In this document: in pieces, positions 1-64,000 of the stretch | How the letters are laid out: each line of letters begins with the position of its first letter | How positions within the stretch are numbered: position 1 is the stretch's first letter | Origin: Flavobacterium sp. YO12 | GTDB lineage: Bacteria > Bacteroidota > Bacteroidia > Flavobacteriales > Flavobacteriaceae | Assembly: GCF_004119495.1 (NCBI RefSeq) | Contig: NZ_NRQU01000015.1 | Span: 1-64,000, forward strand | DNA length: 64,000 nt | Reading direction: 5' to 3' | The notes under the pieces: model-generated | Told to the model about the DNA's origin: nothing | Database searches by the model: none | Seen by the model: only the letters and a program-made list of their open reading frames with translations | Position numbers and translations under genes: made by a program

Positions 1-89
1 GGACAGAGCATAATTTTACACATTTTTCCTTATTTTTTTGTTTACACAGTCTGCTTTAATTTTTTATTAAATTTACTTAAGAAAAGGCT

Positions 90-120
90 TTGATATATCA
101 AAAATAACTTCTTATATTTG
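90..120 (+). promoter_or_regulatory. Promoter of the tRNA-Lys/tRNA-Leu unit
   Basis: A Bacteroidota-type promoter is visible: TTG at 90-92, a 20-base gap, then TATATTTG at 113-120, matching the phylum consensus TTG-N17-23-TAnnTTTG. Transcription should begin near 127, about 17 bases before the mature tRNA-Lys. Confidence 0.75.
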
Positions 121-143
121 CACCCGCGTTCAAAGAATGCAAT

Positions 144-216
144 GACTCGATAGCTCAGTCGGTAGAGCACATCACTTTTAATGATGGGGTCCTGGGTTCG
201 AGCCCCAGTCGGGTCA
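144..216 (+). tRNA. tRNA-Lys (anticodon TTT)
   Basis: A 73-nt cloverleaf can be folded by eye. The acceptor stem GACTCGA pairs with TCGGGTC (one G-T) and is followed by discriminator A at 216. The D arm holds TAGCTCAGTCGGTAGAGC. The anticodon stem CATCA/TGATG closes the loop CTTTTAA with anticodon TTT. The T arm is CTGGG-TTCGAGC-CCCAG. CCA is not encoded. Confidence 0.96.
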
Positions 217-220
217 CAAA

Positions 221-251
221 AGGTCGAGTATTAATTTACTCGGCCTTTTTT
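221..251 (+). terminator. Intrinsic terminator after tRNA-Lys
   Basis: Ten-base-pair hairpin (AGGTCGAGTA with TACTCGGCCT, loop TTAATT) followed directly by a T run. It lies between the two tRNA genes only 12 nt before tRNA-Leu, so it either ends the tRNA-Lys transcript or is partly read through. Confidence 0.75.
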
Positions 252-257
252 ATTTTA

Positions 258-340
258 GGCCATGTGGAGAAACGGTAGACTCGCCATCTTGAGGGGGTGG
301 TGCTCGCAAGGGCGTGAGGGTTCAAATCCCTCCATGGTCA
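258..340 (+). tRNA. tRNA-Leu (anticodon GAG)
   Basis: An 83-nt type II tRNA with a long variable arm. Acceptor stem GGCCATG pairs with CATGGTC (one G-T), discriminator A at 340. Anticodon stem CCATC/GGTGG (one T-G pair) closes loop TTGAGGG, giving anticodon GAG. The variable arm is the TGCTCGCAAGGGCGT region, and the T arm GAGGG-TTCAAAT-CCCTC is clear. Identity is Leu from the long arm plus the anticodon. Confidence 0.93.
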
Positions 341-454
341 CTAAAAACAAGGAAAAGTATATTTTTATGTTTTTCCTTTTTTTATGCTTTGTATTTTTCC
401 TCGTTAATCTTTTCCGTACGTACTAAGAGTAATTATAATTCGTTTTACAACTCA

Positions 455-1399
455 ATGAAAGCATACTTTTCTTTTTTATTTCTTTTAGCACTTCCTTATT
501 TCTGCAAAGCACAGATGGACACCACCTATATTAAACCTTTTGACAATAAACTTTCCCTGAGAACTTATTTATCTATGAAATTTATATCAATGGAACAAGA
601 AGTAGATGGTGAGATTAAAAAATTTATGCCAAATAGTCCCATGAGTTTAGGCGCAGGAGTCTCTATAAACAACACAATAATCAATCTGAGTTTGGGTTAC
701 GGGTTAAACTTCATGAAAGATGACAAAAAAGGAAGAACGAAAGCACTAGACTTTCAAATTCATAACTATGGAAGAAAATTCATAATAGATCTCTTTGTCC
801 AAAAGTATCATGGTTTTTACACTTCTGACAATGCAGATAAAAATATACAATTGTATCCTGATTTAAAAATTCAGCAATATGGAGCTTTCGGACAATATGT
901 TTTTAATAACAAGAAGTTCTCTTACAAAGCCGCTTTCAATCAAAATGAAAAACAATTAAAATCAGCAGGAAGCTTTTTAGCAGGCGGAGGAATTTACTTC
1001 TCAAAGATAAACTCAGACAGTTCCTTTGTACACAAATCAAAAAATTCACTGCGTAATTTTCAATTTGGATTCAGCGGCGGTTACGCTTATACTTGGGCAA
1101 TCAATAAAAGATGGTTCGCCAGCGGTTCAGCAACAACGGGAGTTAACTTTGGCACTGAAAGAATAAATGATTTTGGCAAACAAAAAATAGAAATCTACCC
1201 TACATTTTTCCCGCGAATTTCCGTTGGATACAACAAAGAGAAATGGTCACTTGGATTATCATACGTTAATAATTTTATCTTTTCTTCTTTCTCAGACAAT
1301 AACAGCAGTAACATCGGCTTATCTTCAGGAAATTTTCAAATTGGATACATCTGGAGATTGGATTCGAATCCTTTCTTCAGCAAGAAAAAATTAGAATAA
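455..1399 (+). CDS. DUF4421 family outer-membrane beta-barrel protein
   Basis: A 314-residue secreted protein. The first 20 residues form a signal peptide ending in CKAQ, followed by MDTTYIKPFDNKLSLRTYLS, which resembles the start of the Bacteroidota-specific DUF4421 family. The rest is rich in alternating beta-strand segments with aromatic girdles and Gly turns, consistent with an outer-membrane barrel of unknown role. The frame is open back to 314, but that would overlap tRNA-Leu; the ATG at 455 is chosen because it directly precedes the signal peptide. Convergent with the serine hydrolase, 14 bp away. Family assignment is from memory of the motif; the function is not known. Confidence 0.75.
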   Translation: MKAYFSFLFLLALPYFCKAQMDTTYIKPFDNKLSLRTYLSMKFISMEQEVDGEIKKFMPNSPMSLGAGVSINNTIINLSLGYGLNFMKDDKKGRTKALDFQIHNYGRKFIIDLFVQKYHGFYTSDNADKNIQLYPDLKIQQYGAFGQYVFNNKKFSYKAAFNQNEKQLKSAGSFLAGGGIYFSKINSDSSFVHKSKNSLRNFQFGFSGGYAYTWAINKRWFASGSATTGVNFGTERINDFGKQKIEIYPTFFPRISVGYNKEKWSLGLSYVNNFIFSSFSDNNSSNIGLSSGNFQIGYIWRLDSNPFFSKKKLE

Positions 1400-1413
1400 A
1401 GCAATCTTTTTTT

Positions 1414-2736
1414 TTACTTCTTAAGAAGATATTTTGCAACAGCATCATAAGCAGGCAGAGAATACGGATCGTTCGCTGCATTTCCCGCTACAGGATTTGA
1501 AGCAAAACGCACAATAACCATATCTGCTTTTGGATCAACGTAAATAACCTGTCCATGTACACCTCGAGCGCAAAACGCACCGTGATCATTATTTGTTATC
1601 CACCACATATTTCTATAACTCCAACCTTTCAAGAGCGAATACCCTGCCTTTTCAAATGCTTTTTTATCACCGCCTTTTTTAATATCATCAATAGCAGCTT
1701 TAGGAATAATTTGCTCCTGCCCTACTTTACCATCATTTAAAATCAACTGACCAAAGCGAGCCATATCTCGTAAACCAAGATTAAAACCACCACCCGCAAA
1801 AGGTGTTCCTATTGCATCTACCGAAAAATACCCGTCTTGTTCAGCCCCAATTTTTCTCCATATGCGCTCAGACAAAACCTCAGCAACAGATTTACCAGTC
1901 ACTCGGGCTATAATCCAGCCCAAAACATCTGAATTAACCGTTTTATAACCAAAAGCATCTCCGTGAATACCATTTTTCTTCACTGTAGGCAAATATTCAT
2001 AATAAGTTCTTGGTCCATCATAATCTTTAGGTTTTGGGAGTGGATTCCCTGCCGCAGAGAATTTCCAAATTTCAGCATTAGGATCTGCGTAGTCTTCACT
2101 AAACTGCAACGCCGTTGTCATATCCATAACCTGCCTGACCGTTGCATCTCCAAAAGCAAAATTTTTAAGCTCTGGAACATAATAAGAAACCATTTTTTCA
2201 GTATCTATCAAACCCTCTTTAGCTAATATAATCCCAAGAGTTCCTGTAAAAGATTTGGTAACTGACATTGCTGCATGCTGTCCGTCAATCGTCAAAGCAC
2301 CAAAATACTTTTCATATACAATTTTTCCGTGATGCATAATAATCACTCCATCTGCATAAACCTTTTCCAGCGACTCTTCCCATGTCATCTGCTTTGTTTC
2401 TCCAAGAGGCACAAATTTTACTTTATCAATATCTCTGTTAAAATTTGTTGTTATAGGAATTGAAGCTCCTAATCCGCGAGAAACATTTACAGTCGGCATA
2501 AACTGACGCATATGCGCAACGCTCCACCTAAGAGCTGGAAACTGAAAAAAACTTCCATCATCAAATCGAGGAATACGGTCAGCCGGCGGCGGCGAACCAA
2601 TCATCCACCCCATTCTTGCAGGATCACTTTGCAGTGCATCTAAATATTTTGTTTTTTCTTGAGCTGTTGAAATACCCATACAGAAAAACATCAAAACGAA
2701 AAACAATAACTGAGAACAAAAATGAACTGGTTTCAT
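1414..2736 (-). CDS. Serine hydrolase, class C beta-lactamase / 6-aminohexanoate-dimer hydrolase type
   Basis: A 440-residue exported hydrolase of the beta-lactamase/DD-peptidase fold. The signal peptide (MKPVHFCSQ..GISTAQ) sets the start at 2736. The nucleophile motif SVTKS (SxxK, about residue 158) follows the typical 'GKIVYEKYFG' strand. YKTVNSDVLGW supplies the Tyr/Asn general-base region, and GVHGQVIYVDPKADMVIV near the C-terminus replaces the KTG box, as in NylB-like hydrolases. Members act on amides or esters in the periplasm; the substrate cannot be read from sequence. It is a single gene, convergent with the DUF4421 gene upstream and divergent from the TPR gene at 2984. Confidence 0.85.
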   Translation of the reverse strand: MKPVHFCSQLLFFVLMFFCMGISTAQEKTKYLDALQSDPARMGWMIGSPPPADRIPRFDDGSFFQFPALRWSVAHMRQFMPTVNVSRGLGASIPITTNFNRDIDKVKFVPLGETKQMTWEESLEKVYADGVIIMHHGKIVYEKYFGALTIDGQHAAMSVTKSFTGTLGIILAKEGLIDTEKMVSYYVPELKNFAFGDATVRQVMDMTTALQFSEDYADPNAEIWKFSAAGNPLPKPKDYDGPRTYYEYLPTVKKNGIHGDAFGYKTVNSDVLGWIIARVTGKSVAEVLSERIWRKIGAEQDGYFSVDAIGTPFAGGGFNLGLRDMARFGQLILNDGKVGQEQIIPKAAIDDIKKGGDKKAFEKAGYSLLKGWSYRNMWWITNNDHGAFCARGVHGQVIYVDPKADMVIVRFASNPVAGNAANDPYSLPAYDAVAKYLLKK

Positions 2737-2983
2737 ATTTTCTAATTTATTAGGAATGAGCACTAAAAGATTAAATATGGGGAGGTAATAAAATCTTAGT
2801 AATATTAATTATAGGAATTTACGCTAAGTTAAGAACTTAATTTAAAACACTTTACCATGTACACTATAATACTTCTGCCAAAAAAGAAAAATAATCATTA
2901 TTTAATAAAAAGAACTTCTCTTACAAAACAAAACTTTCTTAAATTCGTTTCAAAATAATTAACCACTAATCCCAAATTAGTTT

Positions 2984-3484
2984 ATGAAAAACCTATTAGT
3001 ATTATTCTTTATTATGATTACCTGCTCATTATCGGCACAATCGGCAACCAGTTATTTTGACAAAGCCATGAAAAAAGCCGAAGCCGGTAACACAAAAGGT
3101 GCGATCGCTGACTACACTAAAGCAATCAGCATGAATTCGAAATTTACTGAAGCTTACCAAAACCGAGGCGTAGCAAAACTCAAACTTAATGACCTAAAAG
3201 GAGCCTTGGCCGATTTTAGCAAAACAATTGAACTTGACAGTATGAATGCAGATGCTTTTACAGGCAGAGCAAACGTAAACTATAAATTAATGAATTTTAA
3301 AGGCACAATCGAAGACTGCACCTCATCTCTCGGTTTAAACCCAAAAGATTATATTGCATACAATCTACGAGGATTGGCTTATAATAAAATTGACGACAAA
3401 AAAAATGCTTGTAAAGATTTTTCAAAAGCCATAGAACTTGGAAGTCAAAGTGCTATAAAAAATAAAGCTACATTTTGTAAATAA
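2984..3484 (+). CDS. Secreted TPR-repeat protein
   Basis: A 166-residue protein with an N-terminal signal peptide (ITCSLSAQ) and three to four tetratricopeptide repeats. The recurring pattern is 'A..DYTKAI.....  A..NRG.AK..L.D..GAL.DFSK.IELD', ending with DKKNACKDFSKAIELGSQSA. TPRs mediate protein-protein contacts; here presumably in the periplasm. The Cys-containing last repeat is common in Bacteroidota secreted TPR proteins. It stands alone and is followed by a strong terminator. No specific partner can be named. Confidence 0.85.
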   Translation: MKNLLVLFFIMITCSLSAQSATSYFDKAMKKAEAGNTKGAIADYTKAISMNSKFTEAYQNRGVAKLKLNDLKGALADFSKTIELDSMNADAFTGRANVNYKLMNFKGTIEDCTSSLGLNPKDYIAYNLRGLAYNKIDDKKNACKDFSKAIELGSQSAIKNKATFCK

Positions 3485-3505
3485 AAAACAAGCTTTGAAA
3501 AGCAA

Positions 3506-3545
3506 AAAAGCAATCTGTAAATATTTTTTTACAGATTGCTTTTTT
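3506..3545 (+). terminator. Intrinsic terminator after the TPR gene
   Basis: A hairpin of AGCAATCTGTAA paired with TTACAGATTGCT (12 bp) with a short AT loop, followed by TTTTTTG. It separates the TPR gene from the light/carotenoid region. Confidence 0.85.
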
Positions 3546-3629
3546 GTTTAGACAAAAACAAGCGTAAAGCACTAATAATCTATGATTTTCATTATCAGCT
3601 AAGAGATTTTCTAAGATTTTCTTCTATTT

Positions 3630-3661
3630 TTGTTTATCTAATTGTAAAAAATGGTAAACAA
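3630..3661. promoter_or_regulatory. Operator-like inverted repeat at the MerR-B12 promoter (site 1)
   Basis: TTGTTTA (3630-3636) and TAAACAA (3655-3661) form a perfect 7-bp inverted repeat separated by 18 bp. The left half overlaps a -7 element TATTTTTG (3625-3632) and the right half overlaps the first codons of the regulator gene, a position suited to autorepression. The same element with the same spacing occurs at 4556-4587 and 10933-10964. Confidence 0.7.
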
Positions 3662-4550
3662 CATAAAAACTGTTTTCAGTATTAAAGATCTAGAGAATTT
3701 ATCTGGAATAAAAGCGCATACGATTCGTATTTGGGAAAAGAGATATAATATTCTAGAACCAATGCGTACAGATACTAATATAAGATTTTACAATCTGCAG
3801 AATCTGCAAAAACTATTAAACATAACTTTACTGCATGAGTATGGTTATAAAATTTCTAAAATTGCAACTTATCCTGAGGAAAGGATACCAGAACTAGTTC
3901 GCGAAATTATATCGAAGAAAAATTCTCAAAACTATGCCATAACTTCTTTTAAAATGGCTATGATGAATTTTGATCAGGAATTATTCTTCAATACTTTCGA
4001 TTGGCTTATTGCCGAAAAAACATTCAAAGAAGTTTTCAAAGAACATTTTCTTCCTTTACTGAAAGAACTAGGATTATTGTGGCAGTCAGAAACCATCACG
4101 CCGGCAAATGAACATTTTATGAGTCATTTGATCAAGCAAAAAATATTGATATACACAGAAAGTCTTCAAATTCGAAAACCAACAAAAACAGATAGAATCT
4201 TTGTGCTTTCACTGCCTTTAAATGAAGTGCACAATATAGGATTGCTCTATCTTCAATACGAAATTTTATCAAAAGGATATAAAACCATTTATCTTGGCGA
4301 AAGTATGCCGATAGAAAACCTGCAGGATTTAACGAAGCATTTTGAAAACATCACTTTTGTATCAATGATGACCATTCAGCCAGACCGCAGCGTTATCAAT
4401 CAATATGTAAAGTCTATGGGACAAAAACTATTGCTGAAAAACAATGAAATATGGTTGATAGGCAATATGGTTGAATATATTGATAAAAAGGTTTTACCCG
4501 AAAGAATTCAAATTTTTGATTCGATGCAAGAAACAATCGAAAGAATTTAA
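3651..4550 (+). CDS. MerR-family regulator with B12-binding domain (CarH/LitR type)
   Basis: A 299-residue regulator. Residues 6-75 are a MerR winged helix (FSIKDLENLSGIKAHTIRIWEKRY). Residues about 95-170 form the four-helix cap with the Wx9EH signature (W144, E154, H155). Residues about 180-299 are a cobalamin-binding Rossmann domain with ExHxxG (E192, H194, G197), where H194 would be the lower cobalt ligand. In CarH proteins dark AdoCbl-bound tetramers repress carotenoid genes and light splits the cofactor to release DNA. Position 145, just after the Trp, is Gln; in Thermus CarH the residue there is the His that caps cobalt after photolysis, so photochemistry may differ. It sits directly upstream of crtI and shares an operator-like repeat with it. 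Light sensing is inferred, not shown. Confidence 0.9.
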   Translation: MVNNIKTVFSIKDLENLSGIKAHTIRIWEKRYNILEPMRTDTNIRFYNLQNLQKLLNITLLHEYGYKISKIATYPEERIPELVREIISKKNSQNYAITSFKMAMMNFDQELFFNTFDWLIAEKTFKEVFKEHFLPLLKELGLLWQSETITPANEHFMSHLIKQKILIYTESLQIRKPTKTDRIFVLSLPLNEVHNIGLLYLQYEILSKGYKTIYLGESMPIENLQDLTKHFENITFVSMMTIQPDRSVINQYVKSMGQKLLLKNNEIWLIGNMVEYIDKKVLPERIQIFDSMQETIERI

Positions 4551-4555
4551 TTCTA

Positions 4556-4587
4556 TTGTTTAACTTTTCTGTACATTTGTTAAACAA
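4556..4587. promoter_or_regulatory. Operator-like inverted repeat overlapping the crtI promoter (site 2)
   Basis: TTGTTTA (4556-4562) and TAAACAA (4581-4587) are separated by 18 bp and directly abut the crtI start codon at 4588. The innermost bases extend the match (TTGTTTAAC / GTTAAACAA). A good -7 element, TACATTTG, lies inside at 4572-4579 with no correctly spaced -33 TTG. A protein bound here would cover the promoter. Identical half-sites and spacing occur at the regulator gene upstream. Confidence 0.75.
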
Positions 4588-6054
4588 ATGAAGAAAACAA
4601 TAACAATCATAGGATCAGGATTTTCTTCCTTGGCTGCTTCATGTTACTTGGCTCAGCAGGGAAATCAAGTTACTGTATACGAAAAAAATCATTCTATAGG
4701 CGGGCGGGCACGACAGTTTAAAAAAGATGGTTTTACTTTCGATATGGGACCAAGCTGGTATTGGATGCCAGATGTTTTTGAACGTTTTTTTCAGGATTTT
4801 GATAAAAAACCATCGGATTATTATGAGCTCATAAAACTAAATCCTGCTTATCGAGTTTATTTTGGAGTTAACGATTTTATTACTATTTGCGATAATTTAG
4901 AAGAAATAAAAAACGCTTTTGAAAACACTGAAAAAGGCAGTTCAAAAAAACTAGAAACCTTTATTAATCAAGCTAAAAGCAATTATGACATTGCCATAAA
5001 AGATTTGGTTTATCGTCCGGGAGTTTCTCCTCTTGAGCTAATTACTGCCAAAACAGCTTTAAAACTTAATCAGTTTTTTGGTTCTATAAGTATTGACATT
5101 CGTAAAGAATTTAAAAACGAAAGGCTAATTCAAATCTTAGAATTTCCTGTTTTATTTCTTGGAGCAAAACCAGCTAAAACACCTTCTTTCTATAATTTTA
5201 TGAATTATGCTGATTTTGGTCTTGGAACCTGGCATCCTAAAACAGGAATGTTTGATGTAGTTCGAAGCATTGAAAGTCTTGCCCTAGAACTTGGAGTAAT
5301 AATTAAAACAAATGCTGCTGTTGAGAAAATAATCATTGAAAATAAAACGGCAGCAGGAATTGTGATTAACGGAGAATTTATAAAATCTGATGTTGTATTG
5401 AGCGGTGCCGATTATCAGCATACTGAAGCTTTGCTCGAAAAAGAGCATCGCGTTTATTCTGACACGTATTGGGACAACCGAATTTTCGCTCCTTCTTCAC
5501 TCCTGTTTTTGTTGGTTTTAAATAAAAAAATAGAAAACATCTCACATCATGCTTTATTTTTTGATGTTGATTTCGATAAACATGCAAGTGCTATTTACGA
5601 TACTCCAAATTGGCCTGAAGAACCTTTATTTTATGCCAATTTTCCATCTAAAACAGATCTAACAGCAGCTCCCGATGGAATGGAAAGCGGTTTTTTCTTA
5701 ATTCCGCTTGCGCCCGGAATTGAAGATAGTGAAGCATTAAGAGAAGAATATTTCGAAAAAATAATAAGTCGTTTTGAAAATCTTACACAGCAAGAGATCA
5801 GAAATAACATTATATTTAAAAGATCATTTTGCAAAAATGATTTTGTTGCAGATTATAATGCATACAAAGGAAATGCTTACGGAATGGCTAATACTCTATT
5901 GCAAACAGCTTTCCTGCGTCCAAAACTGAAAAGTAAGAAAGTTAAAAATTTATATTTCACAGGACAATTAACCGTTCCTGGCCCAGGAGTTCCGCCTGCT
6001 TTAATATCAGGAAAACTAGCAGCTGAATTAATTCAAAAATCTTTTAGATCGTAA
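4588..6054 (+). CDS. crtI: Phytoene desaturase (CrtI family)
   Basis: A 488-residue FAD-dependent carotenoid desaturase that converts colourless phytoene to lycopene by successive desaturations at the membrane. The N-terminal dinucleotide-binding motif GSGFSSLAASCYLAQQG is followed by YEKNHSIGGRARQF, and FDMGPSWYWMP is typical of CrtI. The C-terminal flavin motif is LYFTGQLTVPGPGVPPALISGK. It starts one base after the inverted repeat and is followed 4 bp later by crtB, so the two are co-transcribed. The ATG immediately after the operator implies a very short leader. Function is secure at family level; the number of desaturation steps is not. Confidence 0.95.
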   Translation: MKKTITIIGSGFSSLAASCYLAQQGNQVTVYEKNHSIGGRARQFKKDGFTFDMGPSWYWMPDVFERFFQDFDKKPSDYYELIKLNPAYRVYFGVNDFITICDNLEEIKNAFENTEKGSSKKLETFINQAKSNYDIAIKDLVYRPGVSPLELITAKTALKLNQFFGSISIDIRKEFKNERLIQILEFPVLFLGAKPAKTPSFYNFMNYADFGLGTWHPKTGMFDVVRSIESLALELGVIIKTNAAVEKIIIENKTAAGIVINGEFIKSDVVLSGADYQHTEALLEKEHRVYSDTYWDNRIFAPSSLLFLLVLNKKIENISHHALFFDVDFDKHASAIYDTPNWPEEPLFYANFPSKTDLTAAPDGMESGFFLIPLAPGIEDSEALREEYFEKIISRFENLTQQEIRNNIIFKRSFCKNDFVADYNAYKGNAYGMANTLLQTAFLRPKLKSKKVKNLYFTGQLTVPGPGVPPALISGKLAAELIQKSFRS

Positions 6055-6058
6055 AAAA

Positions 6059-6898
6059 ATGAAATCACTATTCGACGACGTTTCTTTCAAGTGCAGTAAA
6101 CTGGTTACTAAAAACTACAGTTCTTCTTTTTCGATAGCTGTAAAAATGCTTTCACCAAGTATTCGCGATGCGATATACAGCATTTATGGCTTTGTTCGTT
6201 TTGCTGATGAAATTGTCGATTCTTTTCATGATTATGAAAAAGAAAGTCTTATCGACGATTTTGAAAAAGAATATTATAAAGCTGTTAATCTAGGAATAAG
6301 TCTTAACCCAATTCTAAACTCTTTTCAACATACTGTAAAGGAATATAATATTACTGACGATTTAGTTCAGGCATTCTTAAAAAGCATGAAACAAGATCTC
6401 ACAAAATCGAGTTATAATACACAAACTGAATATGCCGACTATATTTTCGGCTCTGCCGATGTTGTTGGTTTAATGTGCTTAAAGGTTTTTACAAAAGGAA
6501 ATAATACAAAATACGAACAGCTTAAAAATGAAGCAATGCGATTAGGATCAGCTTTTCAAAAGGTAAATTTCCTTAGAGATTTAAAAGATGATAATCTGAT
6601 TTTAAACAGAACTTATTTTCCCGGCATCAATTTGAATAATTTTACTGAAGCTGCAAAAACACAAATTATCAACGAAATCGAAGACGATTTTAATATTGCT
6701 TATCAAGGAATTGTAAAATTGCCAATTGAAGCAAAATTTGGGGTTTACACTGCCTATGTTTATTACAAAAAACTGCTTACTAAATTAAAAAATACACCTT
6801 ATCATGAAATTGGAAACTCAAGGATTCGTGTTTCTAATTATACAAAAGCAGGACTTTTGGCGCAGTCATTTGTAACGTATAAATTGAAATTAGTATAA
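6059..6898 (+). CDS. crtB: Phytoene synthase (CrtB)
   Basis: A 279-residue squalene/phytoene synthase family enzyme that condenses two geranylgeranyl diphosphates into phytoene, the first committed carotenoid step. Both aspartate-rich Mg-diphosphate motifs are present: DEIVD within FVRFADEIVDSFHD (about residues 47-52) and DLKDD within NFLRDLKDDNLILNRTYFP. Length is normal for bacterial CrtB. It lies 4 bp behind crtI in the same operon and 98 bp before crtZ. Confidence 0.95.
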   Translation: MKSLFDDVSFKCSKLVTKNYSSSFSIAVKMLSPSIRDAIYSIYGFVRFADEIVDSFHDYEKESLIDDFEKEYYKAVNLGISLNPILNSFQHTVKEYNITDDLVQAFLKSMKQDLTKSSYNTQTEYADYIFGSADVVGLMCLKVFTKGNNTKYEQLKNEAMRLGSAFQKVNFLRDLKDDNLILNRTYFPGINLNNFTEAAKTQIINEIEDDFNIAYQGIVKLPIEAKFGVYTAYVYYKKLLTKLKNTPYHEIGNSRIRVSNYTKAGLLAQSFVTYKLKLV

Positions 6899-6909
6899 TT
6901 TCGTTCCGT

Positions 6910-6940
6910 TTGTCATTTCTCCCTTCGGTCTAAATGACAA
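6910..6940. repeat. Dispersed palindromic repeat (TTGTCATTT family)
   Basis: TTGTCATTT (6910-6918) and AAATGACAA (6932-6940) form a hairpin with a CTCCCTTCGGTCT-type loop. A relative of the same design is at 40208-40236. It lies between crtB and crtZ and could form an RNA hairpin within the operon, affecting the crtB/crtZ ratio. Confidence 0.7.
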
Positions 6941-6996
6941 GAATAAGTAAATGATAAAATCAAAACAATTATTATAACAAATTCAAAACACAAAAA

Positions 6997-7437
6997 ATGG
7001 TTTCTTTTTTAATCTTTTTAGGCGTTTTTTTATTCATGGAATGCGTAACATGGCTTACTCATAAATATGTGATGCACGGTTTCATGTGGTATTTTCATGC
7101 AGATCATCATCAGCCCAAATACGAGCATCCTTTTGAACGCAATGACATTTTCTTTGTTCTATTTGCAATACCAAGTATTCTCTTATTCTATTTTGGTGTT
7201 CAGGGCGGTTTCAACTATTTGTTTTTCATTGCCTGTGGTGTAACACTTTACGGAGCCTGTTACTTTTTAATTCATGATGTTCTAATTCATCAGCGTTTTA
7301 AATGGTTTAAAAACACTAAAAACAAATACCTCATCGGATTACGAAAGGCGCATAAAATACACCATAAACACTTAACCAAAGAAAAAGGAGAATGTTTCGG
7401 AATGTTGTTTGTTCCGTTTAAATATTACAAAATGTAA
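6997..7437 (+). CDS. crtZ: Beta-carotene hydroxylase (CrtZ type, fatty acid hydroxylase fold)
   Basis: A 146-residue membrane di-iron hydroxylase that adds 3-hydroxyl groups to beta-ionone rings, giving zeaxanthin from beta-carotene. The histidine boxes are complete: HKYVMHG, HADHH, HDVLIH and HKIHHKH. Hydrophobic segments lie at the N-terminus, at about residues 52-67 and at about 73-90. Length fits bacterial CrtZ. It sits in the crt cluster, yet no lycopene beta-cyclase (crtY or crtYcd) is present in the window, so its ring substrate must be made by a gene elsewhere. Confidence 0.9.
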   Translation: MVSFLIFLGVFLFMECVTWLTHKYVMHGFMWYFHADHHQPKYEHPFERNDIFFVLFAIPSILLFYFGVQGGFNYLFFIACGVTLYGACYFLIHDVLIHQRFKWFKNTKNKYLIGLRKAHKIHHKHLTKEKGECFGMLFVPFKYYKM

Positions 7438-7473
7438 ACCCCTTTTTAAGCATCAAGATAGATTCTCACTACA

Positions 7474-8769
7474 ATGACAAAACAAAAAGTTTCTTTTTTC
7501 TGGTTCAGACGTGATTTGCGTCTGGAAGACAATACAGGTTTGTTTCATGCTTTGCAATCAAACTTTCCTGTCGTTCCGTTATTTATTTTTGATGATGATA
7601 TATTGGAAAATCTTCCTGCAAATGATGCCAGAGTAAGTTTTATTTACGATTCGCTTCAAAAGATAAATTCAGAATTGAATACTTTAGATTCTTCACTATT
7701 AGTCAAAAAAGGAAAAACTACTGAAGTTTGGAAATCACTTTTAGAAGAGTTTGACATTCAAAACCTTTTCTTTAATAAAGATTATGAGCCTTTTGCTATC
7801 AAACGTGACATTGCCATTTACTCTTTATTGAAGGAAAACAATATAGAATGTTTTTCATATAAAGATCACGTAATTTTTGAAGAGAAAGAAATTACAAAAT
7901 CTGACGGGCTTCCTTATACCATTTACACTCCTTATAAAAACAAATGGCTCGAAAAATATCATTTTTCAGGAGCTGCGATTGAATATGATTCCAGTTCATT
8001 TCAATCTAATTTTGTAAAAAGTCAATTTACATTTCCAGAACTATCTGAAATTGGTTTTGACCGAAGTCCTATAAAAGTGCTTCCGCATAACTTAACTCAG
8101 ATTGCCAATTATAAAGAAACTAGAGATTTTCCTGCTCTAGATAATACTTCTTACCTTTCGCCGCATTTACGATTTGGTACAGTGAGTATTCGGAAATTGG
8201 TAAATTGGGCAAATCGAAAGAATCAAACTTTTTTAAGCGAACTAATTTGGCGCGAATTCTTCATTCAAATTCTGTTTAGCTTTCCTAATTGTGTAAACAG
8301 CAATTTCAAATCAGCTTACGACGGAATTCAATGGCGCAATAACGAAGATGATTTTAAGCGCTGGTGTTCTGGAACAACTGGTTACCCGATGGTCGATGCA
8401 GGAATGCGTCAGCTCAACGAAACAGGATATATGCACAATCGCGTTCGAATGGTTGTGGCGAGTTTTTTATGCAAACATTTATTAATCAACTGGCAGTGGG
8501 GAGAGGCTTATTTTGCCGAAAAACTTCTAGATTTCGAATTAGCTTCAAATGTAGGAAACTGGCAATGGGCAGCAGGAACCGGCTGTGATGCCGCACCTTA
8601 TTTTAGAGTATTCAATCCTGAAATTCAACAAAAGAAATTTGATGCTAAAGGTGAATACATTCGCAAATGGATTCCTGAATTTGATTTTGGTTATACTGAA
8701 CCAATGATCGATCATGCCTTTGCTAGAGATCGAGCGATTGCAACTTATAAAGCTGGAATTTTGAAATAG
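7474..8769 (+). CDS. phrB: Deoxyribodipyrimidine photolyase (cryptochrome/photolyase family)
   Basis: A 431-residue FAD photolyase that uses blue light to reverse cyclobutane pyrimidine dimers. The N-terminal alpha/beta domain begins FFWFRRDLRLEDNTGL. The C-terminal FAD domain contains LSELIWREFFIQI, YPMVDAGMRQLNETGYMHNRVRMVVASFLCKHLLINWQWGE and NVGNWQWAAGTGCDAAPYFRVFNP, all hallmark segments including the tryptophans of the electron-transfer chain. It is 36 bp after crtZ on the same strand and probably in the same light-induced transcript. Sequence favours a CPD class I enzyme over a CRY-DASH protein, but that subclass call is by eye. Confidence 0.93.
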   Translation: MTKQKVSFFWFRRDLRLEDNTGLFHALQSNFPVVPLFIFDDDILENLPANDARVSFIYDSLQKINSELNTLDSSLLVKKGKTTEVWKSLLEEFDIQNLFFNKDYEPFAIKRDIAIYSLLKENNIECFSYKDHVIFEEKEITKSDGLPYTIYTPYKNKWLEKYHFSGAAIEYDSSSFQSNFVKSQFTFPELSEIGFDRSPIKVLPHNLTQIANYKETRDFPALDNTSYLSPHLRFGTVSIRKLVNWANRKNQTFLSELIWREFFIQILFSFPNCVNSNFKSAYDGIQWRNNEDDFKRWCSGTTGYPMVDAGMRQLNETGYMHNRVRMVVASFLCKHLLINWQWGEAYFAEKLLDFELASNVGNWQWAAGTGCDAAPYFRVFNPEIQQKKFDAKGEYIRKWIPEFDFGYTEPMIDHAFARDRAIATYKAGILK

Positions 8770-8825
8770 TTTTTTATTTCAGGTTTCAAATTTCCTGAAC
8801 GTTTACCCACAATCTTGCCAACCCA

Positions 8826-8907
8826 AGGAACGAAGGATCTTCGTAAACTGCTCCATGCTTTTTATAACCAATCTTTATGGAGTTTCTCATGGAGATCCTT
8901 CGTTCCT
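8826..8907. repeat. Large intergenic inverted repeat (AGGAACGAAGGATCT family)
   Basis: AGGAACGAAGGATCT (8826-8840) and its exact complement (8893-8907) form a 15-bp stem, with an inner CTCCATG/CATGGAG pair (8851-8857 / 8888-8894) competing for the same stem. It fills the space between convergent phrB and the ABC1-kinase gene. 'GATCCTTCGTTCCTCGGGATGACAAA' type text is a known dispersed intergenic repeat in Flavobacterium genomes (from memory). It may act as a two-way terminator. Confidence 0.75.
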
Positions 8908-8933
8908 CGGGATGACAAACTTTGCGTTTATCC

Positions 8934-10238
8934 TTAATATTTCAAATAATTTTCAACAACAATCTTTGCTTTCAAATCAAACATTAAATTGTACAAACCA
9001 AAGAAAGTACGGTTCATATAAATAAAGTGCTTAGAACCTCTGTTTCCGTTCATTTTTTTGAGATTTGTATCGTTAGAGAAACGCTCTCCTAATTTTGCAA
9101 TGCTGTCAAAAAACGTTTCATCAGAAAAATCGAAAGTTTCGTTTTGAAAAGGTCTTGTAAAAAGCGACAGTAAATCATGAAACATCTCAGTAAAATATTC
9201 AATTTCGGCTGGCGTATCATCTTTTCTAAGAATCTCTAATTCAAACAATTTTTGATTAAATAAATCTTTATCTGTGATTACATTTTTATTAATCAATTCA
9301 AAATACGGCGTATAAAAATCATCTGGAATTTGTTTCATACAACCAAAATCTAATGCAATTAGTTGATTTTGATCGTCAACTAAAAAGTTTCCAGGATGTG
9401 GATCTGCGTGTACTTTTCTTAAAACATGAATTTGGTACATATAAAAATCCCAAAGCGCCTGTCCAATTTCATCGCCAACTTTCTGATCTTTATTTTTCGC
9501 GGTAAATTCTGAAAGATGAATTCCCGTCATCCAATCCATCGTGATAATTTTCTCTGACGAGAACTCTGGATAGTAATTAGGGAAAATAATGTTTTCGATT
9601 TTACTGCAGGCTTCTACAACTTCTTGACTTTGTTTTAATTCTAACAAATAGTTTGTTTCTTCGATAAGCTTATCTTCAACTTCTTTAAAATACTTGTCTG
9701 AGTCTTTCCCCTGCAGATTAAACATTCTAATCGCAATAGGTTTAACCAAAGCCAGATCTGAAGAAATACTATTGGCTACTCCAGGATATTGAATTTTAAC
9801 CGCCAGTTTTTTACCATTCTTTTTGGCTAAATGCACTTGACCAATACTTGCTGCATTTACAGAATTTGCATTGAATTCATCAAAAATTTCATAAGGTGTT
9901 TTGCCAAAATTACTTTTAAATGTTTTTAACACTAATGGTGCTGAAAGCGGCGGAACTGAGAATTGCGATAATGAAAATTTCTCGACATAAGCTTGAGGCA
10001 AAAAATTCTTGTCCATGCTTAACATTTGAGCCACTTTGAGCGCACTGCCTTTTAAGCTTTTTAATCCGTCATAAATATCTTCGGCATTATTCTCGTTCAG
10101 TTTATCTCGGGTTAAATCAGGATTAACCATTTTCTCGGCATAATGCTTAACATAGTTTACACCAATTTTTGCTCCAGTTTGAACCAATTTCCCGGCTCTT
10201 TCTATTTTCGAGGTTGGAATATAATCGATCGTTTTCAT
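8934..10238 (-). CDS. ABC1/AarF/UbiB-family atypical kinase
   Basis: A 434-residue ABC1 (ADCK/UbiB) family protein-kinase-like ATPase. Features are KGSALKVAQMLS (the KxGQ region), the Ala-rich NAASIGQVHLA loop followed by LAVKIQYPG, the catalytic HADPHPGNFLV and the metal-binding IALDFGCMKQ (DFG). In other organisms such proteins support ubiquinone or terpenoid-quinone metabolism or lipid homeostasis; in plants homologues regulate carotenoid and prenyl-lipid metabolism. It overlaps the upstream TetR gene by 4 bp (ATGA), so they are translationally coupled. The operon faces the TIGR01777 epimerase across an operator-like repeat shared with crtI. A link to isoprenoid metabolism is inferred from this context. 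Confidence 0.9.
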   Translation of the reverse strand: MKTIDYIPTSKIERAGKLVQTGAKIGVNYVKHYAEKMVNPDLTRDKLNENNAEDIYDGLKSLKGSALKVAQMLSMDKNFLPQAYVEKFSLSQFSVPPLSAPLVLKTFKSNFGKTPYEIFDEFNANSVNAASIGQVHLAKKNGKKLAVKIQYPGVANSISSDLALVKPIAIRMFNLQGKDSDKYFKEVEDKLIEETNYLLELKQSQEVVEACSKIENIIFPNYYPEFSSEKIITMDWMTGIHLSEFTAKNKDQKVGDEIGQALWDFYMYQIHVLRKVHADPHPGNFLVDDQNQLIALDFGCMKQIPDDFYTPYFELINKNVITDKDLFNQKLFELEILRKDDTPAEIEYFTEMFHDLLSLFTRPFQNETFDFSDETFFDSIAKLGERFSNDTNLKKMNGNRGSKHFIYMNRTFFGLYNLMFDLKAKIVVENYLKY

Positions 10239-10897
10239 TGTTTGCTGTATATTTTTTCTTTGAATAGAAATTTTCCAAAATCGATCAAATGATTCATTGG
10301 TGCAACATTCATCAATTCAAATGATGCATTAACTGATTTTTCGATAAAAATATCTGTTTTCTCAAAAGCTGCAGATTCATCTTCCATCCAGAATTTTATG
10401 GTGAGCATTAATTGCAGCCAAGCTGATTCTTGAATTGCCTTTTCTTGAAATTTTTGCAGTTTTTCTTGTTCAAGTCTATAATCATCAGTTAAGATTTCTG
10501 AAACATAACTTCTAAAATTATCTCTAAGCAAAGTAAGCTGTACTAAATTTTTGAGCGGGTTTTTATCCATTTTAAGCACTTGCAGCACATAACTTCTATT
10601 TGCGGTTAAAATTTCGAAAAAGGTAAAATAGAAACTCAACATTTTATTCTTCATGTCGTACTCAAGGTAGTCTTCATTTTTATGCAGTAAATTGACTGTA
10701 TTCTCAAAAAACAGTCGGAATATTTCCTTTTCTAAACCTTCTAACGTTCCAAAAAAAGAATAGAATTCAGCTTCTGTAAAATCATTTTCTTTGGTAAAAT
10801 GATAAACTGATTTTGGTTTTGTTCCTTTTTCTAAAACTTCATTCATGTATTTTGAAACGATATCCTCTTTTGTGATAGTCTTTTTTTTAGTCGCCAT
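10235..10897 (-). CDS. TetR-family transcriptional regulator
   Basis: A 220-residue putative TetR-type regulator. The start MATKKKTITKEDIV at 10897 is preferred over the longer frame to 10933 because the extra residues are unlike the family. The N-terminal 60 residues fit a divergent helix-turn-helix (SKYMNEVLEKGTKPKSVYHFTKENDFTEAEFYSFFGTLEGLEKEIF), and the remainder is an all-helical ligand/dimer domain of the type found beside ABC1 kinases in Bacteroidota. It is translationally coupled to the kinase gene, which it probably controls. On this strand a -7-like TACCTTTA lies at 10928-10921. Confidence 0.75.
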   Translation of the reverse strand: MATKKKTITKEDIVSKYMNEVLEKGTKPKSVYHFTKENDFTEAEFYSFFGTLEGLEKEIFRLFFENTVNLLHKNEDYLEYDMKNKMLSFYFTFFEILTANRSYVLQVLKMDKNPLKNLVQLTLLRDNFRSYVSEILTDDYRLEQEKLQKFQEKAIQESAWLQLMLTIKFWMEDESAAFEKTDIFIEKSVNASFELMNVAPMNHLIDFGKFLFKEKIYSKQ

Positions 10898-10932
10898 TTC
10901 ATTAAATTTAGAATTTGCCTTAAAGGTAAGCA

Positions 10933-10964
10933 TTGTTTAAGTACCTTTACATGTCCCTAAACAG
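10933..10964. promoter_or_regulatory. Operator-like inverted repeat in a divergent promoter (site 3)
   Basis: TTGTTTA (10933-10939) and TAAACAG (10958-10964; last base differs from TAAACAA) are separated by 18 bp, the same geometry as at the MerR-B12 gene and crtI. The internal text TTTACATG also resembles the crtI site. TACCTTTA (10942-10949) could be the -7 element of the epimerase gene and the complementary-strand TACCTTTA (10928-10921) that of the TetR gene, so one bound protein could control both directions. Confidence 0.65.
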
Positions 10965-10994
10965 AATGCGCTGTTAAATATATTATAAACTATC

Positions 10995-11906
10995 ATGGTT
11001 GAAAATGTTCTAATAACAGGTGGAAGCGGATTCATTGGCAGGCATTTGACAAATGCTCTAATTGAAGCTGGCTTTACTGTGTCTGTTTTAAGCCGTACCG
11101 ACAAAGAAAACACTCCTGAGATCACTTACTATAAATGGAATTTAAACAGCAATTATATTGATAAAAATGCTGTTTTAAATGCGGACTACATTATTCATCT
11201 TGCCGGCGAAGGAATTGTTGAAAAAAGATGGACACGAAGAAGAAAAAGAAAACTTCTGGAAAGCAGGGTTAAACCAATTGATTTGATATTTTCTATTCTA
11301 GAAAAAAACGATAAAAAATTAAATGCTTTTGTTTCAGCTTCGGCAATTGGAATTTATGGTGCCGTTACGAGCCATAAAATTTGTACTGAAACGACTGAGC
11401 CTGCAAACGACTTTTTAGGTACTATTTGTCAGAAATGGGAAAATGCATCAAACAAAATGGAGGTTTTAGGCATTAGAACCGTAAAAATTAGAACTGGAAT
11501 TGTCTTGGGCAGAGATGAAGGTTTTTTAAAAAAACTTGGACCTACTTTTAAATCTGGTTTTGGTGCGGTTATAGGAACTGGAAAACAATATTTACCCTGG
11601 ATTCATATTGACGATTTATGTCAGATTTACTTAAAAGCTCTTCTAGACGAACATATGCACGGCCCGTACAATGCTGCTGTTACTGATAATACTACAAACT
11701 TGAGATTCTCTAAAATACTAGCTGCATTATACGGATATGCAATATGGCTTCCTAAAATTCCATCGTTTATTCTTAAAATAAGTTTAGGAAAAATGAGCGA
11801 AGCTATTTTAAAAGGGCAAAGGGTGTCATCTGAAAAAATACAAAAAACTGGATTTGAATTTCAATTTACTGATTTAGAAAAAGCGCTTATCAGCACTACA
11901 AATTAA
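10995..11906 (+). CDS. TIGR01777/DUF1731 family NAD(P)-dependent epimerase-like protein
   Basis: A 303-residue SDR-type protein. The NAD(P) fold begins VLITGGSGFIGRHLTNAL (GGxGxxG, residues 5-22). TIGR01777 hallmarks follow: 'YYKWNLN...', IIHLAGEGIVEKRWTRRRKRKLLESRV, VSASAIGIYG, VKIRTGIVLGRDEG and PWIHIDDL. The last about 50 residues (LPKIPSFILKISLGKMSEAILKGQRVSSEKIQKTGFEF) are the DUF1731 tail. The reaction is not established; homologues recur in light-induced gene sets of several bacteria. It is divergent from the TetR/ABC1-kinase operon and shares the operator-like repeat; it ends 4 bp from the convergent yceI gene. Confidence 0.88.
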   Translation: MVENVLITGGSGFIGRHLTNALIEAGFTVSVLSRTDKENTPEITYYKWNLNSNYIDKNAVLNADYIIHLAGEGIVEKRWTRRRKRKLLESRVKPIDLIFSILEKNDKKLNAFVSASAIGIYGAVTSHKICTETTEPANDFLGTICQKWENASNKMEVLGIRTVKIRTGIVLGRDEGFLKKLGPTFKSGFGAVIGTGKQYLPWIHIDDLCQIYLKALLDEHMHGPYNAAVTDNTTNLRFSKILAALYGYAIWLPKIPSFILKISLGKMSEAILKGQRVSSEKIQKTGFEFQFTDLEKALISTTN

Positions 11907-11909
11907 ACA

Positions 11910-12449
11910 TTATTTCATTATTCCGCTTAAATCTGTCTGAACTGTTTTTGAAATTTTATTAGCCACAACATAAGGAATTTCTATATTAAAGTCAGAAATT
12001 GATATTGGAAAAGCAGAAACAATTTGAATACCTTCCGGAACTCTTTTCAACAACGCTTTTACCGTAATCATTTTCCATTTCCCGTGAATATATAATTTCC
12101 CCTTGACATCATACTCTCTTGAGGTTTCATCAATTTGTGCGATGTCAAATTTTTGTATTTTGCCTTTAAAATAAGCTTTAGGATAACGATGACTTTCGAT
12201 ATAATTGTCGTTAAAATGTTCTTCCATTAAATCCATTTTAAAACGAAAATCTTTTATTATTACAGTACAAATTAAAGTACTTGTTTGAGGTTCAAGAACA
12301 ATAGTTCCGAGCTTATTTACCGCTTTTACCTCTTCGAAGAAAGGAACTGAAGCTTCAAAATTTATAATCGCCGAAGTGGTTTTAAATTTTTCCTGAGCTG
12401 TTATCGAAAATGCGGTAAAAAGTAAAAATAATAATGTAGTTCTTTTCAT
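11910..12449 (-). CDS. YceI-family secreted protein
   Basis: A 179-residue periplasmic protein with signal peptide ending SITAQ. The YceI lipocalin-like beta barrel is indicated by INFEASVPFFEEVKAVN, FRFKMDLMEEHFNDNYIESHRYPKAYFKGKI (the conserved 'FD...YP.A.F' stretch) and YDVKGKLYIHGKWKMITV. YceI proteins bind polyprenyl or quinone-like ligands, which fits a position beside carotenoid genes. A lone half-site TTGTTTAAC lies 13 bp upstream on this strand (12469-12461) without a matching partner at the expected distance. Confidence 0.88.
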   Translation of the reverse strand: MKRTTLLFLLFTAFSITAQEKFKTTSAIINFEASVPFFEEVKAVNKLGTIVLEPQTSTLICTVIIKDFRFKMDLMEEHFNDNYIESHRYPKAYFKGKIQKFDIAQIDETSREYDVKGKLYIHGKWKMITVKALLKRVPEGIQIVSAFPISISDFNIEIPYVVANKISKTVQTDLSGIMK

Positions 12450-12676
12450 AATCGTCAGCAGTTAAACAATTATGTCATTTCATTTTTTAAAATAGAGAAA
12501 AACAAACTTACAGTAAGTTAAAAAAAGGAATGGCAGTACTCCGTGAAAAAATCGCAACTAACTTTCTATTTTAAAGTTACGAAATTTTCCGTCGTATAGT
12601 TCTGGAACTAATGCTAAATATTTGTGAATATTTTTTCTTTTTAAAATGTAGTAATCACTTAAGAACAGCTTCTCAT

Positions 12677-13072
12677 TTACATTTCGACTGGTGTACAAAT
12701 TTCAAGTAAAAAACCATCTAAATCTCGCACATAGGCGACAACTTGCCCCCAAGGTTTTTCCTTTGGACTTGTTTCTAAAACGGCTCCAAAAGAAATTGCT
12801 TTCTCAACCAATTCGGCAACATTATCTGTTATGAAACCAAGTTCAAAAGCAAAAGGTTTATTATTTAAATCGCTTTCGATAAAACCTTCTTTTAAATTTT
12901 GAACTGCAAGTTTTTTTGAAGCAAATGAGATCGTAGTCTCTCCCGTAAGCAATTCTCCGTAATCATTTTCTGAACTTACAAATTTTCTCGAAAAACCAAA
13001 TGCGTTTTCATAAAACGTAATTGCTTTTTCTACATTCTCTACATACAAAATTGTGTAACCAAACTTTACCAT
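12677..13072 (-). CDS. VOC-family (glyoxalase/bleomycin-resistance fold) protein
   Basis: A 131-residue single-domain VOC protein of two beta-alpha-beta-beta-beta modules. MVKFGYTILYVENVEKAITFYENAFGF is the first module; FELGFITDNVAELVEKAISFGA and the C-terminal WGQVVAYVRDLDGFLLEICTP are the second, with the metal-ligand Glu in LLEICTP. Substrate unknown: the fold covers glyoxalases, dioxygenases and drug-binding proteins. It is 30 bp downstream of the thioesterase gene on the same strand, so probably co-transcribed. Confidence 0.88.
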   Translation of the reverse strand: MVKFGYTILYVENVEKAITFYENAFGFSRKFVSSENDYGELLTGETTISFASKKLAVQNLKEGFIESDLNNKPFAFELGFITDNVAELVEKAISFGAVLETSPKEKPWGQVVAYVRDLDGFLLEICTPVEM

Positions 13073-13102
13073 TTTCTCTTATTTTTAACCTTAATAAAAA
13101 AA

Positions 13103-13651
13103 CTAACTAATTTCTAAAAGTACATTATACTTTTCTAAGCTGGCCAAATCTTCGATAGAACTTACCGTAGTGACTTTTTCATGTTCTTCGATCTCTTTTT
13201 TCACTTCGATATGTTTAATTGCTTTTCTAAAACGTCGAACTTCTTCTAAATTAGACAAAATAAGCCCTGGAACCTGAACACTTTTCCCGTCTTTATCTTT
13301 GGCTACCATGGTAAAATACGAAGAGTTGCAATGTTTTACAACACCTGTTTGAATATGTTCTGCTTCAACGCGAATACCAACAACCATTGAACTTCGCCCG
13401 ACATAATTTACAGAGGCTTTCATGGTAACAAGTTCACCAACCTCAATTGGTTTTAAAAAATTTACGGTATCAACAGAAGCTGTAACGCAATAATTACCGC
13501 AGAACTTTGATGCGGCTGCAAAAGCAATTTGATCTAATAATTGCAATATATATCCTCCATGAATCTTACCGCTAAAGTTGGTATGTGATGGAAGCATCAA
13601 TTCTGAAATACTAATTTTTGATGAAGAAACGGGTTTAAAATCTGCAGTCAT
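13103..13651 (-). CDS. Acyl-CoA thioesterase (hotdog fold, YciA/BFIT type)
   Basis: A 182-residue cytosolic hotdog protein. ISELMLPSHTNFSGKIHGGYILQLLDQIAFAAASKFCGNYCVTASVDTVNFLKPIEVGELVTMKA contains the family pattern 'P.h.N..G.i.GG.i..l.D.....a', with the Asp on the central helix as catalytic residue. It would hydrolyse acyl-CoA to acid plus CoA. A charged tail of about 35 residues follows the domain. It lies 31 bp before rmuC on the same strand. Confidence 0.9.
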   Translation of the reverse strand: MTADFKPVSSSKISISELMLPSHTNFSGKIHGGYILQLLDQIAFAAASKFCGNYCVTASVDTVNFLKPIEVGELVTMKASVNYVGRSSMVVGIRVEAEHIQTGVVKHCNSSYFTMVAKDKDGKSVQVPGLILSNLEEVRRFRKAIKHIEVKKEIEEHEKVTTVSSIEDLASLEKYNVLLEIS

Positions 13652-13682
13652 ATTTTTATGTTTGTGGTATTATTGGTTCGTT

Positions 13683-15056
13683 TTAATTTAGTAACTCACT
13701 TTCATCCGTATTTGAAGCTCTGGCTACAATATTATCTGGAAGTGATTTTTTTGCTTTAGCGCCCATTTTTTTTAGTCTTTCAACACTCGAAATCAAGTTT
13801 CCTTTGCCGTCGACTAGTTTATTCATGGCGCTTTCATATTCCGTTTTCGTATCTTTAATTTTATTCCCTATTCGGACTAAATCAGTTACAAAACCTTCAA
13901 ATTTATCATACAGCGCTCCTGCCTGCCTAGCGATTTCAAACGCATTTTCCTGTTGTTTTTGATTTGTCCACATACTGTCAATAGTGCGCAATGTGGCTAA
14001 CAATGTTGTTGGCGTAACAATTACAATATTTTTGTCAAAAGCTTTATTGTATAATGTTGAATCTTCGTTTAAGGCAATTGCAAAAGCAGGTTCTATCGGA
14101 ATAAAAAGCAATACAAAATCGGGACTTTCTATTTGATACAGTTCATGATAATTTTTATTACCAAGCTGTTCAACGTGTCTTTTTATCGAATTTAAATGCT
14201 CTTTTAAATATTCGTTTTTAAGAATGTCTGATTCTTCATTAATATACTTTTCATAAGCTGATAAAGACACTTTAGAATCGACAATCATTTTTTTACCATC
14301 GGGCAGATTTATTACAACATCAGGAAAAACACGATTACCTTCGCTGATAACAAAACTTTGCTGTACTTCGTACTCACGGCCCTTTTCTAAACCTGATTTT
14401 TCCAGCACACGTTCTAAAACCAATTCGCCCCAATTTCCCTGCATTTTACTATCGCCTTTTAAAGCTTTGGTAAGATTTAGGGTTTCTTTGCTCATTTGAA
14501 CATTCATTTCACTTAGGCCAATAATCTGCTGGCGAAGTGCTGCATGATAGTCGATACTTTCTTTATGGGTTTGTTCTACCTTTTTCTCAAATCCTTGAAT
14601 CTTATCTTGCAGAGGCAGCAAGATATTTTTCATATTCACATTGTTCTGTTCTGTGAATTTAACCGATTTTTCTTCGAGAATCTTATTGGCTAAGTTCTCG
14701 AACTCCTTTGTAAACTTATCCTGAAGCTCCGTTATTTCGTTTTTTTGCTCTTTATGACGTTCCCATAAATTCTCAAAATCGACTTCTTTTTTAGAAAGCT
14801 GAATCGCAAGACTGTCTTTTTCAGTTCGAATACTTTCTTTTTCCTGATTACTTAATTGAAGTTGTTTTTGAAAAGTAAGTTTTTCATTTTCCTGCTGTTC
14901 TTTTTGTGCTTGCAGCTGATTTGTACTTGCATGAAGCCTTTCTTCTAAACCCACTTTTTCTGACTGAAATTTAGCCGAAGACAGCACTTTACCTAAGTAT
15001 ATACCTAGAAATAAAGCAATAACAAAAGCCAATAAATACGGAAGAAAATCGAACAT
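13683..15056 (-). CDS. rmuC: DNA recombination protein RmuC
   Basis: A 457-residue RmuC-family protein, linked in E. coli to limiting inversions at short repeats. The start at 15056 (MFDFLPYLLAFVIALFLGIYLGK) places a membrane anchor first, as expected. Residues about 28-150 are a long charged coiled coil, then the conserved core with KGDSKMQGNWGELVLERVLEKSGL, FPDVVINLPDGKKMIVDSKVSLSAYEKYI, LLFIPIEPAFAIAL and VIVTPTTLLATLRTID, including the nuclease-like Asp and DSK residues. A longer frame to 15125 exists but lacks family similarity. Confidence 0.93.
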   Translation of the reverse strand: MFDFLPYLLAFVIALFLGIYLGKVLSSAKFQSEKVGLEERLHASTNQLQAQKEQQENEKLTFQKQLQLSNQEKESIRTEKDSLAIQLSKKEVDFENLWERHKEQKNEITELQDKFTKEFENLANKILEEKSVKFTEQNNVNMKNILLPLQDKIQGFEKKVEQTHKESIDYHAALRQQIIGLSEMNVQMSKETLNLTKALKGDSKMQGNWGELVLERVLEKSGLEKGREYEVQQSFVISEGNRVFPDVVINLPDGKKMIVDSKVSLSAYEKYINEESDILKNEYLKEHLNSIKRHVEQLGNKNYHELYQIESPDFVLLFIPIEPAFAIALNEDSTLYNKAFDKNIVIVTPTTLLATLRTIDSMWTNQKQQENAFEIARQAGALYDKFEGFVTDLVRIGNKIKDTKTEYESAMNKLVDGKGNLISSVERLKKMGAKAKKSLPDNIVARASNTDESELLN

Positions 15057-15260
15057 GTCTAAGTTTTTTTTAAGTAAAAGTACGCAATAATACGTAGTAG
15101 TACGGTTTATAAAGTAAAATTTCACGAATTAGTATTCATTCGCAAATAAAAAAACAATTTGAAATTAATTTCTATTTCTTATGCAAAAAAAATATAAAAA
15201 AGACGCAACCATTTTCAAACACGTTCATCTATGAGAATATAACCTATATTAAAATTTATC

Positions 15261-16124
15261 ATGAAAAAAATAATGTTGAGCTTATTTGTAGCTTTTGGAT
15301 TGAGTGCTTGCTCATTAGGAAATGAAGATATAACAGTAGATTGCGGGCCTGTTCAAGAACTTCCTTTTACAGGATTTCCTCTTTTATGTTCTTATAGTGT
15401 AAAAACCCTGCCTAACAACCCTACTGCACTTGTTTTAAATTCTCAAGAGAAATTAGAAGCTTACTTTGAAAAACGCGAAAACACATGTCCAGTTGCCAAT
15501 GATCCTAATATTGATTTTACAAAAGATTTTTTGGTAGGAATTTTTGCGGGAGCAAAACCTACAAGTGGTTATGACATAAAAATAACAACTATTGTAGAAA
15601 ACAAATGCCAGATTATTATTAATTTTTATGAAAAAGGTCCTTTAGCTGGTGAAACTATTGCACAGACTCCAACTTATCCATCAGATTTTATATTGATTCC
15701 AAAAACAACAAAAACAATTTTGTTTAACAGAACAAACGAAAGCTCTGATAATATTGTTATGGGAGATTTTGGTCTTTCAAGTCCTCATACTTTCTTTCAA
15801 TTAAACGATTTTAACATTTTGAAATTCTTAAATGTTGAGGATGGAAAATATGATTTTGAGCAATACAAATACACTGCAAAAACGAAAAAAAGCGAATATA
15901 CTGAATTCTTAAAGAATGTTCCTGCAGAAATTCTTGCACTTAAAGGCGGAACAAAAACTTACGGAACTCCAGATCCAGCTGGTAAAGGCGGTGTTTACTT
16001 TGAGTTAACTCAAGGAACTGTTACCACGAAAGTTTACATTGACAACAATGATACTCCAGATCAAAACACTGAAATAATATTGTTTAAAAAAGCTATTCAA
16101 CAAAAGATCATCAGTTTAAACTAA
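15261..16124 (+). CDS. Lipoprotein with PrcB-like domain
   Basis: A 287-residue lipoprotein. The lipobox is LSAC (Cys about 17) followed by SLGNEDITVD. The middle part (KDFLVGIFAGAKPTSGYDIKITTIVENKCQIIINFYEKGP) resembles the PrcB C-terminal domain ('GYdi.i' plus beta strands), and the C-terminal part (KYTAKTKKSEYTEFLKNVPAEILALKGGTKTYGTPDPAGKGGVYFELTQG) is a second beta-rich region I do not recognise. PrcB-like domains accompany protease complexes in spirochaetes; here no protease is adjacent. It starts a run of plus-strand genes with 10 bp to the next. Confidence 0.7.
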   Translation: MKKIMLSLFVAFGLSACSLGNEDITVDCGPVQELPFTGFPLLCSYSVKTLPNNPTALVLNSQEKLEAYFEKRENTCPVANDPNIDFTKDFLVGIFAGAKPTSGYDIKITTIVENKCQIIINFYEKGPLAGETIAQTPTYPSDFILIPKTTKTILFNRTNESSDNIVMGDFGLSSPHTFFQLNDFNILKFLNVEDGKYDFEQYKYTAKTKKSEYTEFLKNVPAEILALKGGTKTYGTPDPAGKGGVYFELTQGTVTTKVYIDNNDTPDQNTEIILFKKAIQQKIISLN

Positions 16125-16134
16125 ATTTAGTGAT

Positions 16135-16533
16135 ATGAAAAAACATTTTCTATTTTTTGCTGTATTGTGTATTTTCTCTTCGGCTTATTCGCTAGAATCG
16201 ATGGTCGTAAACACAGGTTCTATAGTAAATACCTGGATTTGGGAAAAGTCAATTGGAGGAGCAGATAATCCTTATACAGCGACACCTAAAACCATTGGGT
16301 TTGCAAAAAAAATAGTTTTCACTTCAAATGGCAGAGTGATTACTTATAAGAACAATGTAGAGATTAGAAACAGTACATATCAAATAGAAAAAGGGATTGG
16401 CTATTTTGACTCGGAAGAGCACGATCTTATTACTTTTGAAGGCAGAACATATATCATAGAAAAGCTTGACAATCAAAACCTAACAATTGTAAGTAATAAC
16501 AAAGATGCTTCCCGATCTATCTTTAAAAGATAG
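16135..16533 (+). CDS. Small secreted protein of unknown function
   Basis: A 132-residue protein with signal peptide (MKKHFLFFAVLCIFSSAYSLE). The mature part WIWEKSIGGADNPYTATPKTIGFAKKIVFTSNGRVITYKNN.EI resembles small beta-barrel, lipocalin-like secreted proteins that are common and uncharacterised in Bacteroidota. It is 10 bp after the PrcB-like lipoprotein, so co-transcribed. I do not recognise a named family. Confidence 0.75.
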   Translation: MKKHFLFFAVLCIFSSAYSLESMVVNTGSIVNTWIWEKSIGGADNPYTATPKTIGFAKKIVFTSNGRVITYKNNVEIRNSTYQIEKGIGYFDSEEHDLITFEGRTYIIEKLDNQNLTIVSNNKDASRSIFKR

Positions 16534-16558
16534 TTTTATAAGCTTTTAAAAACTATTT

Positions 16559-17137
16559 TTGCAAAACCAAACAATACCACTTTTTTTGAAAGACGATTTA
16601 GAAAAATATATTAAGAAATGTATTAAAAATGACAGAGAGGCACAACTGAAAATTTATCAGTTGTTCTCTCCTGTTTTATATGGTATATGTCTTAAATATA
16701 TGAAAAATGAAGATGACGCCAAAGATGTTTTTCAGGAAGCATTTGTCATTGTTTTTCAAAAAATGAACCAATATAAATTTGAAGGAAGTTTCGAAGGCTG
16801 GCTGAAACGGATTTTTATCAATAAGCTGATCGAGACTTTAAACAAAAAGAAAAAAGAGAGTTTCTTTCTAGATGTTTTTGATCCTGACACTGATTTTGTC
16901 GAAGAAGAGGATTTAGACATTCAACCAATAGAACAAGAGAAACTGCTGGAATATATTAGAGATTTACCAGATCAATACCGAACGGTTTTTAATCTCTATG
17001 TCTTTGAGAAACTAAAACATAGAGAAATTGGCGAATTGCTAAATATTTCTGAAGGTACATCAAAATCAAATTTAAACCGGGCAAAGCACATTTTGCAAAA
17101 AAGAATACTGAGCATAAAAAATTTTAAAATAGCATGA
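16559..17137 (+). CDS. RNA polymerase ECF sigma factor
   Basis: A 192-residue extracytoplasmic-function sigma factor. Region 2 is AQLKIYQLFSPVLYGICLKYMKNEDDAKDVFQEAFVIVFQKMNQYKFEGSFEGWLKRIFINKLIETL and region 4 is LLEYIRDLPDQYRTVFNLYVFEKLKHREIGELLNISEGTSKSNLNRAKHILQKRI. No ATG lies before region 2: starts are TTG at 16559 or TTG at 16586. A -7-like TATTTTTG covers 16554-16561, which would favour 16586 if used as promoter. It overlaps the next gene by 4 bp (ATGA), so the sigma factor and its membrane partner are coupled. Confidence 0.9.
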   Translation: MQNQTIPLFLKDDLEKYIKKCIKNDREAQLKIYQLFSPVLYGICLKYMKNEDDAKDVFQEAFVIVFQKMNQYKFEGSFEGWLKRIFINKLIETLNKKKKESFFLDVFDPDTDFVEEEDLDIQPIEQEKLLEYIRDLPDQYRTVFNLYVFEKLKHREIGELLNISEGTSKSNLNRAKHILQKRILSIKNFKIA

Positions 17138-18729
17138 AAAAGCAGGATATAGAAGATATTTTTTCATCAATGGAAGACTTTTCTAGTGTTCCGCCTCCTG
17201 AATTGTGGGGACAAATTGAAGAAAAACTTGACAAACCTAAAAAGAAGAAAAAAGTAATTCTTTGGTGGTCGGCGGCAGCATGCTTATTATTAGGCTTATT
17301 GCTCCCTTCTGTTTTGAATTTTACTTCTAACTCTGGAATCAAAACTATCAATAATGATGCTTTAGATAATAACAAAGTTGTACTTGAGTCAAAAGGTAAT
17401 AAAAACACTAACGACAAAGAAAACAAATCAATAAACAATCAAATTTCATCATCAGAAAACGAACATAATCAATCAAACCAAAATCAGAAAATTGTAAATC
17501 CAGCTGTAAATTCACAATCTAAATACGGTAAAAATGAGGCAGCACCAAAAACAAATGCCTCAAAAAATACATTAAACAATGTCGCGATTCAGGAAAATTA
17601 TGTTCCTGCAAAAGCAAACGGCTTTAACGCATCTTCAAAAAATCAAATCTCGAATATTGAAAAAAGAAAAGCAGATAGAGTTCTGGCTGAAAAAACCTTT
17701 ACTTCAGGTAAAAAAAATCAATTCAATACTGGTCTAAACAACGCTATTGCAAGTTCTATTTTTGAAGAAAAGACAACTTCAAAAACGCAAAACAAAACAG
17801 TTCTTAGTCTTTCTAACAATGCTGTAAACGCTTCTGAATACAAGCAAAAAACAGATAAAGCAATTCAAGAAAACAGATCGATTGCAAGCAGTCCAATTGA
17901 AAATTCGAAAAACAATTTGAATACTACAAACGGCTTGACTAAAAAAGATTCTCTACAACTTAGAGAGCTTCAAAATTTAGAAAAAGGTATTGCCGCAACT
18001 GAAACTAAAAAAGAAAAAGAGGACAAAATACTCTCAAAACAAGATAAATGGGCGCTGCAGCTTTTTGCAGGTGTGGGCAGCTCTGAAAACTATAAAAACA
18101 ATAAAACTTTAGGAAACGTAAACGACTCTAAACAAAGTAATTCGTACGGAGTAAAAACGCAATATAAAATCAATAAAAAATGGGCAGTCGCTTCTGGAGT
18201 TAAAATTAATGAGCTTGGTCAGAGTGTTGCAAATGTTTCTTATTTAAGCGCTAAAAACAATGCGTTTTTTAGCGCAAGCGACTATTTTGCTCAAAATGCG
18301 TCAGCTCCACATATTGCAAGTGACGCAAATTATGTGCTAGTTTCTAACAGTACAAAAGAGGCTATGAAAAGTGAGAATATACAAACTGGAAATTTAGATC
18401 AAAATCTGCGCTATGTCGAAATGCCGCTAGAAGTTTCTTATTCTATTTTTAGTAAAAACAAAGCGAGCATTAATTTAAATACTGGTGGATTTGTTGGTAA
18501 ATTGATCTCAAACAGTGTTTCTATTGATGGAAGTTCTATGGGCGAAAACGTAAATGCAAACGATTATGTATATGGTTCTACTTTGAGCAGTACAATTCAA
18601 TATCGTGTTTACAAAAAAACAAATGTATTTGTTGAACCCGCTGTGAATTATTATGTAAATCCATTAAACAGTCAGTCTTTCAATCAGTTTCAATGGGGCT
18701 TGAATTTCGGACTTAATGTTTCTTTTTAA
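17134..18729 (+). CDS. Anti-sigma-like membrane protein fused to an outer-membrane beta-barrel domain
   Basis: A 531-residue protein. Residues 1-40 are cytosolic (PPPELWGQIEEKLDKPKKKKK, like the ends of anti-sigma N-termini), 41-62 a single transmembrane helix, 63 to about 300 a very Asn/Lys/Ser-rich, low-complexity linker, and about 303-531 a beta-barrel-like domain (KWALQLFAGVGSSENY...RYVEMPLEVSYSIF...FQWGLNFGLNVSF) ending in Phe as outer-membrane barrels do. It is translationally coupled to the ECF sigma gene, so the N-terminus probably holds the sigma factor. The layout would let one chain span the whole envelope; the roles are inferred. Confidence 0.75.
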   Translation: MKKQDIEDIFSSMEDFSSVPPPELWGQIEEKLDKPKKKKKVILWWSAAACLLLGLLLPSVLNFTSNSGIKTINNDALDNNKVVLESKGNKNTNDKENKSINNQISSSENEHNQSNQNQKIVNPAVNSQSKYGKNEAAPKTNASKNTLNNVAIQENYVPAKANGFNASSKNQISNIEKRKADRVLAEKTFTSGKKNQFNTGLNNAIASSIFEEKTTSKTQNKTVLSLSNNAVNASEYKQKTDKAIQENRSIASSPIENSKNNLNTTNGLTKKDSLQLRELQNLEKGIAATETKKEKEDKILSKQDKWALQLFAGVGSSENYKNNKTLGNVNDSKQSNSYGVKTQYKINKKWAVASGVKINELGQSVANVSYLSAKNNAFFSASDYFAQNASAPHIASDANYVLVSNSTKEAMKSENIQTGNLDQNLRYVEMPLEVSYSIFSKNKASINLNTGGFVGKLISNSVSIDGSSMGENVNANDYVYGSTLSSTIQYRVYKKTNVFVEPAVNYYVNPLNSQSFNQFQWGLNFGLNVSF

Positions 18730-18769
18730 TTGCTTTACTTTGTTGTAATTTCGCGCAAAAAAGAAATTA

Positions 18770-19297
18770 ATGTCTTTAAATAAAAAACTCGAAGATTCTG
18801 TTTTTCTCTCTAAAAATTTAAGTATTGCCAAAGAATTAGTTTATGATATCTGCGGCTTTACCTGTTCTGAACTTCAGCCAGAAACCGAGAGCCAAGATTA
18901 TGAAGCTTTCGATTTTAAAATCGATAATCGGCCTGTTAAATTTAGATCCGCCAAAATTACCCCGACCAAAACTGGTCAGTTTGTAACCTTATGGAAGCGC
19001 AATAAATCAGGCGTAATTGAACCTTTTGATTATTCTGATTCTATTGATTTTGTCATAGTAAGCGTTCAAAAAGAAAATCTTTTAGGACAATTTGTTTTCC
19101 CTAAAGATGTTCTGCTTAAAAAAGGAATATTTACTACTGAAACTAAAGAAGGGATAAGAGCCACGAGAGTTTACCCGCCTTGGGATGAAACTACCAGCAA
19201 ACAAGCCCAAAAAACACAGCAATGGCAATTGAATTATTTCTATGAAATAAGCCCAAATACTGATTTAAATACTTTTAAAAAGCTTTTTACATTATAA
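18770..19297 (+). CDS. MepB family protein
   Basis: A 175-residue protein resembling staphylococcal MepB (third gene of mepRAB, function unknown). Supporting stretches are ELVYDICGFTCSELQPETESQDYEAFDFKIDNRPVKFRSAKITPTKTGQFVTLWKRNKSGVIEPFDYSDSIDFVIVSV, GQFVFPKDVLLKKGIFT and GIRATRVYPPWDETTSKQAQKTQQWQ. It is probably cytosolic. No MATE efflux pump is adjacent here, unlike in mepRAB. Confidence 0.85.
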   Translation: MSLNKKLEDSVFLSKNLSIAKELVYDICGFTCSELQPETESQDYEAFDFKIDNRPVKFRSAKITPTKTGQFVTLWKRNKSGVIEPFDYSDSIDFVIVSVQKENLLGQFVFPKDVLLKKGIFTTETKEGIRATRVYPPWDETTSKQAQKTQQWQLNYFYEISPNTDLNTFKKLFTL

Positions 19298-19397
19298 GAC
19301 GCAATCTGGTTTCCAAGTTCTTAAAGTCTTTTTTTTATAACTTTAGACAATCTGCAATAAAATGCTGTTTCTAAACTATTAATTTAAAAGAAACTAA

Positions 19398-19607
19398 ATG
19401 AACTTTTTCAAAATCAAAACCAGCTGGTCAAATGCTGAATTCATTATCTTGAAACTTTGCATTGCCTCGGCTTACATTTTAATAGGCACTTATTTTCATG
19501 ATTTTTTCAGCAATTACTACACTCCTTTAATTCTCTTATTTGGCATTACAGTAATTTGGTCTGTTTATTTATGGCTGAGTAAAATGAAAAACAGAAACAA
19601 GGAGTAA
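19398..19607 (+). CDS. Small two-helix membrane protein, unknown function
   Basis: A 69-residue protein with two predicted membrane helices (about residues 15-33 and 41-58: LILLFGITVIWSVYLWLS) and a basic C-terminus (KMKNRNKE) that would face the cytosol. Codon use is like the neighbours. I do not recognise the family; similar short membrane proteins are widespread in Flavobacteriaceae. Confidence 0.65.
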   Translation: MNFFKIKTSWSNAEFIILKLCIASAYILIGTYFHDFFSNYYTPLILLFGITVIWSVYLWLSKMKNRNKE

Positions 19608-19639
19608 GGATAAACTCGAATTACTTGTAAAAACAAAAC

Positions 19640-19647
19640 TATCTTTG
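19640..19647 (+). promoter_or_regulatory. -7 element before rluE
   Basis: TATCTTTG matches TAnnTTTG and lies 15 bp before the rluE start. The only upstream TTG (19625-19627) is 12 bp away, shorter than usual, so only the -7 element is well supported. Confidence 0.5.
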
Positions 19648-19661
19648 CAAAAAAATAAAAC

Positions 19662-20234
19662 ATGCATCGACACTTCATTCTTTTTAAACCTTATGGTTAT
19701 TTAAGTCAATTTATCTATGAATTGAAAAGAAAGAAAAAACTTTTAGGCGAATTGCATGATTTTCCAGAAGGAACTATGGCAATTGGAAGACTTGATGAAG
19801 ATTCTGAAGGTTTATTGCTGCTAACAACAGACGGAAAAGTAAGCGAGCAGATAAGGAGTAAAAAAGTCGATAAAGAATATTATGTTCAGGTAGATGGCAT
19901 TATTACCCCTGAAGCAATTGAACAATTACAGAAAGGTGTAGAAATAGGTTTTGATGGCGGAAAATACAAAACAAAACCCTGCTCTGCTTTTATTGTAACT
20001 GAAATTCCTGATTTTGGACCTCGAGCAAAAAAAATCCGAGATGAACGCCACGGACCAACTTCTTGGGCATCAATTACCGTGAATGAAGGAAAATTTCGTC
20101 AGGTTAGAAAAATGACTGCTGCCGTTGGATTTCCTACTTTACGCTTAGTTCGCGTTAGAATAGGAAATGTATATTTGCAAAACCTAAAAGCTGGAGAAGT
20201 TCTTGAGGTTTCTGATTTTAAATTAGATAATTAA
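19662..20234 (+). CDS. rluE: 23S rRNA pseudouridine synthase, RluE type
   Basis: A 190-residue RsuA/RluE-family enzyme without the S4 domain. It opens RHFILFKPYGYLSQF; the catalytic Asp is in AIGRLDEDSEGLLLLTTDG; RQVRKMTAAVGFPTLRLVRVRIGN is the conserved C-terminal loop. E. coli RluE modifies U2457 of 23S rRNA and shares the PTSW and KPYGYL-like features seen here (GPTSWASITVNEGKFRQVRKM). It is followed 62 bp later by trmL, another RNA-modification gene. Confidence 0.9.
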   Translation: MHRHFILFKPYGYLSQFIYELKRKKKLLGELHDFPEGTMAIGRLDEDSEGLLLLTTDGKVSEQIRSKKVDKEYYVQVDGIITPEAIEQLQKGVEIGFDGGKYKTKPCSAFIVTEIPDFGPRAKKIRDERHGPTSWASITVNEGKFRQVRKMTAAVGFPTLRLVRVRIGNVYLQNLKAGEVLEVSDFKLDN

Positions 20235-20296
20235 GGTAATTTGAAAATTAGATAATTCTCAAATTAACGATTAACCGAATAAACAAATAAACGATA

Positions 20297-20752
20297 ATGC
20301 TAAACGTAGTTCTTGTAGAACCAGAAATACCAAATAATACTGGAAATATTGGAAGATTGTGTGTAGGAACCGAAAGTAGACTGCACTTAATTCATCCTTT
20401 CGGATTTGTAATAAACGATAAAAATCTAAAACGTTCTGGTTTGGATTATTGGGTTCATCTTGACGTAACTGAATACCAAAATATAGAAGAATGGATCAAG
20501 CAGATTCCAGATCAATCACGTGTTTTTTTGATGAGCTCTCATGCTGAAAAATCGTATTTAGAAACAGATTTTCAAGATGGGGATTGGCTGGTTTTTGGCA
20601 AAGAAAGCGTTGGATTAAGCAAAGAAGTTTTAGCTCGTTTCGAAAACCATTTAACAATTCCAATGTCAAAACTAATTCGCAGCTTTAACATTGCAAATTC
20701 TGTTGCTTTTGTGGTTGGTGAAGCTAAAAGACAGATTGGGTTAAAAGTTTAA
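20297..20752 (+). CDS. trmL: tRNA (cytidine/uridine-34-2'-O)-methyltransferase TrmL
   Basis: A 151-residue SPOUT methyltransferase that uses SAM to methylate the wobble ribose of tRNA-Leu. Motif 1 is LVEPEIPNNTGNIGRLCVGT, motif 2 GDWLVFGKESVGLSKEVL and motif 3 IPMSKLIRSFNIANSVAFVVGEAKRQ, which make up the trefoil-knot SAM site. Length is typical. Confidence 0.93.
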   Translation: MLNVVLVEPEIPNNTGNIGRLCVGTESRLHLIHPFGFVINDKNLKRSGLDYWVHLDVTEYQNIEEWIKQIPDQSRVFLMSSHAEKSYLETDFQDGDWLVFGKESVGLSKEVLARFENHLTIPMSKLIRSFNIANSVAFVVGEAKRQIGLKV

Positions 20753-20770
20753 ATTAATTAAATATTTTCA

Positions 20771-20905
20771 TCATAAGCTCCAGAGGAGCGTAATATTTAT
20801 AGTCTAAAATTAAACCATCATGTAAGCTCCAGAGGAGCTATATATTTTGACCCTATTGGGCTAGTTTTACTAAATGTGATTTAACATTTCTATAAATATA
20901 ACGTC
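20771..20905. repeat. Flavobacterium-type intergenic repeat cluster (AAGCTCCAGAGGAGC)
   Basis: Two tandem-like copies of TCAT(G)TAAGCTCCAGAGGAGC (20771-20790 and 20819-20839), each a small hairpin with stem GCTCC/GGAGC, followed by AT-rich text. The downstream TATAAATATAACG (20891 onward) is the inverse of the TAATATTTATAG beside the first copy. It sits between convergent trmL and btuD and resembles dispersed repeats seen in this genus. Confidence 0.7.
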
Positions 20906-20950
20906 GCGCTGGGACTTGAATTTCGCACAGCAAAGCTTCTAAAAATATCT

Positions 20951-21727
20951 CTAAGTAATCACAAACTTTCCTTTTTCGGCATCAAAAACAATATGTTCAT
21001 CTTTGAACAAAGTGGCAAAATTTCCGTTTGAAATCAAATTACATGGTTCATCCTGAACAACACTTTCTGGAGTCATAATAATCATTTCGTCACTTAATTG
21101 AATTGCTAAATCAATATCGTGAGTAGAGAATAAAATGCATTTTTGCGTTTCTTGAGTTAGTTTTTTAAGCAATTTAAATAAAGAAACTTTGTGCAATAAA
21201 TCAAGATGCGTTGTAGGTTCATCTAAAATAATCAGCGCTGTATCCTGCGCTAAAGCTCTGGCGATTAAAACCTTTTGCAATTGACCATCGCTTATTTCAA
21301 AATGTTTTTTTTGAGCCAAATGCTCGATTTGTGTCAGCACCATTGCTTCTTGAACCTTTTCAATATCAGTTTCAGTTAAAGAATCAACCCAATTGGTATA
21401 CGGTTGTCGGCCTAATGCAACCAATTCAAAAACAGTAAGATTACTTGGCGGCAGTTTTTCGGTTAAAACCAAACTTAGATTTTGAGCCAAGTCTAACGGT
21501 TTATAGGTATTGATATTTTTATCATTCAAAAACACTGTTCCCAACAAAGGCTGCTGAATTCCTGTAATAGTTCGCAGCAAAGTCGATTTCCCAATTCCGT
21601 TTGCACCAATCAACGAAATAAGTTTCCCAGAAGTTAAATTCAAATTCAAATTTTCGGCAATAGTCACAGTTGCTTTCTTGGCTTTATATCCAATACTTAA
21701 ATTTGAAGTTTTTAAAATACTTGTCAT
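20951..21727 (-). CDS. btuD: Vitamin B12/iron-chelate ABC transporter ATP-binding protein (BtuD type)
   Basis: A 258-residue FecE/BtuD-class ATPase. Walker A is GANGIGKS, the signature region ISDGQLQKVLIARALAQD, Walker B LIILDEPTTHLD and the switch His FSTHDID. It energises import of corrinoid through the permease at 22310-23338. The start at 21727 is favoured over the longer frame to 21778, because the extra residues would come from the inverted repeat of the inserted cassette. B12 specificity is inferred from the adjoining cob and btuB genes. Confidence 0.85.
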   Translation of the reverse strand: MTSILKTSNLSIGYKAKKATVTIAENLNLNLTSGKLISLIGANGIGKSTLLRTITGIQQPLLGTVFLNDKNINTYKPLDLAQNLSLVLTEKLPPSNLTVFELVALGRQPYTNWVDSLTETDIEKVQEAMVLTQIEHLAQKKHFEISDGQLQKVLIARALAQDTALIILDEPTTHLDLLHKVSLFKLLKKLTQETQKCILFSTHDIDLAIQLSDEMIIMTPESVVQDEPCNLISNGNFATLFKDEHIVFDAEKGKFVIT

Positions 21728-21737
21728 TATTGTGCAT

Positions 21738-22281
21738 TTTTTAAACACATAGAAACATAGGTTTCTTTGTCTAATCAAAAAGGCGTTTAAAATTTACTCG
21801 TAAATTAAACATAGCCACACTCTAATATTTAGGCAGTGATCTAAAATATTCATTTACAAAAGTTCTTTGGCCTTCTTTAAAAATATTAAAACAATTAAAA
21901 TTAATTAAAATTCCCTTTGGTGCTTTTAAAAGCTTCATGTAAGTTAAAAGTTGTGCTTGATGTATTGAATTTATTTCAGAAACAGTTTTCAATTCTACTA
22001 CCAAGCAATTTTCAACAAATAAATCACATCTAAAATCTGTAATTAACTCTTTCCCTTTATATAATATTGGAACTTTCATCTCTGTGAAAAAATTTAATTT
22101 TCTTTGTGAAAGTTCTTCTTTTAGACATTGATGATAGACATTTTCAAGCAATCCTTTTCCAATAATTTTATGGACTTCAATTGAAGCTCCTAAAACTTCA
22201 TAAGTTAATTCATCTAAATATTTTTGCGTAATCATTATTTTTTAATTGAAATAAAAACTATGTTTCTATGTGTTTAAAAAA
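21738..22281. mobile_element. Cassette bounded by 24-bp inverted repeats carrying a GxxExxY gene
   Basis: The left end (21738-21760, with the T run from 21737) is TTTTTTAAACACATAGAAAC plus ATAG. The right end (22258-22281) is its exact reverse complement over 24 bases. With one mismatch the match extends 4 bp further inwards. The 544-bp interior holds a single gene. It splits the btuF-btuC-btuD operon between btuC and btuD. There is no transposase and no clear target duplication, so mobility would need help in trans. Confidence 0.7.
21822..22235 (-). CDS. GxxExxY family protein (PDDEXK_3-like)
   Basis: A 137-residue protein of the GxxExxY family. The naming motif GLLENVY is at residues 28-34. 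The predicted nuclease-like core is FRCDLFVENCLVVELKTVSEINSIHQAQLLTYMKLL (D, ELK and the Q of a PDDEXK fold). No activity has been established for the family as far as I know. It sits alone in the inverted-repeat cassette, oriented with the btu genes, 74 bp from btuC and 94 bp from btuD. Its presence inside the transport operon looks like an insertion rather than a functional partner. Confidence 0.9.
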   Translation of the reverse strand: MITQKYLDELTYEVLGASIEVHKIIGKGLLENVYHQCLKEELSQRKLNFFTEMKVPILYKGKELITDFRCDLFVENCLVVELKTVSEINSIHQAQLLTYMKLLKAPKGILINFNCFNIFKEGQRTFVNEYFRSLPKY

Positions 22282-22309
22282 CTAATATACGGATTAAAAA
22301 TGTAAGTTT

Positions 22310-23338
22310 TTACTGAAAATTTCTTTTTCGCATTAACAACCAAATTACGACCGGCGCACCAATAATTGATGTAATTGCATTAATTGGTAATGTTACCTCT
22401 AATCCTGGCATCTGCGATGCCATATCGCAAAACAACATAATTATACCTCCAAAAAAAAACGTACTCCAATATAAAACAGTATGATTACTAGTTTGAAATG
22501 TCAGTTTTGCAATATGCGGAACAGCCAAACCTATAAAGGCAATAGGTCCTGCAAAAGCGGTAACACTTCCTGCCAAAATACTTGTTGCAAGAATAATTAT
22601 TAATCGTGCTCTCTTATAATTTAAACCCATACTTTTAGCATAATTCTCTCCTAAAAGCAATGCATTTAAAGGCTTGATGCTTCCTGCACTTAAAAGCAAT
22701 CCAAAACCAATACAAACCGCCAGAATAATAATCGATGTCCAAGAAAGATTTCCGAGACTTCCTAAAGACCAAAAGGTAAACTTCTGCAATTGTTCAGCTG
22801 AACTAAAATAAGTTAAAACCCCAACAATGGCACTTGTAAAACTGGCAAACATAAGTCCAACAATTAAAATTGCCATTGTATTTCGCAATCTTTGTGCAAC
22901 CAGTAAAACTAAAAGCAAAACTGAAACACTTCCTAAAGTAGATGCCAGTACAATTCCATACGGAGACAACAAAACTGAGCTTAAAAAAGACGGTAATATT
23001 GCTGCACCTAAAATTACAATTGCTACTGCCAAAATTGCTCCAGAACTCAGTCCTAATACATCTGGTCCTGCCAGCGGATTTCTAAACAAGGTCTGCATCA
23101 GCAAACCACTTATAGACAACCCAACTCCAACCAAAATAGCTGTAATTGCTTTTGGCAGACGGTAATTAATAATAATATATTCCCAGGTTGATTTACTTGC
23201 CTGCCCTCCAGTTAAACTGCTGCAGACTTCTTTGAACGGAATTGTAACAGATCCTAAACTAATGTCTAGGAAAAACATAAACAAAAGTGCTAAACCAAGT
23301 ATGGAAAACAGAGTTATATTTCGTGTTTTATTTATCAA
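22310..23338 (-). CDS. btuC: Vitamin B12/iron-chelate ABC permease (BtuC/FecCD type)
   Basis: A 342-residue FecCD-family permease with about ten membrane helices. Family stretches are INYRLPKAITAILVGVGLSISGLLMQTLFRNPLAGPDVLGLSSGA, AILIVGLMFASFTSAIVGVLTYF and FAGPIAFIGLAVPHIAKLTFQTSNH, the coupling region for the ATPase. It pairs with BtuF (6 bp upstream) and BtuD (downstream past the cassette) to move corrinoid across the inner membrane. Confidence 0.9.
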   Translation of the reverse strand: MINKTRNITLFSILGLALLFMFFLDISLGSVTIPFKEVCSSLTGGQASKSTWEYIIINYRLPKAITAILVGVGLSISGLLMQTLFRNPLAGPDVLGLSSGAILAVAIVILGAAILPSFLSSVLLSPYGIVLASTLGSVSVLLLVLLVAQRLRNTMAILIVGLMFASFTSAIVGVLTYFSSAEQLQKFTFWSLGSLGNLSWTSIIILAVCIGFGLLLSAGSIKPLNALLLGENYAKSMGLNYKRARLIIILATSILAGSVTAFAGPIAFIGLAVPHIAKLTFQTSNHTVLYWSTFFFGGIIMLFCDMASQMPGLEVTLPINAITSIIGAPVVIWLLMRKRNFQ

Positions 23339-23344
23339 TTGACC

Positions 23345-24487
23345 TTAGTTTAATTTAGATGCAAAAGTAAACTCATAACTTGGCAATAAATCAGGATGAA
23401 AAATTTTGATATAATCTTTTAAGACTAAATCTGGACGGCTCGGAGCCAATTCATAATAAACCGTTCCACCTGTTGCTCCAAATTTACCTTCGAATGAATA
23501 CACATTTTTATTTTTAAAAGCGTCAAACTGACTGTAATGCGGATTTGTTTTTGCTATTTCATCTAAGCTTTTAAAAGATCCTGAAGCGATCCAAAAATCA
23601 GCTGTTTTAGCTTTTACTAATATCTTTTCAAAAGACAAACCTTCGCTTCCGGTTCCTTTTAAATCTGACCATAAATAATTGGCATGAGCATCTTTCATAA
23701 ATTGGGCAACCCAGCTGTTTCCTTTGGCCACATACCAAACATCTTCGTACATCGAACCGTACAAAACTGTTGCAGATGCAGGTTTATCTGCTACCAATTT
23801 TTTAGCTTGATTATAGCTCTCTACAATTTTATCAAACAATTCTTTGGCTTTTTCTTCTTTACCAAACAAAGCTCCGTACAACTTAATCCATTCTGCTTTT
23901 CCAAGTGGAGATTGTTCCATCCAATCTGCTTGAATAAAAACATTTAAGCCGCTTTTCTTTAAATTATCCAACATCGGATTATTGTTATCTACTCCAAACG
24001 TTACGATCAAATTTGGTGCTAATTCGATTAACTTTTCAATATTTAATTTTTCATTTTGACCTACATTTTTTACTGAACCTTTATCGATTAAAGCTCGTGT
24101 TTTTTCTGACGAAACATAATCTGTGTGTGGAAAACCAACCAGTTTATTTTCAACCTCAAGCATCTCTAAAAATGGTACATTAGTAGTTGACGTAACCACA
24201 ATGGACTCTAAAGGCACTTTTATAGTTGTATAAGTTGCCAAACTATCCGGAACCTTTGCATCTTTTTCTTTTAAAATGTATTTGAAATTTTTATTAGCAT
24301 CAGGCCACGGTTCCATAACCGTAACAACTGAATATCCATCATATTTAATGATCGAAAGCCCTGAAGCAAACTCAATACTATTTTTTGCACTTTCAGATTT
24401 TGCAACCTCAACTGTTTCAGACTTCTTACATCCTGTAAGGATAAAAAAAGAGAAAATAAAAATTAACTTAGGGAATAAATATTTCAT
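23345..24487 (-). CDS. btuF: Cobalamin ABC transporter substrate-binding lipoprotein (BtuF type)
   Basis: A 380-residue helical-backbone binding protein. It is a lipoprotein (FFILTGC, then KKSETVEV). The fold is shown by VVTSTTNVPFLEMLEVENKLVGFPHTDYVSS, KLIELAPNLIVTFGVDN, LFGKEEKAKELFDKIVESYNQAKKL and NKNVYSFEGKFGATGGTVYYELAPSRPDLVLKDYIKIFHPDLLP. It delivers corrinoid (or another metal chelate) to the permease 6 bp downstream. B12 specificity rests on the surrounding cobU/cobT/cobS/cobC and btuB genes. The -7 element TACCTTTG is at 24516-24509 on this strand. Confidence 0.85.
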   Translation of the reverse strand: MKYLFPKLIFIFSFFILTGCKKSETVEVAKSESAKNSIEFASGLSIIKYDGYSVVTVMEPWPDANKNFKYILKEKDAKVPDSLATYTTIKVPLESIVVTSTTNVPFLEMLEVENKLVGFPHTDYVSSEKTRALIDKGSVKNVGQNEKLNIEKLIELAPNLIVTFGVDNNNPMLDNLKKSGLNVFIQADWMEQSPLGKAEWIKLYGALFGKEEKAKELFDKIVESYNQAKKLVADKPASATVLYGSMYEDVWYVAKGNSWVAQFMKDAHANYLWSDLKGTGSEGLSFEKILVKAKTADFWIASGSFKSLDEIAKTNPHYSQFDAFKNKNVYSFEGKFGATGGTVYYELAPSRPDLVLKDYIKIFHPDLLPSYEFTFASKLN

Positions 24488-24508
24488 GTTTTACGTTTTG
24501 GATAGGAA

Positions 24509-24516
24509 CAAAGGTA
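24509..24516 (-). promoter_or_regulatory. -7 element of the btuFCD operon
   Basis: TACCTTTG on the minus strand, 22 bp before the btuF start; no well-placed TTG upstream. No cobalamin riboswitch is visible in this short leader, unlike btuB. Confidence 0.5.
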
Positions 24517-24582
24517 AACCATTTTCTATTTTTTTTGTTTATTTTTATTCCTACAAAATTCAACAAACTGTATCTTTACACT

Positions 24583-24945
24583 ATGAATACCACAAAAACA
24601 AAAGTTTGCTCGAGCTGTGAAACTCAATTCAGCTGTGGAGATATTTCGGTTGAAAACAAGTGCTGGTGCAATGATTTCCCCCCTATTTTCAATCTTTCTG
24701 AAGGAGGAGATTGTCTATGCCCAGTTTGTTTTAAAGAAGCATGCGAAGATAAAATCGACGCTTATATTGAAACATTGACTCCTGAAAGAGCACTTAAAAA
24801 TAAAGCTGCAACCCTGCCTAAAACAGAAAACCTAATTGAAGGTATCGATTATTATATCGAAGATGGAAATTATGTTTTCAAACCTTGGTTTCATCTCAAA
24901 AGAGGAAGCTGTTGCGGAAACGACTGCAGACACTGCCCCTATTAA
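24583..24945 (+). CDS. Cysteine-rich CWC + DUF5522 domain protein
   Basis: A 120-residue cysteine-rich protein, probably metal-binding. Residues about 8-50 form a CWC-type zinc-ribbon-like region (CSSCETQFSCG...CWCNDFP...CLCPVCFKEAC). The C-terminal 35 residues (LIEGIDYYIEDGNYVFKPWFHLKRGSCCGNDCRHCPY) are a DUF5522 domain. The start at 24583 is chosen because upstream residues are unlike the family and overlap the promoter region of btuF. It precedes cobU by 72 bp on the same strand; whether it is in that operon is not clear. Function unknown. Confidence 0.85.
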   Translation: MNTTKTKVCSSCETQFSCGDISVENKCWCNDFPPIFNLSEGGDCLCPVCFKEACEDKIDAYIETLTPERALKNKAATLPKTENLIEGIDYYIEDGNYVFKPWFHLKRGSCCGNDCRHCPY

Positions 24946-25017
24946 AAGTTTTGAATTATGAATTGCTAAATAACTTACAACCATAACTCACAACTCATAA
25001 CTCCTAACTAACAAAAA

Positions 25018-25527
25018 ATGATTTACTTGATAACCGGCGGCGAACGCTCAGGAAAAAGCGGATATGCCCAATCTCTGGCTTTACAACTTACAAACAATCC
25101 TATTTATGTGGCTACAGCCCGAAAATGGGATTCAGATTTTCAAAATCGGATAGACCGCCATCAAAAGGATCGTGACGAACGATGGACTAATCTTGAAGAA
25201 GAAAAATACTTAAGTAAAATTGATTTTTCGGGTAAAGTTGCTCTAATTGACTGCGTAACACTTTGGCTGACCAATTTTTTTGTAGATCATAAAAATGATG
25301 TCGATTTAAGTTTAGAAGAAGCTAAAAAAGAATTTCTTTCGTTAGCCGAACAAAAAAACACATCGCTTATTATTGTAACTAACGAGATCGGAATGGGCGT
25401 TCATGCTTCTACCGAAATTGGACGAAAATTTACGGAACTGCAAGGCTGGATGAATCAATTTTTGGCATCTAAAGCTGATGAAGTTATTTTAATGGTTTCT
25501 GGAATCCCTGTCAAAATCAAAGGATAA
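25018..25527 (+). CDS. cobU: Adenosylcobinamide kinase / adenosylcobinamide-phosphate guanylyltransferase
   Basis: A 169-residue CobU/CobP enzyme that phosphorylates adenosylcobinamide and adds GMP to give AdoCbi-GDP, the activated corrinoid for lower-ligand attachment. The P-loop is ITGGERSGKSGYAQ; YVATARKWDSDFQNRIDRHQKDRDERW holds the guanylylation-site His; LIDCVTLWLTNFF and TNEIGMGVHASTEIGRKFTELQGWMNQ are conserved. It opens the cobU-bluB/cobT-cobS-cobC gene set. Confidence 0.94.
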   Translation: MIYLITGGERSGKSGYAQSLALQLTNNPIYVATARKWDSDFQNRIDRHQKDRDERWTNLEEEKYLSKIDFSGKVALIDCVTLWLTNFFVDHKNDVDLSLEEAKKEFLSLAEQKNTSLIIVTNEIGMGVHASTEIGRKFTELQGWMNQFLASKADEVILMVSGIPVKIKG

Positions 25528-25535
25528 AATTCTAA

Positions 25536-25653
25536 TGCTTAAAAAGGAATTCCAAAATTAAAATTCCAAATTCCAACACTATACCCTACCTTTACTTATA
25601 TATTCAAATTTCAGTTGTATTGGAATTTGGAGTTTAAAAACTGGAATTTAAAA
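25536..25653. repeat. AT-rich GGAATTTGG-type intergenic repeat
   Basis: Copies of AAATTCCAAATTCC and the complementary TTGGAATTTGGAGTTT face each other between cobU and the bluB-cobT gene. The same word family (GGAATTTGGATTTTTAAAATTGGAATTT) recurs at 40261-40290. It looks like dispersed low-complexity repeat text rather than a regulator site. Confidence 0.55.
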
Positions 25654-27333
25654 ATGAGCAATTTAGATGATATTTTAAAGTCACGTCGTGATACAAGGCA
25701 TTTTACAACAGACGAAGTTCCTGATGAAGTAATTCAGAAAGCTTTACAAGCTGGACATTGGGCGCCTTCTGTTGGGCTGACCGATGCAACAAGATATTAT
25801 ATCATAAAATCTAAAGAAGTTAAAACTGCAGTAAAAGAACTTTTTTTAGATTATAATAAAAAAGCGGAAGAACTAACGGATAATCCAGAACAAAAAGAAC
25901 TTTACAGATCCTTAAAACTAGAAGCAATTGAAGAAGCTCCTCTAGGACTTATTATAGCTTATGATCGTTCCGTTCTTAATCAGTTTACGATTGGAACAAT
26001 TGGAAGTAACGAAGCCGTAAAATTCAGCTCAGTTTGTGCAGCTCAAAACATTTGGCTTTCGCTTACTGAACAAGGTTATGGAATGGGCTGGGTTTCGATT
26101 ATCAATTATTATCAATTTAAAAAAATTCTTGATTTACCAGATAATATAGAACCGCTTGGTTATTTCTGTATTGGAAAACCAGCAACAAATTATAACAATC
26201 AGCCAATGTTGCAGCAATTACATTGGAAACAAAAATCTGAAACTCCGATTTGTACTGAAATCGATAAAATACAAAAATCAAATTTTCTTGATTTAGATTT
26301 AAAACAACAAAATGGTACTGAGATCAAAACAGATTTCAGCGCACTTCTTCAAGATAAAATAGATTCAAAAACAAAACCTATTGGCGCTTTAGGGACTTTA
26401 GAAACTTTAGCTTTTCAAATGGCAACCGTTTTTGAAACCTTAAATCCAAAAATAACAAATCCTGCCATAGTAGTTTTTGCAGCTGATCACGGTATTGCGA
26501 ATCATGGAGTTAGTGCTTATCCGCAAGATGTTACCCGCCAAATGGTGACTAATTTTCTAGAAGGCGGAGCCGCAATCAATGTTTTCTGCAGTCAAAATAA
26601 TATTGATTTATCTATTGTAGATTCAGGTGTAAATTATGATTTCCCAACGAATGCCAAATTGATAAATGCTAAAATTGCAAAAGGAACACAATCTTTTCTT
26701 CATGTTCCAGCAATGAGTGAAACCGAATTGCAATTGTGTCTTGAAAAGGGAAAATCGATTGTTGATACAATCGCCAAAAAGGGTTCAAACTGTGTCGGTT
26801 TTGGTGAAATGGGAATTGGAAATACTTCGACAGCATCTGTATTAATGAGTCTTTTAACTAATTTACCAATTGAAGATTGTGTTGGAAAAGGAACTGGTGT
26901 TGAAGACGAAAAGTTAATTCAAAAACAAAATTTGCTCAAAAGTGCCATTCAAAATTATTCTGGTCAAGCCGATTTAAAACAGCAGCTGGCTTATTTTGGC
27001 GGTTTTGAAATTTTACAAATTGCCGGCGGAATGCTCGCAGCTTATGAAAACAAAATGCTTATTCTGGTTGATGGCTTTATTTGCAGCACAGCTTTTTTAA
27101 TTGCTTCAAAAATAAATCCTGACATCAAACATAATGCTGTTTTCTGCCACTGCTCTGCCGAAAAAGCACATATAAAATTACTAGATTACCTAAATGCAAA
27201 ACCTATTTTAAATCTAGATTTGCGCTTGGGCGAAGGAACCGGCTGCGCAGTCGCTTTTCCGATTTTAAAATCGGCGGAAGCATTTTTAAACGAAATGGCA
27301 AGTTTTGAAAGTGCTGGGGTTAGTCGCAAGTAA
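25654..27333 (+). CDS. cobT: Fused 5,6-dimethylbenzimidazole synthase (BluB) and DMB phosphoribosyltransferase (CobT)
   Basis: A 559-residue two-domain protein. Residues about 1-215 are a flavin-destroying BluB nitroreductase-fold domain (SRRDTRHFTTDEVPDEVIQKALQAGHWAPSVGLTDATRYYII, EEAPLGLIIAYDRS, AAQNIWLSLTEQGYGMGWVSI) that makes DMB from FMN. Residues about 225-559 are CobT (TKPIGALGTLETLA, VFAADHGIANHGVSAYPQDVTRQM, GFGEMGIGNTSTASVL, GTGVEDE, LDLRLGEGTGCAVAFPIL) that turns DMB into alpha-ribazole phosphate. The ATG at 25654 is used because earlier codons are repeat text. It is cotranscribed with cobS 24 bp downstream. Confidence 0.93.
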   Translation: MSNLDDILKSRRDTRHFTTDEVPDEVIQKALQAGHWAPSVGLTDATRYYIIKSKEVKTAVKELFLDYNKKAEELTDNPEQKELYRSLKLEAIEEAPLGLIIAYDRSVLNQFTIGTIGSNEAVKFSSVCAAQNIWLSLTEQGYGMGWVSIINYYQFKKILDLPDNIEPLGYFCIGKPATNYNNQPMLQQLHWKQKSETPICTEIDKIQKSNFLDLDLKQQNGTEIKTDFSALLQDKIDSKTKPIGALGTLETLAFQMATVFETLNPKITNPAIVVFAADHGIANHGVSAYPQDVTRQMVTNFLEGGAAINVFCSQNNIDLSIVDSGVNYDFPTNAKLINAKIAKGTQSFLHVPAMSETELQLCLEKGKSIVDTIAKKGSNCVGFGEMGIGNTSTASVLMSLLTNLPIEDCVGKGTGVEDEKLIQKQNLLKSAIQNYSGQADLKQQLAYFGGFEILQIAGGMLAAYENKMLILVDGFICSTAFLIASKINPDIKHNAVFCHCSAEKAHIKLLDYLNAKPILNLDLRLGEGTGCAVAFPILKSAEAFLNEMASFESAGVSRK

Positions 27334-27357
27334 ACTCCAAATAAAAATTTATTTTAA

Positions 27358-28149
27358 ATGAAAAAAGAACTACACATTTTCTTCACCTGTTTGATGTTCT
27401 ACACTAGAATTCCTTGTCCAAAAAACATCAATCATGATCCAGATTACTTAAATAAAGCAACTAGATATTTTCCATTTATTGGTTGGATTGTAGGAACAAT
27501 TTCATTTACTGCTTTCTATATTTTTTCTCTTTTCCTATCAACAGAAACGGCAGTTATTTTTGCTATCATAGCTTCTGTACTGACAACTGGAGCTTTTCAC
27601 GAAGATGGATTTGCAGATGTCTGCGATGGATTTGGCGGAGGATGGACTAAAGAAAAAATCCTCATGATTATGAAAGACAGCGCAATTGGAGCCTATGGAG
27701 CAATTGGGTTGGTTTTACTTTTTTTAGCAAAATTTAAATTGCTGACAGAATCAATTTCGCTTTTTACAAGCAGTAATTCTTATTTATTAGTTTTTCTGTT
27801 ATTCATTTCTGCTCATTCTGTAAGTCGTTTGACTGCGATTAGTATTATTTTCACGCATGAATATTCTCGAGACGATGCTTCTAGCAAAAGTAAACCTATT
27901 GCTAAACAACATAGCTGGAAAGAAATTTTCGGATCTTTTTTCTTTGGATTAATTCCTTTGCTGGCACTCTCCTATTTCAATTCTAAATTCCTTTTAGCTT
28001 TAATTCCTGTTTTTATTATGCGTTATTTTCTCGCTAGATATTTCCAAAAATGGATCGACGGCTATACAGGAGACTGTCTTGGCGCAACGCAGCAAGTTTG
28101 TGAAGTTGTTTATTACTTAAGCTTTCTTTTGATATGGAAATTTATTTAA
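27358..28149 (+). CDS. cobS: Adenosylcobinamide-GDP ribazoletransferase (cobalamin synthase)
   Basis: A 263-residue polytopic membrane enzyme joining AdoCbi-GDP to alpha-ribazole (phosphate), the last assembly step of cobalamin. Signature stretches are FYTRIPCP near the N-terminus, GAFHEDGFADVCDGFGGGWTKEKILMIMKDSAIGAYG (the DGxxDxxDG metal site) and DGYTGDCLGATQQVCEVVYYL. It overlaps cobC by 16 bp. Confidence 0.94.
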   Translation: MKKELHIFFTCLMFYTRIPCPKNINHDPDYLNKATRYFPFIGWIVGTISFTAFYIFSLFLSTETAVIFAIIASVLTTGAFHEDGFADVCDGFGGGWTKEKILMIMKDSAIGAYGAIGLVLLFLAKFKLLTESISLFTSSNSYLLVFLLFISAHSVSRLTAISIIFTHEYSRDDASSKSKPIAKQHSWKEIFGSFFFGLIPLLALSYFNSKFLLALIPVFIMRYFLARYFQKWIDGYTGDCLGATQQVCEVVYYLSFLLIWKFI

Positions 28150-28670
28150 TTCGTCATACTGAAACGGTTTGCGAAAAAGGAATCTGCTACGGGCAATCTG
28201 ATGTTGATATTGCTGAACCTTTTGAAACAATATTCGAAAACATTGTCTCGCAGCTACCTTCAGAAGCTCTAATTTTTACAAGTCCGTTAAAACGCTGTGT
28301 CACTTTAGCAAAATACATTCAAGCAAAAACTAAAGCAATTTCATATCAAGAAGACGAACGTTTAATGGAAATGAATTTTGGCGATTGGGAATTGAAAAAC
28401 TGGAATGAAATTCCACTAGAACAATTAAATCCCTGGATGGAAGATTTTGTAAATATTAAAGTTCAAAATGGAGAATCATTTGTAGAACTACATGACAGAG
28501 TTGGAGATTTTATCGATGCACTTATTTCAAAAAAAATAAAATCTCCAATTGTTATTACAGCACATGCCGGCGTAATTAGAAGTATTTTATGCCACCAGAC
28601 TTCACTGCCGTTAAAGGATGCTTTTCAAAATAAAGTAGACTTTGGCCAGATTATAAAAATCGAATTATAA
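28134..28670 (+). CDS. cobC: Alpha-ribazole phosphatase (histidine phosphatase family)
   Basis: A 178-residue phosphoglycerate-mutase-like phosphatase. The nucleophile motif is LIRHTET; GICYGQSDVDI is typical of CobC; MEMNFGDWELKNW is the acid/base Glu region and ITAHAGVIRSIL the second His. It removes phosphate from alpha-ribazole-5'-phosphate or adenosylcobalamin-5'-phosphate. Translation is coupled to cobS by a 16-bp overlap. Confidence 0.93.
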   Translation: MEIYLIRHTETVCEKGICYGQSDVDIAEPFETIFENIVSQLPSEALIFTSPLKRCVTLAKYIQAKTKAISYQEDERLMEMNFGDWELKNWNEIPLEQLNPWMEDFVNIKVQNGESFVELHDRVGDFIDALISKKIKSPIVITAHAGVIRSILCHQTSLPLKDAFQNKVDFGQIIKIEL

Positions 28671-28711
28671 AGTCCTTTTGTTTGCATTCTGACCTGAAAA
28701 GTAAAACAAAT

Positions 28712-28743
28712 TTGAATTATCATTATTTTTAACTTTATATTTG
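28712..28743 (+). promoter_or_regulatory. Promoter of the riboswitch-btuB transcript
   Basis: TTG at 28712-28714, 21 bp gap, TATATTTG at 28736-28743. Transcription should start near 28750, at the 5' edge of the cobalamin riboswitch. Confidence 0.75.
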
Positions 28744-28749
28744 CAGCAA

Positions 28750-28945
28750 ATTAAGGTTGTGTTTTTATTATTAACACATTAAAAGGGAATCAAGTAAAAA
28801 TTCTTGAGCTGTACCCGCAACTGTAAGCTTTGTTCTGAAAAGAATGCTTGTTGTAAACTACAAAACCACTGTTCGCCGCGACGAATGGGAAGGTAAACAA
28901 CAAGACGCAAGCCAGGAGACCTGCCTTTGTAACAAATATCGAGCT
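28750..28945 (+). ncRNA. Cobalamin (AdoCbl) riboswitch
   Basis: All main consensus blocks are in order: AAAAGGGAATC (28782 onward) after a TGTGTT/AACACA hairpin, GCTGTACCCGCAACTGTAA (28809 region), ACCACTG near 28865, GGGAAGG near 28887, and the B12 box AGCCAGGAGACCTGCC at 28910-28925. It ends about 25-40 nt before the btuB ATG with no clear terminator hairpin, so control is likely by sequestering the translation start. High B12 would shut off btuB and the coupled btuG-like gene. Confidence 0.93.
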
Positions 28946-28969
28946 CTCGGGAAAAGGAGTGTAGAAATT

Positions 28970-30823
28970 ATGACTTTAAAAATACGTTTTGCTTGTCTTT
29001 TCTTATTATTGTGCCAGAGTATCTTGGCGCAAAAAGATACTATTAATAACCTGAAAGAGGTTCTGGTTTCTGATGCCAATCTAAAAAAATACTCCAACTC
29101 CCAATCTGTTTTAAAACTTAATGATTCCATTATAAGTAAAAATGAAGCTTTACTTACTGATTTATTAAATTTTAATTCGACTCTTTATTTTAAAGAGTAT
29201 GGCCGTGGAATGCTTTCTACGGTTTCTTTTCGAGGAACTACTTCTTCTCAGACTGCAGTAATCTGGAACGGAATTAATATTAATTCTCAAATGAATGGAA
29301 GTACTGATTTCAACACCATTTCTGGTTCCGATTATAATTCTGTCAGCGTAAAAGCAGGCGGAGGAAGTGTTATTTACGGCAGCGGCGCAATTGGAGGAAC
29401 TGTACATTTAAATAATGACATGAGTTTTTATAAGCGTTTTGAAAATAATTTAAGACTAGACTACGGCAGTTTCAACTCGATTGGAATCAATTATAAAACT
29501 AATATTTCTAACGAAAAATGGAGTGCTCAAATTGGTTTTTCTAAAAACAGCTCAACAAACGATTATAAGTATTTAAATCAATATACTTGGAGAGGCGAAC
29601 AACGCTGGAACCAAAACGGACAATACGACGTTATTACGATGAATGCTAATGTGGGGTATAAAATTAATGCCAAAAACAGCTTAAAATTATATACTCAAAC
29701 TTCAAATACAGATAGAAATACTTCTTTAATTACTGAAACAGAAACTAAAAGCAAGTATGTTAATGGTTTCAACAGAAACTTGTTAGAATACGACGGTAAT
29801 TTTGGAAAACTTACTGCAAATTTCAAAACAGCGTATATTTTTGAAAACTATCAGTATTATGCTGATAATTCAAAAAATCAATATACGTACGGAAAAACGG
29901 AAAGCTTTATTTCTAAAGCTGATTTGGGTTACACTTTGTTTAAGTCTACTCAGATAAATGGAATCATAGACTATAACAGAACAAAAGGCTACGGAAGCGG
30001 TTTTGGAGATAACACTAGAGAAATTGGTTCGGCTGCTTTACTTATAAAACAAGATTTCTCGACTGACTGGAAGAATGAATTTGGTATTCGAAAAGAATTT
30101 ACAGACAATTACAAATCACCGGTTTTATTCAATCTTGGATCTTCTTATCAGTTTAACAAATTGTACAATTTAAAACTGAATTTATCTCGAAACTTTAGAA
30201 TCCCAACTTTTAATGATTTATATTGGGAAGAAGGCGGAAATCCCGATTTAAAACCAGAGAGCTCTTATCAGGCAGAAATTGGAAACGTTTTTACCTTTAA
30301 AAACATTTCGTTGACACAGACTTTTTATTACATCAAAATTAAAGATTTACTGCAATGGGTTCCGGGTTCAAACGGCATTTGGACACCTCAAAATAGAGAT
30401 AAGGTTAATAGTTATGGTGCCGAAACTTTGTTGAGCTGGAAAAAACAATATGGCAAGAATATTTTTGGCGCAAATGCTTCTTATGCCTACACGGCTTCTA
30501 AAGACGAAGAAACCAAAAAACAGCTTTTCTTTGTTCCGTTTAATAAAGTCACAGGTTCCGTTTCATATTCTAGAAATAGAATCTCTGCTTATTATCAATT
30601 TTTATATAATGGATTTGTTTATACCAGAGCAGATAACAATCCAGACGAAATCATAAAAGATTATACGTTATCCAATATTGGAATCGATTATGATTTTAAA
30701 TTTCTTGACTCCTTCAAACTTGGTATTCAGGTATTGAACATTTTCAACGAAAATTATGAAAGTCTTGAGAACAGACCTATGCCGGGTCGAAATTTCAACA
30801 TGTATTTAACTTTAAAATTTTAA
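28970..30823 (+). CDS. btuB: TonB-dependent vitamin B12 receptor (BtuB type)
   Basis: A 617-residue outer-membrane receptor. Signal peptide LLLCQSILAQ, then a TonB-box-like LKEVLVSD and a plug domain (LLTDLLNFNSTLYFKEYGRGMLSTVSFRGTTSSQTAVIWNGININSQ, GSVIYGSGAIGGTVHL). The barrel ends NMYLTLKF with terminal Phe. Lacking a carboxypeptidase-like N-terminal extension, it resembles classical BtuB rather than SusC. The ATG at 28970 is just after the cobalamin riboswitch, strongly supporting corrinoid import. A 5-bp gap to the next gene indicates an operon. Confidence 0.93.
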   Translation: MTLKIRFACLFLLLCQSILAQKDTINNLKEVLVSDANLKKYSNSQSVLKLNDSIISKNEALLTDLLNFNSTLYFKEYGRGMLSTVSFRGTTSSQTAVIWNGININSQMNGSTDFNTISGSDYNSVSVKAGGGSVIYGSGAIGGTVHLNNDMSFYKRFENNLRLDYGSFNSIGINYKTNISNEKWSAQIGFSKNSSTNDYKYLNQYTWRGEQRWNQNGQYDVITMNANVGYKINAKNSLKLYTQTSNTDRNTSLITETETKSKYVNGFNRNLLEYDGNFGKLTANFKTAYIFENYQYYADNSKNQYTYGKTESFISKADLGYTLFKSTQINGIIDYNRTKGYGSGFGDNTREIGSAALLIKQDFSTDWKNEFGIRKEFTDNYKSPVLFNLGSSYQFNKLYNLKLNLSRNFRIPTFNDLYWEEGGNPDLKPESSYQAEIGNVFTFKNISLTQTFYYIKIKDLLQWVPGSNGIWTPQNRDKVNSYGAETLLSWKKQYGKNIFGANASYAYTASKDEETKKQLFFVPFNKVTGSVSYSRNRISAYYQFLYNGFVYTRADNNPDEIIKDYTLSNIGIDYDFKFLDSFKLGIQVLNIFNENYESLENRPMPGRNFNMYLTLKF

Positions 30824-30828
30824 TATTT

Positions 30829-31875
30829 ATGAAACTTAGTAAATTACTTTTAATAGCACTTGGTGTTTCCTTATTTGTGTCTTGTTCTAATGACGATGAT
30901 GACCAGCCAAAAGGAGAATATGACAACGGATTTTTCATTTTAAATGAAGGAAGTACAGGACAAGGGACAGTTTCTTTTTCTAGTGATGATTTTAGTCTTT
31001 TTACAAAAGATGCTTACACTGCAGCAAACGGTTCAGATTTACTTGGAAAATATGCTCAAAACATTTTCTTTAACGGAGACAGAGCTTATATCATTGCTGG
31101 TGGTTCAAATGTTATAAATGTAGTAAACAGATATACTTTTAAATTGATTGCTAAAATCGACAGCGGACTTGCTAATCCAAGATATGGTGTTGTAAAAGAC
31201 GGAAAAGCTTACGTTACTAATGCAAACACTTACTCGTACATTAATCCAGCTACTGGTGATACTGACGATTATGTTGCTGTAATTGATTTAGCAACAAACA
31301 AGGTAGAATCAAAAATCGAATTGAATGCTACTGCAAACAGACTTATTCTTGAAAATGGTAAATTGTACATTACTGAACCAGACGCAAGCGACAAACTTTT
31401 GATTGTTAATATTGCAACTAAAACTGTAGAAGCTCCAATAACAATTGGAACAAGTGCTGATTCAATTGAAGAAGAAGATGGTGTTTTATATATTTTAAGA
31501 GCACCTTGGGGTGGAGCAAGCAGCGAAATTGTAAAAGTAAAATTAGCAGATAAATCTGTTACTAAACTTCCATTTCCTGCAAGCTTAGAAAAAGCTGGAT
31601 ATTTAGATATTTCTGATGACAAAATTTATTATACCGTAAAAAGCTCAGTTTATGTTATAAACACTTCTGCAACTGCAGTTTCTTCAACTCCAATTTTCAA
31701 TGCTCCTTCAGTTGCTAACTTATATGGTTTTGCAGTTAAAGACGGTAAAGTTTACTTGGCAGACAGCGGTAACTACAAAGTAGACAGTAAAGCTTACATC
31801 TATAACTTAACTGGAACTTTACTAAAAGAATTAACAGTTGGTATTGCACCAAATGGCTTCTATTTTAATGATTAA
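30829..31875 (+). CDS. Surface beta-propeller lipoprotein, BtuG-like (YncE/DUF5074-type)
   Basis: A 348-residue lipoprotein (lipobox VSC at about residue 19) whose mature N-terminus SNDDDDQ fits a Bacteroidota surface-export signal. The remainder consists of repeated propeller blades (NGDRAYIIAGGSNVINVVNRYTFKLIAKID; VKDGKAYVTNANTY...YVAVIDLATNKVESKIEL; LENGKLYITEPDASDKLLIVNIATKTVEAPITIG; and so on). In Bacteroides the propeller BtuG captures B12 at the cell surface and hands it to BtuB. Position 5 bp after btuB under the same riboswitch supports the same role here. The assignment is by architecture and context. Confidence 0.82.
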   Translation: MKLSKLLLIALGVSLFVSCSNDDDDQPKGEYDNGFFILNEGSTGQGTVSFSSDDFSLFTKDAYTAANGSDLLGKYAQNIFFNGDRAYIIAGGSNVINVVNRYTFKLIAKIDSGLANPRYGVVKDGKAYVTNANTYSYINPATGDTDDYVAVIDLATNKVESKIELNATANRLILENGKLYITEPDASDKLLIVNIATKTVEAPITIGTSADSIEEEDGVLYILRAPWGGASSEIVKVKLADKSVTKLPFPASLEKAGYLDISDDKIYYTVKSSVYVINTSATAVSSTPIFNAPSVANLYGFAVKDGKVYLADSGNYKVDSKAYIYNLTGTLLKELTVGIAPNGFYFND

Positions 31876-31904
31876 TTCTTTTAGAATTTGTTATTAGTTT
31901 TTGG

Positions 31905-31942
31905 AAAAAAATAGGCTTTCATCTCTGAAAGCCTATTTTTTT
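31905..31942. terminator. Two-way terminator between btuG-like and S41 peptidase genes
   Basis: AAAAATAGGCTTTC and GAAAGCCTATTTTT pair around an ATCTCT loop, with A run before and T run after, so it can serve both convergent genes. Confidence 0.85.
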
Positions 31943-31946
31943 ACTT

Positions 31947-33419
31947 CTATTTTAAAGTCCTCATAAATTCTTTTGGAACATTCTCTAAATACATTTCATT
32001 TCGAAGTCCATTTATTTTTTTAGAATTACTGATTTCAGGCAAAACTACATCTTGTTCCGTTTGAACTTTTTTGGCAGTTGCTCCTGTTATTTTAGAAATC
32101 GCCAGATTCAAAAGCGGTTCGCTGCTTTCTCCCAAAACGCCATATGTTTTAAAAGACTCACGTTGTTCATATGTTGGAGGCAATCCTTGTGTATAATCTC
32201 CAAAATCAGCAGCGTTAGCAATTTTAAAAACCAATGGCTGCATAGCATATCTATGATTTGGATTCACCTTTGTCTTTGTTAAAGTTGGAGAATCATAAAC
32301 CGTAAACGATCCCACATTTTTACCTGTAGTAATTTCGCCAACTTGAATAACTTCAATATATGGTTTTAGTCCATTTATAACCAATTCACTTGCAGATGCT
32401 GTATTTGCTGTAGTGATAATAAATACTCTCGCCAAGTTTAAACTATTTATTACTGCACCATCAATACTTTTTACAAATCTTTCATTCAACAGCTCTAAAT
32501 CATCTGCTGTCATTCCAGCCATAAGCTTAAAATTATATTGTCTTTTCGAAAATATTTTCCCTTCAAACTGCCCGGTAATCATACTGGCTAAACGCGTAGA
32601 CGATCTTACAGAACCTCCGCCGTTATATCTTAAATCCAAAACTAAATCAGTAATTCCTTTTCCTTTTAAATCCCCAAAAGCTTGATTTAACCTCGCATCA
32701 TACCCTGCATAAAAACCATTATACATTAAATATCCTATTTTGTGCTCTCCAGATTCAATCACCTTATTAATAAGAATAGGATTTTCTTCTAAAGTTGTCT
32801 TAGATAAGGAAACCGTTTTTCCATTCAATACAAATGCAGATCCATTAAAATCAGCAAGATCTAAAGTATAATTATCAGTATTCAATAAAGATTGATAATT
32901 TGAAATCGTAAGTTTTGTTCCGTTTATACTCGTAAACAAATCTCCTCTTTTAATATCTTTAGTCGATGCGTTAGAATTAGGAATAACATAACGAACATAA
33001 CCAACTAAATCATTAGATCCTTGAGCAACTCTAGTAAGCTTAAAATCTAAACCATTATTTTTTGAAATGCCATTAAGCTCCTGTTCTAAAACAGTATAAT
33101 CATCAACAATCCAGCTAAAACGATCTATTGCATTACCATTTGGATATTTGCTGATTGGTTTATTCAGCAAATCCTGAAATAAATCTTCAGGTCTTGAATA
33201 ACCCGCTAAGTAATTCTCTAAATCTGCTTTTGAAGCAAAACGGTCATCAGCTAAATTTGGCACATCAGCCTGCCATAAATAAACTTCATTCAATCCTCTC
33301 CATACAAAATCATTAACTTGTAAATGAGATGGAGACATAACATCGTCCTGATCTTCACAAGACTGCAAAGAAAATGCTAACATACACAAGAGAAGTGCTG
33401 ACCTTAGAATTGTTTTCAT
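31947..33419 (-). CDS. S41-family C-terminal processing peptidase, lipoprotein
   Basis: A 490-residue periplasmic or surface serine protease. The start at 33419 gives a lipoprotein signal (LLLCMLAFSLQSC followed by EDQDD). A PDZ domain (VGYVRYVIPNSNASTKDIKRGDLFTSINGT) precedes the catalytic domain: LVLDLRYNGGGSV, the nucleophile segment TTANTASASELVINGL (Ser about residue 342) and the general-base Lys in GEITTGKNVG (about residue 367). It cleaves near C-termini of substrates. It is divergent from the ECF sigma operon at 33577, with a TATTTTTG -7 element on its strand at 33529-33522. Confidence 0.92.
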   Translation of the reverse strand: MKTILRSALLLCMLAFSLQSCEDQDDVMSPSHLQVNDFVWRGLNEVYLWQADVPNLADDRFASKADLENYLAGYSRPEDLFQDLLNKPISKYPNGNAIDRFSWIVDDYTVLEQELNGISKNNGLDFKLTRVAQGSNDLVGYVRYVIPNSNASTKDIKRGDLFTSINGTKLTISNYQSLLNTDNYTLDLADFNGSAFVLNGKTVSLSKTTLEENPILINKVIESGEHKIGYLMYNGFYAGYDARLNQAFGDLKGKGITDLVLDLRYNGGGSVRSSTRLASMITGQFEGKIFSKRQYNFKLMAGMTADDLELLNERFVKSIDGAVINSLNLARVFIITTANTASASELVINGLKPYIEVIQVGEITTGKNVGSFTVYDSPTLTKTKVNPNHRYAMQPLVFKIANAADFGDYTQGLPPTYEQRESFKTYGVLGESSEPLLNLAISKITGATAKKVQTEQDVVLPEISNSKKINGLRNEMYLENVPKEFMRTLK

Positions 33420-33505
33420 AAATTTTGGTTTCGGCATCATTATAGAATACTAACGTAAAAATACTATCTTTAGTTTTAAGTAGTATTCTTTTTTTACAAA
33501 AAAAA

Positions 33506-33520
33506 TACAAAGTCTTTGTA
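33506..33520. promoter_or_regulatory. Palindrome TACAAAG-T-CTTTGTA between divergent promoters
   Basis: A perfect 7-1-7 palindrome in the 157-bp gap between the S41 peptidase and the ECF sigma operon, just downstream of the peptidase's -7 element. It could be an operator for a dimeric regulator; the binder is unknown. Confidence 0.4.
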
Positions 33521-33576
33521 ACAAAAATAATTGTGCCTCGTCTTGATTATATAAGCTAACGAATAACCTTTAATTT

Positions 33577-34086
33577 ATGAACCAGAATGTGTTTATAGAA
33601 TTAGTAAATCCTTTTAAAGACAAAGTTTTTCGTCTGGCAAAACGATTGCTTACCAGCACCGAAGAAGCAGAAGATGCTGCTCAGGAGGTATTGGTCAAAT
33701 TATGGAATAAAAAAGACGATTTGAGTGCTTATAATAATGTTGAAGCGCTGGCAATGACAATGACTAAAAATTATTGTCTTGATCAGTTAAAATCAAAAAG
33801 AGCTGGAAATCTAAAAATTGTACATAATAATTTCACAGATCGTGAGCCGCAATTGGATAAAAAACTGGAAGATTCAGACAGTTTAGAATGGGTTGAAAAA
33901 ATAGTAAATCAACTCCCTGAACAATTGCAAATACTGATTCAATTGCGAGATGTCGAGCAATATGAATTTGAAGAAATTGCAAAAATTGTCAACATGAATG
34001 AAACGGCGATTCGGGTAGCACTTTCAAGAGCAAGAAAAAAAATTAGAGAAGAAATGATTAACACACACAGTTATGGAATCAGATAA
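33577..34086 (+). CDS. RNA polymerase ECF sigma factor
   Basis: A 169-residue sigma-70 family ECF factor. Region 2: FIELVNPFKDKVFRLAKRLLTSTEEAEDAAQEVLVKLWNKKDDLSAYNNVEALAMTMTKNYCLDQLKSKR. Region 4: IVNQLPEQLQILIQLRDVEQYEFEEIAKIVNMNETAIRVALSRARKKIREEM. It overlaps the next gene by 14 bp. This sigma / small membrane protein / two DUF4252 proteins arrangement is a recurrent flavobacterial operon (from memory). Confidence 0.93.
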   Translation: MNQNVFIELVNPFKDKVFRLAKRLLTSTEEAEDAAQEVLVKLWNKKDDLSAYNNVEALAMTMTKNYCLDQLKSKRAGNLKIVHNNFTDREPQLDKKLEDSDSLEWVEKIVNQLPEQLQILIQLRDVEQYEFEEIAKIVNMNETAIRVALSRARKKIREEMINTHSYGIR

Positions 34087-34534
34087 AATAGAACATATAT
34101 TAGAAAAATACTTCGAGGGAGAGACAACTATTGCCGAAGAAAATCAGTTAAAAGAATACTTTTCATCATCAAATGTTGCGCAGCATTTGGAGCAATACAA
34201 ACCACTTTTTGGTTATTTCTCTCAGGTAAAACAGCAAAAATCGACACAAGAGATTCCACTACAAACTAAGAAACGAAATGTAGCGTGGTTATCGATTGCT
34301 GCTTCGGCTGTTGTTTTACTCGGAATTGGAACTTATTTCTTTGTTAGTGAAAAAAATGCAGCTCCAGTAGTTGCAGCACAATCAGAATTAGGAACCTATG
34401 ATAATCCGGAAGAAGCGCTGAAAGCGACTCAAAAAGCTTTGGCATTATTATCAAACAATGTTAATGTAGGTATCGAAAGTGTACAATACATTAACGAATA
34501 CGAACAATCAAAAAACAAAATTTTTAAACAGTAA
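34073..34534 (+). CDS. Single-pass membrane protein, putative anti-sigma factor
   Basis: A 153-residue protein: a cytosolic N-terminus (DKIEHILEKYFEGETTIAEENQLKEYFSSSNVAQHLEQYKPLFGYF) resembling zinc-less anti-sigma N-domains, one transmembrane helix (about residues 71-91) and a periplasmic tail. Its 14-bp overlap with the ECF sigma gene and the membrane topology suggest it binds that sigma factor. Confidence 0.75.
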   Translation: MESDKIEHILEKYFEGETTIAEENQLKEYFSSSNVAQHLEQYKPLFGYFSQVKQQKSTQEIPLQTKKRNVAWLSIAASAVVLLGIGTYFFVSEKNAAPVVAAQSELGTYDNPEEALKATQKALALLSNNVNVGIESVQYINEYEQSKNKIFKQ

Positions 34535-34550
34535 TTAAATTCAATCAAAA

Positions 34551-35078
34551 ATGAAAAATCTTATCATAACACTAGTATTCGCCTTTGTAACAAATGTATT
34601 TTATGCTCAAGGCGCCTTTGACAAATTTGATGGTCAAGACGATGTGACATCAGTAATTGTAAACAAAAAAATGTTCGATTTAATGAGCAAAGTAAAAGTT
34701 GACGCTACTGATAAAGAAACACAGCAGTACATTAATTTGATTAAAAAATTAGATTATTTGAAAGTGTTTACAACAAAAAATCCTAAAATCGAAGCCGACA
34801 TGAAAGCTTCTGCTGATAAATATATTAAAACAGCAGGTCTGGAAGAACTTATGAGAGTAAACGACAGCGGAAAAAATGTACGCATAATGGTAAAATCAGG
34901 TGCAAGCGATACACAAATTAGAGAATTACTTATGTTTGTTGACGGCGCAAAAAATGACGAAACTGTTTTACTTTCTCTAACTGGAAATTTTGACTTAAAC
35001 GAAATTTCAGTACTTACAGACAAAATGCAGCTTCCAGGCGGTTCAGACTTAAAAAAAGCCTCTAAAGGCAAAAAATAA
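34551..35078 (+). CDS. DUF4252 secreted protein
   Basis: A 175-residue protein with a signal peptide ending FYAQG and the DUF4252 pattern (SVIVNKKMFDLMSKVKVDATDKETQQYINLIKKLDYLKVFTTKNPKIEADMKASADKYIKTAGLEELMRVNDSGKNVRIMVKSG). The C-terminus is basic (KKASKGKK). Function unknown. It is the third gene of the sigma-factor operon, 16 bp after the anti-sigma gene and 2 bp before a paralogue. Confidence 0.87.
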   Translation: MKNLIITLVFAFVTNVFYAQGAFDKFDGQDDVTSVIVNKKMFDLMSKVKVDATDKETQQYINLIKKLDYLKVFTTKNPKIEADMKASADKYIKTAGLEELMRVNDSGKNVRIMVKSGASDTQIRELLMFVDGAKNDETVLLSLTGNFDLNEISVLTDKMQLPGGSDLKKASKGKK

Positions 35079-35080
35079 TC

Positions 35081-35617
35081 ATGAAAATCAGCGTTTTTAC
35101 CTCAGCCCTTTTAGTATTAGTAACTTTAGTAAGTTGTAATTCTGAACCTTCATTGCAAAAGTATTTTGTGCAAAATACAGACAATAAAGATTTTATTGCT
35201 CTAGATGTTTCTCCTACTATTTTAAATTTAGAAAAAGCAAAATTATCCGCCGAGCAAAATGAAGCTTTAAAGTCATTTGACAAGATGAATATTCTAGCTT
35301 TTAAAGCAAACGACAAAAATCAAGCTCAATTTGAAACAGAAAGAGCAAAAGTCAAAGCTATTTTAAAAGACCCAAAATATCAACAGCTAATGACGTTTGG
35401 CTCAGGTAAAGACGGCGCTTCTATAAGTTATGTTGGCACAGATGAAAACATTGAAGAGTTTGTTGTTTTTGCTAACCGAAAAGAAAATGGTTTTGCAGTA
35501 GTTCGTGTTTTAGGAAAAAACATGAATCCAAATAACATCATGACTTTAATGACTGTTTTAAAACAATCAAATATCGACATGGAACAGTTAAAGCCTTTAC
35601 AGCAGCTGGTTAAATAA
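35081..35617 (+). CDS. DUF4252 lipoprotein
   Basis: A 178-residue lipoprotein (LVSC at about residue 19) and a divergent paralogue of the preceding gene: FDKMNILAFKANDKNQAQFETERAKVKAILKDPKYQQLMTFGSGKDGASISYVGTDENIEEFVVFANRKENGFAVVRVLG. As the last gene of the sigma-factor operon it is probably a target as well as a partner of that system. Function unknown. Confidence 0.85.
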   Translation: MKISVFTSALLVLVTLVSCNSEPSLQKYFVQNTDNKDFIALDVSPTILNLEKAKLSAEQNEALKSFDKMNILAFKANDKNQAQFETERAKVKAILKDPKYQQLMTFGSGKDGASISYVGTDENIEEFVVFANRKENGFAVVRVLGKNMNPNNIMTLMTVLKQSNIDMEQLKPLQQLVK

Positions 35618-35640
35618 TAAATACATCTTACTTAAATTGA

Positions 35641-35664
35641 AAAAGCTCCATTAGGAGCTTTTTT
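35641..35664 (+). terminator. Terminator of the ECF/DUF4252 operon
   Basis: AAAAGCTCC-ATTA-GGAGCTTTTTT hairpin with T run, 23 bp after the last stop codon. Confidence 0.88.
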
Positions 35665-35712
35665 ATTTTTAACAATTAAGAAGATAAAACTGAATAATAT
35701 TTATAGGCATTA

Positions 35713-35744
35713 TTGTATATATTATACGAATTTAATTACATTTG
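35713..35744 (+). promoter_or_regulatory. Promoter of the YiaA/YiaB-type gene
   Basis: TTG at 35713-35715, 21 bp gap, TACATTTG at 35737-35744. It also argues that translation starts at the ATG at 35781, not at the TTG inside the -7 element. Confidence 0.75.
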
Positions 35745-35780
35745 TCGCTAACCAATACATTTAATAAATTAAAAACAAAC

Positions 35781-36158
35781 ATGGTACAAAAAACATCGAA
35801 TGCCTTTATAGCGGCATCTTGGGTAGCTCTTGGAGCTGGAATGATTGGATATATTGTTGGACTAGCAAGAGCTGAAATGCTGCTAAACGAAAAAGGCTAT
35901 TATTTTACAGTTCTAATGTTTGGACTTTTTGCTGTGGTTTCATTACAAAAAAGCGTTAGAGACAGACTTGAAAAACTTCCAGTAACTGACATTTACTATG
36001 GAATCTGCTGGTTTGGAACTCTTTTATCAATTGTGCTTTTAGCTGTTGGCTTATGGAATGCAACAATTTTACCAAGCGAAAAAGGCTTCTATGCATTTGC
36101 CTTCTTATTAGCATTGTTTGGAGCAATCTCTGTTCAAAAAAATCTCGTGACAATATGA
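35781..36158 (+). CDS. YiaA/YiaB-family inner-membrane protein
   Basis: A 125-residue membrane protein with two copies of a two-helix unit: FIAASWVALGAGMIGYIVGLARAEMLLNEKGYYFTVLMFGLFAVVSLQKSVRDR and YGICWFGTLLSIVLLAVGLWNATILPSEKGFYAFAFLLALFGAISVQKN. The internal duplication and the 'NEKGYYF / SEKGFYAF...LFG..S.QK' pattern mark the YiaA/B family, of unknown function. Single gene with its own promoter and terminator. Confidence 0.88.
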   Translation: MVQKTSNAFIAASWVALGAGMIGYIVGLARAEMLLNEKGYYFTVLMFGLFAVVSLQKSVRDRLEKLPVTDIYYGICWFGTLLSIVLLAVGLWNATILPSEKGFYAFAFLLALFGAISVQKNLVTI

Positions 36159-36196
36159 GTTTTAGCGAAAATGAATAAACTTAGACCTAACTAAAA

Positions 36197-36230
36197 TCAA
36201 AAAGCTCCAATTTTCATTGGAGCTTTTTTT
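36197..36230. terminator. Two-way terminator between the YiaA/B-type gene and carB
   Basis: AAAGCTCCAA-TTTTCA-TTGGAGCTTTTTTT: a 10-bp stem with A and T runs on either side. Confidence 0.85.
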
Positions 36231-36246
36231 ATATTAGAATTTGAGA

Positions 36247-39102
36247 TTATTTACTCAAATACATTTTTCTTCTAGAGTACAATTCGTAGAACTGATCGTC
36301 TTTTAAATCATCAATAAACAAAATGCTTTCTCCTGTCGATTTCATTTCTGGTCCTAATGCTTTGTTTACATTATGGAATTTACTGAAAGAGAAAACCGGC
36401 TGTTTGATCGCAAACCCGTTTAATTGTGGGTTAAAATCAAAATCAGTTACTTTACTATGTCCTAACATTACTTTTGTAGCATAGTTCACATAAGGCTCAC
36501 CGTATGCTTTTGCAATAAATGGCACCGTTCTAGAAGCTCTTGGATTTGCTTCGATAATGTAAACCGTATCGTCTTTTATAGCAAACTGAATATTGATTAA
36601 ACCAACAGTTTTCAACGCTCTTGCAATTTTTTCTGTATGATCTTTTATTTGCTGCATTACAAATTCTCCTAAGTTAAAAGGAGGCAAAGTAGCATTACTA
36701 TCTCCAGAGTGAACTCCGCAAGGTTCGATATGCTCCATAATTCCTATGATGTAAACATTTCCGTCAGCATCACAAATTGCATCCGCTTCAGCTTCGATTG
36801 CTCCAGCTAAATAGTGATCTAAAAGCAATTTATTTCCTGGAATAGTTTTCAACAAGTTGATTACGTGCTCTTCTAATTCTTTTTTGTTGATTACAATTTT
36901 CATTCCCTGACCTCCTAATACATAAGAAGGACGAATCAATAATGGGAAGTCTAAAGTATCTGCAAGAGCAGAAGCCTCATCCGCCGTTTCAGCGATTCCG
37001 AATTGTGGGAAAGGAATGTGTAATTCTCTCAATAAATCTGAGAAACGTCCTCTGTCTTCGGCTAAATCAAGTGCATCAAAACTAGTTCCGATGATTTTTA
37101 CTCCGTATTTAGATAATTTTTCAGCTAACTTCAAAGCTGTTTGTCCTCCTAACTGAACAATAACACCTTCTGGTTTTTCATGCTGAATGATATCATAAAT
37201 ATGTTCCCAGAAAACGGGTTCGAAGTATAATTTGTCAGCTGTATCAAAGTCAGTCGAAACCGTTTCAGGATTACAGTTGATCATAATTGTTTCGTAACCG
37301 CATTCTTTAGCTGCTAAAACTCCGTGTACACAAGAATAATCAAACTCGATTCCCTGTCCAATTCTGTTTGGTCCAGAACCTAAAACGATGATCTTCTTTC
37401 TATCCGTTACAATGCTTTCGTTATCTACGTAGCGCTCGCCGTTTGCTTTTTCGATTTCAGCCTCAAAAGTAGAATAGTAATAAGGTGTTTTTGCTTTAAA
37501 CTCAGCCGCACAAGTATCAACCAATTTAAAGACACGGTTAATATTTTGATCCATACGTAAAGTATGAATCTCACTTTCTAAGCAATTTACCATGTGAGCA
37601 ATTTGTCTGTCGGCAAAACCTTTTTGTTTCGCTTCAAGCAAAAGCTCTTTTGGAAGATTCGAAACTTTATAGTTCGAAATTTCTTTCTCTAAAGTATAAA
37701 GTTCTTCGTATTGTTTTAAGAACCACATATCGATTTTTGTGATTTCGTGAATACGGCTCAACGGAATTCCCATTGCAATCGCATCATAAATTACAAAAAC
37801 ACGATCCCAACTTGCAAAAGTTAGTTTCTCGATAATTTGTTCGTAGTTTTTATATCCTTTTCCGTCAGCACCTAAACCGTTTCTTTTAATTTCTAAAGAT
37901 TGAGTTGCTTTGTGTAATGCTTCTTGGAAAGAACGTCCAATTCCCATTACTTCACCAACAGATTTCATTTGAAGTCCTAAAGTTCTGTCAGCACCTTCAA
38001 ATTTATCAAAGTTCCAACGTGGTATTTTTACGATTACATAATCTAAAGTTGGTTCAAAAAGAGCCGAAGTTGATTTTGTAATTTGGTTTTGCAATTCGTC
38101 AAGATTGTATCCTAAAGCCAGTTTAGAAGCAATTTTAGCAATTGGGTAACCTGTTGCTTTTGATGCTAAAGCAGAAGAACGAGATACACGAGGATTAATT
38201 TCGATCGCAACGATATCTTCTTTTTCGTCTGGTGAAACTGCAAATTGTACGTTACAACCCCCAGCAAAATTTCCGATACTTCTCATCATCAAGATCGCGT
38301 AGTCACGTAATTTTTGGAAAGTTGTATCTGATAATGTCATTGCTGGTGCAACTGTAATCGAATCTCCAGTATGAATTCCCATTGGATCCATATTTTCGAT
38401 CGAACAGATAATTACAACGTTATCATTTTTATCTCTCAAAAGTTCTAACTCATATTCTTTCCATCCCATCAAAGCTTTATCAATTAAAACCTCGTGAATT
38501 GGAGAAGCTTCAAGTCCGCGAGTTAAAAGCTCATCAAAATCTTCTTTTTTGTAAACAACTGCTGCTCCAGTTCCTCCAAGTGTAAATGAAGGTCGGATTA
38601 CAAGCGGGAAACCAAATTCCTGAGCAATTTCTTTCCCTTCTAAATATGAAGTAGCTGTTTTCGCAGGTGCAGTTGGCACATTAATTCTTTCCAAAAGCTG
38701 TTTAAACTGCTCTCTGTCTTCGGTAATGTTAATTGCATTTACATCAACCCCGATTAATTTTACGCCGAAATCCTGCCAAATTCCTTTTTCTTCAGCTTCC
38801 AAACACAAGTTCAAAGCCGTTTGTCCTCCCATAGTTGGCAAAACAGCGTCAATTTGTGGATGTTCCTTTAGAATTTCAATAATCGATTTTGTAGTTAGTG
38901 GTTTCAAATAAACATGATCGGCCATGGTTGGGTCGGTCATAATCGTCGCTGGATTTGAGTTTATCAAGATAACTTCAATTCCTTCTTCACGAATCGAGCG
39001 TGCAGATTGAGATCCCGCATAATCGAATTCGCAAGCTTGACCAATAACAATAGGTCCTGAACCTATTATTAAAACTGATTTTATTGATGTGTCTTTAGGC
39101 AT
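36247..39102 (-). CDS. carB: Carbamoyl-phosphate synthase large subunit, lacking the C-terminal allosteric domain
   Basis: A 951-residue CarB making carbamoyl phosphate for arginine and pyrimidine synthesis. Both ATP-grasp halves are intact: KSVLIIGSGPIVIGQACEFDYAGSQ, PTMGGQTALNLCLE and FTLGGTGAAVV in the first; KKIIVLGSGPNRIGQGIEFDY, VQLGGQTALKLAEKL, SYVLGGQGMKIV and EANPRASRTVPFIAK in the second. The chain ends shortly after GPEMKSTGESILFIDDLK, about 120 residues before the E. coli end, so the MGS-like domain that binds UMP and ornithine is absent. No frameshift is seen at the stop, so this looks native. carA is not adjacent. Confidence 0.95.
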   Translation of the reverse strand: MPKDTSIKSVLIIGSGPIVIGQACEFDYAGSQSARSIREEGIEVILINSNPATIMTDPTMADHVYLKPLTTKSIIEILKEHPQIDAVLPTMGGQTALNLCLEAEEKGIWQDFGVKLIGVDVNAINITEDREQFKQLLERINVPTAPAKTATSYLEGKEIAQEFGFPLVIRPSFTLGGTGAAVVYKKEDFDELLTRGLEASPIHEVLIDKALMGWKEYELELLRDKNDNVVIICSIENMDPMGIHTGDSITVAPAMTLSDTTFQKLRDYAILMMRSIGNFAGGCNVQFAVSPDEKEDIVAIEINPRVSRSSALASKATGYPIAKIASKLALGYNLDELQNQITKSTSALFEPTLDYVIVKIPRWNFDKFEGADRTLGLQMKSVGEVMGIGRSFQEALHKATQSLEIKRNGLGADGKGYKNYEQIIEKLTFASWDRVFVIYDAIAMGIPLSRIHEITKIDMWFLKQYEELYTLEKEISNYKVSNLPKELLLEAKQKGFADRQIAHMVNCLESEIHTLRMDQNINRVFKLVDTCAAEFKAKTPYYYSTFEAEIEKANGERYVDNESIVTDRKKIIVLGSGPNRIGQGIEFDYSCVHGVLAAKECGYETIMINCNPETVSTDFDTADKLYFEPVFWEHIYDIIQHEKPEGVIVQLGGQTALKLAEKLSKYGVKIIGTSFDALDLAEDRGRFSDLLRELHIPFPQFGIAETADEASALADTLDFPLLIRPSYVLGGQGMKIVINKKELEEHVINLLKTIPGNKLLLDHYLAGAIEAEADAICDADGNVYIIGIMEHIEPCGVHSGDSNATLPPFNLGEFVMQQIKDHTEKIARALKTVGLINIQFAIKDDTVYIIEANPRASRTVPFIAKAYGEPYVNYATKVMLGHSKVTDFDFNPQLNGFAIKQPVFSFSKFHNVNKALGPEMKSTGESILFIDDLKDDQFYELYSRRKMYLSK

Positions 39103-39195
39103 TTTGTATGTATTGTGTAGTTATTATAATGTATTCAAAAAACATTCACAGTGCTTTAGAAACTAGAATGTTACAAATTTATTACCGACAAGGTA

Positions 39196-39230
39196 TAAAA
39201 AAAGGCGATACTAAAAAAGTAATCGCCTTA
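39196..39230 (-). terminator. Terminator of rpmH
   Basis: On the minus strand AAGGCGATTAC and GTATCGCCTT pair around a T-rich loop and run into TTTTTTT. It separates rpmH from carB, which is downstream on the same strand. Confidence 0.85.
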
Positions 39231-39248
39231 TGTATGTTTATACAAACA

Positions 39249-39410
39249 TTATTTTTTGTGTCTAGGCTCGCTAGAAACAGTTAATTTATGTCTTCCTTTT
39301 GCTCTTCTACGCGCTAGAACTTTTCTTCCATTCGCAGAAGCCATTCTGTCCATAAATCCGTGCTTATTTCTTCTTTTTCTTTTCGATGGTTGAAATGTTC
39401 TTTTGCTCAT
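39249..39410 (-). CDS. rpmH: 50S ribosomal protein L34
   Basis: A 53-residue ribosomal protein, too short for many gene finders. The translation begins [20 protein letters not shown], continues [20 protein letters not shown] and ends [13 protein letters not shown], matching L34 throughout (QPSxRKRxxxHGFxxRMxxxxGRxVLxxRRxKGR). It has its own strong promoter and terminator. Confidence 0.98.
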
Positions 39411-39481
39411 TGCTTTGTATCTTTAAATGGTATCTAATATCTCTTTTTCTGTTTTGGAGATCCTTATTCCAAAACCGAGTG

Positions 39482-39511
39482 CAAATATACAAAGACTTTT
39501 TTTTCTGGCAA
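39482..39511 (-). promoter_or_regulatory. rpmH promoter
   Basis: On the minus strand TTG (39511-39509), 19 bp gap, TATATTTG (39489-39482). Predicted start near 39475, about 65 nt before the L34 start codon. Confidence 0.75.
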
Positions 39512-39545
39512 GTACTTTAATAAAAATATTTTTAATTCATTTTAC

Positions 39546-39553
39546 TATATTTG
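39546..39553 (+). promoter_or_regulatory. -7 element of the TPR membrane protein gene
   Basis: TATATTTG, 22 bp before the ATG at 39576; no good upstream TTG. It is divergent from the rpmH promoter. Confidence 0.5.
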
Positions 39554-39575
39554 CAATCACAAATATACATCAATT

Positions 39576-40091
39576 ATGTTTAATAAAATTATCAAACTTA
39601 TTTTAGCTGGATTACTTGTAGTAGCTGGCATCTGGCAATTTACAGAAAGTAATATAGGTAACGGAATATTCCTTTTATTACTAACTGCAATTCCAATTTT
39701 TCTTTACTTTAAAAATGAATTTATCCTTTTAGCCTTCCTTAAATTAAGAAAACAAGACTTTGAAGGAGCAAAAAAATGGTTATCTTATATTAAAAACCCT
39801 GAAACTGCATTAGTAAGAAAACAACAAGGTTATTTTAATTATCTTCACGGAATCATGTTATCTCAAACAAATCTTATCCAAGCTGAGAAACATTTCAAAA
39901 AAGCAATTGAACTTGGATTATCTATGGATATGGATCTAGCCGTTGCAAAATTAAATCTTGCAGGAGTCGCAATGTCACGCAGAAGAAAACTTGAAGCAAC
40001 AAATTTATTAGCTGAAGCTAAAAAATTAGACAAACAAGGAATGCTGAAAGAGCAAATCTCAATGATGAAAGAACAAATGAAGAAAATCTAA
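39576..40091 (+). CDS. Membrane-anchored TPR-like protein
   Basis: A 171-residue protein with two N-terminal membrane helices (residues about 6-22 and 27-45), then a helical-repeat region (FEGAKKWLSYIKNPETALVRKQQGYFNYLHGIMLSQTNLIQAEKHFKKAIELGLSMDMDLAVAKLNLAGVAMSRRRKLEATNLLAEAKKLD) consistent with about two TPRs facing the cytosol. No specific function can be assigned. Confidence 0.8.
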   Translation: MFNKIIKLILAGLLVVAGIWQFTESNIGNGIFLLLLTAIPIFLYFKNEFILLAFLKLRKQDFEGAKKWLSYIKNPETALVRKQQGYFNYLHGIMLSQTNLIQAEKHFKKAIELGLSMDMDLAVAKLNLAGVAMSRRRKLEATNLLAEAKKLDKQGMLKEQISMMKEQMKKI

Positions 40092-40106
40092 TTTTCTAAA
40101 TTACAG

Positions 40107-40168
40107 CCCGATAGCTATCGGGATTGAAGTCCCAAATTCCAATTAATTGTGAATTTGGGATTTTTTTT
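40107..40168 (+). terminator. Tandem hairpins: CCCGATAGCTATCGGG and intrinsic terminator
   Basis: A perfect 16-bp palindrome CCCGATAGCTATCGGG (40107-40122) is followed by TCCCAAATTC/GAATTTGGGA (40130-40139 / 40151-40160) and T8. The second hairpin is a standard terminator; the first is a palindrome type seen between genes in this genus. Confidence 0.85.
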
Positions 40169-40207
40169 ATTTTAAATTTTCTTTCTAACACGAGACCAAC
40201 GCTTAGT

Positions 40208-40236
40208 TTGTCATTTCGACGAAGGAGAAATGACAA
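40208..40236. repeat. Dispersed palindromic repeat (TTGTCATTTC family)
   Basis: TTGTCATTTC (40208-40217) and GAAATGACAA (40227-40236) around GACGAAGGA. Related to 6910-6940 and to the 'GTCATTTCGACGAAGGAGAAAT' repeats remembered from Flavobacterium genomes. Confidence 0.7.
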
Positions 40237-40288
40237 GATTGCGCTAGAAACTTCAAAGAATTGGAATTTGGATTTTTAAAATTGGAAT

Positions 40289-40948
40289 TTAATTCTCTAA
40301 TATAATAGAAGGCAGATTCTCATTCAGCCATTTGTACTTATTAAGAATCATAATATGAGTTCCGCCTTTTACAACAATACAGCTACTAATATACTTTATA
40401 GGAAAAACATCATCTTGATCTCCGTGAATATGAATCACTTTTTCATCGATTTGATTTCTATCCCATAAAATAACCGATTCTACTGCCCATTGTAAATAAT
40501 TAAGATCACGAACCGCTAAAAACTTTTCATACAACTTAATGCGCTTATTGACTTTTTCGCCAAAAGAGTATTTTGCAAGATTCTCAATGTTTAAAATTAA
40601 CTTCATTGGAATCAGTTTATAAGCCTTTGTGGTTTTGCCAATTTTCATTCTTCTAGGAAACTCAACATTACTTCTAACACTTGAAATAATAATTACTTTT
40701 CTGGCTTGAATGTGTTTTGCTATCTCCTGAACCAAAATTCCTCCAAAAGAAACTCCTATTAAAACAGGATTTTCATGTTTTATATTCTTGCTGATTCGCA
40801 TTGCATAATCAGACAATGATTCTTTTGGCTTTGGAATTTCCCACTCCAACAGACACATTTCAAAAATAGTTTCATCTAGTTTGATTCTTTCAAAAATGGC
40901 AGGACTTGCTGCTAAACCGGGCATAAAATATACAGGGATTTTGCTCAT
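40289..40948 (-). CDS. Alpha/beta hydrolase
   Basis: A 219-residue small alpha/beta hydrolase. The N-terminus VYFMPGLAASPAIFERI resembles a lipase-like oxyanion segment; the nucleophile elbow is GVSFGGI; the acidic residue lies in IHGDQDDVFP and the His in VKGGTHIMILNK. Substrate unknown (esterase, thioesterase or lactonase possible). It stands alone on the minus strand. Confidence 0.85.
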   Translation of the reverse strand: MSKIPVYFMPGLAASPAIFERIKLDETIFEMCLLEWEIPKPKESLSDYAMRISKNIKHENPVLIGVSFGGILVQEIAKHIQARKVIIISSVRSNVEFPRRMKIGKTTKAYKLIPMKLILNIENLAKYSFGEKVNKRIKLYEKFLAVRDLNYLQWAVESVILWDRNQIDEKVIHIHGDQDDVFPIKYISSCIVVKGGTHIMILNKYKWLNENLPSIILEN

Positions 40949-41176
40949 TTGTTTGAAAATGGGTTACAATTATGACTATAATTTCAAGTTAAAAGTACTT
41001 TTTTTAGTTGTACCCACAGCAAATCTTGCACCATAATTAAAACTCTAAAAAAATAAACAAAAAAAACAACTGCTTCCATACCCAAAATAGAGATTTCAAA
41101 AAATAATCTAATATTGAAAATCAAATGATTACCTTTGTAGTCCGACATTTTTTAAAATTTTCAAAAAGAATTCTAC

Positions 41177-41221
41177 ATGAGATTGTTCCACCCCCATTCT
41201 CTATTACATATTAACGACTAA
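41177..41221 (+). CDS. Possible 14-residue leader ORF (His-containing)
   Basis: ATG at 41177 opens a 14-codon frame MRLFHPHSLLHIND ending TAA at 41221, inside the leader of the gene at 41239 and 40 nt after a TACCTTTG -7 element (41130-41137). Three His codons and two Leu codons in so short a frame could be chance. It is listed only as a candidate. Confidence 0.25.
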   Translation: MRLFHPHSLLHIND

Positions 41222-41238
41222 TAAAAACATGACAAATT

Positions 41239-41544
41239 ATGGAATCTATTGAAATTACTATGGAAATCAAAGACAATACTTTTGCAAGACAATTTGAAAC
41301 CACAGTTCCAGAAGGATTATTAAGCATTGAATATTCATTTCAGGAAAAGAAAATTTTCCTAACAAAAATCAACACTCCAGAAAACTACGAAAATCAAGCT
41401 GTAATCGACACCTTACTTAAAAACATAATGGAGCTGAGCACAGAAAAAAAATTGAGAGTAGTTCCAATCCATCCAAAAATTGTTTCTTTTTTCAAGAAAA
41501 ACCCAAAATACAAAGAATTGCTTCCTCCGGGAATTAGAATCTAA
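41239..41544 (+). CDS. GNAT-like N-acetyltransferase (YjdJ type)
   Basis: A 101-residue small acetyltransferase-fold protein: FARQFETTVPEGLLSIEYSFQEKKIFLTKINTPENYENQAVIDTLLKNIMELSTEKKLRVVPIHPKIVSFFKKNPKYKELLP. The pattern 'a.l.Y....i.l..t.vp......Gia..Ll......a...g..v.P.C..v..f...hpey..lv' marks the compact YjdJ-like GNATs; the glycines and the Cys of the acetyl-CoA loop are weak here. It ends 4 bp inside the convergent transporter gene. Confidence 0.75.
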   Translation: MESIEITMEIKDNTFARQFETTVPEGLLSIEYSFQEKKIFLTKINTPENYENQAVIDTLLKNIMELSTEKKLRVVPIHPKIVSFFKKNPKYKELLPPGIRI

Positions 41545-42971
41545 AAATCACCTATCAGCTTAAGCCACATACCGCCGATTACCATATAAATAAAAAGCAT
41601 TACAAGTCCGGTTATTAAACCTTTGACCCACCAGCTTTTTAAATCTACGTAGCCGCTCCCAAAAAAAACAGGTGCCGGCCCATGACCGTAATGCGTTAAA
41701 GTTCCGTAAATTGACCCTACAAAACCAAGCATAAAAGCTAAAAGCAATCCTGGAACTCCTAGTGAAACTCCTACTCCTAAAAGCGCCGCATACATTGCCG
41801 CTACGTGAGCTGTTGCGCTGGCAAAAAGGTAATGGCTAAAAAAGTATACTAGCACAATAATAGGAAATGCCATCTGCCAGCTCAAACCTCCTATTTCTGC
41901 TTTTATTACATTACTAAACCAGTTTATAAAACCTAGTTCGTTTAACGAACTCGCCATCATAACTAAAACTGAAAACCAAACGATTGTGTCCCAAGCTCCT
42001 TTTTCAGCTTTTACATCATCCCAAGTCAGAACTGAAGTTAAAAGCAAAATTACCAAACCAATAAAAGCCGTTGTTGTAGCATCAATAGAAAACAAATCAC
42101 CAGTCATCCAGAGAAATAACAAAATAAAAAACGTTAAGAGCATCATCCACTCGTTACGGGTAATTGGCCCCATATCTTTCAATTTCTGAGCAGCAATTTG
42201 CGGTGCATCTCCCGTTTTTTTAAGTTCAGGCGGATAAATTTTATATAATACAAAAGGAATTACAAAAAAAGCACACAAGCCCGGAACTATTGCTGCTGCA
42301 GCCCATGACATCCAAGAAATTTTTATTCCTAAATTAAGCGCAAACTTCTGACACATAGGGTTACTTGCTGTTCCTGTCAAAAACATAGAAGACGCAATTA
42401 AATTTGCATTATAACTGCTCAAGGTAAGATATGATCCTAATTTTCGATGTGTTTCAGGTTGATCCGGCATAGATCCAAAACTCATTGACATCGATTTCAT
42501 AATAGGATAAATAATTCCTCCGCCTCGAGCGGTATTACTAGGTACAGCAGGAGCTAAAACCAAATCGGCTAAACCTAAGCCATAAGCCAGACCCAATGAA
42601 CTTTTTCCAAATATTCTAATAAACAAAAAAGCAATCCTGTTTCCTAAACCTGTTTTTATAAATCCTCTTGCTATAAAAAATGAAATTCCGATTAACCAAA
42701 TCACTTTATCTCCAAAGCCTTTTAGAGCCAAAGTAATTGATTTACCTGCATCGCCGGGAGCCAAAACCTGAGAAAAAGCGGTTAAAGCAATGGCAATCAT
42801 ACACATTGTACCCATGGGAGCAGCTTTTAGAATAATTCCTAAAATTGTAGCTACAAAAATGGCAAACAAATGCCATGCTTCGATTACTACACCATCTGGC
42901 GCAGGGATTAACCAAATTGCAATTCCAACTGCAAGCGTAATTAAGGTTTGAGGGATTTTTACTTCTTTCAT
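41541..42971 (-). CDS. DASS/SLC13-family anion symporter
   Basis: A 476-residue polytopic carrier of the divalent anion:Na+ symporter family, of the CitT/2-oxoglutarate-malate translocator branch. Family features are LAPAVPSNTARGGGIIYPIMKSM (first SNT motif), MFLTGTASNPMCQKFALNLG and ASATAHVAAMYAALLGVG with YGHGPAPVFFGSGYV. It probably imports or exchanges di/tricarboxylates. It follows the OprP-like porin gene by 20 bp, which suggests that both handle the same anionic solute across the two membranes. Confidence 0.92.
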   Translation of the reverse strand: MKEVKIPQTLITLAVGIAIWLIPAPDGVVIEAWHLFAIFVATILGIILKAAPMGTMCMIAIALTAFSQVLAPGDAGKSITLALKGFGDKVIWLIGISFFIARGFIKTGLGNRIAFLFIRIFGKSSLGLAYGLGLADLVLAPAVPSNTARGGGIIYPIMKSMSMSFGSMPDQPETHRKLGSYLTLSSYNANLIASSMFLTGTASNPMCQKFALNLGIKISWMSWAAAAIVPGLCAFFVIPFVLYKIYPPELKKTGDAPQIAAQKLKDMGPITRNEWMMLLTFFILLFLWMTGDLFSIDATTTAFIGLVILLLTSVLTWDDVKAEKGAWDTIVWFSVLVMMASSLNELGFINWFSNVIKAEIGGLSWQMAFPIIVLVYFFSHYLFASATAHVAAMYAALLGVGVSLGVPGLLLAFMLGFVGSIYGTLTHYGHGPAPVFFGSGYVDLKSWWVKGLITGLVMLFIYMVIGGMWLKLIGDF

Positions 42972-42991
42972 AAAATTAGGATTAAATTAGA

Positions 42992-44143
42992 CTACAGTCT
43001 GCATTGAAACTGAATTAGAAACAAATTATCATTATAAGAAGAGGTGTCTGGGATATTGCGAGCATATCTGTCTATTTCAAATCCCATTTCGATACGACCT
43101 GTATACGCTTTTCCAAATTCAAAACTAATCATTGGCGTATAAGTCTGCCTAACATTTGAATTAATTTTATAACTCGGATCGAAACTTTCAAAACGACATG
43201 ACAATTCTAAAGAGGTCAGTTTTTTGTAATTAACGGAGTATCTTAAATTAGGCAGAAAATAAATTCCGCGCATTTGGTAATCAGAAACATCAGGAGTTCT
43301 TGTATCAGCCGGCAACGAAAAATATAAATTATGATTTGTACCTTGCTTGTACTCTATCTGTAAATCAAAAGTAAATTTATCTGTCAACTTAAAATCGCTG
43401 GTAATATCAGCTCCAAAGGCAAAAACTTTTTCCTTGAAAACCTTACCAGTTCCAGCATTCAAACCTAAATTTATCTTATGTTCCTTTGACAATCCAAAAA
43501 CCCAGCGTGTAGAATATTGTTTTCCGTTATCTTTATCCATTTCCTGATTTTTACCGTTTCCATTTAAAACCGAAACAGCATAGTTTACAGGAATTTTTCC
43601 AATGTCAAAGTTTCCGCTTGCCGAAGCTCCAATTTGAAAACTCGTCCATCCGTTTTTTCCAAATTCATAATATTGATTAGAGAAATCGAAAGATTTAATA
43701 ATGTCCACAGGAACCAATTCCTCTATACCAAAAGCTGGACGAAATTGCCCGCCTGTTATCGCTATATATTTATTAAAAGTATATTTTGCATAAGCATTCT
43801 CCAGCACCTTTCCTTTTGTATCTGATTTAAAATCGGCTAGATTTACTAATATTACAACTTCCGTAGCTTCGCTAAGTTTTGTATTCAATCCTACACGCAT
43901 TCTTTTAATATCAAATGTACTTTGAGTAGCATCTCCTGTAGAGTGATGAACTCCCATTACATCTACATTATCACCAAAACTCTCTAAATATCGAGCTTGA
44001 AAAAGCCCTTTAAACTGAAACTGCGGATACTTAACACCATCATCAGAATCTGTTGCAGTTTGAGTTGCAGCGGTTTGGGCATTCACAAAATGTGGTATTA
44101 TCAAAAGGATAAAAATAATTTTTACTAGTAAAGGTTTATTCAT
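42992..44143 (-). CDS. OprO/OprP-like outer-membrane porin
   Basis: A 383-residue porin of the phosphate-selective OprO/P family. Signal peptide ending FVNAQ, then FQFKGLFQARYLESFGDNVDV, FDIKRMRVGLNTKLSEATEVVILVNLADF, AYAKYTFNKYIAITGGQFRPAFGIEELVP and a last strand LIQFQCRL. In Bacteroidota these porins often pair with transporters of organic anions. Co-transcription with the DASS carrier supports that here. Confidence 0.87.
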   Translation of the reverse strand: MNKPLLVKIIFILLIIPHFVNAQTAATQTATDSDDGVKYPQFQFKGLFQARYLESFGDNVDVMGVHHSTGDATQSTFDIKRMRVGLNTKLSEATEVVILVNLADFKSDTKGKVLENAYAKYTFNKYIAITGGQFRPAFGIEELVPVDIIKSFDFSNQYYEFGKNGWTSFQIGASASGNFDIGKIPVNYAVSVLNGNGKNQEMDKDNGKQYSTRWVFGLSKEHKINLGLNAGTGKVFKEKVFAFGADITSDFKLTDKFTFDLQIEYKQGTNHNLYFSLPADTRTPDVSDYQMRGIYFLPNLRYSVNYKKLTSLELSCRFESFDPSYKINSNVRQTYTPMISFEFGKAYTGRIEMGFEIDRYARNIPDTSSYNDNLFLIQFQCRL

Positions 44144-44201
44144 AAAGACTTTAAATAAAAAATTAGTACAATATTATCTCTGCTTACTTTTTATTCTCCT
44201 C

Positions 44202-45413
44202 TCATCTTCTATCTGAACTTCGATTTGCCGGCCTTGGGGCTGCTGTATTTCTATTTGGTGCTGGATTAGGCGCCGGACGAGTTGCTGGTCGTGTTACTGG
44301 CGCTGCGGGGCGAGTTACAGGCTGTGTTGGTCTTACCGCAGGTTTTGTTGACGGGTTTGCAGGACGAGTTACTGGTCTTGTTGTACCAGGGTTTGTCACA
44401 CCGGGTCTAGTTGTTGGGTTTGTTGGTCGCGTTACCGGTCTTGTTGTGCCAGGATTTGTTGGACGTGTTACTGGTCTAGTTGTTCCTCCAGGTCTTGTCG
44501 ACGGATTTGTTGGTCGAGTTACCGGTCTTGTACTATTTCCTGGTCTTGAAGGCCTTGAAGGCGTTACCGGCGCAGGTCTTTTATAATCCCTGCCATTATA
44601 AGTCCCTTTATAACGTCCGTTAACTCGGTTATCCCTAACTACTACGGATGAATTTCTTCTGGTAGCATAATTATTATAATATCTAGGATTTCTTATAACG
44701 GTAGTTCTTCGGTAATAACGATTGTTGTAATAATGTCCGTGATACCCCCAATAGTCATGATAATAAACTGGACGCCACGGACGCCAGTATGGAGGATAAT
44801 AACCCCAATACCAAGGCGATCTGTACGCTACATATATGGGAGAAAACAAAAACAACACTACCGGCCATGCACTCACACTTGTACTTACATAACTTGGACT
44901 GGTTGTGGTATTATAATTATTAGTTGTATTATTATTTACAATTACTGTTTGGTCTCCTTTATAACCGGGATTTGGTGTTCCTACAGCTGTATCTGAAGGT
45001 TCAACTATATAGTTTTCTCCATATAGATCTTTGTCTCCAATTGCCTGAACGTGAACATTATTTTTCTTGTCTTTATCAACTTCAATAACTGCAACATCTT
45101 GAGTTTCCTTACTATTTACAGCTACCTGAAGCACAATAACATGTGTATTTCCTTCTTTATGACTTTCGATTTCAATATAATCGATTTCTCCATCATTATT
45201 TAAATCTAAATTATTAACCTTAGTTTCTGGATCGTTTAATGCTTTTTCAAAATCTTCCAAAGTTTTTGATTTTTGAAATATATCTAATACAGCATATAAA
45301 TTAAGGTTGTCCCCAGGCAAACCTAAAGCTACAGGTTCATCATTTGTTTGAGAAAACAAAGGGTTAAACAAACTACTCATTAAAACCGCAAAAAATAGAA
45401 TACTTTTTTTCAT
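44202..45413 (-). CDS. Secreted EF-hand-containing protein with Pro/Thr/Arg repeat tail
   Basis: A 403-residue secreted protein. Signal peptide ending PLFSQ. Residues about 60-80 contain a canonical Ca-binding loop DLNNDGEIDYIE. A hydrophobic stretch (SAWPVVLFLFSPIYV) is followed by Tyr/Trp/Pro-rich text (YYPPYWRPWRPVYYHDYWGYHGHYY). From about residue 285 to the end there are imperfect tandem repeats of RPVTRPTNPxTRPG. It is probably an envelope or wall-associated protein; function unknown. The repeats are coding and in frame. Confidence 0.7.
   Translation of the reverse strand: MKKSILFFAVLMSSLFNPLFSQTNDEPVALGLPGDNLNLYAVLDIFQKSKTLEDFEKALNDPETKVNNLDLNNDGEIDYIEIESHKEGNTHVIVLQVAVNSKETQDVAVIEVDKDKKNNVHVQAIGDKDLYGENYIVEPSDTAVGTPNPGYKGDQTVIVNNNTTNNYNTTTSPSYVSTSVSAWPVVLFLFSPIYVAYRSPWYWGYYPPYWRPWRPVYYHDYWGYHGHYYNNRYYRRTTVIRNPRYYNNYATRRNSSVVVRDNRVNGRYKGTYNGRDYKRPAPVTPSRPSRPGNSTRPVTRPTNPSTRPGGTTRPVTRPTNPGTTRPVTRPTNPTTRPGVTNPGTTRPVTRPANPSTKPAVRPTQPVTRPAAPVTRPATRPAPNPAPNRNTAAPRPANRSSDRR
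44224..44575 (-). repeat. Imperfect tandem coding repeats (RPVTRPTNP unit)
   Basis: On the minus strand, units encoding RPVTRPTNP(S/T)TRPG(G/V)T repeat about six to seven times with base changes mostly at third positions. Length change by slippage is possible in multiples of three. Confidence 0.75.
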
Positions 45414-45581
45414 GTTAATAATTAGTTAATTAGTTTTTGGTTTGACTAAGGTATGAAAAAACAGACAAAGTTTTAACACCACTATACAACTTTCTATTTT
45501 ACACTATAAAGCACTAAATAAAAACAGCCTTTTTGCCCAATTTTACTTCTCAAAAAGGTCATATTGTAAGACTTATATTCT

Positions 45582-45589
45582 TATATTTG
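45582..45589 (+). promoter_or_regulatory. -7 element of the TolC efflux operon
   Basis: TATATTTG; a TTG at 45564-45566 is 15 bp upstream, slightly short. This TTG is the start of TTGTAAGAC, the complement of GTCTTACAA in the downstream palindrome. Confidence 0.55.
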
Positions 45590-45620
45590 TAGATAAGCGT
45601 TCTTTATGAACATCTTCTTC

Positions 45621-45640
45621 TTTTGTAATGTCTTACAAAA
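45621..45640. promoter_or_regulatory. TetR-type operator palindrome
   Basis: TTTTGTAA-TGTC-TTACAAAA: 8-bp perfect arms with a 4-bp centre, lying 41 bp before the tolC leader ATG and downstream of the -7 element. A matching half TTGTAAGAC lies at 45564-45572. This geometry is common for TetR-family repressors of efflux operons; no such repressor gene is adjacent. Confidence 0.5.
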
Positions 45641-45680
45641 TCTGTTTTACGATTTGTCAAATTATAGAAATTAAATTGCG

Positions 45681-47062
45681 ATGAAAAAACATGTACTTCT
45701 TTTTCTTTTTTTCTTTCAATGACCTGCGGGTATGGCCAAATTGAGGTCTCATCGACTTTGGATGATGCGATCCAGAAGGCTATCGAAAAAAGCGCTTCTT
45801 TAAAAAACAAAGATTTAGACATTGAAAAATTGAATCTTCAGGAAAAAAGTGTTTGGAATAAGTACATTCCAACGGTTGAAGCAAGTGCTCTTTATACTTA
45901 TTTTGACAATAAACTTACTGTAGATCTTCCTACGGCTACTATTCCAATTGTAAACTATCCTTTATTTGACGGCAAAACTGCTTTTAAAAATTATGGAAAC
46001 ATCTTTAACGGAAGTGTAATGGCAAAAACGGTATTGTTTAGCGGTATGCAAATTCCGAATGGAGCAAAAGCTATTGAAGAAAAAACTAAAGGAACTGTAT
46101 TTTTAAAAGAATCTGAAAAAGATCAAATCACAAAAGAAGTCATTAACACTTTTGATCAATTAGCATTATTGAAGGAGATTGACAAACTGCTAAAGGAAAG
46201 CGAAAACCGACTAGAAACAGAAACAAAACGTGTCACAAAAGCAATCGAACAAGGACTTGCCATTCCGTATGATCGAGATAAAATTAAGCTGGCTTCATTA
46301 GAACTGGCTTCAAAAAAAATTGAACTCGACGGGAAAAGAAAGTTAGTTTATAAAAAAATTCAATATTTAACGGGGTATTCTATTACTGAAATAGAAAATG
46401 TTCATTACGACTTAAACCCATATTTAATAACAGACGAAAAATTAAGCACGCAAAACAAACAAGAAATAAAAGCATTGGAATCGTTTAAATCTGCTTATGA
46501 ATATTTATTAAAGAAGGAGAAAGGAACTTATCTGCCAACTTTAGGTGCATTTGGAGGAGTTTCGTATTCCAGTCTTTTTGATGCAAATGCTACTACACCA
46601 ATAATTACTGGAATTAATCAAGCTTTATATTTAGGTTTAAACGAAGCTACAATAAGCAACAACTGGGTTGTAGGAGCTGCGATGAAATGGGAAGTTTTTT
46701 CTGGCTTTGAAAGAAAACACAAAGTGCATGAAGCTAAAATAAACATTGAACAAGTTCAAAATCAAATTGACGATACTAAAGAAAAACTCGAACTTCTGCT
46801 TGAAAAAAATCTCGTTGATTATAGTGTGCTGACTCAAAAAATAGACATTACGCAACAGCAGGAAAAAGTGGCAAACAATAATTTAAATCTGGCCATAAAA
46901 CAGTATAAAGAAGGTTTAATCAATATATCAGAACGTCTTGAAGCAGAAAACGACTCTTATAAAGCATCTGTAAACAAAACAACGACATTGATTGAACAAA
47001 GGCTTGCCGCTATTGAAACTATAATTGCCACGGGCGATTTATCAAAAAAAATATCTAAATAA
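45681..47062 (+). CDS. TolC-family outer-membrane efflux protein with a frameshifted signal peptide
   Basis: The intact frame is 45719-47062 (447 residues): the outer-membrane channel of a tripartite exporter, with two repeats of the TolC fold (LDDAIQKAIEKSASLKNKDLDIEKLNLQEKSVWNKYIPTVEASALYTYFD and later VGAAMKWEVFSGFERKHKVHEAKINIEQ). The natural start appears to be ATG 45681 (MKKHVLLFLFFFQ then TGA at 45720), one frame off. Adding one T to the T7 tract at 45706-45712 gives MKKHVLLFLFFLSMTCGYGQ, a complete signal peptide joined to the mature protein. So the gene is either switched off by slippage here or carries a sequencing error. It heads the operon with the HlyD gene 11 bp downstream. Confidence 0.82.
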
Positions 47063-47073
47063 AAGTTCTATTT

Positions 47074-48027
47074 ATGAAAAAAATAATTATAACCGCTGTC
47101 GTAATTCTTCTTTTAATAAGCTGTCAAAAAGCAAAAAAAGAGGATACAATTCAAGGAAAAATAGAAAAAGAACAAATTGCAGTTGTCAGCAAAATTCCCG
47201 GCAAGATTCTAAAAATCTTTGTCAAGGAAGGAGACATTGTACAAAAAGGAGATACATTGGCAATTTTAGACATTCCAGAAGTAGATGCTAAAAAAAGTCA
47301 GGCTGAAGGCGCAGTAATCTCGGCACAAGCACAATATAAAATGGCAGTAAAAGGCGCTACTGAAAACCAAATTAAACAGCTCGAGGCTAAAAAAATGGGA
47401 TTAAAGGAACAATACGAGTTTGCTCAAAAATCAATCAAACGATTGACTAATATGCTGAAAGATTCTTTGATTTCTCAACAAACTTATGATGAAACTTTTG
47501 CCAAATATCAAGGAGCACAAGCGCAGTATAATGCAGTTATTGCCGAGCTTGATGATGCAAAAAAAGGCGCTCGAATCGAACAGCAAACAATGGCTTTAGG
47601 ACAGCAAGACAGAGCTCTTGGCGCATTGCAGGAAGTAGAAACCGCAAATAAGGAACGTTATATAATTGCTCCGCAGAGCATGAGTATCGAAACCATTACT
47701 TTAAATCTTGGCGAACTTGCATTGCCGGGTTACACTTTGTTTAATGGCTATATTGCAGACAGTACTTATTTTCGCTTTACAATACCTGAAAAACAATTGG
47801 ACAAGTTTAAAAAAGGGCAAGAAATAACGGTGCAGGTTCCATATAAAAAAGAAAATATTAAAGGAACAATTACTACCATAAAACAATTGGGGGCTTACGG
47901 AAATATTGCTACTGCTTATCCAGATTACGAAATGCAGGAAAGCTTATTCGAAATAAAAATAACGCCTTCAAATATGGAGCAGGCCAAAGATCTTATTACA
48001 AAAACAACTGTTACTTTATCGCTTTAA
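47074..48027 (+). CDS. HlyD-family membrane fusion protein (lipoprotein)
   Basis: A 317-residue periplasmic adaptor. Lipobox LLISC (Cys about 16), then the lipoyl half-motif QIAVVSKIPGKILKIFVKEGDIVQKGDTLAILDIPEVDAKKSQAEG, a helical hairpin (about residues 80-190, with KRLTNMLKDSLISQQTYDETFAKYQGAQAQY) and the second half plus beta-barrel domain. It links the inner-membrane permease to TolC. Operon: tolC-hlyD-permease with gaps of 11 and 2 bp. Confidence 0.9.
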   Translation: MKKIIITAVVILLLISCQKAKKEDTIQGKIEKEQIAVVSKIPGKILKIFVKEGDIVQKGDTLAILDIPEVDAKKSQAEGAVISAQAQYKMAVKGATENQIKQLEAKKMGLKEQYEFAQKSIKRLTNMLKDSLISQQTYDETFAKYQGAQAQYNAVIAELDDAKKGARIEQQTMALGQQDRALGALQEVETANKERYIIAPQSMSIETITLNLGELALPGYTLFNGYIADSTYFRFTIPEKQLDKFKKGQEITVQVPYKKENIKGTITTIKQLGAYGNIATAYPDYEMQESLFEIKITPSNMEQAKDLITKTTVTLSL

Positions 48028-48029
48028 CT

Positions 48030-49187
48030 ATGCAAAACTTTTTTTCATTGCTTAAACGGGAATTTCAATTATTTTGGAAAAACAAAGTGCTCCGAATATT
48101 ATTCATTGGCGCACCAATACTCTATGGTGTTTTACTGGGATATGTTTATGGTAAAGGCAAGGTAACCGATTTACCCATAATTGTAGTTGATCAGGATAGA
48201 AGTGAATTAAGCTCAAAAGCGGTTCAGATGTTTGAGGATAATGAAGTTTTATCGATTGCTTCTATTTTGTACGATCAAAATAATCTTTCGAAAATTACCA
48301 TTGAAAAAGAAGCCACCTGCGTGGTTATTATTCCAAAAGATTTTGAAAAAATGACGCTCACTAAAAAATATCCAGAAATTACAACTATTGTAAATACATC
48401 TAATGTTTTAACAGCTAATTATGCTTCGACTGCTATACAAGTTTGTTTAGGAACATTAAAAGCAGGCGTTCAAATTGAAACATTACGAAAACAAGGTGTC
48501 CCAGAAAATTTACTGATGTCGCAATACGAGCCTTTCAAAACTACTTTTATAAAAAAATACAATCGCAGCACCAACTATATGTATTTTCTTTGGCCGGGCG
48601 TTCTTGCAACGGTACTGCAGCAAGTGCTTTTACTCGGATTAGCACTTTCTTTCGCTTCTGAATTTGAAAACGGGACTTTTAAAGATTTAGTAAAAAGATG
48701 CCCGTCAATTTTCAAAATGCTTGCCGTAAAAATAATTCCATATCTCATAATGAGCTTTGGAGTCTGGCTTATTTACTGGCTTTTTACTTTATGGTTCAGA
48801 CTTCCGTTTTATGAAAATTTACTACCGCTTACTTTTATTGCTGGAATATTTGTATTATCTGTTTCCTTCATCGGAATTTTGGTAAGTGTAGTCGTTCCAA
48901 ATCAATTAAAAGCGACAGAAATTTTGATGGTAATTGCAACGCCAAGCTTTATATTAAGCGGTTTTACTTGGCCTTTAAGCCAAATGCCTCAGGCTGTTCA
49001 AGCGATCGCAAATGTGATTCCGTTGACTCATTTCTTAAAAGCTTTTAGAATTCTAATTATTGAAGACGGTGCTTTTTCACAAACTACAACACCAATCTGG
49101 AATATGATTATTATTGGCTCAGTCTGCTCAGTTGGTGCTTACATTGCTTTGTATTTTAAAAAGAAAAGCATTTTAAAAGAAGCATAA
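48030..49187 (+). CDS. ABC-2 type transporter permease
   Basis: A 385-residue ABC-2 permease: one N-terminal helix (VLRILFIGAPILYGVLLGYVYG), a periplasmic domain (PIIVVDQDRSELSSKAVQMFEDNEVLSI...), then five C-terminal helices with FILSGFTWPLSQMPQAVQAIANVIPLTHFLKAFRI, the conserved ABC-2 segment. No ATP-binding subunit or second permease follows; the next gene is convergent. The exporter must borrow a nucleotide-binding subunit or the operon is shortened. Confidence 0.9.
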   Translation: MQNFFSLLKREFQLFWKNKVLRILFIGAPILYGVLLGYVYGKGKVTDLPIIVVDQDRSELSSKAVQMFEDNEVLSIASILYDQNNLSKITIEKEATCVVIIPKDFEKMTLTKKYPEITTIVNTSNVLTANYASTAIQVCLGTLKAGVQIETLRKQGVPENLLMSQYEPFKTTFIKKYNRSTNYMYFLWPGVLATVLQQVLLLGLALSFASEFENGTFKDLVKRCPSIFKMLAVKIIPYLIMSFGVWLIYWLFTLWFRLPFYENLLPLTFIAGIFVLSVSFIGILVSVVVPNQLKATEILMVIATPSFILSGFTWPLSQMPQAVQAIANVIPLTHFLKAFRILIIEDGAFSQTTTPIWNMIIIGSVCSVGAYIALYFKKKSILKEA

Positions 49188-49202
49188 TTTTTTGACATAA
49201 AA

Positions 49203-49240
49203 AAAGGCATAAGAATCAACTTATGCCTTTATATTTTTTA
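49203..49240. terminator. Two-way terminator between the efflux operon and the ABC-F gene
   Basis: AAAGGCATAAG-AATCAA-CTTATGCCTTT (11-bp stem) followed by ATATTTTTT. Confidence 0.85.
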
Positions 49241-49249
49241 AAGAGAGAA

Positions 49250-50884
49250 TTACTTTTCAATCTCTCTCATAGAATCCATTTTTTTATGCGCAAGGAAACC
49301 TGCTACGTCTTCAAAATGCTCTTTCACACGTTTGTTTCCAAATTCAAAAACTTTAGTCGCTAATCCGTCAAGGAAATCACGGTCGTGAGAAACCAAGATT
49401 AATGTTCCGTCAAAATCACGCAAAGCATCTTTAATGATGTCTTTTGTCTTCATATCCAAGTGATTCGAAGGCTCATCCAGAATCAATAAATTTACTGGTT
49501 CTAACAACAATTTAATCATTGCCAAACGTGTTTTTTCTCCACCAGAAAGCACTTTTACTTTCTTGGTAATATCATCACCTTGAAACATAAACGCTCCAAG
49601 AATATTTTTAATCTGTGTACGAATATCTCCTACTGCAATTGCATCGATAGTTTCAAAAATAGTTGCATTTTCATCTAATAATGAAGCCTGATTTTGAGCG
49701 AAATATCCAATTTGTGCGTTATGTCCAATTTCAACACTTCCTTCATCAACACCAATTTCTTTCATAATTGCTTTGATCATGGTCGATTTTCCTTCTCCAT
49801 TTTTACCAACAAAGGCAACTTTCTGACCGCGTTCAATTACAATATTAGCATCTTTAAAAACGACATGATCTCCGTACGATTTAGACATTTCTTTTACTAC
49901 AACAGGATATTGTCCAGAACGTGCCGCCGGCGGAAACTTCAAACGCAATGCAGAAGTATCTACTTCATCAACTTGAACAATTTCAAGTTTTTCAAGCATT
50001 TTTACACGTGATTGTACTGCATCGGTTTTTGAAAACGTTCCTTTAAAACGATCGATAAAAGCTCTGTTATCAGCTATCATTTTTTGTTGCTCATCATAAG
50101 CTTTCTGCTGATGAATACGACGGTCTTTTCTAAGTTCTAAATAATGTGAATATTTAGCTTTATAATCGTAAATTCTTCCCATTGTTACTTCGATCGTACG
50201 ATTTGTAATATTATCTACAAACGCTCTATCGTGCGAGATTACTACAACCGCTTTAGCAGAAGTCAGTAAAAATTCTTCCAGCCATTGAATACTTTCAATA
50301 TCCATGTGATTGGTAGGCTCATCCAGTAAAATCAAATCTGGTTTTTGAAGTAAAATTTTAGCCAATTCAATACGCATTCTCCATCCTCCAGAAAATTCAG
50401 AAGTTTGACGTGTAAAATCTTCTCTCTCAAAACCTAAACCAACTAAGATCTTTTCAACTTCAGCTTCGTAATTTACTTCTTCAATTGCATAATATTTCTC
50501 GCTTAAGTCAGAAACTCGCTCGATCAATTTCATGTAAGCATCACTTTCATAATCCGTACGAACTGTTAACTGCTCATTGATTTCGTCGATTTCGGCTTTC
50601 ATTTTAAAAATTTCACCAAAAGCTTTAGAAGCTTCTTCCATTACAGTAGAGCCGTCTTTGGTCAATAAATGCTGAGGCAGATAAGCCACAACAGCATCTT
50701 TTGGTGTAGAAATACTTCCTGTAGAAGGCTTGCTTTGTCCTGAAATTATTTTTAAAAGTGTCGATTTTCCCGCACCATTTTTACCCATAAGGGCGATTTT
50801 ATCATTTTCGTTTATAGCAAAAGAAACATCGCTAAATAATGTAGTTCCACCAAACTGAACCGAAATATCGTTAACTGTAATCAT
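49250..50884 (-). CDS. ABC-F family ATPase (YbiT/EttA-like)
   Basis: A 544-residue soluble protein with two ABC domains joined by the ABC-F linker. Domain 1: GKNGAGKST, FSGGWRMRIELAKILLQKPDLILLDEPTNHMD. Linker: about residues 240-310 with KAYDEQQKMIADNRAFIDRFKGTFSKTDAVQSRVKMLEKLE. Domain 2: GKNGEGKST, LSGGEKTRLAMIKLLLEPVNLLILDEPSNHLD. Such proteins act on the ribosome (translation control or antibiotic protection); the short linker argues against a dedicated resistance factor. Confidence 0.92.
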   Translation of the reverse strand: MITVNDISVQFGGTTLFSDVSFAINENDKIALMGKNGAGKSTLLKIISGQSKPSTGSISTPKDAVVAYLPQHLLTKDGSTVMEEASKAFGEIFKMKAEIDEINEQLTVRTDYESDAYMKLIERVSDLSEKYYAIEEVNYEAEVEKILVGLGFEREDFTRQTSEFSGGWRMRIELAKILLQKPDLILLDEPTNHMDIESIQWLEEFLLTSAKAVVVISHDRAFVDNITNRTIEVTMGRIYDYKAKYSHYLELRKDRRIHQQKAYDEQQKMIADNRAFIDRFKGTFSKTDAVQSRVKMLEKLEIVQVDEVDTSALRLKFPPAARSGQYPVVVKEMSKSYGDHVVFKDANIVIERGQKVAFVGKNGEGKSTMIKAIMKEIGVDEGSVEIGHNAQIGYFAQNQASLLDENATIFETIDAIAVGDIRTQIKNILGAFMFQGDDITKKVKVLSGGEKTRLAMIKLLLEPVNLLILDEPSNHLDMKTKDIIKDALRDFDGTLILVSHDRDFLDGLATKVFEFGNKRVKEHFEDVAGFLAHKKMDSMREIEK

Positions 50885-50947
50885 TACTTTCTGTGAATTT
50901 GTTTAATCGGTTAATCGTTTATTTGACTACCCATTTTTTTCGTGCTG

Positions 50948-50977
50948 CAAAGATAGATTAATTAGAGTATTAGACAA
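50948..50977 (-). promoter_or_regulatory. Promoter of the ABC-F gene
   Basis: On the minus strand TTG (50977-50975), 19 bp gap, TATCTTTG (50955-50948). Good match to the phylum consensus; leader about 55 nt. Confidence 0.75.
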
Positions 50978-51084
50978 TATTATTTAGATTACAGAGCAGC
51001 AGGATTTTTTAAATTACATCAATATTCCTACATATTCACAAAATTTAATCTTATCTTGTATAAGAATTTAAAAATCAGCAAAAT

Positions 51085-51528
51085 ATGAGAACTAAATTAA
51101 ACCTAACTATCAGTCTTATTGCAACGCTAGTATTTGGAATTTCTGCAAATGCTCAAAAAACGGTAATTAAAAAAGAAGCTTTGCCAGCAAATGCTCAAAC
51201 TTTCTTAAAAACGCACTTTGGTTCAAAAAAACCAAGCTACATATTAGAGGATAAAGAAATTCTCTCTACAGAATACAAAGTTCAATTTGATAATAAAATT
51301 GAAATCGAATTTGACAAAAAAGGAAACTGGAAAGAAGTTGATGGTAAAGGCGCTAAACTTCCAACGTCTATCATCCCAAAAAAAATTGCCTCTTACGTAA
51401 AAGCAAATTTTCCTAAAGAAAAAGTAACCAAAATTGAACTGGGGTCTTTTGGCTATGAAACAAAACTAACCAACGGTTTAGAATTAAAATTCAACACAAA
51501 AGGAGATTTCACTAAGATTGACAATTAA
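51085..51528 (+). CDS. Secreted PepSY-like protein
   Basis: A 147-residue periplasmic protein with signal peptide (LVFGISANAQ) and two repeats of the PepSY-like/DUF2874 unit: LPANAQTFLKTHFGSKKPSYILEDKEILSTEYKVQFDNKIEIEFDKKGNWKEVDG and LPTSIIPKKIASYVKANFPKEKVTKIELGSFGYETKLTNGLELKFNTKGDFTKID. Related BLIP-like folds bind peptides or proteins. Function here unknown; single gene. Confidence 0.87.
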   Translation: MRTKLNLTISLIATLVFGISANAQKTVIKKEALPANAQTFLKTHFGSKKPSYILEDKEILSTEYKVQFDNKIEIEFDKKGNWKEVDGKGAKLPTSIIPKKIASYVKANFPKEKVTKIELGSFGYETKLTNGLELKFNTKGDFTKIDN

Positions 51529-51565
51529 CAAAAACTGATAAATTTAAAAATCTACTATAAAGCAA

Positions 51566-51596
51566 AACCCGACAAAATTTAAAAATTTGTCGGGTT
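51566..51596. terminator. Hairpin after the PepSY-like gene
   Basis: AACCCGACAAA and TTTGTCGGGTT form an 11-bp stem; no T run follows on the plus strand, so termination strength is uncertain. It lies between convergent genes. Confidence 0.6.
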
Positions 51597-51635
51597 CAAA
51601 AAATTATCTAATTTTCAAATTGACTAATTATCTAA

Positions 51636-52811
51636 TTAATCTTTTCTCCATTTTTTAGTTTCTTCAAAAATATGCTCTAAAATTGAAGCTTCTATTTCAT
51701 CAAAAGCAATATTTCGTCTTCCCATAACTAATTTGGCAGTTTCGAAAGCTTTTTTAGTTACGTACGTTGTAAAACCTGCTGCTCCGCCCCAAGAAAAACT
51801 TGGAACAAAATTTCTAGGAAATCCAGAACCAAAAATATTAGCACTTACTCCAACAACAGTTCCAGTATTAAACATAGTATTGATGCCACATTTGCTGTGA
51901 TCACCCATCATTAAACCACAAAACTGAAGACCTGTTTTTGCAAATCCTTCTGTTTCATAACTCCACAATTTTACTTCTTCGTAATTATTCTTAAGATTTG
52001 AATTATTACTGTCTGCACCAATATTACACCATTCTCCCAAAACTGAATCACCAAGAAATCCATCATGTCCTTTGTTTGAATTGGCAAAAAGAACAGAATT
52101 CTTAACCTCTCCTCCTATTCTAGATCCTGGACCAACTGTTGTTGCTCCATAAATTTTAGCATTAAGTTTTACTGAACCATTTTCGCACAAAGCAAAAGGA
52201 CCGCGAATTACAGTTCCTTCCATGATTTCAGTATTCTTACCTATATAAATAGGTCCTGTTGATGCATTTAAAGTTACAAACTCCAATTTTGCTCCTTCTT
52301 CGATAAAAACATTCTCAGGCGCTATAACATTTACACTCTTAGGAATTGGCTGTGACTTTCTATCTTCTGTCAAATAAGCAAAATCAGCACGAATCGCAGC
52401 GTCATTTTTAGAAAAAATATCCCATGTATGTTCAACCGTCAAACAATCTTCATTGTACTGAATAACTTCGTATGAATCAAAATCAACTTCTTCTTGATTT
52501 TCTGTTGTAAAAAAAGCAATTACATCATCTCCTTTAAAGATCGCCTGATTTTCTTTTAAATCAGAAATTAATTCTGCCAGTGCATCATTTGGTAAATACG
52601 CCGCATTAATCATTACATTTTCTTCCATTTCCACCATCGGAAATTTGGCAGATAAGTAATCCTCAGTAATTGTTGTAATAGTAGAACCTAGACGTGATTC
52701 CCATTTTTGGCGAATCGTCATAATTCCAATTAGAATATCAGCCACAGGTCTTGTAAAAGTAAAAGGCAGTAAAGCATTTCGGACCGGACCGTCAAAAAGA
52801 ATATAATTCAT
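51636..52811 (-). CDS. GlmU-like putative sugar nucleotidyltransferase with left-handed beta-helix
   Basis: A 391-residue protein. The N-terminal part (NYILFDGPVRNALLPFTFTRPVADILIGIMTIRQKWE) is a degenerate nucleotidyltransferase-type domain typical of Bacteroidota GlmU-like proteins. The C-terminal half (VFIEEGAKLEFVTLNASTGPIYIGKNTEIMEGTVIRGPFALCENGSVKLNAKIYGATTVGPGSRIGGEVKNSVLFANSNKGHDGFLGDSVLGEWCNIGADSNNSNLKNNYEEV) is a hexapeptide-repeat left-handed helix with the GlmU-like HD and N-rich acyltransferase site. Whether it makes UDP-GlcNAc is unproven. A TAACTTTG -7 element lies at 52864-52857 on this strand. Confidence 0.87.
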   Translation of the reverse strand: MNYILFDGPVRNALLPFTFTRPVADILIGIMTIRQKWESRLGSTITTITEDYLSAKFPMVEMEENVMINAAYLPNDALAELISDLKENQAIFKGDDVIAFFTTENQEEVDFDSYEVIQYNEDCLTVEHTWDIFSKNDAAIRADFAYLTEDRKSQPIPKSVNVIAPENVFIEEGAKLEFVTLNASTGPIYIGKNTEIMEGTVIRGPFALCENGSVKLNAKIYGATTVGPGSRIGGEVKNSVLFANSNKGHDGFLGDSVLGEWCNIGADSNNSNLKNNYEEVKLWSYETEGFAKTGLQFCGLMMGDHSKCGINTMFNTGTVVGVSANIFGSGFPRNFVPSFSWGGAAGFTTYVTKKAFETAKLVMGRRNIAFDEIEASILEHIFEETKKWRKD

Positions 52812-52856
52812 AAATAAATTTTGTACTTGTTAAAATCTTGATTTGGTTATCAGGGT

Positions 52857-52864
52857 CAAAGTTA
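52857..52864 (-). promoter_or_regulatory. -7 element of the GlmU-like gene
   Basis: TAACTTTG on the minus strand, about 46 bp before the start codon at 52811. No convincing -33 TTG. Confidence 0.45.
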
Positions 52865-52949
52865 CAAATATTTATTTTTTTTACTAAAATTGTTTTAGTA
52901 GATAGTAATTAATTCATGAATAATCGTATTGCTCTTAATTATAATAAAA

Positions 52950-53120
52950 AAAACATAGCCCGTGATTTCAACCATGGGACACAATATATCTGCAACACGT
53001 ACCGCATGGTTGAAACCACATTCTATATTTAAAATCTAGTTTTTGTCTTTTAATAATTTAGAATAAAATAATTCGTGAATTGCTTCGCCAGTTCGCTATC
53101 GCTCGAGTCGCACCTAATAA
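52950..53120. repeat. Intergenic repeat region between the GlmU-like gene and rpmE2
   Basis: This 367-bp gap (52812-53178) contains no convincing gene. TTTCAACCATG (52966-52976) and CATGGTTGAAA (53005-53015) make an 11-bp inverted repeat inside 'CCCGTGATTTCAACCATGGG' text, a dispersed flavobacterial motif. Further on, GAATTGCTTCGCCAGTTCGCTATCGCTCGAGTCGCACC (53082-53113) is another GC-richer palindromic repeat fragment. Confidence 0.65.
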
Positions 53121-53130
53121 ATTATTGTAC

Positions 53131-53159
53131 AAAAAAAGCCTTCCGATTGGAAGGCTTTT
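53131..53159 (-). terminator. Terminator of rpmE2
   Basis: AAAAAGCCTTCC-GATT-GGAAGGCTTTT; read on the minus strand the stem is followed by TTTTTTT. It lies 20 bp after the L31 stop codon. Confidence 0.88.
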
Positions 53160-53178
53160 GTATGATTGTAAACAGCTA

Positions 53179-53433
53179 TTATTTTTTAGCGTGTTTTGCA
53201 TATTTAGTTTTGAATTTATCAATACGTCCTGCAGTATCGATAAGTTTAGATTTACCAGTATAAAAAGGGTGAGATGTTCTAGAAATCTCCATTTTTACAA
53301 CTGGATACTCAACTCCGTCAACTTCAATTGTTTCTTTTGTATCTGCAGTAGATTTAGTGATAAAAACTTCGTCATTTGACATGTCTTTAAATGCAACTAA
53401 TCTGTAATTTTCTGGGTGAATTCCTTTTTTCAT
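53179..53433 (-). CDS. rpmE2: 50S ribosomal protein L31 type B
   Basis: An 84-residue L31 of the zinc-independent type: [81 protein letters not shown]. It lacks the CxxC pairs of the type A form, and the SHPFYTGK and GRIDKFKxKY blocks are diagnostic. Confidence 0.97.
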
Positions 53434-53549
53434 CTTTTCTTTTATTTATTGTTTTAGAGCATTTTTATTTTGAAGCTTTTCCATGGTTAGAAAAAGGTAT
53501 AAACAACTCTACTCTTTTTTGTTTAAAAATTTAATTATTTTTGAGTGTG

Positions 53550-53578
53550 CAAATTTACAATTCTTTTTTAATAAACAA
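53550..53578 (-). promoter_or_regulatory. rpmE2 promoter
   Basis: On the minus strand TTG (53578-53576), 18 bp gap, TAAATTTG (53557-53550). Predicted leader about 110 nt, long enough for post-transcriptional control of this ribosomal protein. Confidence 0.7.
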
Positions 53579-53647
53579 ATACTTAGCTCACTTTTTTTTA
53601 GTTTATTTCGAAAAGCTTTTTTTATCTTCGATTATACTGGGAATTAC

Positions 53648-53655
53648 TATATTTG
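53648..53655 (+). promoter_or_regulatory. -7 element of the DUF4199-glycosyltransferase unit
   Basis: TATATTTG, 26 bp before the ATG at 53682. Upstream TTC rather than TTG at the -33 position. Confidence 0.5.
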
Positions 53656-53681
53656 TGGATTAATTTTAAACTTATAGAAAT

Positions 53682-54212
53682 ATGATTAATGAAGTTATTA
53701 AAAAGAATGGAGTTACTTACGGCATTACTCTAGGAATCATCCTAGCTTTGATTACTGCAACAATGTATGCTATAGATCTAAAATTATTTGTTTCGGGCTG
53801 GGTAGGCGGTCTAACATTTGTGCTTTATTTAATAATTGGCATCCTATTATTGGTTAAAACAAAAAAAGAAATCAACGGCTTTTTTTCGTTTAAAGATGCA
53901 TTTACCACTTTTTTTATAACTACTATAATTGCTTTAGCAATTTCTACCTTATTTAGTATTATATTATTTAATGTAGTCGATCCAGGCGCTAAAGACACCG
54001 TAAACGAGTTACTTATAAAATACATGGCTGAAACTTTACAAAAGTTTGGAACACCAGCCTCTGCTGTAAATGAAGCTTTAGCTAAAATGAAAGAAAACAG
54101 TCCTTTCTCAACTATAGAACAACTAAAAGCTTTAATTTTCAGTATTGTCGGCTACTCAATTTTAGGATTAATTTTAGCTGCATTTTTCAAAAGCAAATCT
54201 ACACAAGAATAA
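53682..54212 (+). CDS. DUF4199 membrane protein
   Basis: A 176-residue membrane protein with four helices (about residues 12-28, 35-55, 74-96 and 150-170) and the DUF4199 pattern: VIKKNGVTYGITLGIILALITATMYAIDLKLFVSGWVGGLTFVLYLIIGILLLVKTKKEINGFFSFKDAFTTFFITTIIALAISTLFSIILFNVVDPG. Unknown function. Eight bases before the glycosyltransferase gene, so co-transcribed; this pairing is common in Flavobacteriia (from memory). Confidence 0.9.
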   Translation: MINEVIKKNGVTYGITLGIILALITATMYAIDLKLFVSGWVGGLTFVLYLIIGILLLVKTKKEINGFFSFKDAFTTFFITTIIALAISTLFSIILFNVVDPGAKDTVNELLIKYMAETLQKFGTPASAVNEALAKMKENSPFSTIEQLKALIFSIVGYSILGLILAAFFKSKSTQE

Positions 54213-54220
54213 AAATATAA

Positions 54221-55177
54221 ATGAATTTATCTATACTTATACCGCTTCTAAATGAAGAGGAGTCACTTCAAGAACTATATACATGGATTATTAAAGTGAT
54301 GCAATCTAACAATTACTCTTATGAAATCATTTTTGTGGATGATGGAAGTACAGATGATTCTTGGAATATTATTGAACGTTTCTCAAACGAAAACCCAAAT
54401 GTAAAAGGGATTCGTTTTATGAAAAATTTTGGAAAATCGCAGGCTTTGCATGCTGGTTTTGCAAAAGCAAAAGGCGATGTAATTATTACAATGGATGCCG
54501 ATTTACAAGATAGTCCGGATGAAATTCCAGGATTATATGAAATGATTACAGCTCAGAAATTCGATTTGGTTTCTGGCTGGAAAAAGAAACGTTACGATTC
54601 TGTCGTAGCAAAAAATCTGCCTTCAAAACTATTCAACTGGGCTGCCAGAAAAACTTCGGGTGTTGAATTGAATGATTTTAACTGCGGACTAAAAGCATAC
54701 AACAACACAGTTGTAAAAAACATTGAGGTATCTGGTGAAATGCACCGTTACATTCCAGTTTTGGCAAAAAATGCTGGTTTTAATAAAATTGGCGAAAAAG
54801 TGGTTATTCACCAAGCGCGTAAGTATGGTGAAACTAAATTTGGAATGGATCGTTTCATAAACGGTTTTCTAGATTTAATTACGATTTGGTTTTTATCAAG
54901 ATTCGGAAAAAGACCAATGCATTTATTTGGAGCGATAGGTTCACTAATGTTCATTATCGGATTTCTATCTGCGGGATACATTGGTATTTCAAAACTATAC
55001 CATATGTACAACGGAATGAAGTACAGCCTGGTAACTAGTAATCCGTGGTTTTTTATTGCGTTAACCACAATGATTCTTGGAACTCAGCTTTTTTTAGCAG
55101 GTTTTCTAGGAGAAATCATTTTGAGAACCAAAAACAACGAAGAACGCTATAAGGTTTCAAGAGAGGTTAATTTTTAA
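54221..55177 (+). CDS. Family 2 glycosyltransferase (GtrB/DPM1-like)
   Basis: A 318-residue membrane glycosyltransferase. GT-A domain: LSILIPLLNEEESLQELYTWI, FVDDGSTDDSW, GIRFMKNFGKSQALHAGFAKAKGDVIITMDADLQDSPDEIP (DxD-like DAD and the DLQD motif). Two C-terminal helices (FGAIGSLMFIIGFLSAGYIG; WFFIALTTMILGTQLFLAGFLGEII) anchor it. Such enzymes load a sugar onto undecaprenyl phosphate for lipid or wall glycan modification. It follows the DUF4199 gene. Confidence 0.92.
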   Translation: MNLSILIPLLNEEESLQELYTWIIKVMQSNNYSYEIIFVDDGSTDDSWNIIERFSNENPNVKGIRFMKNFGKSQALHAGFAKAKGDVIITMDADLQDSPDEIPGLYEMITAQKFDLVSGWKKKRYDSVVAKNLPSKLFNWAARKTSGVELNDFNCGLKAYNNTVVKNIEVSGEMHRYIPVLAKNAGFNKIGEKVVIHQARKYGETKFGMDRFINGFLDLITIWFLSRFGKRPMHLFGAIGSLMFIIGFLSAGYIGISKLYHMYNGMKYSLVTSNPWFFIALTTMILGTQLFLAGFLGEIILRTKNNEERYKVSREVNF

Positions 55178-55267
55178 TCGAAATACTTTACCTTCTCAGA
55201 CATAGGAAACAGGATCGACTCCTGAAAAAACTTATTTTTATTTAAAAAATATTAAAAAGACATTTAC

Positions 55268-56995
55268 ATGAATATAGCACCTAACATATTGAATGCTGTA
55301 AACGAATGGTTGACTCCAACATTTGACAAAGAAACGCAAGCAGCTGTTAAAGAATTATTGACTACTTCGCCAAAAGAACTTGAAGAAAGCTTTTATAAAA
55401 ATCTAGAATTTGGAACTGGCGGAATGCGCGGTGTCATGGGTGTTGGAAATAACCGAATCAACAAATATACACTTGGAAAAAACACTCAAGGTCTTTCTGA
55501 TTATCTTCATGAAGTTTTTCCAAATCAGCCTTTAAAAGTAGTTATCGCTTACGATTGTCGTCATAACAGTAACACTTTAGCAAAAGTGGTTGCCGATGTT
55601 TTCTCTGCAAACGGAATTCAGGTTTATTTGTTTTCTGATATGCGTCCAACTCCTGAATTGTCTTTTGCTCTTAAATATTTAGGTTGTCAATGCGGAATCG
55701 TTCTTACTGCTTCGCACAATCCTCCTGAATATAACGGATATAAAGTGTATTGGGAAGATGGCGGACAAATTGTTCCTCCACAAGATGCTGCGATTATTAA
55801 TGTGATAGAAAATTTAAGCTACGACAAAATTAAGTTCAATGCAAATGAGAGCTTAATTCAATATATCGATACTGAAATTGACAAAGCATTTGTAAAATCT
55901 TCAATTGAAAATGCAAGTTTTAATACTCCGGCTGAAGCCAAAGACAATTTACATATTGTATTTACTTCATTGCACGGAACTTCTATAAAATCTGTTCCAG
56001 ATACTTTATCACAAGCTGGATACACAAACGTACACATTGTTCCTGAGCAAGCTGAACCAAACGGCGATTTCCCAACAGTAAAATCTCCAAATCCAGAAGA
56101 ACCAGAAGCTTTAACAATGGCTTTGGCTTTGGCAGATAAAACCAATTCAGATATTGTTGTTGGAACAGATCCTGATTGTGATCGTCTAGGAGTTGCCGTA
56201 AGAAACAATGATGGTAAAATGATTTTACTTAACGGAAATCAAACCATGATTTTAATGACTTCTTTCTTATTGAAACAATGGAAAAAAGCAGGTAAACTTA
56301 ACGGAAAACAATTTATAGGCTCAACAATTGTTTCAACTCCAATGATGATGGAGCTGGCTACAAGTTATGGCGTAGAATGTAAAGTTGGCTTAACAGGTTT
56401 TAAATGGATTGCTAAAATGATCAAAGATTTTCCTGAACTTCAATTTATTGGAGGCGGTGAAGAAAGCTTTGGCTTTATGGTTGGCGATGCAGTTAGAGAC
56501 AAAGACGCTGTTGCTGCTACCTTATTAATATGTGAAGTTGCTGCTCAGGCAAAAGCTGCCGGAAGCTCTGTTTATAAAGAACTTTTACAACTTTATGTTG
56601 AAAATGGTTTTTACAAAGAATATTTAGTTTCATTGACCAAAAAAGGCATGGAAGGCTTAGAAGAAATTAATCAAATGATGATTAATTTACGTCAAAATCC
56701 TCTAAAAGAAGTAAACGGTCAACGTGTAATTATGGTTGAAGACTATCAATCATCAACTGCATTGAACTTATTGACAAACGAAGAATCTTCAATGGATATT
56801 CCAAAATCAAACGTATTGATTTATTATACTGAAGACGGCTCTAAAATTTGCGCAAGACCAAGTGGAACAGAACCAAAAATCAAGTTTTACATCAGTGTAA
56901 ATGCTGAATTAGAATCTGTACTAGATTTTGATGCCGCAGAAAGTTTCTTAGACGGAAAAATTCAAAACATCATTGCAGATATGCAATTGAAATAA
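55268..56995 (+). CDS. Phospho-sugar mutase (phosphoglucomutase/phosphomannomutase)
   Basis: A 575-residue alpha-D-phosphohexomutase. Domain features in order: [18 protein letters not shown], the active Ser in [21 protein letters not shown], the metal loop [11 protein letters not shown], the sugar-binding [10 protein letters not shown] and the phosphate-binding [13 protein letters not shown]. Probably interconverts glucose-1- and -6-phosphate. It leads a three-gene run with the DUF1016 gene 5 bp downstream. Confidence 0.94.
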
Positions 56996-57000
56996 ATATA

Positions 57001-58044
57001 ATGAGTGCCAAACTGGAAACAAATGATAAACCTGAACTATTAGATTCAATAATTGGACTAATAGATCAGACTCGTCATTTTGTTGCCAAAACAGTAAATC
57101 AGGAATTAACGCTCTTATATTGGAAGATTGGCAGAAGCATCAATGATGAAATTCTAAAAAACGATAGAGCAGATTATGGCAAGAAACTTATTCTAAATCT
57201 AAGCCATGAACTTTCTGAACGTTACGGAAGTGGTTTCAACAAAAGAAACCTACACAGCTTCATCAAACTAAACACTGTAATTCAAGACATTACAATTGTG
57301 CACACAGTGTGTGCACAATTGACATGGTCTCATATTAGATCACTTATCTATATTGAAAGCGATATAAAACGTGAATTCTACATTCAGATGAGCATTCACG
57401 AACGCTGGAGTGTACGAACCTTACAAGAACGCATTGACAGCATGCTTTTTGAAAGAACTGCCATCAGCAAAAAACCAGAAGAAACAATCCTTAACGATCT
57501 CGAGTTATTAAAAACTGAAAAACAAATTAGTCCTGATTTAACTTTTCGAGATCCTTACTTTTTAGACTTCTTAGGTCTTCACGACACTTATTCGGAGAAA
57601 GATTTAGAAAGTTCAATCTTAGCTCAATTACAAAATTTCATTACTGAAATGGGTAGCGAATTTGCTTTTCTTGCCCGCCAAAAACGAATCACTATAGATG
57701 ATGAAGATTTTTATATTGATCTTCTTTTTTATCATCGCGGCTTAAAACGTTTGGTCGCAATTGACTTAAAACTAGGAAAATTCAAAGCTTCATACAAAGG
57801 TCAAATGGAGTTATACCTTCGCTGGTTGGAGAAAAACGAACAAAAAGAAGGAGAAAACAAACCAATTGGATTAATTTTATGCAGTGAAAAATCTCCAGAA
57901 CAAATTAATTATTTAATGCTTGACAACGATGACCAAATCAAAGTTTCGGCATATTTAACCCAATTACCTGAAAAAAAATTATTGCTCGAAAAACTCGAAA
58001 GAGCCATCGCTATAGCAGAAAACAATATCCATAAAAATGAGTAA
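57001..58044 (+). CDS. DUF1016/YhcG-family PDDEXK nuclease-domain protein
   Basis: A 347-residue YhcG-type protein. The N-terminal DUF1016 helical domain is LIDQTRHFVAKTVNQELTLLYWKIGRSINDEILKNDRADYGKKLILNLSHELSERYGSGFNKRNLHSFIKL...QLTWSHIRSLIYI. The C-terminal PDDEXK domain is YLDFLGLHDTYSEKDLESSILAQLQNFITEMGSEFAFLARQKRITIDDEDFYIDLLFYHRGLKRLVAIDLKLGKFKASYKGQMELYLRWLEK, with Asp and DLK catalytic-type residues. Relatives occur next to restriction systems; biochemical role unsettled. It is wedged between the mutase (5 bp) and an ABC exporter gene (8-bp overlap), and it contains a perfect 29-bp palindrome at 57293-57321. Confidence 0.93.
   Translation: MSAKLETNDKPELLDSIIGLIDQTRHFVAKTVNQELTLLYWKIGRSINDEILKNDRADYGKKLILNLSHELSERYGSGFNKRNLHSFIKLNTVIQDITIVHTVCAQLTWSHIRSLIYIESDIKREFYIQMSIHERWSVRTLQERIDSMLFERTAISKKPEETILNDLELLKTEKQISPDLTFRDPYFLDFLGLHDTYSEKDLESSILAQLQNFITEMGSEFAFLARQKRITIDDEDFYIDLLFYHRGLKRLVAIDLKLGKFKASYKGQMELYLRWLEKNEQKEGENKPIGLILCSEKSPEQINYLMLDNDDQIKVSAYLTQLPEKKLLLEKLERAIAIAENNIHKNE
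57293..57321. repeat. Perfect 29-bp palindrome inside the DUF1016 gene
   Basis: CAATTGTGCACACA (57293-57306), centre G, TGTGTGCACAATTG (57308-57321): 14-bp arms without mismatch. In frame it encodes TIVHTVCAQL. Such perfect symmetry within coding sequence is unlikely by chance. Confidence 0.85.
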
Positions 58045-59866
58045 TTTCAAAAAAATAGTTCCTTTTATATATCCATATAAAAAATATGCATTCTTAAACA
58101 TTTTCTTTAATGTTCTGTATGCGCTTTTCAGTACACTTTCGTTTGTTGCTTTAATACCGATGCTTCAGGTGTTATTTGACAAAACAAAAGCAAACAATGT
58201 AAAACCTGTATTTAAAGGAATTTTACAGCTTAAGGAATATGGGGAAGACTATTTAAGCTACTATATTACCACAACAAAAGGAACTCACGAATCTGGTTAC
58301 GTTCTTTCCATTATGGTTGCTATAATCATCTCGATCTTTTTATTAAAAAATTTAGCCGATTATTTAGCGATGTTTTTTATCAATTTTTTGAGAAATGGTG
58401 TTTTAAAAGACATGAGAAATGCTTTGTACAAAAAAACACTAGAGCTTCCTTTAGCTTTTTATTCTGAAAAAAGAAAAGGAGATGTAATTTCTAGAATTTC
58501 TGCAGATGTAAACGAAGTTCAAAATTCATTTTTAGCAATTTTAGAGCTTATCGTAAAAGAACCTTTAACTATTATTTTTACGATAGCTACCATGCTTATC
58601 ATCAGTGCCAAACTGACTTTGTTTGTTTTTATTTTTATTCCAGTTTCAGGATATATCATTTCTTTGATTGGAAAACAGCTTAAAAAACAATCCACAAAAG
58701 CTCAAGAAGAACAAGGAAGATTTCTATCTACTATCGAAGAAACAATTGGCGGATTAAAAGTAGTAAAGGGCTATAATTCTGAAAATTACTTTAATACCGT
58801 TTTTCAAAATTCAACAGAACGTTTTTTCAATTTATCAAACAGTATTGGAAACCGTCAGAACTTAGCTTCTCCTGCGAGTGAGTTTATGGGGATTACTGTT
58901 ATTGCCATTTTACTTTGGTACGGCGGACAGATGGTTTTAATTGATAAAACTTTAGAAGGCGCCGCTTTTATCGCTTACATGGGATTGGCCTATAATATTC
59001 TAACTCCTGCAAAAGCCATTTCTAAAGCTTCTTATGGAGTAAAAAGAGGAAATGCCGCAGCAGAACGTGTTCTTGAAATTTTGGAACAAGAAAACACTAT
59101 TGTTTCTAAAGAAAATGCTATTGAAAAATCGACTTTTGACGATAATATCGATATTAAAAACATCAACTTTAAATACGAAGAAGAAACGGTTTTAAAAGAC
59201 TTTTCTCTTCAAATTAAAAAAGGACAAACTGTTGCACTTGTTGGTCAATCTGGAAGTGGAAAAAGTACTATTGCAAACTTACTGACTCGTTTTTATGATG
59301 TAAACGACGGAACAATTTCTATTGACGGCATCAACATTAAGGATATGAACCTGCAATCGCTTCGCAGCTTAATGGGACTAGTTACACAAGACAGCATTTT
59401 ATTTAATGATACTATTAAGGCCAATATTTCATTAGGAAAACTAGACGCTACTGATGATGAAATAATCGAAGCTTTAAAAATCGCAAATGCATATGAGTTT
59501 GTAAAAGATCTTCCGCAGGGAATTTATACCAATATCGGAGACAGCGGAAATAAGCTTTCTGGCGGGCAAAAACAACGCTTATCGATTGCAAGAGCAGTAT
59601 TAAAAAATCCGCCGATTATGATTTTGGATGAAGCAACTTCTGCATTAGATACTGAAAGCGAAAAATTTGTTCAGATAGCTTTAGAAAACATGATGCAAAA
59701 CAGAACTTCTATTGTAATTGCCCACCGTCTTTCGACAATTCAAAAAGCAGATATAATCGTAGTAATGCAAAAAGGAAAAATTGTTGAGCAAGGAACACAT
59801 GACGAACTAATTGCCCACAACGGCACGTACAACAAACTGGTAACTATGCAGTCTTTCGAGTCTTAA
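58037..59866 (+). CDS. ABC exporter, fused permease and ATPase (MsbA/lipid A type)
   Basis: A 609-residue half-transporter. Residues about 1-330 carry six helices (KKYAFLNIFFNVLYALFSTLSFVALIPMLQVLF ... TVIAILLWYGGQMVLI). The ATPase has Walker A GQSGSGKS, signature LSGGQKQRLSIARAVL, Walker B IMILDEATSALD and H-loop VIAHRLST. Substrate probably a lipid or lipid-linked glycan; MsbA-like homology is not proof. It overlaps the DUF1016 gene by 8 bp. Confidence 0.92.
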   Translation: MSNFKKIVPFIYPYKKYAFLNIFFNVLYALFSTLSFVALIPMLQVLFDKTKANNVKPVFKGILQLKEYGEDYLSYYITTTKGTHESGYVLSIMVAIIISIFLLKNLADYLAMFFINFLRNGVLKDMRNALYKKTLELPLAFYSEKRKGDVISRISADVNEVQNSFLAILELIVKEPLTIIFTIATMLIISAKLTLFVFIFIPVSGYIISLIGKQLKKQSTKAQEEQGRFLSTIEETIGGLKVVKGYNSENYFNTVFQNSTERFFNLSNSIGNRQNLASPASEFMGITVIAILLWYGGQMVLIDKTLEGAAFIAYMGLAYNILTPAKAISKASYGVKRGNAAAERVLEILEQENTIVSKENAIEKSTFDDNIDIKNINFKYEEETVLKDFSLQIKKGQTVALVGQSGSGKSTIANLLTRFYDVNDGTISIDGINIKDMNLQSLRSLMGLVTQDSILFNDTIKANISLGKLDATDDEIIEALKIANAYEFVKDLPQGIYTNIGDSGNKLSGGQKQRLSIARAVLKNPPIMILDEATSALDTESEKFVQIALENMMQNRTSIVIAHRLSTIQKADIIVVMQKGKIVEQGTHDELIAHNGTYNKLVTMQSFES

Positions 59867-60001
59867 ACACAAAACAAAGACTTAACAAACAAACGAACAC
59901 AGATTAAAGAATTATTAAACCTGATTTTAATTTCTTTAATCTGTGTTTATTTTTATAACTTTAGGTTAGTTAAAGAATAAACTTTTTAACGCTTCTTAAA
60001 A

Positions 60002-60703
60002 ATGTATATTAACAACCCTAATATCAAACTGCCAGATGATCCTAATACGATTGTTTGGAAATATCTTGATTTATCTAAATTTCTAGATCTATTACTTTCG
60101 AAGAAGTTATTTATGTCTCGTTCTGACAAATTCGAAGATCAATACGAAGGCACTTTCAGCGAACCTACTTACGAAGAAATAAAAAAACTTGCGGTTGACA
60201 ATCCTGATTTCCTAAGTTACTACAAAACGCATCGAGAAAAAGTTGCGATCAGCAGCTGGCATATAAATGAATACGAATCGTTTGCAATGTGGCAGATTTT
60301 TACTCAAAACAGCGAAGGATTAGCCATTCAGTCTACAATTGGAAGATTACAGAAAGCTTTAAAACCAGAAAACAATTTCGACCAATATATAGGCGAAGTA
60401 AATTACATCGATTACAAAAGAGAATACATTCCGTTTGATGATTTATTCTTTCCGTTTTTATTCAAAAGAAAAAGCTTTCAATACGAACGCGAGGTCCGAA
60501 TTATCACCGATACTTCCAAAAGTAATCTCAAAATAAACGATGGTCTAAGAATCAATGTTGACCTTAAATACCTTATCGAAAAAATTTATATACACCCTAA
60601 ATCGGAGAACTGGTATAAAAAACTTGTAATTGATTTAGTTCATAAACTAGATCATGATTTTGACATCGAAAAATCAGATTTGGAAAGTGATATATTAATA
60701 TAA
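60002..60703 (+). CDS. DUF2971 family protein
   Basis: A 233-residue soluble protein of the DUF2971 family: VWKYLDLSKFLDLLLSKKLFMSRSDKFEDQYEGTF, VAISSWHINEYESFAMWQIFTQNSEGLAIQSTIGRLQKAL, YIDYKREYIP and FLFKRKSFQYEREVRIIT. Function unknown; members are often found among accessory and defence genes. It stands alone, with a strong terminator downstream. Confidence 0.9.
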   Translation: MYINNPNIKLPDDPNTIVWKYLDLSKFLDLLLSKKLFMSRSDKFEDQYEGTFSEPTYEEIKKLAVDNPDFLSYYKTHREKVAISSWHINEYESFAMWQIFTQNSEGLAIQSTIGRLQKALKPENNFDQYIGEVNYIDYKREYIPFDDLFFPFLFKRKSFQYEREVRIITDTSKSNLKINDGLRINVDLKYLIEKIYIHPKSENWYKKLVIDLVHKLDHDFDIEKSDLESDILI

Positions 60704-60784
60704 AGAAGCTAAGGTTCTAAGATACTAAGATGCTACGTTTTTATCCTATCACAGATTAAAAACTTTTCTAATTGTGACTAATAA

Positions 60785-60825
60785 GAAAGGCGTGTAGAAA
60801 ATTTTAAATTTCTACACGCCTTTCT
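60785..60825. terminator. Two-way terminator after the DUF2971 gene
   Basis: GAAAGGCGTGTAGAAA and TTTCTACACGCCTTTC pair over 16 bp around ATTTTAAA, followed by TTAATTTT. Serves the DUF2971 gene and the convergent lipoprotein gene. Confidence 0.85.
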
Positions 60826-60885
60826 TAATTTTATAAAGCGTAAAAATCACCTTAATTCTTTCAATCTATAAAAACCTCAGAATCT

Positions 60886-61611
60886 CTATATAGGCTTATA
60901 ATTTTTCACTTCCCATTTTTTCGAAGTCAAATCGATATAATTGTAATGCAAAACATCGTTTTTATCAAACTGCCCGTTTTGGTTCGTGTCTTCGATAGTT
61001 CTAAAATACAAACGGTTTTTAGATTCGATCAAATTCCAATCTACCAATTCTTGCAAATCAGCAGAAACTTTTGTGAAGTTTTCCCCGCTGATATCACTTA
61101 AATACAACGTTTTAATATCGCTTGTATCAATTTTACCATCTTTGTTAGTATCTGAATCTGTTAAAGTATAAACCATAACTTTATTCTGCGTTTTGTCTGC
61201 AACCGTTTTCAAATAAGTAGCGGTTAAAATTAAAACCGGTTTATCTGAAAGCGGACGAATTGAATCTGAATCTACTTTTTGAAATTTTAAATTCTGAAGA
61301 TATCCCGTAATTTCATATTCTCCCAAATTAGAGATTGTAAAGCTTATATCATTCACGCTCGAAGATCCGTAACGTGCTTTTGACCCCTTTTCAAAAACCC
61401 TTAAATCACCAACAGGATGAATTAAATAATTCGTTCCTTCCATCTGAATAGGCAAATCTGCAATTTCAATTTGTGTCGAATCACTCTTTGCGACAGCTCC
61501 AACTTTATTTGAACCATCATAAATTACTTTTGGCTTTTGCTGTACTTCATCTTTACAACTCATTAATGTACCGATGATTATTAAGGCTATATATTTTAAG
61601 GAATTTTTCAT
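60886..61611 (-). CDS. Lipoprotein with two EF-hand-like calcium loops
   Basis: A 241-residue lipoprotein (IGTLMSC, Cys about 19). Two dockerin/EF-like loops are visible: DTNKDGKIDTSDI (about residues 153-165) and DTNQNGQFDKNDV (about 208-220). No other named domain. It is the last gene downstream of the TonB receptor and the two small membrane proteins, with a 46-bp gap to the nearer of these, so it may be an accessory of that uptake system. Confidence 0.75.
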   Translation of the reverse strand: MKNSLKYIALIIIGTLMSCKDEVQQKPKVIYDGSNKVGAVAKSDSTQIEIADLPIQMEGTNYLIHPVGDLRVFEKGSKARYGSSSVNDISFTISNLGEYEITGYLQNLKFQKVDSDSIRPLSDKPVLILTATYLKTVADKTQNKVMVYTLTDSDTNKDGKIDTSDIKTLYLSDISGENFTKVSADLQELVDWNLIESKNRLYFRTIEDTNQNGQFDKNDVLHYNYIDLTSKKWEVKNYKPI

Positions 61612-61657
61612 GCTTGCAAATTATATTAGAATATCAAATATAGTATTTTTGATCGTA

Positions 61658-62119
61658 TTATCTGTTTTTATTGAATTTTACTAAAGCAAAGATATTGAGA
61701 AACACAATTCCAAGATAACCTAAAAACACAATCCAATTTTGTTTATACAAAGATAAATAATACTCGAACCTCTTCTTTCTCTCCTGTTCCAAGATATAAT
61801 CTTTATTAGCTTCAAAATAACCACATGTAATTGGGACAATTTTTACACTTATTTGATTCTTAGGCTTTGGTATTCTCAAAACAAAAAAGTTGTTTTTATA
61901 TTGCATAAACAATGTTTCTTTTTCAGCAAAGAAGATATCCAAAATTTCAATATAAACTTCATATTTCATCTTAGCGCCAAAACAAACTTGAATTCCATTT
62001 ATTGTATCATTTGTACGATTTAATTCTTTTAAATCAAATTGAAGTTTATTTAACTTTTTTCTTTCTAAATCCAAAGAATTATTAAAATTAAAAACTTTAT
62101 AATTCCTTTTATAAGCCAT
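61658..62119 (-). CDS. Small membrane-anchored protein of unknown function
   Basis: A 153-residue protein starting MAYKRNYKVFNF, with a soluble region (NSLDLERKKLNKLQFDLKELNRTNDTINGIQVCFGAKMKYEVYIEILDIFFAEKETLFMQYKNNFFVLRIPKP) and one C-terminal helix (NWIVFLGYLGIVFLNIFALV). The middle resembles the periplasmic part of ExbD-like or related small membrane proteins, loosely. The frame is open upstream to 62230 but those residues shadow the preceding gene. It overlaps the upstream 60-residue ORF by 11 bp. The two may be coupled genes or one gene split by a frameshift; the combined chain would have a helix at each end. Confidence 0.6.
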   Translation of the reverse strand: MAYKRNYKVFNFNNSLDLERKKLNKLQFDLKELNRTNDTINGIQVCFGAKMKYEVYIEILDIFFAEKETLFMQYKNNFFVLRIPKPKNQISVKIVPITCGYFEANKDYILEQERKKRFEYYLSLYKQNWIVFLGYLGIVFLNIFALVKFNKNR

Positions 62120-62291
62120 AAACAATCCTTGTCTCAGTAGAGTCACTAGGAACATTAATATCAATACATCGCTCATCTTTAAAAGCATCAACTTTATAAA
62201 AATGATAAAAACACAGTAAAGGAATAACAATTAAAGAAATCATTCCGGGAACATAATAAATCCTTCTTCTATTTTCCCGTTTCCTTATCAT
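62109..62291 (-). CDS. 60-residue membrane protein (possible 5' part of the next gene)
   Basis: MIRKRENRRRIYYVPGMISLIVIPLLCFYHFYKVDAFKDERCIDINV: a basic N-terminus, one helix (about residues 15-32) and a periplasmic tail, like the N-terminus of a type II-anchored protein. It overlaps the TonB receptor stop by 4 bp (ATGA) and the next gene's start by 11 bp, so translation is coupled in both directions. Confidence 0.65.
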   Translation of the reverse strand: MIRKRENRRRIYYVPGMISLIVIPLLCFYHFYKVDAFKDERCIDINVPSDSTETRIVYGL

Positions 62292-64000
62292 AACCTTACA
62301 TTCAGTTTTATATTAAAGACTCTTGAAGTCATAAAATTCGGGATCGCATATTGGTTTTTAGAATAAACATCGCGAACCCAAGTATTCGTAATCGCATTTT
62401 GATTGTTGAAAATATTAAAAATCTCTAATCCAACAGATAACTCTTTAAAATTTTTAAGCCAGCCTGTTTTAGCATTCTGAGTACTGCTGTCAACAAAAAC
62501 TTTAGCAAAACCAATATCAGCTCTTCTGTAATCGTTTAATCTATTTTGATACAAATAAGGATCAGAATAAGCTGGTGCGCCTCCAGGCAAACCAGTATTA
62601 TACACTAAATTAAGATACACTTTTACACTTGGAATATTTGGCATATAATCCTGAAACATCATTGCAAATTTCAAACGCTGATCTGTCGGACGCGCTATAT
62701 AACCTTTGTTCTCGTAATTCTCTTCGGTTTTCAAATATCCAAAACTAACCCAAGATTCCGTTCCGGGCACAAATTCTCCATTCAATCTAAAATCCAAACC
62801 TTGTGCATATGCTTTAGCATTATTATTGGCAACATATCGAATTCGAACATTATCTATCGAATACACATTTACGTCTGAAAGTGACTTATAATAAACTTCT
62901 GTAACCCATTTAAAAGGGCGATTCCACATTTTAAAATTGTAATCGTTACTCAAAACAACATGAACCGCTTCCTGCGCTTTTACATTCGGATTCACTACTC
63001 CATTCAAATCACGGAGTTCTCGATAAAAAGGCGGCTGATGATATAATCCTCCAGAAATTCTGAAAACCATGTCCATATCCCAATCTGGTTTTATTGCAAA
63101 TTGCGCTCTCGGACTCAGTACAAACTGATTTTTTCCCTCAACCGCGGCACCCGAAACATTCCAGCTTTGAAAACGAGCACCAACATGAAACCAAATTTGA
63201 TTGGAACCAATTTCGGATTGTTTATTCCATTGTGCGTAACCTGAAAATCTGTTTATCGTATTAAAATTTGTCGCTCGAACGTTTTGATATGGTAAAAGCG
63301 GACCTTCATAAGGAGTATAAGGCTGATTGTTTTTTGGCAGCATAACTAAAGGCGGATTTACTGAAAATCCAGCCGAATCAATCACCTCCCACTCGATAAC
63401 TCTATCTCGAATTGATTCTCTGGTATATTTTAATCCAAATTCAAGCTGACTTTCTTTCCAGTCTTTAGCACCTTTAATTTCAACATTTGCAATTAAAGCA
63501 TCCAAATCATTTCTAGCGTGATTCAACTGCGATCCAATTCCTCGAGTAAAATCAACCGCTGTCTCGTTAGTTCCATCCTCAGCTGCCGCATTTCCTAAAC
63601 GATATTGCGCCAAAATATCAAAATGCTCTTTTTCTGTCGTATGAAATAATGATCCAATTAATTTTAAAGTAAGCGATGGCGAAACTTTATAAGTTGTTTT
63701 TAAAGCTCCAAAATAAGTATCGTATTGATCTTTTTCTTGACCTTCATAATACACATTAAGCGCCATTGGCTGATCGATAGTCCCAAATTTTGTTTCTCTG
63801 GTTAAGGGCTGATATAAATATTTATTCTGCGAAACATTTCCCAGAAAACTCATCTGCCATTTTTCAGAAATATCATAATTTATATTAGTTTGAAAATCAG
63901 CAAAAGTCGGCGTATAATTTGTCTTTGTATCTTGACTATTTACCAGCAAACTATTATTTCTGTAGCGAACTCCAGTTACTGCTGACCATTTTTTGTTTTT
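62288..64000 (-). CDS. TonB-dependent receptor, 5' part outside the window
   Basis: The frame stays open to the window edge, so at least 570 C-terminal residues are seen. The barrel begins with KKWSAVTGVRYRNNSLLVNSQDTKTNYTPTFADFQTN and shows the repeated strand-turn pattern, LSPRAQFAIKPDWDMDMVFRISGGLYHQPPFYRELRDLNG, WVTEVYYKSLSDVNVYSIDNVRIRYVANNNAKAYAQGLDFRLNGEFVPGTESWVSFGYLKTEE and a last strand VFNIKLNVRL. It imports a ligand through the outer membrane with TonB. The plug is not visible, and the substrate is unknown. Downstream are two small membrane proteins and a Ca-loop lipoprotein. Confidence 0.9.
   Translation of the reverse strand, partial: KNKKWSAVTGVRYRNNSLLVNSQDTKTNYTPTFADFQTNINYDISEKWQMSFLGNVSQNKYLYQPLTRETKFGTIDQPMALNVYYEGQEKDQYDTYFGALKTTYKVSPSLTLKLIGSLFHTTEKEHFDILAQYRLGNAAAEDGTNETAVDFTRGIGSQLNHARNDLDALIANVEIKGAKDWKESQLEFGLKYTRESIRDRVIEWEVIDSAGFSVNPPLVMLPKNNQPYTPYEGPLLPYQNVRATNFNTINRFSGYAQWNKQSEIGSNQIWFHVGARFQSWNVSGAAVEGKNQFVLSPRAQFAIKPDWDMDMVFRISGGLYHQPPFYRELRDLNGVVNPNVKAQEAVHVVLSNDYNFKMWNRPFKWVTEVYYKSLSDVNVYSIDNVRIRYVANNNAKAYAQGLDFRLNGEFVPGTESWVSFGYLKTEENYENKGYIARPTDQRLKFAMMFQDYMPNIPSVKVYLNLVYNTGLPGGAPAYSDPYLYQNRLNDYRRADIGFAKVFVDSSTQNAKTGWLKNFKELSVGLEIFNIFNNQNAITNTWVRDVYSKNQYAIPNFMTSRVFNIKLNVRL

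Follow-up and report, generated by a model that had tools for sequence, protein, structure and literature searches.

GxxExxY genes are associated with fixed inverted ends, and this association is real, family-wide and clade-specific. We describe it from a cassette in a 64,000-nucleotide stretch of Flavobacterium sp. YO12 DNA (the window), and it points to recognition of the ends by the GxxExxY product or by a partner. We favor, at a probability of about 0.57 and largely by analogy, a model in which GxxExxY would be a RAYT-like, trans-acting nuclease for REPIN- or MITE-like repeats, which it would recognize, cut and mobilize.

The cassette occupies positions 21737–22281 of the window (545 bp). 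Its left terminal arm (21737–21760, plus strand), composed of CACATAG and ACATAG word units, is a 24-nt exact inverted repeat, and the right terminal arm (22258–22281, minus strand) is its perfect reverse complement; extended to 28 nt, the arms are 96% identical. The exact 24-bp ends described in a prior sequence-only reading are thus present, with the cassette one base wider than the 544 bp given there. No exact inverted repeat in the local 3.1 kb is longer than these 24 nt, and the maximum in 200 first-order Markov resamples of that sequence was 16. The inverted-arm score of the GxxExxY ORF (27.0) ranks first among the 61 ORFs of the window, with the runner-up at 16.5. The same reading held that the ends flank only a GxxExxY, PDDEXK-like gene, and this was borne out: the gene (21822–22235, minus strand; 137 amino acids, with a predicted PD-(D/E)XK fold) is a single ORF matching TIGR04256 and PF13366, and no other ORF of at least 50 amino acids lies between the arms. 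Its proposed position between btuC and btuD is also supported, since the neighboring families fit those names. An ABC ATPase ("btuD"; 20951–21727, minus strand) lies downstream and a FecCD permease ("btuC"; 22310–23338, minus strand, with a putative TTG start as listed) lies upstream, followed upstream of the permease by an ORF (23345–24487, minus strand) that by eye encodes a putative BtuF-like substrate-binding lipoprotein. The right, upstream arm lies 22 nt from the GxxExxY ATG; among 17 btu orthologs, this distance is 22–23 nt in 5 and 62–102 nt in 9.

The suspected tie between the family and fixed ends extends well beyond the window. Among 101 loci of the genus, taken from the tops of match lists or hand-picked from them and therefore not a random sample, the arm score is at least 18 in 72 and at least 14 in 89. 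The corresponding numbers are 0 and 1 for 115 slid windows and 2 and 3 for 146 neighboring genes. The genus set comprised 104 loci, with the window's own locus found again (L103) excluded, and three loci were dropped for want of a usable ORF (L109, L120 and L125). In public genomes outside the genus, we took the best 80 of 577 confirmed candidates, of which 75 were usable (L243, L275 and L278 were dropped for a short flank, and L244 and L272 because no ORF was found). Scores of at least 18 occurred in 37 of these 75 loci and of at least 14 in 51. The same thresholds were reached by 0 and 9 of the 384 slid windows and, among 171 neighboring genes, by 8 and 9. The non-genus loci scoring at least 18 come from Bacteroidota, Planctomycetes, Chloroflexi, Proteobacteria, Acidobacteria and archaea, the last represented by Methanothrix (L247) and Methanosarcinales (L271); a score of 18 was not reached at the three Verrucomicrobia and Opitutia loci or at the other Methanothrix locus (L260). 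The arms tend to repeat themselves, with a best lag of 8–10 nt in 49 of 65 and 30 of 36 arms. Frequently, ACC precedes units such as CACAGAG, CACGAAG, CATTAAG, CATATAAG, CACATAG and CGCAAAG.

When the loci are sorted by the protein tree, the end words change clade by clade. Because clades confined to one locus could alone produce such a match, two further tests were made. In one, the two arms of a cassette proved to be alike beyond the similarity of orthologous arms across species (pooled score 23.1 versus a null of 19.7, n = 83), a value reached by 0 of 2000 permutations; of nine orthologous groups, six fall individually below 1% and three do not. The two arms of one cassette, to judge by this similarity, evolve together. 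The other test compared pairs at different loci, as judged from approximately 1 kb of flank and not independent of one another. The arm score is at least 16 in 48% of the 251 such pairs whose distance on the protein tree is below 1, whereas this fraction is 0.3–5.4% in the six more distant bins; over all 4551 pairs, the Spearman coefficient is −0.17.

The ends are not confined to GxxExxY genes. With up to two mismatches, the 18-nt arm core has 64 matches in the 4.89-Mb window genome, versus 1 for a reversed-pattern control. In this draft assembly of 172 contigs, 52 of the 64 sites fall into 26 convergent neighboring pairs, with the 12 unpaired sites lying outside the pair analysis. Twenty-five pairs span 132–256 nt, too short for a GxxExxY gene, and the 26th is the cassette itself (533 nt), so no pair found encloses a transposase-sized gene. 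A second set of 25 short elements, taken at up to four mismatches and distinct from the 25 pairs above, has lengths of 130–151 nt and a consensus of 132 nt that is predicted to fold into one long hairpin (−37.5 kcal/mol). The HMM built from these elements matches both ends of the cassette, namely an end module on the btuD side (21744–21820, minus strand; HMM positions 67–135, E = 3.8e-6) and a shortened one on the btuC side (22247–22274, minus strand; HMM positions 1–28, E = 0.0012), and thus the cassette and the short elements share more than their arms. By eye, many of the AACACATAG short elements (L007–L042) sit inside an outer inverted repeat, ACCCGTTGGGTGTAAT. A composite at L173:10557–10812 is missing in genome G096, where the 6-bp sequence ATTTTA, present on both sides of the filled site, occurs once; the border there is the outer repeat, not the AACACATAG arm. 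This apparent target duplication is a single case from five alignments (L198 and L203–L208 were left out), of which G096 is clean and the empty sites of G004, G006, G008 and G010 gave no clean border. Two short elements (L009 and L024) hold internal repeats of the CCTGAACGTAGTCGAAAGG and TTGTCATTCCGAGGAACGAGGAATC types, apparently nested insertions.

The number of dispersed copies varies with the gene. The first words, AACACATAGAAACATAG and ACCACATAGAAACATAG, are present in 47 and 40 of 150 genus genomes, respectively. One of them is found in 30 of the 31 genomes with a gene at least 64% identical to that of the window (median 17) and in 39 of the 119 genomes without one (median 0), although 23 of these 119 still have at least five copies. 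In the 35 genomes of at least 4.4 Mb, the median count of the AAC word is 47 with the gene (15 genomes) versus 12.5 without it (20 genomes; p = 0.0004), where, as in all our cross-species word counts, the numbers carry shared ancestry and the statistics ignore phylogeny. The variant of the word also matches: own arms included, the 17 AAC-arm genomes hold 861 AAC versus 6 ACC copies, and the 9 ACC-arm genomes hold 6 AAC versus 59 ACC copies. In this classification, G089 and G068 were set aside because they have both arm types, G029, G047 and G139 are unclassed, and G032 and G115, classed as ACC-arm, each also carry another, more distant cassette whose arms are AACACATAG-like. Exceptions to the match are G040 (AAC arm) and G055 (ACC arm), and the btu site itself hosts both arm types (L117 and L127 versus L104–L108). 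Thus, the repeats do occur widely without the gene, which the sequence-only reading had regarded as telling against it, yet copies that lack the gene are related to the cassette but shorter, and their word variant follows that of the cassette. For a second word, ACCATATAAGNNATATAAG, present in 71 of 150 genomes, the association is weaker than for the first words. It occurs in 22 of 27 genomes with a 52–65% identical gene (median 3) and 49 of 123 without (median 0), and the large genomes give 33 with the gene versus 17 without (p = 0.018). The word is plentiful even where no such gene is listed (92 copies in G008 and 27 in the window genome), and first-word copies remain in G015 (48) and G006 (83) despite an interrupted btu-site gene. 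By these counts, an intact close gene is not needed for copies to persist or spread.

The GxxExxY protein of the cassette matches TIGR04256 (E = 9.9e-39; 132.3 bits versus a curated cut-off of 35) and PF13366, PDDEXK_3 (E = 8.6e-38; 129.7 bits versus 22). Residues E31, D71, E81, K83, Q95 and Y99 are invariant in an alignment of 12 family members, and the nuclease site therefore looks intact; the PD-(D/E)XK motif D..ExK..QxxxY is present in 89 of the 101 genus proteins and 70 of the 75 proteins from elsewhere. With both the core fold and the active-site residues, the protein belongs to the PD-(D/E)XK superfamily and is a predicted nuclease. The superfamily includes nucleases tied to recombination or transposition, such as the Rpn recombination-promoting nucleases and TnsA. 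An AlphaFold2 model (pLDDT 89, pTM 0.83) has as its best match, among the structures listed, 4ic1 (SSO0001), which we take to be a Cas4 protein (Foldseek E = 1.6e-4; Z = 8.5, rmsd 3.6 over 103 residues, 23% identity); 7fiw, second in that list at Z = 8.0, counts as tied. A profile search against solved structures returned 4ic1 at E = 0.12 and two weak unrelated rows, PADLOC gave weak Cas4 profile matches and one weak PDC-M36A match, and the PHROGs profiles returned phrog_1706, annotated as "CRISPR/Cas system associated" (E = 2.3e-6), together with a single weak methyltransferase match. The top structural match and the weak Cas4 profiles make the protein resemble Cas4 and RecB-like PD-(D/E)XK nucleases. 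Cas4 proteins have four Fe–S cysteines, however, whereas no cysteine is invariant among the 12 GxxExxY members and the gene adjoins btu-type FecCD and ABC_tran genes rather than cas genes, and we therefore rejected a Cas4 identity. Pfam at E = 0.001 detects no domain other than PDDEXK_3 and no recognized transposase domain, in agreement with the earlier statement that no transposase lies between the ends. Two further identities were rejected on these grounds: an insertion sequence, as the only ORF between the inverted repeats is GxxExxY and no transposase gene is found there, and a RAYT, as the same search finds no Y1/HUH tyrosine transposase domain. Relatives of the gene are present in many phyla and in archaea among public genomes, and 79 of 101 sampled genus genomes carry GxxExxY. 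The window genome has five family genes above the cut-off, of which only one has the cassette word. AACACATAG is absent from the other four; three of these carry different arms, and the fourth (L004) has an arm score of 18.5.

The btu-site gene itself is an old resident, and a recent origin for the minimal mobile unit proposed in the sequence-only reading is not supported. In the set of 30 closest GxxExxY loci, which includes the window's own, btuC and btuD flank 24; another is beside btuC at a contig end, and five have neither gene. BtuD matches were found in 150 of 150 genus genomes, and among the 30 best BtuD loci (own genome included), 13 have a full or near-full GxxExxY match at the btu site, two have remnants and 15 lack the gene; relatives thus do not uniformly carry the gene here without repeats. 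Two of the 13 matches, in G015 and G006, contain a stop codon. Btu-site orthologs share 69–93% protein identity, and the median dN/dS among 17 chosen orthologs (104 of 136 pairs with usable dS) is 0.11 at a median dS of 1.3, which is near saturation and makes the estimate approximate. On this evidence, the GxxExxY gene has long been resident at the btu site in many species and is under purifying selection. Mean arm identity among the 17 orthologs is 83% upstream and 94% downstream, whereas the 17 nt just inside the arms are 45% identical and those just outside 35%, in a comparison limited to 130 nt from the ORF in which degraded or farther arms (L110, L111, L113 and L114) count as poor matches. 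Flank comparison indicates that most GxxExxY protein clades keep one locus across the genus. One relocated cassette (L153, in G032) is filled in G067 and G115, has no repeat in G012 and has one arm in G023; presence and absence are clear at this site, but there are no clean borders and the direction is not readable. At the btu site, the two GxxExxY remnants (L074 and L096) still have a recognizable downstream AACACATAG-type end beside them. Gene-less btuD–btuC gaps (L077, L079, L081, L083, L084 and L090) often contain other word arrays, either of the GCTAAG-GTTCTGAG type or consisting of CCACAGATTAAAGGATT and its inverted partner; such a gap without GxxExxY looks like a landing site for repeats.

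A parallel to these arms came from an unexpected side. Genes of PF05635 (four-helix bundle, 23S IVP), found in 60 of 61 genomes and meant as a control, have arms of their own: among the top-scoring loci L289–L318, of which 3 of 30 were dropped (L299 and L318 short, L310 interrupted), the arm score is at least 18 in 11 of 27 and at least 14 in 19 of 27, versus 0 and 2 of 107 slid windows, the sole control for this set. We therefore rejected PF05635 as a neutral control. Its inverted word arrays differ from those of GxxExxY, being of the GCTAAG-ATACTGAG, CTTAGA and TATAATGTA types. To our knowledge, PF05635 four-helix bundles have no nuclease activity. Because these genes have the same kind of arms, the architecture needs no nuclease, and the arms are either a layout shared by two unrelated proteins or the property of a third agent. 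It is mainly this parallel that keeps our confidence in a nuclease-driven mechanism from being higher.

Several known systems offer partial likenesses. As described in passages of PMC3116915, RAYT genes are single-copy and largely vertical at the species level, with a linked repeat beside the gene, and REPINs are dispersed inverted doublets, of which a genome may hold several types, each near its own gene. Similarly, the GxxExxY gene is flanked by its linked repeat at most genus loci and about half of those outside the genus, and the paired sites are dispersed inverted doublets, as counted for one word in one genome. There is generally one gene per repeat type, mostly vertical, with clades mostly at one locus; the exceptions are G089, G068 and G032, each with two CACATAG-type cassettes. 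The enzyme class, however, differs (a Y1 tyrosine transposase in RAYT, a PD-(D/E)XK protein here), and thus GxxExxY is not a RAYT; moreover, a REP is one short palindrome, whereas the GxxExxY ends consist of long inverted repeats in which word units form arrays. Intervening sequences of 23S rRNA, which a part of PMC4990558 describes as approximately 0.4–0.5 kb with one small ORF between complementary ends, share that layout with the cassette. We rejected this identity because the cassette lies between FecCD and ABC_tran genes and its ORF is PDDEXK_3, not S23; it also differs in fold and in that its end words form dispersed short elements. Finally, the 25 elements of 130–151 nt resemble MITEs in being dispersed, having inverted ends and being too short for the GxxExxY gene, but the sole longer pair with matching ends found in the window genome frames a nuclease gene without a recognized transposase domain.

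In the model that we favor, each GxxExxY gene would be a resident unit of one gene with an inverted end module on either side, in which word units lie approximately 8–10 bp apart. Its product, a small nuclease of the Cas4/RecB-like kind, would usually be the only one for its word type and would mostly pass down vertically. It would recognize its word array at both ends of the cassette and also act, in trans, on dispersed modules that lack the gene, mostly hairpin-forming doublets of 130–150 bp. Cutting of the short elements or their hairpins would then allow host repair or replication to copy or move them, and the gene plus its ends would occasionally be gained or lost as one unit. A broader reading, which we rate somewhat short of an even chance, is that of a phylum-crossing class of repeat disseminators in which Cas4-like PD-(D/E)XK clades each read their own word-array code, together with a parallel four-helix-bundle system that uses other words. 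The code in that reading, frequently ACC and then units with a final AG, would be found at the borders and in the short elements, and we hold this part just as tentatively.

Of the alternatives, the strongest, although unlikely in our view, is that the ends belong to MITEs that an unrelated transposase moves, with GxxExxY as cargo caught between two copies. Short elements that occur without the gene, and persist in genomes where it is missing or interrupted, are what such a history would leave, as is a composite insertion with a 6-bp direct repeat bordered by a different outer repeat. It fits less well with a gene–arm link that crosses phyla, with words that track the protein tree at different loci too, and with the window-genome pairs, none of which is transposase-sized. 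Less likely again is a role in RNA, in which the arms would pair in the transcript around the ORF for RNase III processing or operon insulation. This stays a rival because the predicted fold of the cassette RNA does pair the arms (z = −4.1); PF05635, to which the proteins of 23S intervening sequences belong, has similar arms, and the ends of the Coxiella intervening sequence pair and are cut by RNase III, according to a section of PMC4990558. However, a stem requires complementarity and not specific words, and the words here are conserved and common to the dispersed copies.

Two further explanations seem improbable. The arms could be autoregulation sites for GxxExxY or another factor, with the dispersed copies regulatory and immobile; conserved word units repeated at 8–10 nt in arms near the ORF are consistent with operators, but doublets of near-fixed length, a full-length hairpin and the presence or absence of gene and ends together are not predicted. 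Least probable of all is a minimal selfish cassette newly inserted between btuC and btuD. Perfect arms and the lack of a transposase had suggested it, whereas conserved same-site orthologs in many species, their low dN/dS and the GxxExxY remnants at the btu site in two species argue against it.

Among the open-access matches listed, with subscription papers and preprint servers outside our scope, we found no report of a link between GxxExxY and end words, nor any mention there of the words CACAGAGACACAGAG and CTCTGTGTCTCTGTG; terminal inverted repeats with PDDEXK did not appear among the open-access matches listed. A table in PMC12306157 counts REPs in two Flavobacterium genomes, and the words "nuclease" and "RAYT" are absent from its text; a passage of PMC8934634, a paper in which the name GxxExxY occurs, is not about the link with ends. 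The family is widespread in the genus, yet its name is rare in the open-access literature, and through the clade-specific link to end words it acquires a substrate that can be tested. Should words such as ACCACAGAGACACAGAG prove to be dispersed as well in genomes where they form arms, those repeats would have a candidate enzyme, and the origin of such repeat populations would become testable beyond the tyrosine-transposase (RAYT) world. Two minor features of the window may be added. The second-best inverted-arm score, 16.5, belongs to the ORF at 51085–51528, tied with that at 45719–47062. A short palindromic repeat, TAAGCTCCAGAGGAGC, occurs in two copies at 20774–20847, between a gene ending at 20752 and the ABC ATPase gene.
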